Virus record (IMG/VR): IMGVR_UViG_3300032323_001008
Location: 1-42,488 of that record
Source: a virus
Length of the DNA: 42,488 nt
Direction: 5' to 3' (one strand)
Position 1 is the first letter of the stretch; every line of letters starts with the position of its first letter. This document shows positions 1 to 42,488 of the stretch, piece after piece. The position numbers and the translations under genes are program-made. The notes below the pieces were generated by a model. That model was not told where the DNA came from and made no database searches. It saw nothing but the letters and a program-made list of their open reading frames with translations.

Positions 1-105
1 GTATAATTAAGGGAGGTGGGTGGGCATTGGTACATATATAATAATATACTCACTATAACTAACTATAATAATAATAAGTGAAAAAGTTCAGAAAAAAATG
101 AACTC
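1..105. other. AT-rich non-coding left edge
   Basis: No convincing gene starts or is contained here. A rightward gene from outside the window could end at the TAA at 4-6, but this cannot be tested. Positions 35-80 are a run of TATA, ATAATA and ACTATAACTA-like short repeats. The right end holds the small hairpin described at 85-104. Confidence 0.5.
85..104 (-). terminator. weak intrinsic terminator after the first leftward gene
   Basis: On the minus strand an AGTTCA/TGAACT 6-bp stem with an 8-nt T-rich loop begins just after the stop codon of the leftward gene and is followed by TTTTTC. The layout is that of a rho-independent terminator, but the stem is short and GC-poor, so it may be weak. 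Confidence 0.4.
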
Positions 106-354
106 TCATTTTGCCTTCGGGCGCGACTTGAGGGATTTCTTCCGCTTTTTCTTTTTCGGATCAATCTTGCCTTTCCTCGTAGTGATACCCAACCCATATG
201 GATTCCTCGCATCGCCCCTAGCATAAAAATCATCATTCTCGATGCCCATCTCAAATCCACTGTCACCATACACATCAGCCGATCCCATATCTTCATGCAA
301 CATCTGTTCGTAAATTTTTACAAGATTTTCACTATCTTTGCTTGACAATTTCAT
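106..354 (-). CDS. small basic-tailed protein of unknown function
   Basis: This leftward gene encodes 82 aa. The N-terminal part looks helical and acidic, the middle is Gly/Asp-rich, and the last 20 residues are dominated by Lys and Arg, which suggests binding to nucleic acid or to an acidic partner. An in-frame ATG also lies at 369. I prefer the ATG at 354 because a TAAATA box ends exactly 5 nt before it, as at other genes in this window, and that box overlaps the 369 codon. The gene is divergent from its right-hand neighbour and followed by a small terminator-like hairpin. The -35-less TAAATA promoter suggests late expression. I do not recognise a family. Confidence 0.7.
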   Translation of the reverse strand: MKLSSKDSENLVKIYEQMLHEDMGSADVYGDSGFEMGIENDDFYARGDARNPYGLGITTRKGKIDPKKKKRKKSLKSRPKAK

Positions 355-369
355 ATTTGTATTTATCAT
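342..369 (+). promoter_or_regulatory. sigma70-like promoter for the 377 gene
   Basis: TTGACA (342-347), a 16-nt spacer and TATCAT (364-369) end 7 nt before the ATG at 377. The site overlaps the leftward TAAATA box, making a compact divergent promoter pair. Confidence 0.65.
360..366 (-). promoter_or_regulatory. late-type box for the first leftward gene
   Basis: The minus strand reads ATAAATA, then 5 nt, then the ATG at 354. It matches seven of eight bases of the T4 late box TATAAATA if the preceding G is included. No TTG-type -35 lies at the expected distance. Confidence 0.55.
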
Positions 370-376
370 AAGAGAA

Positions 377-697
377 ATGAATAAGCGATACAGATTTTGT
401 AATTTCTTCCCTCAAGTCAAGGATATTGATTATAAGGAGAGATGGGTGGTGAAGAATTTCCACATTATCCATGAGGTAGAAGCAGATTCTCCGTTAAGGG
501 CTTTAAATTCATATCGGAAGGAACAAACACATTTCGATTTTCTGGTTGAGAATGAAAACACATTACTGGTTGCCAATGGTATTGAATTTTATAAAGTTGA
601 TTATGATGTGATAAAGGAACATTATTTGAAACGTAATCCATCTCACTTTTTTATGATTGAAAAGGCAGCATTTAACCAATATTTTAATTTACAATGA
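377..697 (+). CDS. unknown 106-aa protein
   Basis: The 106-aa product starts with a basic, aromatic segment and contains alternating charged and hydrophobic stretches, without Cys pairs, a signal peptide or a membrane helix. It may be a small alpha/beta protein, but I do not recognise it. The start at 377 is chosen because a TTGACA-N16-TATCAT promoter ends 7 nt upstream; the reading frame is open from 338, but that would place the start inside the promoter. The stop overlaps the next gene in an ATGA junction, so translation is probably coupled to the UvsY-like gene. Confidence 0.75.
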   Translation: MNKRYRFCNFFPQVKDIDYKERWVVKNFHIIHEVEADSPLRALNSYRKEQTHFDFLVENENTLLVANGIEFYKVDYDVIKEHYLKRNPSHFFMIEKAAFNQYFNLQ

Positions 698-1092
698 GCA
701 TTGAAATAATCAAAAAATACCAAGATCAGTATTCCGAGTTCGCTGCCATCACGGATTTCAACCTTGAAGAAAGGGCGAAGCGTGTTCCCGCAGAAAAACA
801 TTTCTGGGCGTGTCGTCTTATTGACGCTAAGATTGAACGTGACAGGCTTTTCAAGCTCAAGGCTACCACTAAACAGAACATGGAACAAAAGCTTCTCAAG
901 GACGCTCCTGTGAAGCTTAACAAGCAATATCTGGAGGAAGTTGAGAAGTCCCCAAGCGTGGAAGCGATCAATGAAAAGATTCGCGATCTGGACTTTACCG
1001 TTGAATACCTAGACAGAGTGGTGCAACAAATCACTTTCATTGCACAGGATATCAAGAATATCATCGAAATCAAAAAGCTCGAAACCCAATAA
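694..1092 (+). CDS. uvsY: probable UvsY-like recombination mediator
   Basis: The 132-aa product is close in length to T4 UvsY (137 aa), which loads the UvsX recombinase onto gp32-covered single-stranded DNA. It is almost entirely helical and highly charged. The order of features fits UvsY: an acidic N-terminal helix, an RVPAEKHFW-type segment near residues 30-38, a basic middle region, and a C-terminal helix with an IKNIIEIKK motif. The position two genes upstream of uvsW also fits, because uvsY and uvsW are neighbours in T4, and partners UvsX and gp32 are in this window. The assignment rests on pattern and context, not alignment; a generic coiled-coil protein is the alternative. It overlaps the preceding gene by 4 nt. 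Confidence 0.55.
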   Translation: MSIEIIKKYQDQYSEFAAITDFNLEERAKRVPAEKHFWACRLIDAKIERDRLFKLKATTKQNMEQKLLKDAPVKLNKQYLEEVEKSPSVEAINEKIRDLDFTVEYLDRVVQQITFIAQDIKNIIEIKKLETQ

Positions 1093-1095
1093 GTT

Positions 1096-1770
1096 ATGAA
1101 TAAAGATACTAAAATGTTGCAGAATTTGTATGAATCAATTTACAGTGTTGATTTTTTGCAGATTGATGAGAGTAAAATTCGATCATTCAATTGGGATAAA
1201 TTTTTCCAAAGCGAATATATGATGAATTTCAATAATATGTTTCTTCTGGAGGATTTCAAATTCGTGAAAACGAAACCAAGCCTTCAAGGTGAGGAAGATG
1301 TTTATGAAATAACACTCAGAAATGGTAAGAAATTTGAATTATTTTTGAATTACATTTTTCCTAGCTCTGTAAAAGATTATGTGTTTAAGTTTCAGGAAGC
1401 ATCTTCCATCAAGGGGAGGAATGATATATCTGCCAATTATGAGGAATATTTTTCAGATCTTAATCCAAATGATATGATTGTCATAATGCAATTTAAAGAT
1501 TCTGAAGAGAGACACGAATTGACTGGTGAGGTTGGAGGTTCAACACCCGAATTGTTTGCAACATTGCGACAGGCTTTTATGGATAGTGTCAAGAAGTCAA
1601 AAAATGGTGGTAATAATTTGAAAGCTGTTGTGATGCGAGTGTCTAAAAATGAGACTAGGAGATTGGTTGTTTATCGCAAATTGATTGAAAGATATTTGAC
1701 AGATTTCCCCAACATTTTTGAAGATGATTTCAATGAACCTAATTACATTCTACTAACAGCAACACGATAA
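1096..1770 (+). CDS. unknown 224-aa protein
   Basis: This 224-aa soluble protein has an N-terminal segment rich in Phe, Asn and Met, a central beta-rich part and a C-terminal part with a VVYRKLIERYL motif near residues 193-203. The last motif faintly resembles the ending of GNAT acetyltransferases, but no acetyl-CoA loop can be made out, so I do not assign a function. It starts 3 nt after the UvsY-like gene and ends 1 nt before the next gene, so it is probably part of the same transcript. No Shine-Dalgarno or TTGACA box precedes it. Confidence 0.7.
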   Translation: MNKDTKMLQNLYESIYSVDFLQIDESKIRSFNWDKFFQSEYMMNFNNMFLLEDFKFVKTKPSLQGEEDVYEITLRNGKKFELFLNYIFPSSVKDYVFKFQEASSIKGRNDISANYEEYFSDLNPNDMIVIMQFKDSEERHELTGEVGGSTPELFATLRQAFMDSVKKSKNGGNNLKAVVMRVSKNETRRLVVYRKLIERYLTDFPNIFEDDFNEPNYILLTATR

Positions 1771-1771
1771 T

Positions 1772-2134
1772 ATGAACAATAATCCAATTCCAGATGGCTA
1801 TGTCAGGCGATCATTCCCAAATATCCTAAAACCGAAAATCGTCGATAAATTTTCCGATGAAGATATGGATGATTCGATTATAGCATCATCCTCATTTAAC
1901 CAGACATATCAACCCCACATTTGGGCTGTCCAGAAGGATGACATTTATTCTTCCATTTATGCCATTGAGATTGGGATACGGTGGTTAGAGGATAATATTA
2001 AAATTAAGATGAAAAATGGTGATTTCTCATATATTGCTGAGAATATGAAAATTGAACTGGATATTATGAAATCCACGTTGAAAAAACTTAAATCTTATGA
2101 TGGAAGTGCTGAAATATACAAAAACACCCAATAA
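1772..2134 (+). CDS. unknown 120-aa protein
   Basis: The 120-aa product has a Pro-rich, probably flexible first third, an acidic middle, and a helical C-terminal half rich in Lys and Met. No catalytic or metal-binding pattern is visible. It begins immediately after the stop of the previous gene and is followed by 26 nt of non-coding DNA before uvsW, so it is likely the last gene of the first small rightward group. Confidence 0.65.
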   Translation: MNNNPIPDGYVRRSFPNILKPKIVDKFSDEDMDDSIIASSSFNQTYQPHIWAVQKDDIYSSIYAIEIGIRWLEDNIKIKMKNGDFSYIAENMKIELDIMKSTLKKLKSYDGSAEIYKNTQ

Positions 2135-2149
2135 CTGTCCATATTTGCA

Positions 2150-2155
2150 TATCAT
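2150..2155 (+). promoter_or_regulatory. possible -10 box before uvsW
   Basis: TATCAT lies exactly 5 nt before the uvsW ATG and equals the -10 of the 377 gene. No TTGAC-like hexamer lies 16-17 nt upstream, so the call is weak. Confidence 0.3.
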
Positions 2156-2160
2156 AGCGC

Positions 2161-3567
2161 ATGGTAGAATTTGATTACATAGCAGGAAAACGACAGGGTA
2201 AGGTTATCACGGATGAGGATACCCTTACCTTTTTGCGTAATCATTTCTCAGTGAAGAACGATGCGGCGGCACATGCCAAGAGGAGAGGACAGAGATTCGT
2301 CAAGGATCGCAAATATGCAATAACCCCCACTGGATTATTTGATTTCGGACTCTATAATGAGATCAGGAAGTATTTGATCCGATCACAAATCACCGATATC
2401 AAGTTCATGGAGAATTTTAAGAACCATCTAAAAGTCGGCTTTGGGGATGTGGAAGTGTGGGATGGTCTGAAATATGAACAGAGATATTATCAGAAAGAGA
2501 CTGTAAAGGAATGTCTCAAATATGGTAGGGGGACTTGCATACTTGCCACAAGTTCGGGTAAGAGTTATATTCAAGCAGTTCTATTGGAGAATTTTAAGAA
2601 ATGTATCAACAGGGATTTCAAATGCCTTATTATTGTTCCCGGACTTTCTCTTGTGACACAATTGAACAATGACTTCACCGATTATGGGGTGACATTCACG
2701 CACTCAGGATGGACGGGAGATATGCCATTGCAGGATACCCAAGTTGTTATATGTAATTCCGAGAATCTTGCAGCACAATTTGGAAAAAATTCATGGATTG
2801 TTGATGTTGATTTGATCATCCAAGATGAGTGCCATAAAATCACAGCATCGGGTAATCTACACAAAATCATTTCCAAGATCAAAACACCCAACAAATTTGG
2901 CTTTACGGGGACTCTCTCAGAGAAAAGGGAAGATCAATGGAAAACAATTGGCATATTTGGACCGATCATTTACGAGAAGAAATCCAAGGAACTTAGGGAT
3001 GAGAAATACGTGACGGATGTTGAGGTGGAATTTCTTAAATTGAATCATTCCAAAATCCCTAAAATGGATTACAAAAAGGAATTGGATTATCTCCATGAAT
3101 TGGAAAGACGGAATCAATTGATATGTAAATTGGCTGAAGGATTTAAATCAAATACCCTCATTCTCGTCAATCATCTGGTTCATGGAGAGAAATTGTTGGA
3201 GATATTATCCAAATCCAATAAACAGGTTTTCTTCGTCAAAGGTGAAATGTCAGTGGAAGAGAGAGAAATCATCAAACAGAAGATGGAGACGGATAATGAC
3301 ATTATCACAATTGCAATGTCATCCATTTTCTCCACGGGTATCAACATCAAGAATATCCACAATATCATGTTTGTTGCGGGAGGTAAGAGTTTCATCCGCA
3401 CAGTTCAGTCCATTGGTCGGGGACTCCGATTACATAAGTCAAAAAATAAGTTGCGTATTATAGATGTATATGATAATCTCAAATATAGTGAGAGACATGC
3501 GGATGAACGGAAAAGAATATATGAAAAAGAAGAAATCTTGTGGCGTGAAAGAGTAATTGAATTATGA
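2161..3567 (+). CDS. uvsW: UvsW-like DNA/RNA helicase (SF2)
   Basis: The 468-aa product is a superfamily 2 helicase of the T4 UvsW type, which unwinds R-loops and branched DNA and helps switch T4 from origin-dependent to recombination-dependent replication. Visible motifs in order are a Walker A ATSSGKS at 129-135, a DECH box at 222-225, the motif III equivalent FTGTL near 248-252, and motif VI QSIGRGLR at 416-423. An N-terminal region of about 100 residues precedes the helicase core, as in UvsW (503 aa in T4). The gene ends in an ATGA overlap with the sigma factor gene. A Cys replaces the usual Ala or Gly of the DEAH/DEAD box, which is tolerated in this family. Confidence 0.92.
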   Translation: MVEFDYIAGKRQGKVITDEDTLTFLRNHFSVKNDAAAHAKRRGQRFVKDRKYAITPTGLFDFGLYNEIRKYLIRSQITDIKFMENFKNHLKVGFGDVEVWDGLKYEQRYYQKETVKECLKYGRGTCILATSSGKSYIQAVLLENFKKCINRDFKCLIIVPGLSLVTQLNNDFTDYGVTFTHSGWTGDMPLQDTQVVICNSENLAAQFGKNSWIVDVDLIIQDECHKITASGNLHKIISKIKTPNKFGFTGTLSEKREDQWKTIGIFGPIIYEKKSKELRDEKYVTDVEVEFLKLNHSKIPKMDYKKELDYLHELERRNQLICKLAEGFKSNTLILVNHLVHGEKLLEILSKSNKQVFFVKGEMSVEEREIIKQKMETDNDIITIAMSSIFSTGINIKNIHNIMFVAGGKSFIRTVQSIGRGLRLHKSKNKLRIIDVYDNLKYSERHADERKRIYEKEEILWRERVIEL

Positions 3568-4007
3568 GCAATAAAAAAGGAGACGAACATTATGTTGAAC
3601 AGGCTGATTTTGAGAATCAGTTGAGGATGTATTATGAAACTGATAAGATGACAAATGAGCTTGGAACCATTGTCCAGAACATTGCCATCGGCTTGAGCCA
3701 CAATCACCGATTCATTCGATACACTTCCATGTGGAAGGATGAGATGATGGGGGATGCGGTGGAGAAGATGTATAAGGCACTGGAGAAGAAACTTTATAGC
3801 TTTGACAGGGGAATCAACCCGTTTTCGTATTTCAATCAGATTGCATGGCACGCTTTTTGTAATAGAATCAAAAAGGAACAAAAACAACATAAGGGACTTG
3901 CGGAATACAAGGAGATGGTGTATGTTGATGAGATGAGTGGACCGGAATCGCAGGGACATGTTTATGTGAAGCCAATTTTAGAGGGAGATGAATACGATGA
4001 AGATTGA
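3564..4007 (+). CDS. 55: late-transcription sigma factor gp55
   Basis: The 147-aa product resembles T4 gp55, the small sigma subunit that directs host RNA polymerase to TATAAATA late promoters together with gp33 and the gp45 clamp. The region from about residue 45 to 115 has the region-2-like pattern (FIRYTSMWKDEMMGDAVEKM, then the FDRGINPFSYFNQIAWHAF segment). It is shorter than T4 gp55 (185 aa) and ends in an acidic tail. T4 gp55 ends in a hydrophobic-acidic clamp-binding motif; here the tail ILEGDEYDED is only a loose match. It is translationally coupled to uvsW. Confidence 0.9.
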   Translation: MSNKKGDEHYVEQADFENQLRMYYETDKMTNELGTIVQNIAIGLSHNHRFIRYTSMWKDEMMGDAVEKMYKALEKKLYSFDRGINPFSYFNQIAWHAFCNRIKKEQKQHKGLAEYKEMVYVDEMSGPESQGHVYVKPILEGDEYDED

Positions 4008-4287
4008 AAAATATGTAAAATTGACCGCTAGACCTAATACATACTTCATTGAAGGAAGTGAAGTGTATGATTATGATTGTAATCCACCAGAGGATATAAA
4101 AAGAATAACATTGGAAGAATGGAAATCTTATGATAATTTTCAGTGCATGGTTAGAGGTAGGAGAATTCCTAAATTTCTGTCAGAAATTAAAATTTTCGGA
4201 GAGGATGAAAGATGGGATGGTGAGCTTTGTCCGTGTATCGAATTTGATGTTGAAATTGTGGATGAAATTGTGGATGAAATAAGATGA
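3997..4287 (+). CDS. unknown acidic 96-aa protein
   Basis: The 96-aa product is acidic and compact, with single Cys residues but no paired metal site. The C-terminus carries a short duplicated VDEI unit, coded by a 12-bp tandem repeat at about 4257-4280. An in-frame ATG at 3988 abuts the GAGGGAG Shine-Dalgarno at 3981-3987, whereas the ATG at 3997 lies 9 nt after it, so 3997 is preferred. The gene overlaps gene 55 by 11 nt and gene 47 by 4 nt, so it belongs to the 55-47 transcript. No family recognised. Confidence 0.65.
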   Translation: MKIEKYVKLTARPNTYFIEGSEVYDYDCNPPEDIKRITLEEWKSYDNFQCMVRGRRIPKFLSEIKIFGEDERWDGELCPCIEFDVEIVDEIVDEIR

Positions 4288-5303
4288 TAAAGAAATCTAA
4301 AGTAGCAATATTTTCCGATCTCCATTTGGGAATTTATGGAAATTCAACGGACTGGCATGACATCGCTCTGAAATGGGCAGACTGGATTGCATCAGATTTG
4401 AAGAAAAAGAAGATCAAGGACATTTTCTTCCTTGGGGACTTCTTTCACAATCGTTCGGAAATCTCAGTCCAAACGGTTCATGTCGCTTCCCTGATTCTGG
4501 AGAAGTTGAAAGATTTCAATATTCTGATGATCATTGGAAATCATGACTGTTATTACAAGAACAGATCAGATGTTCACAGCCTTGGACTCCTCAAGGGACA
4601 CCATAATCTGACAATCATCGACAAGCCTCTGGAATTTGAGGCATTCGGAACGAAATTAGCTTTCGTTCCGTGGGAAGGATCAATTCCTGATGGTAAATTT
4701 GATTACATCTTTGGGCATTTTGAGATTATCAGTTTCAAGATGAACAATTTCAAGGTCTGTGATCATGGACACGATCCGATGGACTTTCTCGCTTCCAAAA
4801 CATCCACGGTATTCTCAGGACATTTCCACAATCGTCACTCCAAGAAATACAATGAGGGTTCCATCCATTATGTGGGAAATACCTTCCCCATGGATTTCTC
4901 TGATGTGGGAAATGAGAGGGGTTATCACATTCTGGATGTTGAGAGCGGCGATCTTGAATTCTTCGCAAATCCTGTATCTCCAAAGTTTATTAGGATTTTG
5001 TTGAGTAAAAGTGATGATCTTTCTGATGATCTTATCAAGGGTAATATCGTCAAGCTGATTATTGACAAAGACATCAAGGATGATACACTGGAGAAAATTA
5101 AGGCGAATATCCTCGCTCTATCACCCCATCAGTTGACCACGGAATTCAATGTGACTTCCAAATCCATTGATAGTGTAGAGCAAGTGGATTCCATTGATTT
5201 GACAGAGATGTTTGAGGAGTTCCAAGAGCAACTGAAATTGGATGGTGGTAAAGATGTGCGTGTGAAAAATTTAATTGGATTGTTGTATGAGAGAAATAAG
5301 TGA
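4284..5303 (+). CDS. 47: gp47 recombination endonuclease subunit (Mre11-like)
   Basis: The 339-aa product is the metallophosphoesterase half of the gp46-gp47 complex, the phage counterpart of Mre11-Rad50 and SbcD-SbcC. It resects DNA ends for recombination-dependent replication and degrades host DNA. The five phosphodiesterase motifs are visible: SDLHLG at 11-16, GDFFHNR at 51-57, GNHD at 85-88, GHFE near 144-147 and GHFHNRH at 179-185. The length equals that of T4 gp47 (339 aa). The partner subunit 46 follows after one small gene. Confidence 0.95.
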   Translation: MIKKSKVAIFSDLHLGIYGNSTDWHDIALKWADWIASDLKKKKIKDIFFLGDFFHNRSEISVQTVHVASLILEKLKDFNILMIIGNHDCYYKNRSDVHSLGLLKGHHNLTIIDKPLEFEAFGTKLAFVPWEGSIPDGKFDYIFGHFEIISFKMNNFKVCDHGHDPMDFLASKTSTVFSGHFHNRHSKKYNEGSIHYVGNTFPMDFSDVGNERGYHILDVESGDLEFFANPVSPKFIRILLSKSDDLSDDLIKGNIVKLIIDKDIKDDTLEKIKANILALSPHQLTTEFNVTSKSIDSVEQVDSIDLTEMFEEFQEQLKLDGGKDVRVKNLIGLLYERNK

Positions 5304-5487
5304 TAAAATACTGGAAGTTGTGGATAAGACGAATGGGGCATTTTGGGGAGATTTTTATAAAAATCTGATACCAACCTACAGCGTTGGTGATGTCAGATCC
5401 GCTCTTAGGTCGCTTTTAAATGATGGAATTCTTAGAATGAAAGAAGATTCGGAGGAACATGATTGGGAATATCTCCGTAAACGATAA
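5287..5487 (+). CDS. small winged-helix-like protein
   Basis: The 66-aa product has three predicted helices and a VRSALRSLLNDGILR stretch near residues 37-51. This is the usual look of the recognition helix and first wing strand of a winged-helix DNA-binding domain. A function as a small regulator or DNA-binding accessory of the nuclease is an inference. The ATG at 5287 is preferred over an upstream TTG at 5275. The gene overlaps the end of 47 by 17 nt and lies 6 nt before 46. T4 also has very small genes beside 46/47. Confidence 0.65.
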   Translation: MREISDKILEVVDKTNGAFWGDFYKNLIPTYSVGDVRSALRSLLNDGILRMKEDSEEHDWEYLRKR

Positions 5488-5490
5488 AAT
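5463..5490 (+). promoter_or_regulatory. possible weak promoter for gene 46
   Basis: TTGGGA (5463-5468), 16 nt, TAAAAT (5485-5490), then 3 nt to the ATG at 5494. Spacing equals that of the better sites but the -35 is poor. Confidence 0.25.
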
Positions 5491-5493
5491 TTA

Positions 5494-7293
5494 ATGAGAC
5501 GCATTACGTTCAAAAACCTCCGCATCCAGAATTTCCTCAGTATTGGAAATGATGTGGTTGAAATCAATTACCAGAATGGGCTAAATCTCATTACTGGTAT
5601 CAATCGTGACTTTCCTGATCGTAAAAACGCGATTGGAAAAACTAGCATAGCCAATGCCCATTTCTTCGCTATCTATGGGGATGCATTGAAGAAATTGAAG
5701 CGTGATTTCATTGTCAACAATGTCACCAAAGGTAAGGGCATGGTTGAGCTTGAATTTGATGTGGAAACGGAGAAATCCAAGGACACTTATATCGTAAAAC
5801 GTCAAGTCAAGCCATCCAAGGTAGAGCTTTGGAAAAACGGGGAGGATATCACGCTGGATTCCATCGCCAATAACAAGGATTTCATCGCTGATCTGGTGGG
5901 AACGAATGCCGATGCTTGTAAGAAGTGTGACATTCTCACGATGAATGATAAGAACAATCCTCCATTCATGGCAATGAAACCAGAGGATAAGCGTAAATTC
6001 ATCAATGATATTTTCTCTTTGGAAGTATTCGGGAGAATGATGAAGGATTTGAAGAGCATCATCACTGATAACAACAAGGAGATGAGCATTTCATCCACTA
6101 AGATTGATGAGATTACCAATACACTGGAAACCCTTAAGAATCAACAGGAGATTTACAGGAAGAAACAGGAGGAGCGGGAAGCTATTTTCAAAGTTCGTAG
6201 AGAGAGTATTGAAAATGACATTAAGAGTGTTGAAGATGACATTAAATCATTTGAGAAAATTCCTGATATTTCGGAGATTGAAGCGAATCTGAAAAAATAT
6301 GAGGATGGTTATGATAAAATCACCGATAAGCAATCCTCTCTGACATCTAAATTGTCGGAGAAAAGGACTCTTAAGAAGGTCAAGGAAGCTGAGTTGGTGA
6401 AAGTTCAATCTGTGGGGGGTGTGACTTGCGATAAATGTCTTCAAGAGATTCCCCACGATCATATCGCCCTCTTGACGCATAGGATATCCGATCTGGAAGA
6501 TCATATTTGTAATTTTGATGATGAAATCAAAGATATTCAAGAAGAGAATAAAATTCTCCAAGGTAAAAAGGATAAGATTTCCAACAAGATCGCTGAATTC
6601 AAATCGGAAATTAAAAGAGTCGAGAAATTGCAAAGGGAACTTCAATCCCTGAAAGATCTACTCGTCAGAAATCAGAAAGAATTGAAAACATTGTTGGAAG
6701 ATTTCAAACAGGAGGAAACGCCGATTTTTGATACGAATGTCACGGAAACGGAAGAGCGCAAGAAATCGGAAGTTGAGAAATATGCCAAATTGAAGGAATA
6801 TTCCGATGATCTGGAGACTTGTAAGTTCATGCTCGGAGAAGAGGGTGTGAAATCATTCGTGGTGAAACGTCTCCTTTCCATGCTCAATGCATCCATCCAA
6901 CAATACATCAATGATCTGGGACTCTCCATTCGCTGCAAATTTGACGAATACTTTGATGAACAGATGACCAATGACAAGGGTAAGGAAATCTGTTATTGGA
7001 ACTTGTCGGGAGCGGAGGGTAGGACGATTGATCTGGCATGTGCGTGGGCATTCAAGGACATCAAACGTAAGATTTCAGGTGTATCATCCAATTTGGAGAT
7101 ACTTGATGAGGTGGTCGATGGGGGCTTTGACAGCGTGGGCTATGACAAGCTGATTGATGTTATTAAGCAAAGAATTGAACGGGATAAATTATCAATTTAT
7201 GCCATTTCTCATAGGACTGAAACCAACAAGCACGTAGACTCTGATAAAGTGGTCATGCTTGAGATGGATGGAGGAATTACTAGAAGGATTTAA
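5494..7293 (+). CDS. 46: gp46 recombination endonuclease subunit (Rad50-like ATPase)
   Basis: The 599-aa product is the SMC/Rad50-type ATPase partner of gp47. The N-terminal ATPase half holds an extended P-loop ending in NAIGKTS at 45-51. Two long coiled-coil arms flank a CDKC zinc hook at 312-315. The C-terminal half has an ABC signature NLSGAEGRT (about 505-513), a Walker B LEILDEV and a switch AISHR. T4 gp46 is 560 aa. The P-loop is unusual: about eight residues are inserted between the ITGIN strand end and the AIGKT loop, and the canonical first Gly of GxxxxGKT is not in place. The usual NGxGKS loop seems to be rearranged rather than lost. Confidence 0.95.
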   Translation: MRRITFKNLRIQNFLSIGNDVVEINYQNGLNLITGINRDFPDRKNAIGKTSIANAHFFAIYGDALKKLKRDFIVNNVTKGKGMVELEFDVETEKSKDTYIVKRQVKPSKVELWKNGEDITLDSIANNKDFIADLVGTNADACKKCDILTMNDKNNPPFMAMKPEDKRKFINDIFSLEVFGRMMKDLKSIITDNNKEMSISSTKIDEITNTLETLKNQQEIYRKKQEEREAIFKVRRESIENDIKSVEDDIKSFEKIPDISEIEANLKKYEDGYDKITDKQSSLTSKLSEKRTLKKVKEAELVKVQSVGGVTCDKCLQEIPHDHIALLTHRISDLEDHICNFDDEIKDIQEENKILQGKKDKISNKIAEFKSEIKRVEKLQRELQSLKDLLVRNQKELKTLLEDFKQEETPIFDTNVTETEERKKSEVEKYAKLKEYSDDLETCKFMLGEEGVKSFVVKRLLSMLNASIQQYINDLGLSIRCKFDEYFDEQMTNDKGKEICYWNLSGAEGRTIDLACAWAFKDIKRKISGVSSNLEILDEVVDGGFDSVGYDKLIDVIKQRIERDKLSIYAISHRTETNKHVDSDKVVMLEMDGGITRRI

Positions 7294-7298
7294 AAATT

Positions 7299-7874
7299 AT
7301 GAATAAAGGAGAATATTACGAAAGAGTCAAGGATATCATGTTAAAATATGGTATGGGAGAAGGTGATGTGGAAAATATACTAGCGATTATGTGGGAAAAT
7401 GGATTTATTGATGGGAAACATTCTGTTGAGGATGTGAAAAAATCCGAAGAAAAAATTCCGCATACAATGGATGCCCAAATATGGGCTAGAGAATTTTGTG
7501 AAATATATAAGAAAAATCATGGAAGAGAGATTGATTTTGATTGGATGATCGGTTGGTTCGCCAATTCCATCATGGCTGGATTCGATGAAGCGTGTAGGAG
7601 ACATGAACGAGAAGAGAATTGGGTGTATGTTCTGAAAGATTGGCAAAATGGAGTAGTAATTGCATTATATTCCAGAGAACCTACCAAGGAACAATGTGAT
7701 AAGGATTATGAGCTTCATTTGGGATATGATCTGGAGTGGGAAGTTCCGAGAGTCATCTATAAATCTGGTCAGGATTCATCGTGGAATTGCACATTGGAAA
7801 GACGTAAGGCGGACTCTCCCAATCGCATTTCAGAATCAATCGACATCAAAGATTTAAAACCATATAATGATTGA
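7299..7874 (+). CDS. unknown 191-aa protein
   Basis: The 191-aa product is soluble. The first 40 residues are predicted helical; residues 60-105 have a Trp-rich segment (AQIWAREF, FDWMIGWFANSIMAGFDEA), and the last 80 residues look beta-rich. The ending resembles small phage proteins with a conserved Trp-containing strand, but I do not recognise it. It starts 5 nt after gene 46 and is probably read from the same transcript. Confidence 0.65.
   Translation: MNKGEYYERVKDIMLKYGMGEGDVENILAIMWENGFIDGKHSVEDVKKSEEKIPHTMDAQIWAREFCEIYKKNHGREIDFDWMIGWFANSIMAGFDEACRRHEREENWVYVLKDWQNGVVIALYSREPTKEQCDKDYELHLGYDLEWEVPRVIYKSGQDSSWNCTLERRKADSPNRISESIDIKDLKPYND
7840..7868 (+). promoter_or_regulatory. sigma70-like promoter for the 7877 gene
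   Basis: TCGACA (7840-7845), a 17-nt spacer and a perfect TATAAT (7863-7868) end 8 nt before the ATG at 7877. The site lies inside the end of the upstream gene. Confidence 0.55.
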
Positions 7875-7876
7875 TT

Positions 7877-8101
7877 ATGGACACACTTGAAGACATCATT
7901 AGAAGAAATTGGCCGAATTATGATGATATTGTTGCCGCATATGCGAGAATGTTAGAGGATGATTCTTCAACTGATTGCTATATTCGGGATCGTGTTCGGG
8001 GTATTTTAACAGATTTTGAGATTGATGGCGATAGTTATGGGGTTCCTGCTTTGGAAGATATTGTGGATTCTTTGTGTGAAAGGTTGACAGATGGGAAATG
8101 A
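7877..8101 (+). CDS. unknown acidic 74-aa protein
   Basis: The 74-aa product is acidic and probably all-helical, without recognisable motifs. An in-frame TTG lies at 7871, but the ATG at 7877 is preferred because a perfect TATAAT box ends 8 nt upstream. The promoter of the next gene (TTGACA at 8084) lies inside its 3' end. Confidence 0.65.
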   Translation: MDTLEDIIRRNWPNYDDIVAAYARMLEDDSSTDCYIRDRVRGILTDFEIDGDSYGVPALEDIVDSLCERLTDGK

Positions 8102-8111
8102 TATGTAAATA
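8084..8111 (+). promoter_or_regulatory. promoter for the glycosyltransferase gene (type example)
   Basis: TTGACA (8084-8089), 16 nt, TAAATA (8106-8111), then 5 nt to the ATG at 8117. It combines a perfect -35 with the TAAATA box seen at late-type sites, so it could serve both host and phage sigma factors. Initiation would fall at the start codon. Confidence 0.7.
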
Positions 8112-8116
8112 TGTGA

Positions 8117-9304
8117 ATGTTCCTGAGTCCATCTCCGTTTCCTTCTCCTTTTCCACCATCACCAGTTCAACAAGTTACCCAAAAGAAACCTGAAAAGGGT
8201 AACACATTTTTAAATTTCGCGGCTGACGGCGGAGGCTGCATGGCGTGGCGCATCGGCTGGCCGGAAATCCATATTAACATGTCGGGACTCGGTTCATCTT
8301 CAACCATGTCCAAGATGGTATTTGATAAGAATTTCTACATGGATGTAAAGACCATCAAGCTTCAAAGGCAAGCTGCGGAACACCAGAAGGAATTTATTCA
8401 ATGGTTGAAGTCCATCCAGAAAGAATGTGATTTCAAGATCATCTATGAAGTGGATGATGTGGTATTCCGTGAGGATATTCCCGATTATAATATTCATAAG
8501 AAGGAATTTGATAATGATGAGATTCGCCAGAATTGTGTTGATATGATCAATATGGTGGATGAGGTTACTGTGACATGTAAATTCATGCGCGATCTTTACA
8601 AATTGCGGACTGGTAAGCAGGAGATCTCCGTTGTTCCCAATTTCCCTCCCGAATGGTGGATCGGTCATAGCTATGATTACAGGAAAGTCATAGCAAATCA
8701 TGACAAGAATAAGAAAAAGCCACGAATTGTTTATTCAGGTTCCGGCGCACATTTTGATGTGAACAACAGGACGAATCAGCAGGATGATTTCACCCATGTT
8801 TTGAAATTCATTGTTGACAACGTTGACAAATATCAATTTGTTTTCATTGGAGCATTTCCCCCACCCCTGAAACCATATGTGGATTCCCGTAAGATTGAAT
8901 TCCATTCATGGCAAAGTCTGATGAATTATCCCAAATTTCTTGCATCCCTGAATGCCCAATTATTCATCGCGCCTTTACAAGATAATAATTTCAATAAGAG
9001 TAAATCGGATATTAAATTTGTGGAATCCGCCATTCTTGGAACACCCTGTATGTGTCAGGATTTGGTGACATATGAAGATGCTCCTGATTTCCTTAAATTT
9101 AAAGACTCGGAGGATTTGGCATACAAGGTGGAGAAGATTTTGAATTGGAAAAACCGTTCAAAATATTATTCTCTTGTTCCAGAACTTCGTAAAGTTGGGG
9201 AAAGTCGTTTCCTTGAGAAGCCCCAGAACATTGGAGCGTTTCTTGAGCCTCTGATGACACCATATGGCGATCCATCTAGGAGATTCATGCTGCCGTGGAA
9301 TTGA
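8117..9304 (+). CDS. glycosyltransferase, GT4/GT-B type
   Basis: The 395-aa product looks like a GT-B fold glycosyltransferase of family GT4 (glycosyl transferases group 1). It begins with a Pro/Ser/Phe-rich segment, followed by a DGGGC-containing strand-loop near residues 37-41, an EVDDVVF motif near 115-121, VVPNFPP near 176-182, an RIVYSGSGAHF segment that opens the second Rossmann domain, and a C-terminal nucleotide-sugar region (SDIKFVESAILGTPCMCQD). The substrate cannot be read from sequence; modified DNA bases, virion proteins and host surface are all possible. It has its own promoter, so it is regulated apart from genes 46 and 43. A GC-rich stretch at 8215-8270 stands out from its AT-rich surroundings. 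Confidence 0.8.
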   Translation: MFLSPSPFPSPFPPSPVQQVTQKKPEKGNTFLNFAADGGGCMAWRIGWPEIHINMSGLGSSSTMSKMVFDKNFYMDVKTIKLQRQAAEHQKEFIQWLKSIQKECDFKIIYEVDDVVFREDIPDYNIHKKEFDNDEIRQNCVDMINMVDEVTVTCKFMRDLYKLRTGKQEISVVPNFPPEWWIGHSYDYRKVIANHDKNKKKPRIVYSGSGAHFDVNNRTNQQDDFTHVLKFIVDNVDKYQFVFIGAFPPPLKPYVDSRKIEFHSWQSLMNYPKFLASLNAQLFIAPLQDNNFNKSKSDIKFVESAILGTPCMCQDLVTYEDAPDFLKFKDSEDLAYKVEKILNWKNRSKYYSLVPELRKVGESRFLEKPQNIGAFLEPLMTPYGDPSRRFMLPWN

Positions 9305-9328
9305 CATATCCATTTTGGATGTTACTAT
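9301..9328 (+). promoter_or_regulatory. promoter for DNA polymerase gene 43
   Basis: TTGACA (9301-9306, overlapping the upstream stop codon), 16 nt, TACTAT (9323-9328), then 9 nt to the ATG at 9338. Confidence 0.6.
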
Positions 9329-9337
9329 TCTTCATAG

Positions 9338-11878
9338 ATGTATCGAAACGCGGTTTATAGCAATAAAGATAAAGCTGTATTTTTATTTTCATGGGACTCT
9401 GATGGTAATCGAGTAACTGAGAAATGGGATTATAAGCCATATTTGATGCTTGAGGATAAGCAAGGAGAACATAAATCCATTTACGGAACGTCTCTACGCA
9501 AAAAAGATTTTAATTCCAGTTATGACAGGAACAAATTCGTTGAAGATTGTGGATTGAAGCGCATTTTTGAGAATCTTCCCCCATATCAACAATTTCTGAT
9601 TGATAATTTCTGGGATTCCTGTGAGAATGAGGACTTTTCCAAGCATCCTTTGAAGGTATGTTTTCTGGATATTGAGTGTCCGGGTGATGCTAATAGCGGG
9701 TTTCCAGAACCAGAAACCGCATCGGAGGTTATCAATCTTCTGACATGTTACGATTCACTCTCTAAAAAATACGTTTCATTCGGATTGAAATCCACCAATT
9801 TGAAAAGGGATGATTTGATTTATTATCATTGCAAATCGGAACACGATCTTTTGAAGAAATTCATCAATTATTTCTCGGATGATTATCCGGATGTCTTGGT
9901 TGGGTGGAATAGTTCGGGATTTGACGTTCCATATCTGGTAAATAGGATCAAATTTGAGATTGGAGAAGAATGGGCTAATAAATTATCTCCCATTGGAAGA
10001 ATTTATGAAAAGATTAATCCTAATGGAAAATTTGGACAACAATCCAAGGAATATGTAATTGAGGGAATTTCCTGTTTGGATTATCTGGTGATGTATCAGA
10101 AGTTCAACATGGAGAAACAGGAATCATACAAGCTTGATTATATTGGAGAAACCGAAGTAGGATTCAATAAGATTGAATATGAGGGGAGCCTGTGGGATTT
10201 GTCCGTGAAAGATTGGGATAAGTATTTACTATACAATGTGCGCGATATTGAGCTATTGGTTGCGCTTGACGAGAAGCTGGATTACATATCCCTTCTCCGG
10301 TTCCTCGCCTACACGGGTCTGTGTAGCCTTGAGAACGCTATCAAGACGGTTCCCTGTATGAATGGCGCGATTGCCATCAAAGCCCGCGAGAGGGGGGAAT
10401 GTATCCCCACATTTATCAAGCCAGTGTCGGAGTATCGCGCTCCCGGTGGATATGTGGCAGAACCTAAGATTGGATTTTCAGAGAATATTGTCAGCTTTGA
10501 TGCTAATTCCCTCTATCCATCTGTGATGATATCACTGAATCTTTCCCCCGAAACAAAAATTGGCAAAGTGGAGAAGATTGGCGATATGGTTCATCTCCAT
10601 CATGTGTCGGGAAGGACATTTGAATTGATCCCTGAGAAATTTGGAATCTTTATCAAGGAAGAAAAAGCGGCATTATCAAAATCTGGTCATTTATTTTCCC
10701 AAAAGAAAAAAGGAATCGTTCCAGAGTTCTTGGATAACCTTTACACAAAACGTAAGGAGATGAAATCTAAGATGATTGAGGCTCGTAAGAAGGGGGACAA
10801 AGAAGCCGCTCAGAAATTTGATACGGTTCAATATGCCTACAAGATCCACTTGAACTCCCTCTATGGATATATGCTTAACAAGTATGCCCCCATGGGTGAT
10901 GAGGACATTGGAACATCAGTTACTTTGACGGGACAAGCGGCAATTAAGCAATCAGTAGAGATTTTCAATGAATACATGAGGGGTAAAATTCAAGGGATCA
11001 CTGAATCTGAAATTGACAGTTATTACATATATTCGGATACGGATTCCAACTACTTGAGTTTCAAGGGGTTGGAGAAAATTGGAATCACTTTGAAAGCTAA
11101 GGATGGAAAAATCTCAGATGAATTTTATAATTTGTGTGATGATGTGGAAGAATTTATCAACACTGGCATGTCAACATGGGCAAAAAAGACCTTAAAAAGC
11201 ACCGATCCAAGATTTGTATTCAAACGGGAATCTATTTGTGATGGTGGTATTTTCATCGGTAAGAAATATTATGTATTACACATGCTGGATGATGAAGGTG
11301 TGACATGTGATAAATTCAAATACAAGGGCGTTGATGTCGTGAAAACCACGATGCCAAAGGCCATCAAACCATATATCAAGAAAGTTATTGAGCATATGAT
11401 CCTCACACAATCCCTAAAAGAGTGTAATGATCTTTTCAATGAGGCATATGAAGAGTTCAACAAGCTTCCCATTGAGGACATTTCAAAGAACAGCGGGATC
11501 AATAATTTTGAGAAGTATTCTGCCAAGTGTAAGGGACTGCAAACGGTGAAGGGAATGCCGTCACATGTAAAGGCAGCTTATCACCACAATTATCTACTGG
11601 ATCAGCTTAACATCGCTTCCAAGTATGAAAAGATCAAGTCAGGGGATAAGGTGAGAACTTTGTATGTGAAAACACCCAACAAATATAACTTATCCAATAT
11701 TGGATTTAAAGGTAAGTTCCCCGAAGAATTTAAAGATATTTTCACTATTGACAAAGAGCTTATGTTTAGTAAATTGTTCTATGCGGCAATAGAACGATTC
11801 TATGACGCAGTGGGATGGACACTTAGGAACCCCTCAGAAAATTTGAAGATTGAACTTGACGATCTGTTTGACGATTAA
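9338..11878 (+). CDS. 43: DNA polymerase gp43, family B
   Basis: The 846-aa product is the replicative polymerase with 3'-5' proofreading. Exonuclease motifs are FLDIECPGD (about 107-115), LVGWNSSGFDVPYL (about 187-200) and YNVRDIELL (about 304-312). Polymerase motif A is FDANSLYPS, motif B contains the NSLYGYM sequence, and motif C is YSDTDS. A KKYYVLHM segment after motif C fits the KKRY region. The protein ends in ELDDLFDD, a hydrophobic-acidic tail like the clamp-binding ends of T4 gp43. T4 gp43 is 898 aa, so this is slightly compact but complete. Neither intron nor split is seen. Its own promoter lies directly upstream. Confidence 0.97.
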   Translation: MYRNAVYSNKDKAVFLFSWDSDGNRVTEKWDYKPYLMLEDKQGEHKSIYGTSLRKKDFNSSYDRNKFVEDCGLKRIFENLPPYQQFLIDNFWDSCENEDFSKHPLKVCFLDIECPGDANSGFPEPETASEVINLLTCYDSLSKKYVSFGLKSTNLKRDDLIYYHCKSEHDLLKKFINYFSDDYPDVLVGWNSSGFDVPYLVNRIKFEIGEEWANKLSPIGRIYEKINPNGKFGQQSKEYVIEGISCLDYLVMYQKFNMEKQESYKLDYIGETEVGFNKIEYEGSLWDLSVKDWDKYLLYNVRDIELLVALDEKLDYISLLRFLAYTGLCSLENAIKTVPCMNGAIAIKARERGECIPTFIKPVSEYRAPGGYVAEPKIGFSENIVSFDANSLYPSVMISLNLSPETKIGKVEKIGDMVHLHHVSGRTFELIPEKFGIFIKEEKAALSKSGHLFSQKKKGIVPEFLDNLYTKRKEMKSKMIEARKKGDKEAAQKFDTVQYAYKIHLNSLYGYMLNKYAPMGDEDIGTSVTLTGQAAIKQSVEIFNEYMRGKIQGITESEIDSYYIYSDTDSNYLSFKGLEKIGITLKAKDGKISDEFYNLCDDVEEFINTGMSTWAKKTLKSTDPRFVFKRESICDGGIFIGKKYYVLHMLDDEGVTCDKFKYKGVDVVKTTMPKAIKPYIKKVIEHMILTQSLKECNDLFNEAYEEFNKLPIEDISKNSGINNFEKYSAKCKGLQTVKGMPSHVKAAYHHNYLLDQLNIASKYEKIKSGDKVRTLYVKTPNKYNLSNIGFKGKFPEEFKDIFTIDKELMFSKLFYAAIERFYDAVGWTLRNPSENLKIELDDLFDD

Positions 11879-11893
11879 AAGAATAAAAATAAA

Positions 11894-12148
11894 ATGACAA
11901 ATCAGGAAGCTTATAGCGCAGGAGTAAAGGCGGCAGAGAACACCATCAAAACAGTGTTTGAAAACATTATCAGAAATCAGGACGATGGAATCCCATTTCC
12001 CGATCCACATATGGAGGCAATTCGCCAATGTGTGAAGGAATATTCCGATTATTATTACAGCATTGCCAAACGTATTAATAATACTGGTAAGGGTTTCAAG
12101 AAAAAGATAGAAACCATGACTGATGCTATTGACAAATCCAAACAGTGA
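11894..12148 (+). CDS. unknown 84-aa protein
   Basis: The 84-aa product is mostly helical with a short Pro-rich loop (IPFPDPH) near residue 40. It follows gene 43 by 15 nt, an AT-rich gap that resembles a -10 but lacks a properly spaced TTGAC. The next promoter lies in its last 20 bases. No family recognised. Confidence 0.65.
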   Translation: MTNQEAYSAGVKAAENTIKTVFENIIRNQDDGIPFPDPHMEAIRQCVKEYSDYYYSIAKRINNTGKGFKKKIETMTDAIDKSKQ

Positions 12149-12156
12149 TCTAAATC
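12129..12156 (+). promoter_or_regulatory. promoter for the 12165 gene and uvsX
   Basis: TTGACA (12129-12134), 16 nt, TAAATC (12151-12156), then 8 nt to the ATG at 12165. It lies at the end of the preceding gene and sets the start of the next one. Confidence 0.6.
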
Positions 12157-12164
12157 CTTTTAAC

Positions 12165-12518
12165 ATGAGTAAAAAAACAGAAAAGCACATCGCTATTATT
12201 GACCACATTGGTCGTAACATCATTGGTAAACTCGTCAGCGAGACGGACTCAACCATCACCCTAAACAATCCAGTTATTGTTCATTGTCAACCAGAAGCAA
12301 ATGGTCAACTCCAAGTGCAATCGTTCCCCGTATTCTTCTTTGAGTTTATTGACAAGAGCAAGCGGGATCAGAATGACTGGACATACACCAAGTCGTCCAT
12401 CGTGACAAGTAATGTTGAATTGGATGAGCGCATCCTTTCCCAATATAGCAAGATCAACACTCCTCCTGTTGAGGTTGTGGCTAATTCCCCTCGCGTGGTA
12501 TCAATTGACGACATCTAA
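12165..12518 (+). CDS. small conserved-looking phage protein, beta-rich
   Basis: The 117-aa product begins with a strand-turn-strand segment (IDHIGRNIIGKLVSET followed by TITLNNPVIVH) that resembles an Sm-like or small beta-barrel start. A FFFEF aromatic strand follows, and the tail is flexible. I believe similar short proteins occur in other marine T4-like phages, but I cannot name a function. The ATG at 12165 is preferred because the promoter ends 8 nt before it; the frame is open further upstream to 12123. It lies 6 nt before uvsX and is likely co-transcribed with it. Confidence 0.7.
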   Translation: MSKKTEKHIAIIDHIGRNIIGKLVSETDSTITLNNPVIVHCQPEANGQLQVQSFPVFFFEFIDKSKRDQNDWTYTKSSIVTSNVELDERILSQYSKINTPPVEVVANSPRVVSIDDI

Positions 12519-12524
12519 TAATAT

Positions 12525-13646
12525 ATGAGTAAAGATATTGAAAAAGAATTATTCGCTTCCTTGAAAGCGTTGGACGATGTTGTGCCATATTCAGCATTCT
12601 TAAGTGAATCCACCCTGTCATCTGTGGATGATCATATTGATACGGGAAGTATGGTGTTAAATGCTCTCATTTCCGGTTCATTGTATGGCGGTATTCCAAA
12701 TGGACGAATCACACAATTTGCGGGACCATCTGGTGCATTCAAAACTGGAGTAGTTCTCAATATCATGGCAAATGCTCAGAAGAAAGGTATGATTCCTGTC
12801 ATTTTTGATACTGAAGGTGCTATTGATCCTGAGACTGCCACTAAATTTGGGTTGGATACTTCCAAGGTGAAGTATGTGGGCTGTGAATCAGTGGAACAAA
12901 CGCGAAATGCCATTCATAAGTTTCTGACAAATGTTAGGGAGAAGAAGCAATTTGGTAAGTTTATTATTGTGATTGATTCCCTTGCCAACCTGAACTCTGA
13001 GATGGAGCTATCAAGGATGGATAAGGATTCCATGTCTGCTGATATGGGAACATTTGCCAAGTCTATTAAAAGTCTTCTCAAGCGTTGCACGAATATGTCA
13101 ACACTCACCAAAACTCCCATCGTAATCACCAATCATGTATATGATGATCCAAGTGCAATGTATCCATCTCTGGAGAAAAATATGCCGGGGGGTAAAGCTG
13201 CTGTCTATCTTCCATCTGTGACAGTCCAGCTTGCAAGAAAGCTTGTCAAGGATTCGGACAACAAGCAAGTGAGCGATAATCTATCAGCCTCGCAGAAGAA
13301 TTATTCTGGTGTCGTGATTCGCGCCCTGACTGTAAAGAATCGGTTCATCAAACAATATTTGGAAGGTGAGTTCTATTTGTCATTCAGTAAGGGTATTGAC
13401 AAATACTATGGTCTTCTTGAGATTATGAAGGGTATGGGAGTCGTATCTAATTCTGGAGCGACTTATACCGATTGGGAAGGCAATAAGCTCGGTTTTTATG
13501 GAAAATTCCGCAAGGATATTCCGCTGTGGGAAGAGAGACTTCTACCAGAACTTGAGAAAAGAATCAAAAAGCATTGGGCATATGGTTCCGATGGTAATGA
13601 GGATGTTCCTGATGAGGATTTTGAGGAAGAATCTGATGCTGATTGA
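12525..13646 (+). CDS. uvsX: UvsX recombinase (RecA/Rad51 family)
   Basis: The 373-aa product is the strand-exchange recombinase that drives homologous recombination and recombination-dependent replication in T4-like phages. It has a Walker A GPSGAFKT at 67-74, a FDTEGAID segment with the catalytic Glu near residue 98, and a Walker B IIVIDSLANL near 145-154. T4 UvsX is 391 aa. The C-terminus is acidic, as in T4, where it tunes binding to UvsY and gp32. It follows a small gene by 6 nt and overlaps the downstream methyltransferase gene by 11 nt. Confidence 0.96.
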   Translation: MSKDIEKELFASLKALDDVVPYSAFLSESTLSSVDDHIDTGSMVLNALISGSLYGGIPNGRITQFAGPSGAFKTGVVLNIMANAQKKGMIPVIFDTEGAIDPETATKFGLDTSKVKYVGCESVEQTRNAIHKFLTNVREKKQFGKFIIVIDSLANLNSEMELSRMDKDSMSADMGTFAKSIKSLLKRCTNMSTLTKTPIVITNHVYDDPSAMYPSLEKNMPGGKAAVYLPSVTVQLARKLVKDSDNKQVSDNLSASQKNYSGVVIRALTVKNRFIKQYLEGEFYLSFSKGIDKYYGLLEIMKGMGVVSNSGATYTDWEGNKLGFYGKFRKDIPLWEERLLPELEKRIKKHWAYGSDGNEDVPDEDFEEESDAD

Positions 13647-14433
13647 AAAAGGAATTCACTTGTTTCGTGGAGATTGTTTGGAAGTTCTTAGAAAAATACC
13701 AAACAATTCTGTTGATATGTTCTTCTTTTCTCCACCTTATGATGAACTTAGGAATTACAACGGGTTTTCTTTAGATTTGCCGGAATTGGGTAAGGAGATT
13801 GAGAGAACTCTAAAGGATGGTGGTGTCTCCGTCATGGTGATTCAGGATTCTACTAATAATTTCAAAAAATCAGGAACAACATTCCGAACCATTGTGAATT
13901 GGTTGGATAATACTGAATTAAAATTATGGGAATGTTGTATTTACAATCGTAAGGCAACACCGGGAGCGTGGTGGACGTATCGATTCAGCGTGGATCATGA
14001 ATACATTCCAATTTTTTTTAAGGGTAAGCGTCCCCAACATTTTGATAAGGAACACATGAAAATTGTGAATCCTAATGCTGGTAAGAAAATCAATGGTTCT
14101 GTGAGAGGAAAGGATGGTGATTTAATACCTCTACAATGCACCACTAATGCAATGATGTGTTGTGGGACGGTTCAACATTATTCAAATTCCAAGAGAGAAA
14201 GACCCAAGGATTGGCACATCAAAAAACAACACCCTGCAACATTTCCAGAAAAATTGACTTCAGATTATATCCAAGCATTTACCAGACGAGGTATGTTGGT
14301 GGTTGATCCATTCGTAGGTAGTGGGACGACAGCGGTTCAATGTAAAAAACTTGATCGTAAATTTGTTGGAATTGACGTATCGGAAGAATATTTGGAAATA
14401 GCCAAAGAACGTTTGGCGTTCTGTGGGCGTTAG
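13636..14433 (+). CDS. DNA methyltransferase, beta-class (probable N4-cytosine type)
   Basis: The 265-aa product has a catalytic SPPY motif (residues about 32-35) near the N-terminus and the AdoMet-binding DPFVGSGTT motif (about 218-226) near the C-terminus, followed by FVGIDVSEEYLEIA. Motif IV before motif I is the beta-class order. SPPY is more common in N4-cytosine enzymes than in N6-adenine ones, where DPPY prevails, so N4mC is favoured without being proved. No restriction endonuclease lies beside it, so it may be an orphan that protects phage DNA from host restriction. The ATG at 13636 is chosen because it overlaps the uvsX stop; upstream in-frame starts would overlap uvsX by more than 100 nt. 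Confidence 0.88.
   Translation: MLIEKGIHLFRGDCLEVLRKIPNNSVDMFFFSPPYDELRNYNGFSLDLPELGKEIERTLKDGGVSVMVIQDSTNNFKKSGTTFRTIVNWLDNTELKLWECCIYNRKATPGAWWTYRFSVDHEYIPIFFKGKRPQHFDKEHMKIVNPNAGKKINGSVRGKDGDLIPLQCTTNAMMCCGTVQHYSNSKRERPKDWHIKKQHPATFPEKLTSDYIQAFTRRGMLVVDPFVGSGTTAVQCKKLDRKFVGIDVSEEYLEIAKERLAFCGR
14401..14417 (-). terminator. possible terminator hairpin for the 576-aa leftward gene
   Basis: GCCAAA and TTTGGC form a 6-bp stem with a 5-nt loop. On the minus strand it lies 12 nt past the stop of the leftward gene and is followed by TATTTCC. It is a poor U-tract, and the site is inside the methyltransferase gene. Confidence 0.25.
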
Positions 14434-16160
14434 TTGAACGGTTCATTGATAGCTAACCAGTGAGCATAATTCACGGGTTTCTTGAAACCACGATCCTTAA
14501 ACACCGATTTATTGACAAACGAATCCTTGTAAATTTGTTCAGTCATGTAATTCATAACAGAGTGTTTTTCCGTTACAGTAGATTTACCATTCAATTCGGC
14601 TTTCAATTTCTCTAATTCGTCGTAATCTGGATCATCAGACAGTAAAATATCTTTAATTTTAGCTTGAATTTTTTCAGCTTGTTTTGGATCAATCTTTGAC
14701 TTCATAGTATTGACTTCAACATTTTCTGGTTCAATTACTTCTTTATTATTAAATTTTTCCTGTCTATCCAATAATTTTTTAAGTTGGAATTTAAGTTTTT
14801 TAACTTCACCGGGAGTTTCGCTGAGAGATATCTGATCTTTAATATCTTTAATTTGTTCAGCTATACCGTAATTTGAAGAACGTCCAAATACCTTATCAGC
14901 ATTTTTTTGAACTTCCAAAGCTTCTTTTGTGTGCTTATTAGTATGATACTGCTCATTTTTATATATTTTTATCTTGTAATATTTGTCAAACAGATCCCAT
15001 TTTTGTTTATCGTCTCCCAACACTTGTTTTAAATGAGACGGATCATACCCCGGATACGAATCATTGTTGATAGCATCATCACTTTCTTCTTCTTTTTGAA
15101 TTTCCAAAGATTTATCCAAAACATATTGTAAAAATTGTTTAAATTTTTCATTATTTATATTAGAAATCATATCACCAAATTGTTCGGGTGTTATTCCAAC
15201 ACCATCAGCAATTCGTTTATTGATTAAATCCATGGTGGCGACAATGTTTGCATCACCAACCAACTTTTGATAATAAATATCGTTTTTAATTTCAGTGTTT
15301 TGCGTTTTACCACTTGATGCCATCTTGCTTTTACTAACCCATTTTCTAGGAGCATCGGATTCATCATAATCAATGGACTCTTTGATTTTTCTAACATTTA
15401 TATTAACCTTTCCTGCGTATTTTATTGTTGTTAATGCTGATAAAATATACTGAGCAAATCTAATGGGAGGTAAGAAATCATCTTCTTCTGTGTTTTTCAT
15501 TTCTTCCGAATTTGCAAATTCGTCATCCATTTGTTGTTTTGATAAAATATTAATCTGTTTGATTAACGGTTTTACCATTTCCAAAATTTTGAAAAATTCT
15601 TCTGGAGAAACTTTAAAATTTTTACCAAGTCTGTTGGCTCGTATTTCGGATTGTGGGTTGGTAGGTACATAAAATCCTTCAAGACTTCTTACAAATTCTT
15701 GAAGATTTTCAAAATTTAACAGATTGTTTTTAAATTTTTTGGATTTAACAACATCTGGATTGTTTGAAACTAAAGATGTTATAAAAAATTCGTTTTTATA
15801 TTGTGCTTGATGTTCTATTTTATATTTTCCTCCTGTTTTACCAGTAGATTTTGCCCACTCTTCTGCTTCTGCTCTATGAGCTTTGAAGTATTCAGTAGCA
15901 GTTGTCGCAATTTTAGAAATCGGTTCATTGTAAATACTGTAATATAAATTTTTAACTATATAATTAATGAGTGGTCTAGACTCTAATTGAAATTTACCAG
16001 CAGCCATGGATAAAATTTGAGAGTGTAATTGACTTAATTCATTCCAAGATGATGCATTTTCAGGATCACTACTAGCCAACTTTAACCAAATTACTGGTTT
16101 AGCCATCTCATTAATAACTTCTGATCTTTTGAGGAGATAATCAAAATCAAATTTATTCAT
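14430..16160 (-). CDS. large leftward protein of unknown function
   Basis: The 576-aa product is rich in Lys, Glu, Asn and Ile, with predicted helices throughout and a long charged, coiled-coil-like region between about residues 420 and 530. There are no Cys pairs, signal peptide or membrane helices. I do not recognise a family. It is oriented against the replication genes and converges on the methyltransferase gene with a 4-nt overlap. A CTAAATA box ends 5 nt before its ATG and no TTGAC-type -35 is present, which points to late expression. A virion or assembly protein is therefore a reasonable guess, but it is only inferred from the promoter. Confidence 0.8.
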   Translation of the reverse strand: MNKFDFDYLLKRSEVINEMAKPVIWLKLASSDPENASSWNELSQLHSQILSMAAGKFQLESRPLINYIVKNLYYSIYNEPISKIATTATEYFKAHRAEAEEWAKSTGKTGGKYKIEHQAQYKNEFFITSLVSNNPDVVKSKKFKNNLLNFENLQEFVRSLEGFYVPTNPQSEIRANRLGKNFKVSPEEFFKILEMVKPLIKQINILSKQQMDDEFANSEEMKNTEEDDFLPPIRFAQYILSALTTIKYAGKVNINVRKIKESIDYDESDAPRKWVSKSKMASSGKTQNTEIKNDIYYQKLVGDANIVATMDLINKRIADGVGITPEQFGDMISNINNEKFKQFLQYVLDKSLEIQKEEESDDAINNDSYPGYDPSHLKQVLGDDKQKWDLFDKYYKIKIYKNEQYHTNKHTKEALEVQKNADKVFGRSSNYGIAEQIKDIKDQISLSETPGEVKKLKFQLKKLLDRQEKFNNKEVIEPENVEVNTMKSKIDPKQAEKIQAKIKDILLSDDPDYDELEKLKAELNGKSTVTEKHSVMNYMTEQIYKDSFVNKSVFKDRGFKKPVNYAHWLAINEPFN

Positions 16161-16165
16161 ATCGT

Positions 16166-16172
16166 TATTTAG
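16166..16172 (-). promoter_or_regulatory. late-type box for the 576-aa gene
   Basis: On the minus strand CTAAATA is followed by 5 nt and the ATG at 16160. It occupies almost all of the 16-nt gap between the two leftward genes. No -35 is seen. Confidence 0.55.
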
Positions 16173-16176
16173 ATTA

Positions 16177-16596
16177 TTAAAAGTCTTTTGTAATTTCTCG
16201 TCCAGCTTGTTTGCTCAAAGCAGACAATTTACCCTTTCGGCGCGATCCATGATCCGTTTTATTGAGATATTGCATTACATTCTCTTCATTTGTCATTTTA
16301 GTCGCCAATTCTTTTGCTTGTTCTTCCCATTCGATATTACTATTAACAAGACTCACCACAAATGGGCGAAGTTTGGCTCCGAAATATTTCTTTTTCATCT
16401 GTTGGACAGCGACGGGTTTAAATTTCTCTGGAAGGATACGATAGATGAAATCCCAAATGGCGAATGTGGAAGCGGTAGTGAATCCCTTGTCAATAAAAAT
16501 TCTATATGATTCCTTGTAGGCATCCTGTAAAGTTTGGCTATTGAAATTGTGTTGGGATGTGCGATATTCAAGGAAAAATTCCACAAATGGTTTCAT
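16177..16596 (-). CDS. leftward helical protein of unknown function
   Basis: The 139-aa product is basic overall and probably helical. It opens with MKPFVEFFLEYRTSQHNF and ends in a basic stretch that includes HGSRRKGK. The ATG at 16596 is preferred over a TTG at 16647 because a CTAAATA box ends 5 nt upstream of it. It is the upstream member of a leftward pair with the 576-aa gene; both have their own TAAATA box. Probable late expression is inferred from the promoter only. Confidence 0.72.
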   Translation of the reverse strand: MKPFVEFFLEYRTSQHNFNSQTLQDAYKESYRIFIDKGFTTASTFAIWDFIYRILPEKFKPVAVQQMKKKYFGAKLRPFVVSLVNSNIEWEEQAKELATKMTNEENVMQYLNKTDHGSRRKGKLSALSKQAGREITKDF

Positions 16597-16601
16597 AGTG
16601 T

Positions 16602-16608
16602 TATTTAG
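16602..16608 (-). promoter_or_regulatory. late-type box for the 139-aa gene
   Basis: Minus-strand CTAAATA, 5 nt, ATG at 16596. It lies just 5 nt from the rightward TTGCAT hexamer, so the two promoters are back-to-back. Confidence 0.55.
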
Positions 16609-16612
16609 CCAC

Positions 16613-16640
16613 TTGCATTTCCAAATTCCCATGTTACATT
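16613..16640 (+). promoter_or_regulatory. promoter for the GT2-like gene
   Basis: TTGCAT (16613-16618), 16 nt, TACATT (16635-16640), then 6 nt to the ATG at 16647. Confidence 0.45.
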
Positions 16641-16646
16641 CATTCA

Positions 16647-17354
16647 ATGGAAATTGACAAGCTCACAATCTTCTCCGCAACACAGAAAAAAACACCCGAA
16701 GAGACTTCCCTTTTCAAAAGCATCATGGAATTGAACATGGATGTGGATCTTCATTTCTTTTTGGACAACAAGCTACCTCTCGCGGTGGTATATAACAAGG
16801 CATTGCAACACGCTAGAGATGAAAATCTCAACAATCTACTCCTAATCCATGATGATGTGTGGCTGGAGCATGATCCTCAACCCAAATTGGAGAGATTATT
16901 TGACGAATTTGATGTGGTGGGTGTTGCTGGATGCTCAAAGGCTGAGATCAAGTCCCCTGCTTTGTGGCATTTGATGGGTGGAGGGTTCGGTTCTGGTAAT
17001 CTACATGGATGTGTTCAACATTTAGTTCAAAAATATGGCGTGAATGCTGATGACAGATACCTTTCTAAATCAGTTCCCTCAAATTTTGGCAAATTCCCCC
17101 ATAGAGTGGTCATGATTGATGGAGTATTCATTGCCATGAATCAGAATTACATCCAAAATGGGGATGGATTTGATGAAGAGTGTCCAAGTGGCTTCCATTT
17201 TTATGACTGTGGAATGAGTTTACAGGCGCATTTGGATGGATTCAAGGTTGGAGTTGGTGATATTCTTATCACACACGAATCACCGGGACTTCGGGAATTT
17301 TCTGATGATTGGTTGAGAGGTGAAGAATATTTTCTTTCAAAATATGGACAATGA
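16647..17354 (+). CDS. glycosyltransferase-like protein, GT2/GT-A type
   Basis: The 235-aa product resembles the short GT2-like glycosyltransferases of the PF13712 type. Visible elements are VVYNKAL (about 47-53), an IHDDVW motif in the DxD position (about 67-72), DVVGVAGC (about 90-97), a Gly-rich acceptor loop near 110-118, VVMIDGVFIAMN (about 152-163), and FHFYDCGMSLQAHLDGFKVGV (about 178-198), which is the expected acid/base and acceptor region. Substrate unknown. Located between the leftward pair and gene 41, with its own promoter. Together with the genes at 8117 and 42215 it makes three apparent glycosyltransferases of different types in this window. Confidence 0.78.
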   Translation: MEIDKLTIFSATQKKTPEETSLFKSIMELNMDVDLHFFLDNKLPLAVVYNKALQHARDENLNNLLLIHDDVWLEHDPQPKLERLFDEFDVVGVAGCSKAEIKSPALWHLMGGGFGSGNLHGCVQHLVQKYGVNADDRYLSKSVPSNFGKFPHRVVMIDGVFIAMNQNYIQNGDGFDEECPSGFHFYDCGMSLQAHLDGFKVGVGDILITHESPGLREFSDDWLRGEEYFLSKYGQ

Positions 17355-17643
17355 TTTAGAAAAAATTGAGAAATTCTATTGCAATGCTCCCCTCCCAAAG
17401 ATCAAGATCTATTCTAAGAGTGAAATTGATCAGATGGGGGAATTGAATGGTATCAGTAATCTAAAATTTGATTGTGTTGAATGTGGGAAACGTGCAGATT
17501 TTCATGTTAAAAGATCTAATGATGGATTGCCGAAAGGATATGTTCAAGATGGTTATCGTCAAATCGCATATTGTGAGGAATGTATGCCAGATGATGCTAA
17601 AAAGAGGTGGGCATTCTATTCAGACTTTAGGAATTGGGATTAA
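17344..17643 (+). CDS. small zinc-ribbon protein
   Basis: The 99-aa product carries CVEC near residues 45-48 and CEEC near residues 79-82, a C-x2-C ... C-x2-C arrangement with about 30 residues between the pairs, typical of a zinc ribbon. The segment between them contains basic and Tyr residues that could contact nucleic acid. A role in DNA or RNA binding is inferred. The ATG at 17344 overlaps the end of the glycosyltransferase gene by 11 nt; an in-frame TTG at 17320 is a less likely start. Confidence 0.7.
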   Translation: MDNDLEKIEKFYCNAPLPKIKIYSKSEIDQMGELNGISNLKFDCVECGKRADFHVKRSNDGLPKGYVQDGYRQIAYCEECMPDDAKKRWAFYSDFRNWD

Positions 17644-17647
17644 TTGA

Positions 17648-18964
17648 ATGATAGAAATAGATAATACATTTTTTGAGAGGGTTTTAGCAAAACACGCGAT
17701 CACGGATGCAACATATCTGTCATCCATAGCTGATTATGTCAAACCAGAGTATTTTGAAGACAAAAACATTGCGAAATACTTCAAAATCGTCAACGAATTC
17801 TATGATAAGAGGGGTAAATTACCCACTTTCACGGAAGTTAAGACATATTTGACGACAGATCCCCTCAAAGCGGGATTTAAAAAGCTTCTGGAGAGCTTCA
17901 AAGAGCTTGAAGTGGGCAATAAAGAGGAATTATATGAGAATACTGAGCGATTTCTAAAAGAAAAGGGCTTATATCATGCTATTTTAGAGTCTGCGGAGTC
18001 AATTAGTGAGGGAAAAGGCGACTCTGCGGAGATTGTGGAGGCATTTGAGAAGATTGCGGGTATCAATCTTAATGTTGATAGGGGATTTGAGCTATATGGT
18101 GACTCGGAATTGATGTTTGAGGACATTTTATCCACTGATACGTTCATTTCCAGTGGATGGCCATGGGTTGATGATGCCATTGGGGGTGGTTTTAGGGAAA
18201 GAGGTAAGGCATTATACATGTTTGCGGGACAAGCCAATATTGGTAAGTCAATATTTCTTGGAAATGTCGCTGCAAATATCGCGGCACAAAACAAAACGGT
18301 ATTGGTAATCTCTCTGGAGATGTCTGAAATGCTCTATGCTCAGAGAATTTCATCAAATATTACCAAAATCCCCATGTCATCCTTTAAACATGAGGTTCCA
18401 ACCCTTAGACAAGCCTTAAAGGAGAATAAACAGAAACTTCCCAAGAGTAAAATCTTCATCAAGGAGTTCCCTCCATCCACAATTACTCCAAAACAGCTTG
18501 GAGCATTCATCAAAAAGCTCATTGACTCTGGGGAAACGATTGATGCCATTGTAATTGACTATATCAGCTTGCTTCATAGCACACAGGGGGTCAATTCATA
18601 CGAACGGGGGAAGTATATATGTGAACAAGTGAGGGCGATGTCATATATTTTTGGATGTCCTGTCATATCCGCCGCCCAACTTGGTCGTCAAGTTTATAAT
18701 ACCAACAATCCCGGTATGGAAGGTATCGCTGAGAGTATTTCCGTAGCTCAGACTGCCGATGTCATCTGGTCAATCTTCCAAAGTGAAGAGGATTTAGAAC
18801 TGAAATTGATAAAATTGGGACTGATGAAGAACCGATTTGGTGCTAGGGGTATGATCCAAGCAATGAAAATTGATTATTCCACGCTCACTGTGTATCAAGC
18901 GGATGAAGAATCTGAAATGATGAATGAGGATGAGATTTCCTTGCTGGAATCCCTTGAAAATTAA
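17648..18964 (+). CDS. 41: replicative DNA helicase gp41 (DnaB family)
   Basis: The 438-aa product is the hexameric 5'-3' replicative helicase that, with primase gp61, forms the T4-type primosome. An N-terminal helical domain of about 140 residues is followed by a RecA-like motor with Walker A GQANIGKS at 194-201, the H1a-like VLVISLEMSE, a Walker B IDAIVIDYISLL near 296-307 and an AAQLGRQVY H3/H4 element. T4 gp41 is 475 aa. The acidic C-terminus is similar to that of T4. The loader (59) and primase (61) are further right in the same window. Confidence 0.95.
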   Translation: MIEIDNTFFERVLAKHAITDATYLSSIADYVKPEYFEDKNIAKYFKIVNEFYDKRGKLPTFTEVKTYLTTDPLKAGFKKLLESFKELEVGNKEELYENTERFLKEKGLYHAILESAESISEGKGDSAEIVEAFEKIAGINLNVDRGFELYGDSELMFEDILSTDTFISSGWPWVDDAIGGGFRERGKALYMFAGQANIGKSIFLGNVAANIAAQNKTVLVISLEMSEMLYAQRISSNITKIPMSSFKHEVPTLRQALKENKQKLPKSKIFIKEFPPSTITPKQLGAFIKKLIDSGETIDAIVIDYISLLHSTQGVNSYERGKYICEQVRAMSYIFGCPVISAAQLGRQVYNTNNPGMEGIAESISVAQTADVIWSIFQSEEDLELKLIKLGLMKNRFGARGMIQAMKIDYSTLTVYQADEESEMMNEDEISLLESLEN

Positions 18965-18967
18965 ATA
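18961..18967 (+). promoter_or_regulatory. TAAATA box before the ART-like gene
   Basis: TTAAATA, of which TAA is the stop codon of gene 41, ends 6 nt before the ATG at 18974. A TTGCTG at 18941-18946 is a possible -35 at 15 nt spacing. Confidence 0.45.
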
Positions 18968-18973
18968 ATTATG

Positions 18974-19948
18974 ATGTTGAATAAAGATATTTTAGAATTG
19001 GAGAACATTTATTATCAGATTATGTGTGAAAATACGAATCTAATACAAGAAATGTTCGTAATTGGTGACTCTTATAATTGTTATTTCATTGCATATAAGG
19101 ATAAGATTTGGAAAATTGATCTGAAAATTGAAAACACCTCGGAAGTAGTCAAGAATAGCATTGAACGAACACTGAATTATCAAATTACCGGAGATGAGCC
19201 GAATTTTATGACAATCGTGTTCAACATTACAAATAATAACAAAGGAAATGATGAGATGCTATTTGGTATGTTGTATCAAGGTAAGATGACGATTCTTGAT
19301 GAGTATTTCAACATGATCAAAGATCCCCAACACTCAGTTCTTTTCAAGAAAGTGTATAGAGAATTGAATGCTGATGAATTTGAGCTTCAATCTAGCGGAT
19401 TGGGCATCTCCAAGAAAGAAAAACACACCAATAAACGGAGAATTGCTGATACGATTTTCTATCATGGAACATCATCTGATAAATTGAAAGATATTATCAG
19501 TCGTGGGTTAGATAAAGACATTATTAATCAGAATTATCCAAAGGAATTACAAAGTATTCTCAAAGGTAAGACATTCATTACCTCAAATTTCCGATATGCG
19601 TTCACACATGCTGTCCAAAATGCTAAAATGACGGGAGCATATCCATTGGTGGTTTCTTTTAGGGTCAGATTTGAGGATTTATTGCAACCGGACTATGATG
19701 TGAGGAGAAATACTCCAAATGATCAAAAGGCATTGAAAGTTAGTCGTGAGATGGGAATATATGGTTACAGTGGGAAGATTCTTCCAAATGATTTTGAATT
19801 AATTTTCATCTCTCCGAAGAAAATGTTTAGTGTTGATGGCTATTCATCGGAAGACATTATGGAAATGGGGGCAAGTTCCGTGTATTATCAGATGAATACA
19901 CAACAATTCAGTGTGGATGATCTGATTAACTGGTATTCTCCCAAATGA
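18974..19948 (+). CDS. probable ADP-ribosyltransferase-fold protein
   Basis: The 324-aa product has an N-terminal half of unknown type and a C-terminal half (from about residue 158) with a FYHGTS motif (H at 164), a DIISRGL helix end, TFITSNFRYAFTHAV, and a VVSFRVRFEDLLQPDYDV strand. The order FYHGTS - I/L..GL - T....A..A resembles the H-Y-E branch of the ADP-ribosyltransferase superfamily (PARP/Tpt1/diphtheria-toxin-like). The third catalytic residue could be the Glu in FED, but I cannot confirm this. T4 ADP-ribosyltransferases (Alt, ModA, ModB) are of the R-S-E type, so this would be a different enzyme. The ATG at 18974 is preferred over 18971 because the TAAATA box then lies 6 nt upstream. 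Confidence 0.55.
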   Translation: MLNKDILELENIYYQIMCENTNLIQEMFVIGDSYNCYFIAYKDKIWKIDLKIENTSEVVKNSIERTLNYQITGDEPNFMTIVFNITNNNKGNDEMLFGMLYQGKMTILDEYFNMIKDPQHSVLFKKVYRELNADEFELQSSGLGISKKEKHTNKRRIADTIFYHGTSSDKLKDIISRGLDKDIINQNYPKELQSILKGKTFITSNFRYAFTHAVQNAKMTGAYPLVVSFRVRFEDLLQPDYDVRRNTPNDQKALKVSREMGIYGYSGKILPNDFELIFISPKKMFSVDGYSSEDIMEMGASSVYYQMNTQQFSVDDLINWYSPK

Positions 19949-19949
19949 C

Positions 19950-19977
19950 TTGACATCATAACAAATCGTGGTAATTT
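19950..19977 (+). promoter_or_regulatory. promoter for the 70-aa gene
   Basis: TTGACA (19950-19955), 16 nt, TAATTT (19972-19977), then 5 nt to the ATG at 19983. It fills the whole gap after the ART-like gene. Confidence 0.65.
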
Positions 19978-19982
19978 GATTT

Positions 19983-20195
19983 ATGAAATTGTTTAGATAT
20001 GATTATGAGCTAGATTCCGATGGGTATTCGTCAGAACGAGTCGTGAAAGATCAAATTTATGGGTGGTGTGCTGTAAATACCGATACGGGGGAAGTGGACT
20101 TGGAAGATTTTAGACAATTTGACGATGAGCTTGAGGAATTGACGAATGGCTGGGAATGGAAAAAATTTAATTTAACATTATCCGAAGACCCTTGA
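19983..20195 (+). CDS. unknown acidic 70-aa protein
   Basis: The 70-aa product is acidic and Tyr/Trp-rich, probably beta-rich at the N-terminus, with a tail rich in Glu and Asp. It could be a small inhibitor or protein mimic of nucleic acid, but nothing is diagnostic. Its own promoter and single-gene unit, between the ART-like and DHH-like genes, suggest early expression of an accessory factor. Confidence 0.65.
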   Translation: MKLFRYDYELDSDGYSSERVVKDQIYGWCAVNTDTGEVDLEDFRQFDDELEELTNGWEWKKFNLTLSEDP

Positions 20196-20219
20196 CAAAT
20201 GAATAAAAATGAGTAATTA
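20192..20219 (+). promoter_or_regulatory. promoter for the DHH-like gene
   Basis: TTGACA (20192-20197, overlapping the upstream stop), 16 nt, TAATTA (20214-20219), then 5 nt to the ATG at 20225. Confidence 0.65.
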
Positions 20220-20224
20220 TTTCA

Positions 20225-21079
20225 ATGTCAAAGATTTTCACATGGGCTAATTCCGATCTTGATGGAGTAGGTTCCACCATTCTGTTGGGAAATATGTTTT
20301 CCAATTTTGAGTATCGGAATATCTTCTTTGGGGATTTCCAAGAAGCATTTACGGAATGGTGGGAGAATTGTGGGGATGATTATGATAAGGTGTTTGTAGT
20401 CGGTATGCCCTTGGATCAGACGATGGTGAATAAATTGGACGATTACAAGATCATTTTCGTATCAGACATGAAAGAACGACCCAATGTGTTTGATTCAACG
20501 CTCATTCAAGAGGAAAATACATCATGCACGAAGCTTCTCTATCAGAAATTCAAAGATAAGATCGATTTTCCCGTAAATCTCAAGAAATTGTTCGTATATG
20601 TAGATGATTACAATTCTTATGAGGTGAAACATGACGAGACACTGTATCTCAATGCCCTTTATCGTAAATCGGGGGGTTCCCGCTTTCAGAAATTCGTGAA
20701 TCGCTTCTGGAAAGGTTTTGATGGCTTTACCGAATCGGAAAAACAAAAAGCTGATAAATTTTTTGATGAATGGGACGAGGAAGTGGGTAATCTTGAGTTA
20801 TATCAAGGAGAATTTAAAGGATTTAAGGTTCTTTCCACATTTTCCAAGTTCTCTGTCAATGAAATTGCCCATACTCTACTTGACAATCATGAAGTTGATG
20901 TTGTAATCGTTGTGAATCCTGAAACAAAGTTCGTATCGTTCCGAAAGGCTAAAGATTCCAAGGCATCCGCTCAAATGATGGCTGAAAAGCTATGTGATGG
21001 GGGTGGTAGTGAATTTGCAGCGGGTGGAAAAATTACACAAAAATTTATGGAGTTCACTCAAACGCTTTTAGAATTGTAA
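20225..21079 (+). CDS. DHH/DHHA1-type phosphoesterase, apparently degenerate
   Basis: The 284-aa product has the outline of a DHH-DHHA1 phosphoesterase (NrnA, RecJ, GdpP group). Motif I is SDLDGVGST near residues 10-18, keeping two Asp. A C-terminal GGGSEFAAGG near 259-268 matches the DHHA1 GGGHxxAAG loop that binds the substrate. Motif III, normally DHH, is replaced by SDMKE near 80-84, and the GGGH His is Ser. A VYVDDYNSYE segment near 126-135 may be motif IV. Loss of the motif III and GGGH histidines suggests altered metal use, altered substrate or loss of catalysis with retained binding. Substrates in the family include nanoRNA, pAp and cyclic dinucleotides; which applies is unknown. It has its own promoter. 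Confidence 0.68.
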   Translation: MSKIFTWANSDLDGVGSTILLGNMFSNFEYRNIFFGDFQEAFTEWWENCGDDYDKVFVVGMPLDQTMVNKLDDYKIIFVSDMKERPNVFDSTLIQEENTSCTKLLYQKFKDKIDFPVNLKKLFVYVDDYNSYEVKHDETLYLNALYRKSGGSRFQKFVNRFWKGFDGFTESEKQKADKFFDEWDEEVGNLELYQGEFKGFKVLSTFSKFSVNEIAHTLLDNHEVDVVIVVNPETKFVSFRKAKDSKASAQMMAEKLCDGGGSEFAAGGKITQKFMEFTQTLLEL

Positions 21080-21080
21080 T

Positions 21081-21362
21081 ATGTCATTTGATCCATCCGC
21101 AGAAATTATTGAAGAGGAGGTGTCTCACCTTTTCCTTTGCTATTGTAGCTTCGTCAATAACATCAAGGGTAAAAAATTATCCATTCAGAATGTTTTTGTG
21201 GAGACACTTAAAGACGAAAAGCTGAAAAATATTGTGAAAATGATTCTGTCTCTTGACAATGACCAAGAGCTTGTTAGGATGTTCCTAGATTTTGATCCTT
21301 CCATCGCGAAATCTAAAAGCGTTTCACAATTCATAAAGGAAGATAATAAAAAGAAGAAGTGA
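21081..21362 (+). CDS. 33: probable late-transcription coactivator gp33
   Basis: The 93-aa product is mostly helical and acidic to the middle, with a basic tail ending in four Lys. In T4 the order 33-59-32 is fixed, and this gene lies directly before the 59- and 32-like genes, overlapping 59 by 4 nt. T4 gp33 (112 aa) bridges the RNA polymerase beta flap and the gp45 clamp at late promoters. The assignment depends on order, size and helical character; the usual clamp-binding C-terminal motif is not obvious, although VSQFIKED is a loose candidate. gp55 and gp45 are also present. Confidence 0.62.
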   Translation: MSFDPSAEIIEEEVSHLFLCYCSFVNNIKGKKLSIQNVFVETLKDEKLKNIVKMILSLDNDQELVRMFLDFDPSIAKSKSVSQFIKEDNKKKK

Positions 21363-22045
21363 TATCAAAGGGTCAACAACACATCTACAATAGTCATCTG
21401 GCGATTTCTAGGAAAGTCCAGAATAAGGCTTTCAAATTGAGAAAGCAATGGGATGATTTGGGAGAAGAGAAGGAACAAATCCTTACAAGGCTTGAGAGAT
21501 TCTTCAATTCATATCCCCACATTGATGTGGATGACTTTTTCATTGCTCCTCATAAGATTTGGGAAGATGAAAGTCATTTCCCTCTGGAATTTTATCTCAC
21601 TCAACGGGCAATCAAGGCATATACCCAATATATCAAGCAAATTGAGATTGAAGATCCCGATTCTGAACAGTCCATGGATCGTTTGAAGAAAGGTTTTAAA
21701 TTTTTATATGAATTTTGTAAAGAAAAGGGGTTGACTTTTGAGAATTATGAGGTATATCTTGAGGGTAACTTACCTTGCTGGACGGAACATCTGAAAAATC
21801 ACAAGATTAACTTTTACATGTTGCATTCCTTAGGGATTAAAGTAAATAAGGTGGAAAAAAGGATACTGGACTTTATGTTCGGGGACTTCTACAAGAGCCA
21901 CCAGACGACTAAGAATAAATATTATGCTTCCAAGAAGATGAAAGTCTTTGCAGATAAAGCAACAACAGAAATAAACAAAAAATTTCCAATAGGAAAAACA
22001 AAACAACAAACAGAAACACAAATAAACAACAAAACAAACAAATGA
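21359..22045 (+). CDS. 59: gp59-like loader of the gp41 helicase
   Basis: The 228-aa product is basic and helical and lies between the 33- and 32-like genes, as gene 59 does in T4 (217 aa). gp59 loads gp41 on gp32-coated forks. The pattern fits: an N-terminal helix with a YNSHLAI stretch, an HIDVDDFFIAPHKIW segment where T4 has its LALIFISNL strand, then FYLTQRAIKAYTQYIKQI where T4 has FYREYIGRLKQI. It starts with GTG in a GTGA overlap with 33 and ends in an ATGA overlap with 32. The last 25 residues are low-complexity Lys, Thr, Gln and Asn, coded by an A/C-rich tract that also forms the leader of gene 32. Confidence 0.78.
   Translation: MISKGQQHIYNSHLAISRKVQNKAFKLRKQWDDLGEEKEQILTRLERFFNSYPHIDVDDFFIAPHKIWEDESHFPLEFYLTQRAIKAYTQYIKQIEIEDPDSEQSMDRLKKGFKFLYEFCKEKGLTFENYEVYLEGNLPCWTEHLKNHKINFYMLHSLGIKVNKVEKRILDFMFGDFYKSHQTTKNKYYASKKMKVFADKATTEINKKFPIGKTKQQTETQINNKTNK
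21990..22041 (+). promoter_or_regulatory. A/C-rich unstructured leader of gene 32
   Basis: This 52-base stretch is almost only A and C, with CAA- and AAAC-type repeats and one T, directly before the gene 32 ATG. It cannot fold well. T4 gene 32 is autoregulated by gp32 binding to an unstructured, A/U-rich leader; this region is a natural candidate for the same job. It also codes the end of gp59. Confidence 0.4.
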
Positions 22046-22944
22046 GTAAACCTAAATTCGACAAAAGCATGTTCAGTAAGATCAAAGATGTTCTGGACAA
22101 AACCAAGGGCGGTGGAAATTCGCAATATGAGAATATTATGAAATTTGAGGCGGGAAATACATACACGCTTCGTCTCCTACCACTGACAGAAGAAGGAAAA
22201 GATCCCCTTTTCCACTATTATGTTCACCAATGGACGAGTCCGGTGACTGGTAAATTTGCCAGTGCATTATCCCTCCAAACATTTGGAGATCGTGATCCCA
22301 TTGCGGAGTATCGCTGGAAGCAATTCAAGGCATGGAAGGATGCAAATCCCACCACCGAGAACAAGGAATATAATGGACACATCAATCAAAAGGAACAATG
22401 GCTTATCAATGTTCTTGTGATTGATAATCCCAAGAATCCTGAAATGAATGGAGAAGTCAAGATTCTTCGCATGGGACCACAACTCAAAGCCATCATTGAT
22501 GATGCAACTGAGGGTGAGAAGTCCGAAGAACTTGGATGGGATGTATTTGATCCTACGGCTGGCTATGATTTCAAGATCGTTGCCAAGAAAAAGGGTGATT
22601 ATACTTCATTTGAGACATCTTTCTTCTCCACCAAGACGAAGACGAATAAGAAGATTGATGAGGATGAAGTTGAGGAGATCTATGAGAAGCTTCATGATCT
22701 CACCGCAGTTGAGACTGTTCGCACCTATGATGAACTCAAGGATATCCTCGAAGAACATTTTGGTGGTGTGGAAGAGGAAAAGGAAGAACGCAAACCCTTG
22801 GGAACGGTTAAGAAAGATTCCAAGAAGTCTAAAGAGGATGATATTCGTTCCACGAAGGACTTTGAAGAAGATGAAATTCCGATGGAGCATTCCTCCGATA
22901 CCACGGATGAAGATATTGATGAACTCCTCGCTGGTCTTGACTAA
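22042..22944 (+). CDS. 32: single-stranded DNA-binding protein gp32
   Basis: The 300-aa product is the T4-type ssDNA-binding protein (T4: 301 aa) that coats replication and recombination intermediates and recruits gp59, UvsY and the polymerase. Its parts are a basic N-terminal cooperativity region, an OB-fold core with YTLRLLPL and HYYVHQWTS, and an acidic C-terminal tail ending in DEDIDELLAGLD, which resembles the T4 ending DLDDLLNDL. The protein has no Cys at all, so the zinc site of T4 gp32 (His64, Cys77, Cys87, Cys90) is absent. Strong codon regularity fits high expression. The start lies in an ATGA overlap with 59. Confidence 0.93.
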   Translation: MSKPKFDKSMFSKIKDVLDKTKGGGNSQYENIMKFEAGNTYTLRLLPLTEEGKDPLFHYYVHQWTSPVTGKFASALSLQTFGDRDPIAEYRWKQFKAWKDANPTTENKEYNGHINQKEQWLINVLVIDNPKNPEMNGEVKILRMGPQLKAIIDDATEGEKSEELGWDVFDPTAGYDFKIVAKKKGDYTSFETSFFSTKTKTNKKIDEDEVEEIYEKLHDLTAVETVRTYDELKDILEEHFGGVEEEKEERKPLGTVKKDSKKSKEDDIRSTKDFEEDEIPMEHSSDTTDEDIDELLAGLD

Positions 22945-22964
22945 TTGATGAGAGAGATTAAATC
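22937..22964 (+). promoter_or_regulatory. promoter for the 22970 gene
   Basis: TTGACT (22937-22942), 16 nt, TAAATC (22959-22964), then 5 nt to the ATG at 22970. The -35 is inside the end of gene 32. Confidence 0.6.
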
Positions 22965-22969
22965 ATAAT

Positions 22970-23467
22970 ATGCAAGAGATCCCCGAAGAAATTCAAGCGA
23001 TGGCTTTCCTCATTGGTCAATCAAATCAGATTGATTCAATGATGACAGAGAGAAACAAGGAACTCGTCACGGACAGTTCAACCATTAAAAAGGGTCTTGA
23101 TGAATATATGAGGATGTCTCGCGGACAACACCCACAGGCCATACAACAGCCTGTGGGTGTTCCTGCTCCCGCTATTGGAGAACCATACAATCCAGCAGTT
23201 CATAATCAATATATTAACGATCAATTCCCTCCGGTTCAACCCATTCAGGCTCCCATGCCTCAATATTACCCCCCTCAATCCCAAAAGGATGAGAATCAAC
23301 TTGAATTTAATCTTACTCCCAATCAGGGAGACATTATTATTAATTTACTAAAAGAGATTTCCACGAAGTTGACAAAACAAAACAATCTGCTAACATCATT
23401 TAATGAGAAAAATTCACCTAAAGAGGACAGAGTTCCAGTCCTTACTCAAAAGTCTGGGAAAAATTAG
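22970..23467 (+). CDS. Pro/Gln-rich protein of unknown function
   Basis: The 165-aa product has a helical N-terminus, a low-complexity middle (about residues 54-105) rich in Pro, Gln, Tyr and Asn, and a C-terminal helix followed by a charged tail. It looks intrinsically disordered in the middle, as in linkers or assembly proteins. No family recognised. It has its own promoter, a 13-bp perfect hairpin in the coding region, and its last 65 bases overlap the start of gene 45 in another frame. The overlap is real in both frames, because gene 45 has its own promoter and a well-conserved start. Confidence 0.72.
   Translation: MQEIPEEIQAMAFLIGQSNQIDSMMTERNKELVTDSSTIKKGLDEYMRMSRGQHPQAIQQPVGVPAPAIGEPYNPAVHNQYINDQFPPVQPIQAPMPQYYPPQSQKDENQLEFNLTPNQGDIIINLLKEISTKLTKQNNLLTSFNEKNSPKEDRVPVLTQKSGKN
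23127..23161 (+). repeat. perfect 13-bp inverted repeat inside the 22970 gene
   Basis: AACACCCACAGGC (23127-23139) and its exact complement (23149-23161) flank a 9-nt loop. Eight of the 13 pairs are G-C. No T-tract follows on either strand, so it is not a normal intrinsic terminator. It is mid-gene, about 240 nt upstream of the clamp gene. Confidence 0.85.
23369..23396 (+). promoter_or_regulatory. promoter for clamp gene 45
   Basis: TTGACA (23369-23374), 16 nt, TAACAT (23391-23396), then 6 nt to the ATG at 23403. It lies in the coding region of the upstream gene and supports the overlapping start. Confidence 0.68.
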
Positions 23468-24110
23468 TGATTCCGCCATCTTTTCTCTAAGTGAGAATGG
23501 TATTGATGCGCTGACATCCTCTGATGACAACTCCATGAGGATTTGGGGTCATCTAGACGGAGAATTTGAAGATGTAACACTCAATCTGCCATCTCTCAAG
23601 AAGCTGGATAAGGCACTTGACATGATTAAGGATGATGAGGTTGAATTTATCCTCAATTCCAACAATTTGGAGTATCGTGGAAGTAAAGTGAAGTTCACCT
23701 ATCACCTTTACGATGATGGTATTCTCACAAAACCCAAATTTTCCATTGAGAAGTTCAGAAGCCTTCAATTTTCCATTGAATTTGATTTTGATCGTAAGTT
23801 TCTAACGGAACTTATCAAGAATTCCACCATCACATCAACTGACAAGCTGTATATTTACACGGAGGATGATCATTTGGTGTGGAGTTTGTCCGATAAGACG
23901 GCGACCAACAGCGACAGCCTGACAATCATCGGATCGGAAGTGGATTTTGATATGAATCCTTTCATTGTGAAGGTGGATAATGTCAAAGTTCTGGCAACTA
24001 TGTCAAAGGATATCACCCTCAGAGCCAACAAAGAACCATCTCTGGTGAATATGGTGGCGAAGGATGGTAATCTCACACTGAATTACATTTTTTCATCACT
24101 CGTCGCTTAG
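23403..24110 (+). CDS. 45: sliding clamp gp45
   Basis: The 235-aa product fits the T4 trimeric clamp (228 aa). It has two repeated beta-alpha-beta domains; typical stretches include FSLSENGIDALTSSDDNSM early in domain 1, the ELI...T..D.LYIYTEDDHLVW part of domain 2, and a C-terminal strand pair ending LTLNYIFSS. The clamp tethers gp43 and also activates late transcription with gp55 and gp33. The clamp-loader genes 44 and 62, which follow 45 in T4, are not here. The start at 23403 overlaps the previous gene by 65 nt but is set by its own promoter. Confidence 0.9.
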   Translation: MRKIHLKRTEFQSLLKSLGKISDSAIFSLSENGIDALTSSDDNSMRIWGHLDGEFEDVTLNLPSLKKLDKALDMIKDDEVEFILNSNNLEYRGSKVKFTYHLYDDGILTKPKFSIEKFRSLQFSIEFDFDRKFLTELIKNSTITSTDKLYIYTEDDHLVWSLSDKTATNSDSLTIIGSEVDFDMNPFIVKVDNVKVLATMSKDITLRANKEPSLVNMVAKDGNLTLNYIFSSLVA

Positions 24111-24115
24111 AAATC

Positions 24116-24277
24116 ATGAAAAACACTAGAAAAATTCCTGATCGTGTGGTTATGTCAAGAAAGCCGTCCCCGTTTTCTAAATGTAAGATAAAATCAACAT
24201 TTTTAGATTCCACGGTAGAACAGCACATGGAGGATTTTAAAAAATTCATCAAAATTTCAAATGAAAAACAACATTAA
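24116..24277 (+). CDS. small basic 53-aa protein
   Basis: This 53-aa reading frame fills the space between gene 45 and the 24261 gene. It is Lys/Arg-rich with a single Cys. It starts 5 nt after the stop of 45 and overlaps the next gene by 17 nt. No ribosome-binding site is seen. Close packing and the absence of other frames across this stretch support it being real. No function assigned. Confidence 0.6.
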   Translation: MKNTRKIPDRVVMSRKPSPFSKCKIKSTFLDSTVEQHMEDFKKFIKISNEKQH

Positions 24278-24590
24278 AACACAGAGTTACTTCATCAAGA
24301 GGTTAAGGGACAGCGGATTTGTAACGATCAAGCTGTTTGACGCATATGGAGAAGCAGATCCTCGCAAGTGGTCAATCATGGTAGATCCATCGGGCGCATC
24401 CGTCCTTATCACATGCTATGTCAATAAAGAAACCTTGGGAGATGTGGTATTTGAGTTGAATGACGGGGGTAATAAGTTCCCCAAGAACTTCCATCTCAAG
24501 ACACAAAGCATGGAAATCATTGTCACCACTCTTATTGAACGTGGAATTTGCCAGAAGGATAAGGATTGCTCTTTTGAGAAAAAGGCTTAA
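24261..24590 (+). CDS. conserved-looking 109-aa phage protein
   Basis: The 109-aa product has an ordered alpha/beta look, with FIKRLRDSGF, an ADPRKWSIMVDP segment near residues 32-43, ITCYVNKE and an ELNDGGNKFPKNF segment. I have the impression of similar proteins near clamp genes in other marine T4-like phages, but no function is known to me. It probably shares a transcript with gene 45. A TTGCTC hexamer for the next promoter lies near its end. Confidence 0.68.
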   Translation: MKNNIKTQSYFIKRLRDSGFVTIKLFDAYGEADPRKWSIMVDPSGASVLITCYVNKETLGDVVFELNDGGNKFPKNFHLKTQSMEIIVTTLIERGICQKDKDCSFEKKA

Positions 24591-24593
24591 ATA
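24566..24593 (+). promoter_or_regulatory. promoter for the 24599 gene
   Basis: TTGCTC (24566-24571), 16 nt, TAAATA (24588-24593, its TAA being the upstream stop codon), then 5 nt to the ATG at 24599. Confidence 0.5.
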
Positions 24594-24598
24594 CTTTC

Positions 24599-24910
24599 AT
24601 GGCGAAGGATGATCCAAAGGAAAAACCAGAAGAAATTTTTGTGGATGATGAGGTTCGTGAGATTTTGAAAGAAGCTCTCAAATCAAAGTTACAAGAGAAA
24701 CGAGCATTGCCAAACAAAAAGGTATTGGCCTTAGCTCTAAAAGACTCCATTTCACAATTTCTTACATGTTTTCGTCTGGTTGGTTATGATCTTGATGGGA
24801 ATCCAATGGAAATGACAGTATCTCATAGCAAATTGGAGAAATCCGCACTGGATAACATGATTGTGGAGTCCTTTGGGGAATTCATGGCCGATAAAATGCA
24901 CGGAGAATGA
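24599..24910 (+). CDS. unknown 103-aa protein
   Basis: The 103-aa product is charged at the N-terminus and helical throughout, with a short hydrophobic core (LALALKDSISQFLTCF, about residues 42-57). It is not long enough to be a confident membrane segment. No known motif. It heads a group of four coupled genes that ends with primase 61, starting from a TAAATA promoter. Confidence 0.65.
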   Translation: MAKDDPKEKPEEIFVDDEVREILKEALKSKLQEKRALPNKKVLALALKDSISQFLTCFRLVGYDLDGNPMEMTVSHSKLEKSALDNMIVESFGEFMADKMHGE

Positions 24911-25125
24911 ATACATACAAGATCAAAATTCATAAAAATGATGAGATGTTCATTCCATATATCTCATATGGTGATGAGATAGTGATTATAACTCATATGT
25001 ATAACCATGGAGGGTTCGATCCTTTTGATAAATGTAAATCTCTTAAGATTTGGGATTCTCTAGACCATTATCAAGTTGCTGTTGAAGTGAGAAGGGGTGG
25101 TAAGATTATACTTGCAGAAAAATGA
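24907..25125 (+). CDS. unknown 72-aa protein
   Basis: The 72-aa product is probably a small beta-rich protein, with alternating hydrophobic residues and many Tyr, Ile and His. It overlaps both neighbours by 4 nt (ATGA junctions), so its translation is coupled to them. No family recognised. Confidence 0.62.
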   Translation: MNTYKIKIHKNDEMFIPYISYGDEIVIITHMYNHGGFDPFDKCKSLKIWDSLDHYQVAVEVRRGGKIILAEK

Positions 25126-25397
25126 TTAAGGAAATTGCAAATAAATTCTTCAAAAAAGAATCCCTAAAGGGTGGTGATGTCTATGCCGTCCAAGCTGGAG
25201 ATTATGTGGGGGAATTGTGGATTTATATGGAGTCTGATGATGACAATCATTATTTTTTAGCTCCAAATAAGGTTAATCGGGAAATTCCAAAGGAGAAATT
25301 TGACTTTGGAAAGGAACATGATATTATTGAATTCGTTGAAACAACTCCAAGAAATATCTTCAAAGTTCTCAAAGAACAATACTCAAAAAACGGATAA
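25122..25397 (+). CDS. unknown 91-aa protein
   Basis: The 91-aa product is an acidic alpha/beta protein with a GGDVYAVQAGDYVGELW stretch near residues 17-33 that looks like a small beta-barrel start (SH3-like or similar), which is a guess. It overlaps its upstream neighbour by 4 nt and the primase gene by about 80 nt in another frame. Confidence 0.62.
   Translation: MIKEIANKFFKKESLKGGDVYAVQAGDYVGELWIYMESDDDNHYFLAPNKVNREIPKEKFDFGKEHDIIEFVETTPRNIFKVLKEQYSKNG
25300..25327 (+). promoter_or_regulatory. possible promoter inside the start of primase 61
   Basis: TTGACT (25300-25305), 16 nt, TATTAT (25322-25327), then 8 nt to an in-frame TTG at 25336. If used, the primase would start there rather than at the ATG at 25318. 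Confidence 0.3.
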
Positions 25398-26430
25398 GGA
25401 CTTCACCCTACCGAGAGATTACACAATCTCTAAGTTCTATGAGTTCGGGTTTAAAGTTTCTCACCAGAAATCTTCGGACACGTATAACGGATGTTGCCCG
25501 ATTTGTAGAGAGGGGAAGAGTTGGGGGAGAAAAAAACGGGCATTCTATGTCCCTGATCAGGAATTGATCTATTGCCATAATTGTGGGTGGTCGTCCAAGC
25601 CCTACAAATGGATCAGGGAGGTGTCGGGCATGTCTGACAAGCAAGTGTGGGAAGAGGTTGATAAAGGCGATTTTGGAGTCATTGACGTTCTCAATTTGGA
25701 TGATGGAGTAAAAACCGAGAAGAAGATCTCATCTTTACCGGAAGATTCCATCAATTTGTTTGATCCTATTCAGGTTTCCCATTACAAAGACAATGATGTT
25801 GTCCAAAAGATGATGAGTTACATCAAATATCGGAGATTGGATACGGCAATCAATCGTCCCGATGCTTTTTATGTATCCTTGAAGGACTTCACACATAAAA
25901 ATCGACTCATCATTCCATTTAAGGATGATAATGGTAAGATCATCTTCTACCAATCTCGAAAAGTTGTGGATTGGGATGATAAAGATGGCTATATATCCAA
26001 AGTTGGGGGTGATAAATCGCTCTGTGGGATGGATAAGATAGATCCATCCATGGATAGTGTGTTCCTATTTGAAGGACCATTGGATTCTTTCTTCATCAAG
26101 AATGGTTTGGGACTTGGAGGAATTAATAAAGGCTCTGGATTTACCCATGTTCAGGAGGAACAATTGAAAGAACTTGAACTATTTGAGAAGATATGGTTTC
26201 TGGATAGCCAATGGCTTGATAAAACATCAAGAATCAAGACAGAAAAGCTCATTGATGAAGGAGCTAATATCTTTTTCTGGCCGGAAAATTATGGAAAACG
26301 ATTCAAGGATCTGAATCAGATGTGCATGGCTCTGAAAATAGATCAGATATCCCCCAAGTTTGTAAAAGAAAACACTAGCAGAGGGATTGCTGCTAGTGTT
26401 AAGTTAAAGATGATTAATGGGAAGATTTAG
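25318..26430 (+). CDS. 61: DNA primase gp61
   Basis: The 370-aa product is the T4-type primase that works with helicase gp41. Near the N-terminus it has a CPIC ... CHNC zinc-binding pair, used for template recognition, followed by FDP.. linker sequence and a Toprim core with FLFEGPLDS (the conserved Glu) near residues 250-258, a GLGLGG turn and a WFLDSQ segment (the D-x-D region). T4 gp61 is 342 aa. The start is uncertain: an ATG at 25318, a TTG at 25300 and a TTG at 25336 are all in frame before the zinc site. A perfect 11-bp hairpin lies near the 3' end of the gene. Confidence 0.88.
   Translation: MILLNSLKQLQEISSKFSKNNTQKTDKDFTLPRDYTISKFYEFGFKVSHQKSSDTYNGCCPICREGKSWGRKKRAFYVPDQELIYCHNCGWSSKPYKWIREVSGMSDKQVWEEVDKGDFGVIDVLNLDDGVKTEKKISSLPEDSINLFDPIQVSHYKDNDVVQKMMSYIKYRRLDTAINRPDAFYVSLKDFTHKNRLIIPFKDDNGKIIFYQSRKVVDWDDKDGYISKVGGDKSLCGMDKIDPSMDSVFLFEGPLDSFFIKNGLGLGGINKGSGFTHVQEEQLKELELFEKIWFLDSQWLDKTSRIKTEKLIDEGANIFFWPENYGKRFKDLNQMCMALKIDQISPKFVKENTSRGIAASVKLKMINGKI
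26371..26400 (-). terminator. intrinsic terminator of the 26432 leftward gene
   Basis: A perfect 11-bp stem (AACACTAGCAG, 8-nt loop, complement) is followed on the minus strand by TTCTTTTAC. It starts 31 nt past the leftward stop codon and lies inside the 3' end of gene 61. No T-tract follows on the plus strand. Confidence 0.65.
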
Positions 26431-26431
26431 G

Positions 26432-26851
26432 TCAGACGTTGCGGAGTGAGGGCAGCGAACTCTGGGCCTTAAATCCGAGCAATGATTGATGAAGAGAGGC
26501 TAAATCAGATGCAACACGCGCAATCTTGGTTTGTTGTGATTGCTTCACTTTATCTAGAATGGTGTCAGGAGTAGCCTTGGCAAGCTTTGATTGCATGGAA
26601 TTAGGATCATCACTGTTTAGAGATGTTAGGAATTGATCAATTTGGGAGATCCATCCATCAAGAGTTTGAACTTCCTGTTGATTGCGACGATTGATTGCAT
26701 CCCCCACTTCATCAAATTCACCAGTAGCATCCATATCAAGATCAAAGTCCTCACCAGAGACACCATCATCAAGGGAAGCTTCCATGGCTTGACGCTCAAG
26801 CTCGGGATTTTCACGAAGCAATTTCAGAAATTGATTTTTAAACTTTTCCAT
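26432..26851 (-). CDS. leftward acidic protein of unknown function
   Basis: The 139-aa product has a helical, charged N-terminus, an acidic middle (residues about 28-50, rich in Asp) and a helical Gln/Ser-rich C-terminal half. It looks like an extended helical bundle; chaperone or scaffold-like roles are imaginable but unsupported. It has a CTAAATA box 6 nt before the ATG and a strong terminator after it, so it is a self-contained leftward unit. It is divergent from baseplate gene 6. Confidence 0.75.
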   Translation of the reverse strand: MEKFKNQFLKLLRENPELERQAMEASLDDGVSGEDFDLDMDATGEFDEVGDAINRRNQQEVQTLDGWISQIDQFLTSLNSDDPNSMQSKLAKATPDTILDKVKQSQQTKIARVASDLASLHQSLLGFKAQSSLPSLRNV

Positions 26852-26857
26852 ATACCT

Positions 26858-26864
26858 TATTTAG
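26858..26864 (-). promoter_or_regulatory. late-type box for the 26432 leftward gene
   Basis: Minus-strand CTAAATA, 6 nt, ATG at 26851. It faces the rightward TTAAATA at 26874-26880 in a nearly symmetric 35-nt divergent region. Confidence 0.6.
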
Positions 26865-26873
26865 ATGCGAGCG

Positions 26874-26880
26874 TTAAATA
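26874..26880 (+). promoter_or_regulatory. late-type box for baseplate gene 6
   Basis: TTAAATA, 6 nt, ATG at 26887. There is no TTGAC-type -35 at 16 nt upstream. Confidence 0.6.
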
Positions 26881-26886
26881 ATCCTG

Positions 26887-28689
26887 ATGACAGGTAACGA
26901 AAACATAGAATATAATCTACCTACGGACGCATATGTAAATTTTGATGCTGTTTCCCTCAAGAATTTCATCATTCAGAGGCTAAACGAGAACCCAAAATTC
27001 ACCGATCAGAATTATGAAGGTAGTAACTTGTCATCCCTGATTGACATCATCGCATTCAGCTATCATGTCCTGTTGTTTTACCTAAACCAGACATCAACGG
27101 AAAGCCAATTCTCCCAAGCATCCATCTATGAGAATATGAACCGGATCGTCAACCTTGTGGGATACAAACCAACGGGGAAACAGACATCCATCGCTTCCAT
27201 GAAGTGTGTTGCAGACTCCTCTCTTCCCGTTGACAGCTATTATCTGAGAAAATATAGTTATTTTCTGGTGGATAATATCCAATATACCATCAATAATGAC
27301 TTTTTCTTTGAAAAGCAAACCACAGAGGATGAGGAAATTGAGAGTATTGGGGATAATCTAATCCTTTATCAAGGAACCATCGGAGAATATCCCATCTATG
27401 AAGCTGAAGGTGTCGATTTTGAGACAATTCCTGTTGTCATTGAGTCCACTGGCACTCGTTTCATCTCCCACGGCGGAATTACCGTTTATGTGAAAGAACA
27501 AGCCTCCAACAAGTGGTATGAATATCAGGAAGCGGAGAACCTATTCCTCACTACCCAAACATCAAGGGTGTATGATCTCCGTTTGAATGAAAACAGTCAT
27601 TATGAAGTGAAATTTGGTAATGATGTCTTTGGAAAACGCCTCAAAGAGGGGGATGAAGTGGCCATCTATTACATTTTGAGTGATGGTGAAAGAGGTGTCA
27701 TCAGCAAGAATGCCATCAATGGCAATAAGCTGTTTAACTTTAATAGTAGTCGATTCACACAAATCTATAATGATGTAAATGCTGATAATACATCATCTAA
27801 TATTGATCTTACCAACAATTCTCTTCTCACATTCTCTAATGAATTGAAATCCACTCCGATTGGTGATGCGGAAACGGTGGAAGACATGCGAAAGAATGTT
27901 CCTCTCGCTGTGAGTTCGCAGCTTAGACTGGTTACATTACAGGATTACGAGTCATTCATCGCGAAAAATCTTGCAAGCGTGGTTAATTCCGTGAAAGTCG
28001 TGGATAATAAGAAATTCATGGAAGAATATATCCAATATTTCTATGATATTTGTGTAGATCCCAATAAGGTGAATAGAGTCTTGATAAATCAGGTGAATTT
28101 TGCGGATTCCTGCGATTTCAACAACGTAAATCTATTTGTTGTACCATTCTTCTCCATCACGGAAGACGGAGATTACCCAAATTTCCTCACAGATGCTCTG
28201 AAAAACCTTATCATTGACACGATTGGCGATAAAAAGATGATTGGACATGAGATTGTCCCCCGCGATCCTGTTTATATGGCATTTGATATTGGTTTTTCCG
28301 ACAATACAAACGATTTGGCGACAATACAGCAATCCAAATTGGTTATCACACGCGACACCAACAACAAAATCAGTCGAGAGCGTATCAGAAATTCGGTTCA
28401 AACCACAATCAAGAATTTTTTTGATACTACGAAAATCAAGATTGGGGATAGATTGGATCTCACACAACTAAATTCATCTATATTGGCAATTGATGGGGTT
28501 GATAATATCAAAACCGTTAATACGATTACGGGAGATACATACAATGGTATCTCTTTTGTCTCATGGAATCCGGTATTTGAAGCTTCGGATATATCAATCG
28601 TGGATCAAAACGTCACATTATCATATTTCAAGTATCCATATTTCGCAAATCCTCAAGCATTAACCAATAAAATTGAAATTTCCGATTAA
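26887..28689 (+). CDS. 6: baseplate wedge protein gp6
   Basis: The 600-aa product is the main wedge subunit of a T4-type contractile-tail baseplate (gp6/gpJ family; T4 gp6 is 660 aa). The N-terminal signature is clear: NPKFTDQNYEGSNLSSL..I near residues 35-56, then a YLNQTSTES segment and IYENMNRIVNLVGYKPTG (about 80-97), which is strongly conserved in this family. The C-terminal half contains the typical beta-rich IDEVDN-like ending, here AIDGVDNIKTV. It is the first rightward gene after the divergent late promoters and heads a long structural operon. It ends by sharing one base with the next start codon. Confidence 0.92.
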   Translation: MTGNENIEYNLPTDAYVNFDAVSLKNFIIQRLNENPKFTDQNYEGSNLSSLIDIIAFSYHVLLFYLNQTSTESQFSQASIYENMNRIVNLVGYKPTGKQTSIASMKCVADSSLPVDSYYLRKYSYFLVDNIQYTINNDFFFEKQTTEDEEIESIGDNLILYQGTIGEYPIYEAEGVDFETIPVVIESTGTRFISHGGITVYVKEQASNKWYEYQEAENLFLTTQTSRVYDLRLNENSHYEVKFGNDVFGKRLKEGDEVAIYYILSDGERGVISKNAINGNKLFNFNSSRFTQIYNDVNADNTSSNIDLTNNSLLTFSNELKSTPIGDAETVEDMRKNVPLAVSSQLRLVTLQDYESFIAKNLASVVNSVKVVDNKKFMEEYIQYFYDICVDPNKVNRVLINQVNFADSCDFNNVNLFVVPFFSITEDGDYPNFLTDALKNLIIDTIGDKKMIGHEIVPRDPVYMAFDIGFSDNTNDLATIQQSKLVITRDTNNKISRERIRNSVQTTIKNFFDTTKIKIGDRLDLTQLNSSILAIDGVDNIKTVNTITGDTYNGISFVSWNPVFEASDISIVDQNVTLSYFKYPYFANPQALTNKIEISD

Positions 28690-30788
28690 TGAGTGATACA
28701 CCAACAACCTTTGTAAATTTTACAGCGTTGGATTATAGGGGTGTAGAGTCCCTGAGTTCATATGCCCTAGAACAGACACCTATCACATTCATCCCCAAGA
28801 TACAAGAAGCTTATGGGAATCGTGTAATGTGGAACTTTGGTGATGGGACATCATCTTCGTCTTTGACAGCGATCAAAAGTTACGATTTTCCGGGAGAATA
28901 TGTGGTAAATCTTGTGGTTTATGATTGTTTTGATAACGCATTGTTCTCATCACAATCCAAGACGATCACAGTTTATGATTATATCCCTTATACTTTCCTC
29001 ATAAGGAATGAATTGCAGTATTATCTCCAACCCGACGCTGAATCATTTTATTTTTCACCATTGGCGGAGTTATATGCTTACGCGAGTCCATTGTCAGCTA
29101 CTCTATACAATGGTAAGATTAATGGAGCATTCCAAGTAACCGCATTTTATCCCCATTATCAACCAAAATCGGACATTTATGTGGATTTTCGTGATAGCGG
29201 TAGTCAAGATTACTTTGATATTAATGGTAGAAAGTATCCTCACCTATCAAAGACATTCGCAATCTACGAAGATGTTTATAATTATTCCCTTTCATCCATT
29301 CAATATGACGAAATTGATAAAATTGTTCCAGAAGTTGTCGGAATATATTCTAAGATAGAAAATTCCAACATCCAACTCTGTCTCAGTGGGGATGAAGGGG
29401 CATTCTTTGTTGGATTGTCGGGAACAAAAGATTTTTACATCAAGGAAGATACCGAAGATCAATTGATTTATCTGGATTTTTACTTTGATAGGAACAATTC
29501 ACATACGATTGACAAGAATATCAACCTAAACAACACAGGAATAACCTTATCGTGTGAAGTTTTCCCCAATATTCCCGATCATATCACTATCACCACCAAT
29601 GGATATGATGGGGAAGGAACCGCCATAAGCTCTTTCAACATACCGGAAATCAATTATAACAATGTCGCCATCCCGTTTGTGATTAAAATTAAGGATGAGG
29701 ACAATTTCACCATCAAGAATTTTCCAATAATTGATCAAGGGGATATCCAATTTGCGGTATTGTCGTCATCTTCCCCTGTATCCACGACATATTATGACAT
29801 ATCATCTCTGAATTCCACTCTATCAGGAGAGAATTTCGGATCATTCAGGGGTTATCTGAGATTCAAAAACCTTTCATCTAATCAAATTCTCAATAATTAT
29901 CAGTTAAGAGCCATCGTTTCAACGACGAGCAACCAATTAACATCATATTCTCTCACGGGATACTCAAATTCTTTCAAAATTTACCCCCAAGATTATTATG
30001 AGTTTTATAAGAACGGCGAAGATTATGATTTTAAGGAGACTTTGAAGGATTTACGCTTCCAAGAGTTCCTTTTGGATGATTCTCTTCTCTTTGACGACTT
30101 CCTTGGATCAGTATTTGGTGATTCCGAGTCAAGTTACGAGACATTGGGTAAGAAAATATACGAAAAAATTACCAATTTTGTCCAAAATCACTCAGATATT
30201 GATAGAAATGAGATATTCTCCCTCCTTTCCCAGATGGAAATGCTTGATGTGGAGCAAAACACTTACAATAGCAGTTTTATCCGCTACCCCGAACAGGTGA
30301 GACGTATCCTTAACATGGCATCCATAGCCAAAAACAAGATCACTGGTAGGGAAAATAAATTTGCGGAGGCATTTGCAAGAGGGGGTCAAAATCTTGGATC
30401 GGAAATCAACACCATTACCTATACAGTGAGCGCAGGATCGCCTCTGGTGGCGTTTGAGAGATTCAGTGGGGACTATACCCTACTGAACACGTTCCAGCCT
30501 GTGTCAGCGGCAGGAAGCTTTGTTTATCCTCTCTCTGCATATGCAAACACATGGGGTTGGCCACTGGTTCTGCCAAACCCATTCTCATTCACAGATATTG
30601 GGAAATATTACACTTTCTATGAGTATGTGAGTGGCTATGAGAACACCGTTTATGGTAGCAGCATTGATTTTGATAACACATTGACCACAATTCCTCTTAC
30701 CGCAACATCGTCTGAGTTGTTTGAGGGGGGTATATTTGAGAATATGTTGGTGGATAAATTTACTCATCTCCTGAAGCTCAATGCTTAA
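28689..30788 (+). CDS. PKD-domain baseplate/tail structural protein
   Basis: The 699-aa product begins with a PKD/Ig-like domain: WNFGDGTSS near residues 48-56, then a YDFPGEYVVNLVVYD strand pair near 65-79. The middle is beta-rich, with many Ser, Tyr, Asp and Asn. The C-terminal quarter has a helical region around residues 490-560. It is placed directly after gp6, where T4 has gp7 and gp8, so a wedge-associated role is likely, but direct similarity to gp7 or gp8 is not visible. PKD domains on tails often bind carbohydrate or stabilise contacts. Confidence 0.72.
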   Translation: MSDTPTTFVNFTALDYRGVESLSSYALEQTPITFIPKIQEAYGNRVMWNFGDGTSSSSLTAIKSYDFPGEYVVNLVVYDCFDNALFSSQSKTITVYDYIPYTFLIRNELQYYLQPDAESFYFSPLAELYAYASPLSATLYNGKINGAFQVTAFYPHYQPKSDIYVDFRDSGSQDYFDINGRKYPHLSKTFAIYEDVYNYSLSSIQYDEIDKIVPEVVGIYSKIENSNIQLCLSGDEGAFFVGLSGTKDFYIKEDTEDQLIYLDFYFDRNNSHTIDKNINLNNTGITLSCEVFPNIPDHITITTNGYDGEGTAISSFNIPEINYNNVAIPFVIKIKDEDNFTIKNFPIIDQGDIQFAVLSSSSPVSTTYYDISSLNSTLSGENFGSFRGYLRFKNLSSNQILNNYQLRAIVSTTSNQLTSYSLTGYSNSFKIYPQDYYEFYKNGEDYDFKETLKDLRFQEFLLDDSLLFDDFLGSVFGDSESSYETLGKKIYEKITNFVQNHSDIDRNEIFSLLSQMEMLDVEQNTYNSSFIRYPEQVRRILNMASIAKNKITGRENKFAEAFARGGQNLGSEINTITYTVSAGSPLVAFERFSGDYTLLNTFQPVSAAGSFVYPLSAYANTWGWPLVLPNPFSFTDIGKYYTFYEYVSGYENTVYGSSIDFDNTLTTIPLTATSSELFEGGIFENMLVDKFTHLLKLNA

Positions 30789-30791
30789 ATA
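30785..30791 (+). promoter_or_regulatory. late-type box for the 30798 gene
   Basis: TTAAATA (TAA is the upstream stop), 6 nt, ATG at 30798. No -35. Confidence 0.55.
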
Positions 30792-30797
30792 CCATCA

Positions 30798-33437
30798 ATG
30801 GCATTGAGTATCAATTATCCTCCCGTTCCGAAATCCATCACGAATAAAAACGTGTTGGGTAAAGATGTCATAGATAATGACAGTCCGATGTCATTTTTGA
30901 AGTTCATCAAGATCATAAATGTCTCATATGAACCGGACACTCTTCAGAATTATTACAATTCTTACATCATTGAGTGGGATGGAGTTAAGAAAACATCTGA
31001 AACATCCACGGAAGACATCATTGTTGAGAGATACAGGGACTTTTTGAGGGATGTATCGCTCCGTTATACCACATTGGAGGAAAAGAAGTTCCTTTCCAAG
31101 ATAGATTTCAATGATCCCTATGACTTGAAGATCGCTTTGCCCTTCTTTTCAAGGAAACTGATAGAGATCGCCAAGTATTACAATTCCAAGAGGGAAGAAT
31201 CCAAATTTGAGATCACCAAAAAGAAACTGAAGGGTAGTATTGTCGGCGGGGAGAAGTCCATTCTTGATATTATCATCAATTATCTGGATAATCTGGAAGA
31301 TGGGGCGATTTATTTTGACATTGAGGATATCAAGAGTAAAATTGAGGTGGAGATTGAGGAATTGTATGATGAATATTCCCTATATCTAAATCAGACACCC
31401 AATGATAAGATCTATGACAACAAAGATCTTGATTGGGGGTATGATATTTTTTTAAAAGATACCCAAGAGTTAATCAACACCGTATTTTCCGGTTTATCGG
31501 AAGAATTGATCACTCTCAAGGAGATTCCCGACCTCATTGAGAACAAGAAACGTCTCTCCGAGAAGTATCTTTCAACTGATTTTTATTATCTTTCCACAGG
31601 ATCAACAAAGACAGATTTCCTTTCTGGAAGAATTACTGATGCGGGGGAGATCATTCCCAATTTCTTCAATGTGGATTTCCCCACCACGGCATCCACAGAG
31701 AGAATGATATACTCCACTGAGAGGGAAAAAGGATTCTTCAAGCCATCCAAGAATAATGTTATCATCCTTGATGGTATTTCCAATGGATTTTACTTTGATT
31801 TTGAGAATATTGAACCGAATAGTGTCTATTATTTTCCCGATCCATCCAAGGTTGGGGGTGATAATGACTTTGTAGTGATCCTCAATGCGGATTCCTTTCT
31901 CAAGAGAGGACATTCATCGGGTCAAGCCATCAATCAGCCGACATCTTTCCAAAATGATGTCAAATATAATGGATATGTCTCCAAGATTGAGCCTACCAAG
32001 TCCAAGGGGTTTGATAAAATCTTTGAAAGTGGATACATTAAGGATTCCAAGTATGATCTATATGGAAATAAGTATGGATTATTCATTGATAATGACTCGT
32101 TTAAGCAATCCATCACATATGAAGAGCCGAATACAATCAAAAGCCTTCTTTTAAATGGTGGCCAATTCTATGATGACATTTATGGGGAAGGATACTCTTT
32201 TGATTACACCACGTTTGACGACACGACCTATTCTGAAACACTGAGAAGCGGTCTTAGCTCATATACATCTAGCTTTTCGGGTCTTTCATCGGCATACACC
32301 CTATTTTTCCGCTATTTTGAACCATTTGATGAATTGATTCAACCTACAAGTAGTGAGCTTGTGCCAACTGGAAGGATTTTGGAGGGGGGTTTCTTCACGG
32401 AATTTGATAATAGTGCATTCTCCGACACAATTTCATCCGATCTATCGACATTTCCCGGTGCGGGAACATTCTATTACAACACACTCGTTGAAGCGGGTAT
32501 TCACACGGCATCTCCGCCGCAAAGGGCATTGATTGATCCATCTTTTCCAACCCTTACTGCCAATTTAACTCAAACAGTTACTCCCGGTGTGTATCTTTTC
32601 GTGAAGTTAATTGATGGAGGAGGATTTATTAATGATGTCGATTTCCGTCTTTCTTTCACTTATCCGGCATATACATACATCAACACAACTCAATCCACCA
32701 GTCAATATGTTACAAGTGCATATGATGTTGATAATCTCTATGATAGGAATCTTCTCTCTGGTCAAATCTTTGTGAAGAATGTAAAAACGAAGGAGATCCT
32801 TGCAATAACATCCATTATGGATTATTTGTCAAGTTCTCTGGGATCATCTTTCTATCAACTGTCATCTACCAAAGCATTTGAGATTTATAATAATGTGATG
32901 TTTGTTGAAACCCAAGATTATCTCAACATATTCAACATTGAGTATGATGATTCGGAATTTGTCCCTTCTAATGATAAGAGCTATGTTATTCCCCTTTCAG
33001 GAACATTTGAAAAAGTGTCCAATCGTTTCAAGATTGGAACTGATGTGATGTATTGTGTCACGGAAAAGCTTTCGGGGGGTATCATTCCAAACCTTTATAG
33101 ATTTGATCCAGTTACAAATATCAATGAGAAGGTATTTTCTAAGACAAATGCTGAATACATTGAATCAGATTATAATATTGATGCGATCAACACCCACATT
33201 GATAGCCCCATCCTCGCATACAGCAGTAGGAACAATGTTCTCAAGGTTTCTTTCTTAGCCAAGGATCAGAATGAATATTTCTCAATTCATGAATACGATT
33301 TTGATTATCAACCGACACCAACATTGATCACCCACAAGGTATTGAGCTTTGATAATTCCTATACAAACACCCTAAGCACTTTAAATATCTCTGTGGATAC
33401 CGGGGCAATTGAAACGGGGGGATACATCATATTGTGA
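30798..33437 (+). CDS. large baseplate/tail structural protein
   Basis: The 879-aa product is the largest here. Residues 1-200 are helical and charged, with a PVPKSITNKNVLGKDVIDND opening and a YRDFLRDVSLRYTTLEEKKFLS stretch near 79-100; I have the impression that this opening recurs in structural proteins of related uncultured phages. After residue 280 it is beta-rich and Tyr/Ser/Asp-rich, like fibre-shaft or wedge proteins. It is third in the baseplate operon, so it may hold the position of T4 gp7, which is 1032 aa. No enzyme domain is seen. It overlaps the next gene by 4 nt (GTGA). Confidence 0.7.
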   Translation: MALSINYPPVPKSITNKNVLGKDVIDNDSPMSFLKFIKIINVSYEPDTLQNYYNSYIIEWDGVKKTSETSTEDIIVERYRDFLRDVSLRYTTLEEKKFLSKIDFNDPYDLKIALPFFSRKLIEIAKYYNSKREESKFEITKKKLKGSIVGGEKSILDIIINYLDNLEDGAIYFDIEDIKSKIEVEIEELYDEYSLYLNQTPNDKIYDNKDLDWGYDIFLKDTQELINTVFSGLSEELITLKEIPDLIENKKRLSEKYLSTDFYYLSTGSTKTDFLSGRITDAGEIIPNFFNVDFPTTASTERMIYSTEREKGFFKPSKNNVIILDGISNGFYFDFENIEPNSVYYFPDPSKVGGDNDFVVILNADSFLKRGHSSGQAINQPTSFQNDVKYNGYVSKIEPTKSKGFDKIFESGYIKDSKYDLYGNKYGLFIDNDSFKQSITYEEPNTIKSLLLNGGQFYDDIYGEGYSFDYTTFDDTTYSETLRSGLSSYTSSFSGLSSAYTLFFRYFEPFDELIQPTSSELVPTGRILEGGFFTEFDNSAFSDTISSDLSTFPGAGTFYYNTLVEAGIHTASPPQRALIDPSFPTLTANLTQTVTPGVYLFVKLIDGGGFINDVDFRLSFTYPAYTYINTTQSTSQYVTSAYDVDNLYDRNLLSGQIFVKNVKTKEILAITSIMDYLSSSLGSSFYQLSSTKAFEIYNNVMFVETQDYLNIFNIEYDDSEFVPSNDKSYVIPLSGTFEKVSNRFKIGTDVMYCVTEKLSGGIIPNLYRFDPVTNINEKVFSKTNAEYIESDYNIDAINTHIDSPILAYSSRNNVLKVSFLAKDQNEYFSIHEYDFDYQPTPTLITHKVLSFDNSYTNTLSTLNISVDTGAIETGGYIIL

Positions 33438-33940
33438 ATACACTAACTATATACCTATCATCTTCCCAACTTACAGGGACTAATATCCGTTCTGAAATTG
33501 AATTGGAGGATAAAACAACACTCACCGTCAATTTATCTGGATTGTCGGAGGAATATTTCCCTGCATATCTCCAAATTGATTGGGGAGATGGAGTATCGGA
33601 GACATTTGATGCGAATTTATATAAGAAATACAGGGAAGATTCCATATTTGGAGAAGTGATGTATGGCAAATTCTCCCAAATCGTCCAGAATACCTATGAT
33701 CATGTGTATTTTCCATCAGAAACCACACTTTTCACTCAATTAAGCGCACAATTTTTACTGAAATATTCCAATGGTGACTATGTTTGGTTCATTCAACCCA
33801 TCAAAGTTCGGAGTTATGACTTCTATGAGAGTCTTGGGGGTGTCAGTATCGTGAATACTGTCATTCTGGATGATGGAAACAACTCATCAGAGCATCAATT
33901 GTTATCTAAGACGGGACAACTGGTTGAACTTACCGTCTAA
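33434..33940 (+). CDS. small tail protein with PKD-like fold
   Basis: The 168-aa product starts with a beta-strand-rich segment and has LQIDWGDGVSE near residues 46-56 and a YDHVYF segment near 90-95. This WGDG...YxHxY order is that of a PKD-like Ig domain, so the protein may be a one-domain companion of the 28689 PKD protein. The start is a GTG sharing GTGA with the previous stop. Its end carries the TAAATA box of the next gene. Confidence 0.65.
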   Translation: MNTLTIYLSSSQLTGTNIRSEIELEDKTTLTVNLSGLSEEYFPAYLQIDWGDGVSETFDANLYKKYREDSIFGEVMYGKFSQIVQNTYDHVYFPSETTLFTQLSAQFLLKYSNGDYVWFIQPIKVRSYDFYESLGGVSIVNTVILDDGNNSSEHQLLSKTGQLVELTV

Positions 33941-33943
33941 ATA
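33937..33943 (+). promoter_or_regulatory. late-type box for the 33949 gene
   Basis: CTAAATA, with TAA being the upstream stop, ends 5 nt before a GTG start at 33949. No -35 at 16 nt. Confidence 0.5.
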
Positions 33944-33948
33944 ATTGG

Positions 33949-36183
33949 GTGGCATTGGAAAACATAGACATATCAACCGTAACCTCCCCTAAGTATGAAT
34001 TTACCTTGGGATTGGAGTTGAATCAATTCAAGAGAAGCTATGTGGACGGCTATTCTCTCAACATATTTGAGGGATTTAATGGTGTTGTTGATACTTCCAC
34101 CAAAAATTTCACCAATTTCTATCTTTCCAGCAATCAGAAATTCAACAATTTCATCAATTCAACCCCCACTAGGATTGAAAGCGGTAAAATTCTCACAACT
34201 CTGAAATTGGGGGATCAATATCTCACATTTGAGAACATTGATCCCACTCCATACAAGTATTTGAAGACATATGAGGAGTCTCTGAATTATGGAATCGCAT
34301 CATTTGACAGCAAAGGTGATCAATTTAATGTAGAGTTTTTTGACAATAACAGATGTCACATTTTTTATGAAAAAAATGAAATAAAATACTATCTAGTGGG
34401 GGATATTGATAATAATGTGTCATTTGTAAAATTTTCTTTATTGGATTTCTCAGAGGATTCCATACAACCACAAGATTTCACATACATCTACTCCGATAAG
34501 CAACGATTTATCATCTTTCTTAAAGATACTGCAAGCGGAACATTTTATCTTAAACGGAATGGGAATGAATTGGCTCTGGTGGAGGTTGATGATAAAATAG
34601 CACTTCTATTCAATGCGTTTGAAATTGAAAAAGGCATTAACATGCTACTTGATAAGGATTTCAATACATCATTCATCACATACGATGAAGTGAACAACAT
34701 CAATGATGATAAAAGTGTGCGTGGATTGAAGAATAACATTCTCTTCCATAAGAAATATCATAAGGATGGTCATTATCTGGACGCAATCGTTCTCAAGAAT
34801 CAATTATCACAAAATGATGTGTTCACTACCAACAATTTACTATCTGATGTTGAGATCCCCGTCACTGATAATAGATTCTATTCATCCATCAGTGAGACGA
34901 TCAAACAGGAGAAAACGGAAGATTTGATCCTGAATTACACATTCAACAATAAGGATTATCTGATAAAATCGGGTAAAAATGATTTCACATCACCGGATAA
35001 TATGTATCCATTCACATCAATCTCTATCCATGACACCAAATTCAAGGAATCGGGTGCATTTGCTGCATATTCTCCCGAATTTGCAGATAAGGTATATGAA
35101 TTATCTGAATATAAATCCAAACGAGACAACAATCAGACACTATTATGCACTTGGTTGTCGGGTAATGAAGTGGAATCGGTGTGGGTTGATAGGTATTATT
35201 ATCCCGATTTGACTACAAAGGAAGCGTCTCTAACAGGACAAGCGATTTTTCAATCAACGTATGATCAATATATTGAGAATCTTATCAAGAATAATTCAAC
35301 ATTGAAGGAAGATGTATCCATCAAGAAATTTTTCGATAAGAAGAGTGATATGATGTTTTCTCCAAGTGGAAAATATACATATCATCGAATTTCCGCAGGA
35401 GAACCTTACCCCACTTTCAAATATTGTGAAGAATTTAGAGGAAAATACGCTAATAATTATCACACGAAGATTAATGACAGTGGAATGTTCAATTTTTCTT
35501 TCTATTTTGTGGGGGATTCATCCAGTTGGGAGGTTTTCAGCAAACGAAACAGTATAGATAGTGGAATTACCATAGTGAAAAATGGGAATAGTGTATCCAT
35601 AACATTCAAGATTTATAATTCAAGTTCTGGATCATTTATCACTATTAATAAAATTCAAAATATTTCTCCAAATCAAGAAAATTTCATTGGAATGTCCGTG
35701 GATTCTGTGAATGGGGTGGGATATTTCATATTGAATAATAATGTTTATGATTTTGAATTGCCCCTCGCTCAATTTTATAAGAAAAGATTGCTTTATGGTG
35801 ATTTATTTTTCTCTTTTAAATCAGATACACAAAACATATTGAATTTAAACACGGACATTGTAAATAATGTCATCATATCCGATAATTTTATACCATCGAC
35901 GACGATGAAGCTTAAACCTATTACAGATGGTAAGGTGAAAATTGACGATATTTACATCACTTTGCCATGTGGTTCTAGAAATGGGGAGGATAATATAGAT
36001 CAACTTGCAATTACAAATTCAAACGCCTTCAAATCTAGTAATATTAACTTACATATCAAAAACATGGATATTAATAATAATGAAATACTCACAAATCTTG
36101 ATAAAGAGCTTGAAAATAGATTTACAGATTTCTATCCAATGAATACTAAAGTCATTAATATTAAGAGGAGGTCATACAAGTGA
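33949..36183 (+). CDS. LamG/ConA-like tail structural protein
   Basis: The 744-aa product is beta-rich. Residues about 508-620 read as a LamG/concanavalin A-like sandwich: FNFSFYFVGDSS, a WEVFSKRN strand, VSITFKIYN, NFIGMSVDSVNGVGYFILNN and YGDLFFSF. Such domains on phage tails usually bind glycans. The start is a GTG set by the TAAATA box 5 nt upstream; no Shine-Dalgarno is visible. The rest of the protein is Asn-, Asp- and Phe-rich and without recognised domains. It overlaps the next gene by 4 nt. Confidence 0.7.
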   Translation: MALENIDISTVTSPKYEFTLGLELNQFKRSYVDGYSLNIFEGFNGVVDTSTKNFTNFYLSSNQKFNNFINSTPTRIESGKILTTLKLGDQYLTFENIDPTPYKYLKTYEESLNYGIASFDSKGDQFNVEFFDNNRCHIFYEKNEIKYYLVGDIDNNVSFVKFSLLDFSEDSIQPQDFTYIYSDKQRFIIFLKDTASGTFYLKRNGNELALVEVDDKIALLFNAFEIEKGINMLLDKDFNTSFITYDEVNNINDDKSVRGLKNNILFHKKYHKDGHYLDAIVLKNQLSQNDVFTTNNLLSDVEIPVTDNRFYSSISETIKQEKTEDLILNYTFNNKDYLIKSGKNDFTSPDNMYPFTSISIHDTKFKESGAFAAYSPEFADKVYELSEYKSKRDNNQTLLCTWLSGNEVESVWVDRYYYPDLTTKEASLTGQAIFQSTYDQYIENLIKNNSTLKEDVSIKKFFDKKSDMMFSPSGKYTYHRISAGEPYPTFKYCEEFRGKYANNYHTKINDSGMFNFSFYFVGDSSSWEVFSKRNSIDSGITIVKNGNSVSITFKIYNSSSGSFITINKIQNISPNQENFIGMSVDSVNGVGYFILNNNVYDFELPLAQFYKKRLLYGDLFFSFKSDTQNILNLNTDIVNNVIISDNFIPSTTMKLKPITDGKVKIDDIYITLPCGSRNGEDNIDQLAITNSNAFKSSNINLHIKNMDINNNEILTNLDKELENRFTDFYPMNTKVINIKRRSYK

Positions 36184-37946
36184 GCTATTTTAAATATGAT
36201 GATGGTAATGCATTCCTATTGAATGGTGTTCCATATACAGGCTTCTTCAACGTGGATTCCAATGGCGTGGTTTACACGGGGAAAAATAAGACGACCAATT
36301 CAGAATTGTTGTCATCTTCAGGGACATACATCAGCGATTTCTATGTAAATCGTTTGGAATTTGATAATACATTCACAGATATTGATACTGTGTCATACAA
36401 ATACCCAAGCAAGCTTGACACTTTGGATAAAAATGGAATGACAGAAATATTCAATCATCTGAATTTGAATAATTTACTGGTTTTCAAATCCCTCACTATT
36501 AGAAATAAACAGATTATCAATTTCCAAAATTCTAATTCTCATTTTTATGGTCTTTCATCAAATACGAATGATGCTTATGGGAAGGATACTCCATATGGTA
36601 AGAACGTGAGAACTCATATTGATCCGTTTTCATATGAACCGGAATGGGCATATATTGATAGCATCAAAGTTGGATCAATTTTGGTGGATGTTAATAACAA
36701 TTTCAAATATCTCGCCTCAACGGGGACTGACATCATCACATTATCTGGAAGTTTCACCAAAAAGACTCCCTTAGCATTGGTGAAATATGAACAAATACCA
36801 CAACCAGATTTGGTGTATCAAATTTCTCACGATGAAGAAGACAATAAAATTTTCATCGTGAGAAAAGATGAGATATTTGTATATGAAGCATCAAATTACA
36901 TCAATTGTGGGGAATTGTTATTAATTGATAAAATTCCTCTGATACCAACAGATGTTGACACATACAAATGGTCATCTCATATCAAATGGAAGGATGCTAA
37001 AACGAAATGGTCGCAGAGGTATGTATTCTTCAATAAGAATAACCCCGAATTCATAAAATTTGGAAAAAATATCAGAACTGGAATGGATGGAAGTAATTTG
37101 AGGATTTATAATAAATTTACAAATGACTTTTTGGGGGAATATGAGATTTTAGGAACCCCTATATCAATCTCAATTCGCAACGTAGATGATATGATTGCTA
37201 TTCTGACGAAGAGTGAAGAAAATTATGTGATCCATTATGTGAATCCTATTGATGACTCCATGACATCTCAAGTTATTCAGGAATTTTCTTATTCTGAGAA
37301 CGCCGCCATCAAATTTTCCAATTTTGATTCAAATATCATATACACTTCAAATTTAAAACAGGTTCAAATGAGAAATATCACGAATAGTGCCTATCCGTTT
37401 GCATTTTTGTCTGAGGATAACCTATTATATCCAGAAAATTTAAAGTGGGGAGAGGCTTATGCCAGATTTGGATCAATTAAAAGGAAATGGAATACTAAAT
37501 TGTTAAAATCTAATAATTTCAATAATATTATAGTTGATAATCAAAATGTTGGTTCGGAATTCCATCTTTTTTTACATAATATTGGCAGAATTTACGCATT
37601 GAAGCAATCAATCCAAGACATCAACCGGAGAAATTTGCCATTATCTCTTAAAAAGTCATATAATGGAATTTCCACATCAGAGACATCATTTGGAGTATAT
37701 TTGAATGCCAATTTGAGAAAAATTGTTGAAGATGTGATAACACTTCAACAAAAAGCATCAAAAACATATACATATTCTTCGGATGATGTAATGGATACAA
37801 CGATAAAAATGCTCCAAGTGGATATTGAGAATTTCTATTTTCAAGGAAATGAAACGTTCAATGCATTGGCCATTCAAAGAATCGTTAAGAATATCATAGA
37901 TTTGCAGAAAACATTGATTTCCAAATCCACAACTCTAAATAATTGA
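36180..37946 (+). CDS. tail/baseplate structural protein, unknown type
   Basis: The 588-aa product is beta-rich for about 450 residues, with an opening that resembles repeated strand-turn-strand units (FLLNGVPYTGFFNVDSNGVV), and a helical, coiled-coil-like C-terminal 100 residues. A beta-propeller-like middle is possible but not demonstrated. The start is GTG with a strong GAGGAGG Shine-Dalgarno at 36165-36171, 8 nt upstream, which is one of the few strong ribosome-binding sites here. It is a downstream gene in its transcript, in line with leaderless starts being reserved for first genes. Confidence 0.65.
   Translation: MSYFKYDDGNAFLLNGVPYTGFFNVDSNGVVYTGKNKTTNSELLSSSGTYISDFYVNRLEFDNTFTDIDTVSYKYPSKLDTLDKNGMTEIFNHLNLNNLLVFKSLTIRNKQIINFQNSNSHFYGLSSNTNDAYGKDTPYGKNVRTHIDPFSYEPEWAYIDSIKVGSILVDVNNNFKYLASTGTDIITLSGSFTKKTPLALVKYEQIPQPDLVYQISHDEEDNKIFIVRKDEIFVYEASNYINCGELLLIDKIPLIPTDVDTYKWSSHIKWKDAKTKWSQRYVFFNKNNPEFIKFGKNIRTGMDGSNLRIYNKFTNDFLGEYEILGTPISISIRNVDDMIAILTKSEENYVIHYVNPIDDSMTSQVIQEFSYSENAAIKFSNFDSNIIYTSNLKQVQMRNITNSAYPFAFLSEDNLLYPENLKWGEAYARFGSIKRKWNTKLLKSNNFNNIIVDNQNVGSEFHLFLHNIGRIYALKQSIQDINRRNLPLSLKKSYNGISTSETSFGVYLNANLRKIVEDVITLQQKASKTYTYSSDDVMDTTIKMLQVDIENFYFQGNETFNALAIQRIVKNIIDLQKTLISKSTTLNN
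37914..37941 (+). promoter_or_regulatory. promoter for the gp10-like gene
   Basis: TCTAAATA ends at 37941, 6 nt before the ATG at 37948. A TTGATT lies exactly 16 nt upstream of TAAATA (37914-37919). It may be a late box with a chance -35 or a dual site. Confidence 0.5.
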
Positions 37947-37947
37947 T

Positions 37948-38610
37948 ATGTTACCAAATCTAGAAGATCAATTTATTGACGAAACGTTTGGAGGGGTGTT
38001 ACACACCGCCAGCCAAGCTGTTTCTAATTCAGATATCAAGAGAGTATATGATGGATATGGTAATGAAACCCCCATTAGCGTTTCCAAAGATGCATTCAAA
38101 TTGGGGTCTGTGTCGTATCCTCTTTCTGCCGCTACTGATGGATCGGCTCTGATTTATGAAAATGGTGTCGCTACCTTTAAAAGTCTTTTGAATAGTGTTT
38201 ATCCGATTGGATCGCTATACCTCAGTGTGGAAGCATCCAACCCAACATCCATTTTTGGGGGAGTTTGGAATCAGGTTGGGCAGGGTAGATTTTTGGTTGG
38301 TGTTGGAACGGGAATAGATGCTAATTCCACTGGTAAAACTTTCACAAGTGGTGATAATGCGGGAGAATATTCACATACTCAAACAGTATCAGAACTCGCT
38401 ACTCACAATCATGATATTTTTATCACTAGATCATCTCAGAGCGACGATAATTCATCCCCATCTACTGGAGATATTGGCACTAGCTCTAGGGCGGTCAATG
38501 TGGCTAATGTCCTTGCTGGGGGATTGATTACTCTGGATAAAGGAAGCAACCAACCCTTTAACGTGACCCCTCCATCTTTCGGTGTTTATATGTGGCAAAG
38601 AATAAGTTAA
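37948..38610 (+). CDS. gp10-like tail collar/baseplate protein
   Basis: The 220-aa product has an N-terminal attachment part and, from about residue 82, a C-terminal domain of the gp10/tail-collar type: VYPIGSLYLSVEASNP, FGGVWNQVGQGRFLVGVG, a GEYSHTQTVSELATHNH metal- or trimer-associated region, and PPSFGVYMWQRI at the very end. T4 gp10 is much longer (602 aa), so this is a short version or a fibre tip. Tail-collar domains of this sort form trimers and often sit at fibre ends. A promoter lies directly before the gene. Confidence 0.82.
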   Translation: MLPNLEDQFIDETFGGVLHTASQAVSNSDIKRVYDGYGNETPISVSKDAFKLGSVSYPLSAATDGSALIYENGVATFKSLLNSVYPIGSLYLSVEASNPTSIFGGVWNQVGQGRFLVGVGTGIDANSTGKTFTSGDNAGEYSHTQTVSELATHNHDIFITRSSQSDDNSSPSTGDIGTSSRAVNVANVLAGGLITLDKGSNQPFNVTPPSFGVYMWQRIS

Positions 38611-38613
38611 TAG

Positions 38614-39645
38614 ATGCAAATTGAAATAGCAAAAATCAAGATTCGTAGAGGAACAGACGCGCAGAGAAAATCTACGATTCTGGATCAGGGGGAAATTGCG
38701 TTCACTCTAGACACGAAACGTTTATATGTGGGTAATGGGGTTCTCAGTGGTGGAACCCCAGCGAGTAATAAAATTTTTACACCCCTCACAAACGTATATT
38801 CATTAACGGCGACCCCATCGGAAGTTGGAGATTTTGGAAGAGCTAATAATGCTTTTTATCAATTGACCGCATCTGATTATACAAATTTGAATTCATGGGT
38901 CAATGTAAATCCGAATATTGATAGTCGTCAGCTTGAATATTCAACAAATAATACAATATCTATCAAGTTATCGTCTCTTTCAGCATTCAATATTGATCCG
39001 GTTACGGTTGATAATGGCTTGAAAATTCAAGGTGGTATTTTACAAACAAATTTCAATACAAAAAGTTTGGAAATATCTTCAAATCAAATTTCATTAAAAG
39101 TTGCGGGTATTGATGAAAGAGAAATTGCATCTTCCACATTTACCAATGGTTTGACTGGCGGATCGGGGAATAAAGTTGGTATAAGATTTGATCCTCGCTC
39201 ATTTTACTTGAGTGCTGGTGTATTTTCTCTATCTTCAACTGGATCTGTCAGAGGAGTTGATAATAATTCTTTAAAAGAGGTTGGTGGAATTGCCAGCATG
39301 AATAATATTTTCACTCCGATTACGAGAGAACTTTCCAGACCATCAACGGATCAATTCGGAAGAGTAACATTTCAAGAATCATCCATATTTGATACCCTCA
39401 CAGGGAACTCCACCTCAAATGGTAGTAATTCACTCTCAGCTATCTTCAATGGAACGCCGACACATACTCTCAGCGGGGGTATTCCGGGGCTGCAAATAAC
39501 AAAATTTGAAGCTATTTCGTCCAATGGGGTATCAACAACCACCTTGACTCTCTCTTCCGCTGGATTTCTCACCTTTGAGGGAGGATATCCCACACGTTCC
39601 GGCAAGCTTGTCGGCAGATTCGCAATCCCAATTTTCGCATACTGA
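38614..39645 (+). CDS. tropism-determinant-type tail fibre protein (copy 1)
   Basis: The 343-aa product starts with the MtdN-like signature IKIRRGTDAQR...LDQGEIAFTLDTKRLYVGNG (residues about 7-42). In other phages this domain attaches receptor-binding proteins to the tail. The rest is Ser/Asn/Thr-rich beta repeats with a compact C-terminal end. It is a paralogue of the next gene. No C-type lectin variable region or reverse transcriptase gene is present, so a diversity-generating element is not supported. Confidence 0.75.
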   Translation: MQIEIAKIKIRRGTDAQRKSTILDQGEIAFTLDTKRLYVGNGVLSGGTPASNKIFTPLTNVYSLTATPSEVGDFGRANNAFYQLTASDYTNLNSWVNVNPNIDSRQLEYSTNNTISIKLSSLSAFNIDPVTVDNGLKIQGGILQTNFNTKSLEISSNQISLKVAGIDEREIASSTFTNGLTGGSGNKVGIRFDPRSFYLSAGVFSLSSTGSVRGVDNNSLKEVGGIASMNNIFTPITRELSRPSTDQFGRVTFQESSIFDTLTGNSTSNGSNSLSAIFNGTPTHTLSGGIPGLQITKFEAISSNGVSTTTLTLSSAGFLTFEGGYPTRSGKLVGRFAIPIFAY

Positions 39646-39647
39646 TT

Positions 39648-40640
39648 ATGAATTCCATTGAACTTTTCCAAAATACATTATTACAGTTGATCGTTCGTCA
39701 AGGAACGGATTCAACGAGGCAGAATGTTGTCTTGAAATCTGGTGAGCTTGGATATACAACGGATACTAAAAAATTGTATGTTGGGGATGGTACAACCCTT
39801 GGTGGAACACTTATAGGTAAGACTTATGCCGGATCGGCAACAAATATAACGACTCTATCTCCAGCTTCCAATGGTGATTTAGCATATAACACCGATAATA
39901 ATAAATTATATCGTCTTTCCTCCAATGATGGTAGCAATATTGCGGATTGGGAATTGATCGGAGGTGTTTATTCACCCCTTAATACGACATTAACATTTTC
40001 ATCGGATAATAAAGTATCGGTTGGAACAATTTCAGGTGCTAATATTTCCGTAAATGCCTTATCCAACCCAATCCACTTGAATGGTAGTAATCAGATTGCC
40101 CTTTCAGCTAGAACAACTCTTGATGAGATTGTCCCTAGAACGGGAGATAGCGTGAAATTGCCCAATAAAATTCAGATAGGATCGAATACGTTCAATTTTT
40201 CCAATGAAAGTTATGCAAATGGGGATGTTTTTTATATTGGAGGGGGGCAAGTTAAAACTGGTAGTGTGGCATCTATAAACGATTCCGTAAGTTACACCAT
40301 TAATCAAGAATTATCAGGAACCAATGCCAAAATTGCTCGCGATAATACCAGAACTATTGGAAGAGTGATCGGTAGGAATAATATTCCGGGTGTGACTTAT
40401 GTGGTATCTCTGTCAGATATTGGAAAAACTCTCCGCTGTCACTCTACCACAACCACTGTCACAGGATTCAGCGCACTACCTTCTGCTGGTGGAGTCATTG
40501 GAATTCTTACTGGAGTGAATCCTGTGAGTGTTTTTGATGTGAACACCGTTACTATACAACCCGCCAATTCCTTTGGTCAATATGAATATAATAATGTTGT
40601 GTGGGAATTGGTATTTGATCTACCACTTACCACTTCCTAA
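39648..40640 (+). CDS. tropism-determinant-type tail fibre protein (copy 2)
   Basis: The 330-aa product repeats the MtdN-type signature of the previous gene (IVRQGTDSTR...KSGELGYTTDTKKLYVGDG, about residues 15-47), followed by a second shorter copy (GDLAYNTDNNKLYRLSS, about 77-93). A beta-rich C-terminal half ends in a QYEYNNVVWELVF segment typical of phage fibre ends. The two genes probably arose by duplication and may make hetero-fibres or give two receptor specificities. It shares one base with the next gene. Confidence 0.75.
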   Translation: MNSIELFQNTLLQLIVRQGTDSTRQNVVLKSGELGYTTDTKKLYVGDGTTLGGTLIGKTYAGSATNITTLSPASNGDLAYNTDNNKLYRLSSNDGSNIADWELIGGVYSPLNTTLTFSSDNKVSVGTISGANISVNALSNPIHLNGSNQIALSARTTLDEIVPRTGDSVKLPNKIQIGSNTFNFSNESYANGDVFYIGGGQVKTGSVASINDSVSYTINQELSGTNAKIARDNTRTIGRVIGRNNIPGVTYVVSLSDIGKTLRCHSTTTTVTGFSALPSAGGVIGILTGVNPVSVFDVNTVTIQPANSFGQYEYNNVVWELVFDLPLTTS

Positions 40641-41203
40641 TGCCTAAAGAATTAACATTTACAGATTCTCATCCATTCAATCTCAATAGAGAGATTGTGT
40701 GGAGCTTTACCCAAGCCATAACAGGAACCGATAATACGTTTTCCACGTTTTTAACACAAACATCTGCAATATCATCTAAGATAGTGGATGTGGAATTTGA
40801 TCAGAGTCATATATTCATATCAAATAAAGATGTGATCACAAATACGGTGGCATTATCATCTCTAAATTCAGCATTTATTCGTCTTTCTTCACGCCCTGTT
40901 GAACAGGTGATGAGATTTCGCTTCACAAATGCAGATAAAATATCCATAGATTTTAAAAGATTCGGGGAATTTGTGGAATTATACTCCACTCCAATTGATA
41001 TTGTCATAAATCCCGAATCAAATGTGAATTGTGGATATTCTTTTACATCCACTCTGTCGTCCACTTTATTTTTCAAGAATTTTCATGTTTGGGGGAGTGC
41101 ATTATCCTCAACATATACCACAAATTCTTTTACACCATTGACAAGTGATATTGTTACACAATATACTACCATATCCGGTATTTCAGCATATAGATTTCTT
41201 TAA
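40640..41203 (+). CDS. tail-associated beta-rich protein
   Basis: The 187-aa product is Ser/Thr/Phe-rich, beta-predicted throughout, with a WSFTQAITGTDNTFSTFL segment near residues 21-38. It has no recognised domain. Its place between fibre genes and the mucin-like gene points to a structural or adsorption function. Confidence 0.6.
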   Translation: MPKELTFTDSHPFNLNREIVWSFTQAITGTDNTFSTFLTQTSAISSKIVDVEFDQSHIFISNKDVITNTVALSSLNSAFIRLSSRPVEQVMRFRFTNADKISIDFKRFGEFVELYSTPIDIVINPESNVNCGYSFTSTLSSTLFFKNFHVWGSALSSTYTTNSFTPLTSDIVTQYTTISGISAYRFL

Positions 41204-41205
41204 TT

Positions 41206-42204
41206 ATGGCATGTGAAGATTTTATAATTGATGGCATGTCATATGCCCCTGTATATCTAGACAATAGAATGACTCAGGGGGTCATCACGGATTACATATT
41301 AGGGCCATATACCAACACCGCGTCCATTGACAACCTTGCAAGTCCTTGGACATTAGTGGAATTATTATCCGGTAATGGGGTCGCCGATGGTGAAATATCA
41401 TTTGGTGTGTCGGAAGGTAGCGTAGTGACCCTAAACATTAATACTTATTCTTCCGATCCCGAAATTCCTTACCAAGTAGTAGTAGAAATTTATTCAAATT
41501 TTGAATATCCAACGATGGTGTATCTCAATCATTTTTTTCCATCAGCTACAAAAAGTTTAGAATTATCGGAGTGTTGTAATGTGGTTGCCATTTATGCTAC
41601 CGTAGCTGAATACAGTGAAGATGCGAGCGGGGCTGTAAGTGTTGAGGTGAGTGTATCATCCATCACTCAAAATCTTGCATGTTCGGAGTCCCCCACAACA
41701 ACAGAGGCTCCCACAACCACCACAGAGCCTCCTATAACCACAACGGGAAGTCCCACCACTCCTCCACCATCTACTTCTAGCACTCCTCCACCATCTACTT
41801 CTAGCACTCCTCCACCATCTACTTCTAGCACTCCTCCACCATCTACTTCTAGCACTCCTCCACCATCTACTTCTAGCACCACAGAGCCTCCTGTCACCAC
41901 AGAGCCTCCTATCACCACAACAGGAAGTCCTAGCACTTCCTGTTGTCCTTGTTCGTGTATATTACCAGAACCGCCAACCACACCATCGTTCCCACCAGCG
42001 ATTCCTATTTTAACCACTAGGACAATACCTCCCATATTCATCGTCACCTCAACACCATCTCCAATTAATCCTCTCACAGACTTCATCATCACCACTCCAC
42101 CCCCACCCACAACAATCACCACTACTACAACCACAAGCACTACCACGACAGTCACAACAATGATAATTAAGTGTGAAAGTCCTTGCAATAATCTCGGTTT
42201 CTAA
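41206..42204 (+). CDS. mucin-like Thr/Ser/Pro repeat protein
   Basis: The 332-aa product has a globular N-terminal half (about 160 residues, beta-rich) and a C-terminal half almost entirely of Thr, Pro and Ser. The core is five exact TPPPSTSS octapeptides (bases 41758-41877), flanked on each side by a TTEPPITTTGSP segment. A Cys-rich CCPCSC cluster follows (about residues 246-251), then more Thr-rich sequence and a final CESPCNN. Such sequences are extended, rod-like and in other systems heavily O-glycosylated. A glycosyltransferase gene starts 10 nt downstream. The role is probably a surface-exposed tail or adsorption fibre; no family recognised. Confidence 0.72.
   Translation: MACEDFIIDGMSYAPVYLDNRMTQGVITDYILGPYTNTASIDNLASPWTLVELLSGNGVADGEISFGVSEGSVVTLNINTYSSDPEIPYQVVVEIYSNFEYPTMVYLNHFFPSATKSLELSECCNVVAIYATVAEYSEDASGAVSVEVSVSSITQNLACSESPTTTEAPTTTTEPPITTTGSPTTPPPSTSSTPPPSTSSTPPPSTSSTPPPSTSSTPPPSTSSTTEPPVTTEPPITTTGSPSTSCCPCSCILPEPPTTPSFPPAIPILTTRTIPPIFIVTSTPSPINPLTDFIITTPPPPTTITTTTTTSTTTTVTTMIIKCESPCNNLGF
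41758..41877 (+). repeat. five tandem 24-bp repeats
   Basis: Five identical 24-bp units (ACTCCTCCACCATCTACTTC plus TAGC) code TPPPSTSS. Identity at the DNA level, including third positions, means recent expansion or active slippage and recombination. Imperfect copies of a GAGCCTCCTATAACCACAAC-type segment flank the array on both sides. Confidence 0.95.
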
Positions 42205-42210
42205 TAATTA
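42183..42210 (+). promoter_or_regulatory. promoter for the last glycosyltransferase gene
   Basis: TTGCAA (42183-42188), 16 nt, TAATTA (42205-42210), then 4 nt to the ATG at 42215. The same -10 is seen at 20214-20219. Confidence 0.45.
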
Positions 42211-42214
42211 GTGT

Positions 42215-42488
42215 ATGCGGAAATTAACAATAGGCATGGCCACCCATGACGATTATGATGGAGTGTATTTCACCATTCAATCCATTCGATTATATCACTC
42301 CGAGGTGTTAAATGATATTGAATTTGTTATTATTGATAATAACCCCGATAGTGAACATGGAAAGGCTCTTAGAAATTTTATAAAATGGATTAAAGAACCT
42401 GTTCAATATCTTCCATTTACCAAATATAAGGCAACATCCGTAAAAAATAAGGTATTTGAGCTTGCAGATACACCATATGTTTTGTGTA
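42215..42488 (+). CDS. glycosyltransferase family 2 protein (5' part only)
   Basis: The frame runs off the window end after 91 codons. It begins MRKLTIGMATHDDYDGVYFT and has IEFVIIDNNPDSEHG near residues 36-50, the usual GT-A/GT2 nucleotide-sugar-binding opening (strand, then D-x-x-x-S/D). It has a promoter-like element 4 nt upstream. Placement after the mucin-like gene suggests a role in glycosylating tail proteins, which is inference. The rest of the gene is outside the window. Confidence 0.75.
   Translation, partial: MRKLTIGMATHDDYDGVYFTIQSIRLYHSEVLNDIEFVIIDNNPDSEHGKALRNFIKWIKEPVQYLPFTKYKATSVKNKVFELADTPYVLC

Follow-up and report, generated by a model that had tools for sequence, protein, structure and literature searches.

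The window analysed here, 42,488 bp in length, is the entire IMG/VR record IMGVR_UViG_3300032323_001008. It carries T4-like phage genes for a gp43-type DNA polymerase, a UvsX-like recombinase, SbcCD-like proteins, a single-strand binding protein, a sliding clamp and a gp6-type baseplate wedge; the DNA polymerase is only about 31% identical to that of its nearest cultured relatives. A 576-aa gene (14430–16160, minus strand) lies antisense within the replication block, with no PHROG and no Pfam match above cut-off. The features of interest are the following.

16647–17354, glycosyltransferase gene, PF13712 match (E=1e-8).
33949–37946, plus strand, two large tail-module genes (33949 and 36180), syntenic in relatives.
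37948–38610, plus strand, baseplate/tail-fibre protein with a Gp10_C domain (PF21939).
38614–39645, plus strand, tail-module protein with an Mtd_N domain; 75 homologous matches in the searched loci.
39648–40640, plus strand, tail-module protein with an Mtd_N domain (PF18454).
40640–41203, plus strand, tail-module gene directly upstream of 41206; 22 homologous matches in glycosyltransferase-bearing loci.
41206–42204, plus strand, mucin-like protein (332-aa open reading frame) with a Thr/Ser/Pro-rich C-terminal half and a C-terminal tag.
41206–41691, plus strand, N-terminal domain of this protein (residues 1–162), without detectable relative in the phage and viral collections.
41692–42171, plus strand, Thr/Ser/Pro-rich region, broken by a Cys-rich/FPP/NPL element (SCCPCSC...FPP...INPLT) common to relatives.
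41758–41877, plus strand, five identical TPPPSTSS octapeptides, encoded by a 24-bp DNA repeat (TRF 41757–41879, 100% matches).
42172–42201, plus strand, C-terminal tag CESPCNNLGF-COOH.
42202–42210, plus strand, TAATAATTA, the stop codon with the conserved TRATAAWTA element before the glycosyltransferase gene.
42215–42488, plus strand, N-terminal third of a glycosyltransferase of predicted GalNAc-transferase-like fold, cut off by the contig end shortly ahead of the point where relatives have their D-x-H motif.

The gene at 41206 is the last complete gene of the window. The Thr/Ser/Pro-rich half with five identical octapeptides, described in a first-pass annotation of this DNA, is present and covers 170 residues: positions 163–332 hold 53 Thr, 43 Pro and 25 Ser (71%) and only two Lys or Arg, and the octapeptides begin at residues 185, 193, 201, 209 and 217. 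Long, repeat-containing and charge-poor, the stretch has the sequence character of a mucin-like domain. The 24-bp unit occurs in 5.1 copies and is perfect at the DNA level, which points to recent expansion by slippage. Two further repeats were seen in this gene: a perfect 12-bp inverted repeat (ACAACAGGAAGT CCTAGC ACTTCCTGTTGT; 41917–41946) within the Thr-rich coding region, terminator-like but with no clear T run, and an imperfect 25-bp direct duplication (41192–41239) spanning the start codon.

The downstream gene, reported earlier as a glycosyltransferase starting 10 nt later, is likewise there: its ATG at 42215 lies 10 nt past the stop of 41206, and 91 codons follow until the contig ends. 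Since the window is the whole record, the remainder of this gene cannot be read from it. The 91-codon fragment matches PF00535 with E=0.016 and 15.6 bits, below the curated cut-off of 23.3; full-length relatives score 26.6–51.9 bits and pass it (GT2 superfamily). Among these is the full-length phage enzyme of loci L037 and L123 (the same contig), to which the fragment is 69% identical; in L123 the enzyme occupies 6001–6822 and its Thr-rich partner 5074–5985. No family matching the phage enzyme was found in PHROGs or NCBIfam, and no homologue of it in the cultured phages of the collection. The promoter proposed for this gene could not be located, there being no sigma-70-like site in the 10-nt gap. 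Conserved at the DNA level in relatives is the TRATAAWTA element that spans the stop codon of the Thr-rich gene and the gap to the glycosyltransferase start; it is possibly a late promoter or a translation element.

Single-sequence scans gave no direct relatives of the N-terminal domain of the 41206 protein or of genes 40640 and 36180, because such scans demand near-exact peptides; the search by way of the glycosyltransferase succeeded. This reverse scan returned 275 relatives; the best 80 of them were taken further, and clustering at 90% identity reduced these to 44 loci, 43 with upstream sequence. A tagged Thr-rich open reading frame lies directly upstream of the glycosyltransferase in 34 of these 43 non-redundant phage loci, at a gap of 14–21 nt including the stop codon, and nine have no tagged neighbour. 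By mechanical gene calling, Thr-rich reading frames make up 34/81 of the genes at offsets −1 and −2 from the enzyme and 5 of about 536 at other offsets. That any glycosyltransferase might have Thr-rich neighbours is ruled out by the control, relatives of the enzyme at 16647, where they number 0/783. Fisher and permutation values for these contrasts are extreme and, the loci being related by descent, are to be read as descriptive only. Relatives of the 16647 enzyme occur in about 15 of the contigs that carry the paired glycosyltransferase.

Clustering of the 21 N-terminal domains of tagged proteins examined gave 14 unrelated groups, so that mere synteny of a single protein does not account for the pairing; combined with the shared C-terminal features, this means that the C-terminal half stays constant while the N-terminal domain is exchangeable. 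At locus L400 the glycosyltransferase is inverted and still adjoins the Thr-rich gene. At L411 (4922–8726) tandem tagged Thr-rich genes alternate with the gene for a Cys-containing protein of 373 aa, which is present twice.

Genes 33949, 36180, 37948, 38614, 39648 and 40640 are syntenic in many of the glycosyltransferase loci, and the T4 capsid protein gp23 is encoded in 11 of 26 long records carrying the enzyme. From this gene order the 41206 product, earlier proposed to be a tail protein, may be placed in the virion and its tail. A scan by the tail protein 38614 found 33 loci with the glycosyltransferase (some contigs overlap other sets), all with an adjoining Thr-rich or tagged reading frame. 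Of the other loci of that scan that lack the enzyme, most break off shortly past the tail gene or match the tail protein only in part. One, L398, is a clear tail module with no glycosyltransferase anywhere in its 150-kb record, a single case whose record may be incomplete. Its tagged protein is related to that of L145 (N-terminal domain 36% identical, E=4e-14; tail protein 58%); the tag is kept and the Thr run is gone. Together L398 and L400 argue for an enzyme–substrate relation and against the tag as a mere signal for the glycosyltransferase.

Thr-rich phage proteins as such are common: at least 120 viral contigs (L003–L122) contain the pattern TTTEAPTTT, nearly all without the paired enzyme nearby. 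Of the window tail proteins and glycosyltransferases tested against these loci, only the truncated glycosyltransferase had relatives there, five in number, each near a Thr-rich gene. Their abundance and the perfect 24-bp repeat would suit a Thr-rich stretch that carries no modification, serves only as a flexible linker and has lengthened by repeat slippage, a reading we consider improbable, as it leaves unexplained both the pairing with the glycosyltransferase and the joint loss of Thr run and enzyme in L398.

The tag follows approximately the pattern C-x(3-6)-C-[N/K]-x-L-x-[F/Y]-COOH. With a slightly looser pattern it was found in 74/87 Thr-rich reading frames of the glycosyltransferase loci and in 1/128 of the TTTEAP loci, the sole case being L037, the same contig as L123; in the control and bacterial loci it was not found with that pattern. 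Conservation is of the peptide: third codon positions vary freely, and Leu is encoded by both TTR and CTN. A conserved DNA element, such as a promoter or recombination site, is excluded on these grounds, and also because tandem copies that do not precede a glycosyltransferase carry the tag. Many tagged proteins have a C-P-C or C-C-P ... FPP ... NPL..I element upstream of the tag, between two Thr runs. The Thr-rich proteins of L180, L186 and L400 are linked to the glycosyltransferase and tagless.

For the enzyme, D93, H95, G188, F189, G190 and E192 are invariant in 47/47 family members, and W215 and H217 in 46/46. Enzymes of family GT27 transfer GalNAc from UDP-GalNAc onto Ser or Thr, and their animal forms start the sugar coating of mucins. 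Hallmarks of the family are a D-x-H metal motif instead of D-x-D, a WGGEN motif and a late metal-binding His; animal members typically have a C-terminal ricin-type lectin domain. A profile built from six sequences matches GALNT10 (E=1.3e-4) with D-S-H, PFE...G-L-F-A, GGE and the late His aligned. FGGEE and W-x-H, present in nearly all members, align with WGGE(Q/N) and GH of GALNT10/7, the W and N being different. With the larger alignment (A2) the GALNT matches by sequence profile were lost, so the kinship with GalNAc-transferases rests mainly on fold and motifs. No ricin-type lectin domain was matched by Pfam in the family, whose proteins are about 274 aa long.

When an AlphaFold2 model of the L123 enzyme (48 sequences; pLDDT 94, pTM 0.91) is compared with the PDB, the 50 top-ranking structures are all polypeptide GalNAc-transferases, at 13–18% identity, with E=2.4e-14 for the best and TM-scores, normalised to the query length, as high as 0.75. 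For the control model of the 16647 enzyme (pLDDT 88) the top match is majastridin, and GalNAc-transferases come only after it, with E=1.8e-6 at best and 8–12% identity. GalNAc-transferases attract GT-A folds generally, yet the paired enzyme, as modelled, is far closer to them than is the control; that any phage glycosyltransferase model would match them equally is thereby rejected in degree, with caution remaining. The other two glycosyltransferases of the window had been put forward as suppliers of further glycosylation steps. This finds no support: relatives of the one at 16647 are without Thr-rich neighbours and its best structural match is a different one, and for the one at 8117 there is a family match alone (phrog_7162, E=2e-20).

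Many phage glycosyltransferases modify a host surface glycan, as in O-antigen conversion and superinfection exclusion, or the phage DNA, and the enzyme at 42215 might do the same and share only a late operon with the Thr-rich gene; a distant relative, L015, weakly matches GtrB-like and other phage glycosyltransferase profiles. We hold this to be unlikely: the pairing turns up repeatedly although the N-terminal domains are unrelated, and in the neighbourhood of bacterial relatives as well; the inverted enzyme of L400 still adjoins its Thr-rich gene; and the predicted fold is nearest to polypeptide GalNAc-transferases.

Relatives of the glycosyltransferase family were found in bacterial genomes (at least 122, of which 80 were studied), at 41–53% identity. 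Except for one distant sequence, the 80 branch apart from 45 close phage sequences including that of the window. Fusions to HprK-related kinase, PqqD-like, GT25-like or other glycosyltransferase or further domains are frequent among them. A Thr-rich reading frame is present in 31/80 of the bacterial loci, nearer to the enzyme than by random placement (p=0.005), which supports a link of the family to Thr-rich acceptors beyond the phages as well; Desulfofustis glycolicus (L337) is one cultured bacterium with such a neighbour. In 22/80 there is an export-type signal with LPxxWxxPV...PAHA. At L328 (3639–4902), L296 (3269–4140) and L354 (1452–2916), small exported proteins are encoded two or three in a row near a family glycosyltransferase; these proteins combine LPxxWxxPV...PAHA with Thr runs of differing length.

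The recurrent pairing, the tag, the syntenic tail module, the predicted fold and the motifs, each directly established, lead us to infer that genes 41206 and 42215 form a phage-encoded pair for mucin-type O-glycosylation in a T4-like tail module, with a probability of about 0.73. The earlier proposal that the enzyme O-glycosylates its mucin-like neighbour thus gains from the recurrence in phages, the Thr-rich neighbours in bacteria, the fold and motifs, and the joint loss in L398; glycosylation itself, the sugar, presence in the virion and the function of the pair are predicted from sequence and models. The 41206 product would be a modular tail appendage in which a variable N-terminal domain is followed by a long Thr/Ser/Pro stalk and the conserved tag. 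The 42215 product would be a soluble enzyme whose GT-A fold is like that of polypeptide GalNAc-transferases; acting in the cytoplasm ahead of assembly, it would add sugar, probably alpha-HexNAc, to Thr and Ser of the stalk. Made stiff and protease-resistant by these sugars, the stalk would hold the exchangeable N-terminal domain off the virion.

As for the tag, its most likely role is to seat the protein in the tail, L398 being an example of its retention where the glycosyltransferase is absent. A variant of the mechanism, in which the tag is a docking signal by which the enzyme finds its substrate and not a virion anchor, appears rather unlikely but keeps some weight: among the sampled loci the tag is almost confined to those with the glycosyltransferase, and the tandem Thr-rich proteins are tagged too, whereas it is retained in L398 and is absent from the three tagless proteins linked to the enzyme and from the bacterial Thr-rich proteins.

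The proposed phage pair resembles animal and protist GT27 enzymes and mucins in the best PDB matches of its predicted fold, in the placement of D-x-H and apparently of G-G-E and the late His, and in a Thr/Ser/Pro-rich acceptor; it differs in the short enzyme without lectin domain, in the low identity, in its occurrence in phages and bacteria, and in the C-terminal tag of the acceptor. The bacterial homologues belong to the same family and often have a Thr-rich protein nearby, and differ in lacking the tag, in the export-type signal and in the additional HprK-like, PqqD-like or other glycosyltransferase domains. In mycobacteriophages Che8, Corndog and Myrna, phage glycosyltransferases glycosylate virion proteins (Freeman et al. 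2023, as cited in PMC12363180 and PMC12619734). As far as that system is described in the citing papers (PMC12363180, PMC12619734), it is alike in having phage-encoded enzymes and phage structural proteins as targets, including their C-termini; compared by description, its targets are capsid and tail-tube subunits, whereas here a dedicated, tagged Thr-rich protein is found in T4-like phages. The literature search, outside which most subscription papers lay, turned up no description of the tag, of a mucin-like phage protein accompanied by a GalNAc-transferase-like enzyme, or of Thr-rich phage tail proteins with glycosyltransferases. The comparison suggests phage virion glycosylation in a variant form, operating in the manner of mucin-type O-glycosylation, the enzyme not being a proven member of GT27.

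Phage virion glycosylation is known from a few mycobacteriophages. If the proposed pair is real, uncultured phages would encode both a dedicated mucin and the GalNAc-transferase-like enzyme that serves it; two genes would suffice for in vitro testing of phage protein O-glycosylation, and the simple peptide tag offers a means of recognising further members. Bacteria would then be a source of a minimal enzyme with which Thr-rich peptides could be O-glycosylated, and the age of mucin-type glycosylation would become a question. More tentatively, and with the odds somewhat against it, GalNAc-transferase-like mucin-type O-glycosylation may be widespread in bacteria and phages, a bacterial cytoplasmic enzyme modifying exported Thr-rich proteins and T4-like phages building tagged, glycosylated appendages with free exchange of the N-terminal domains.
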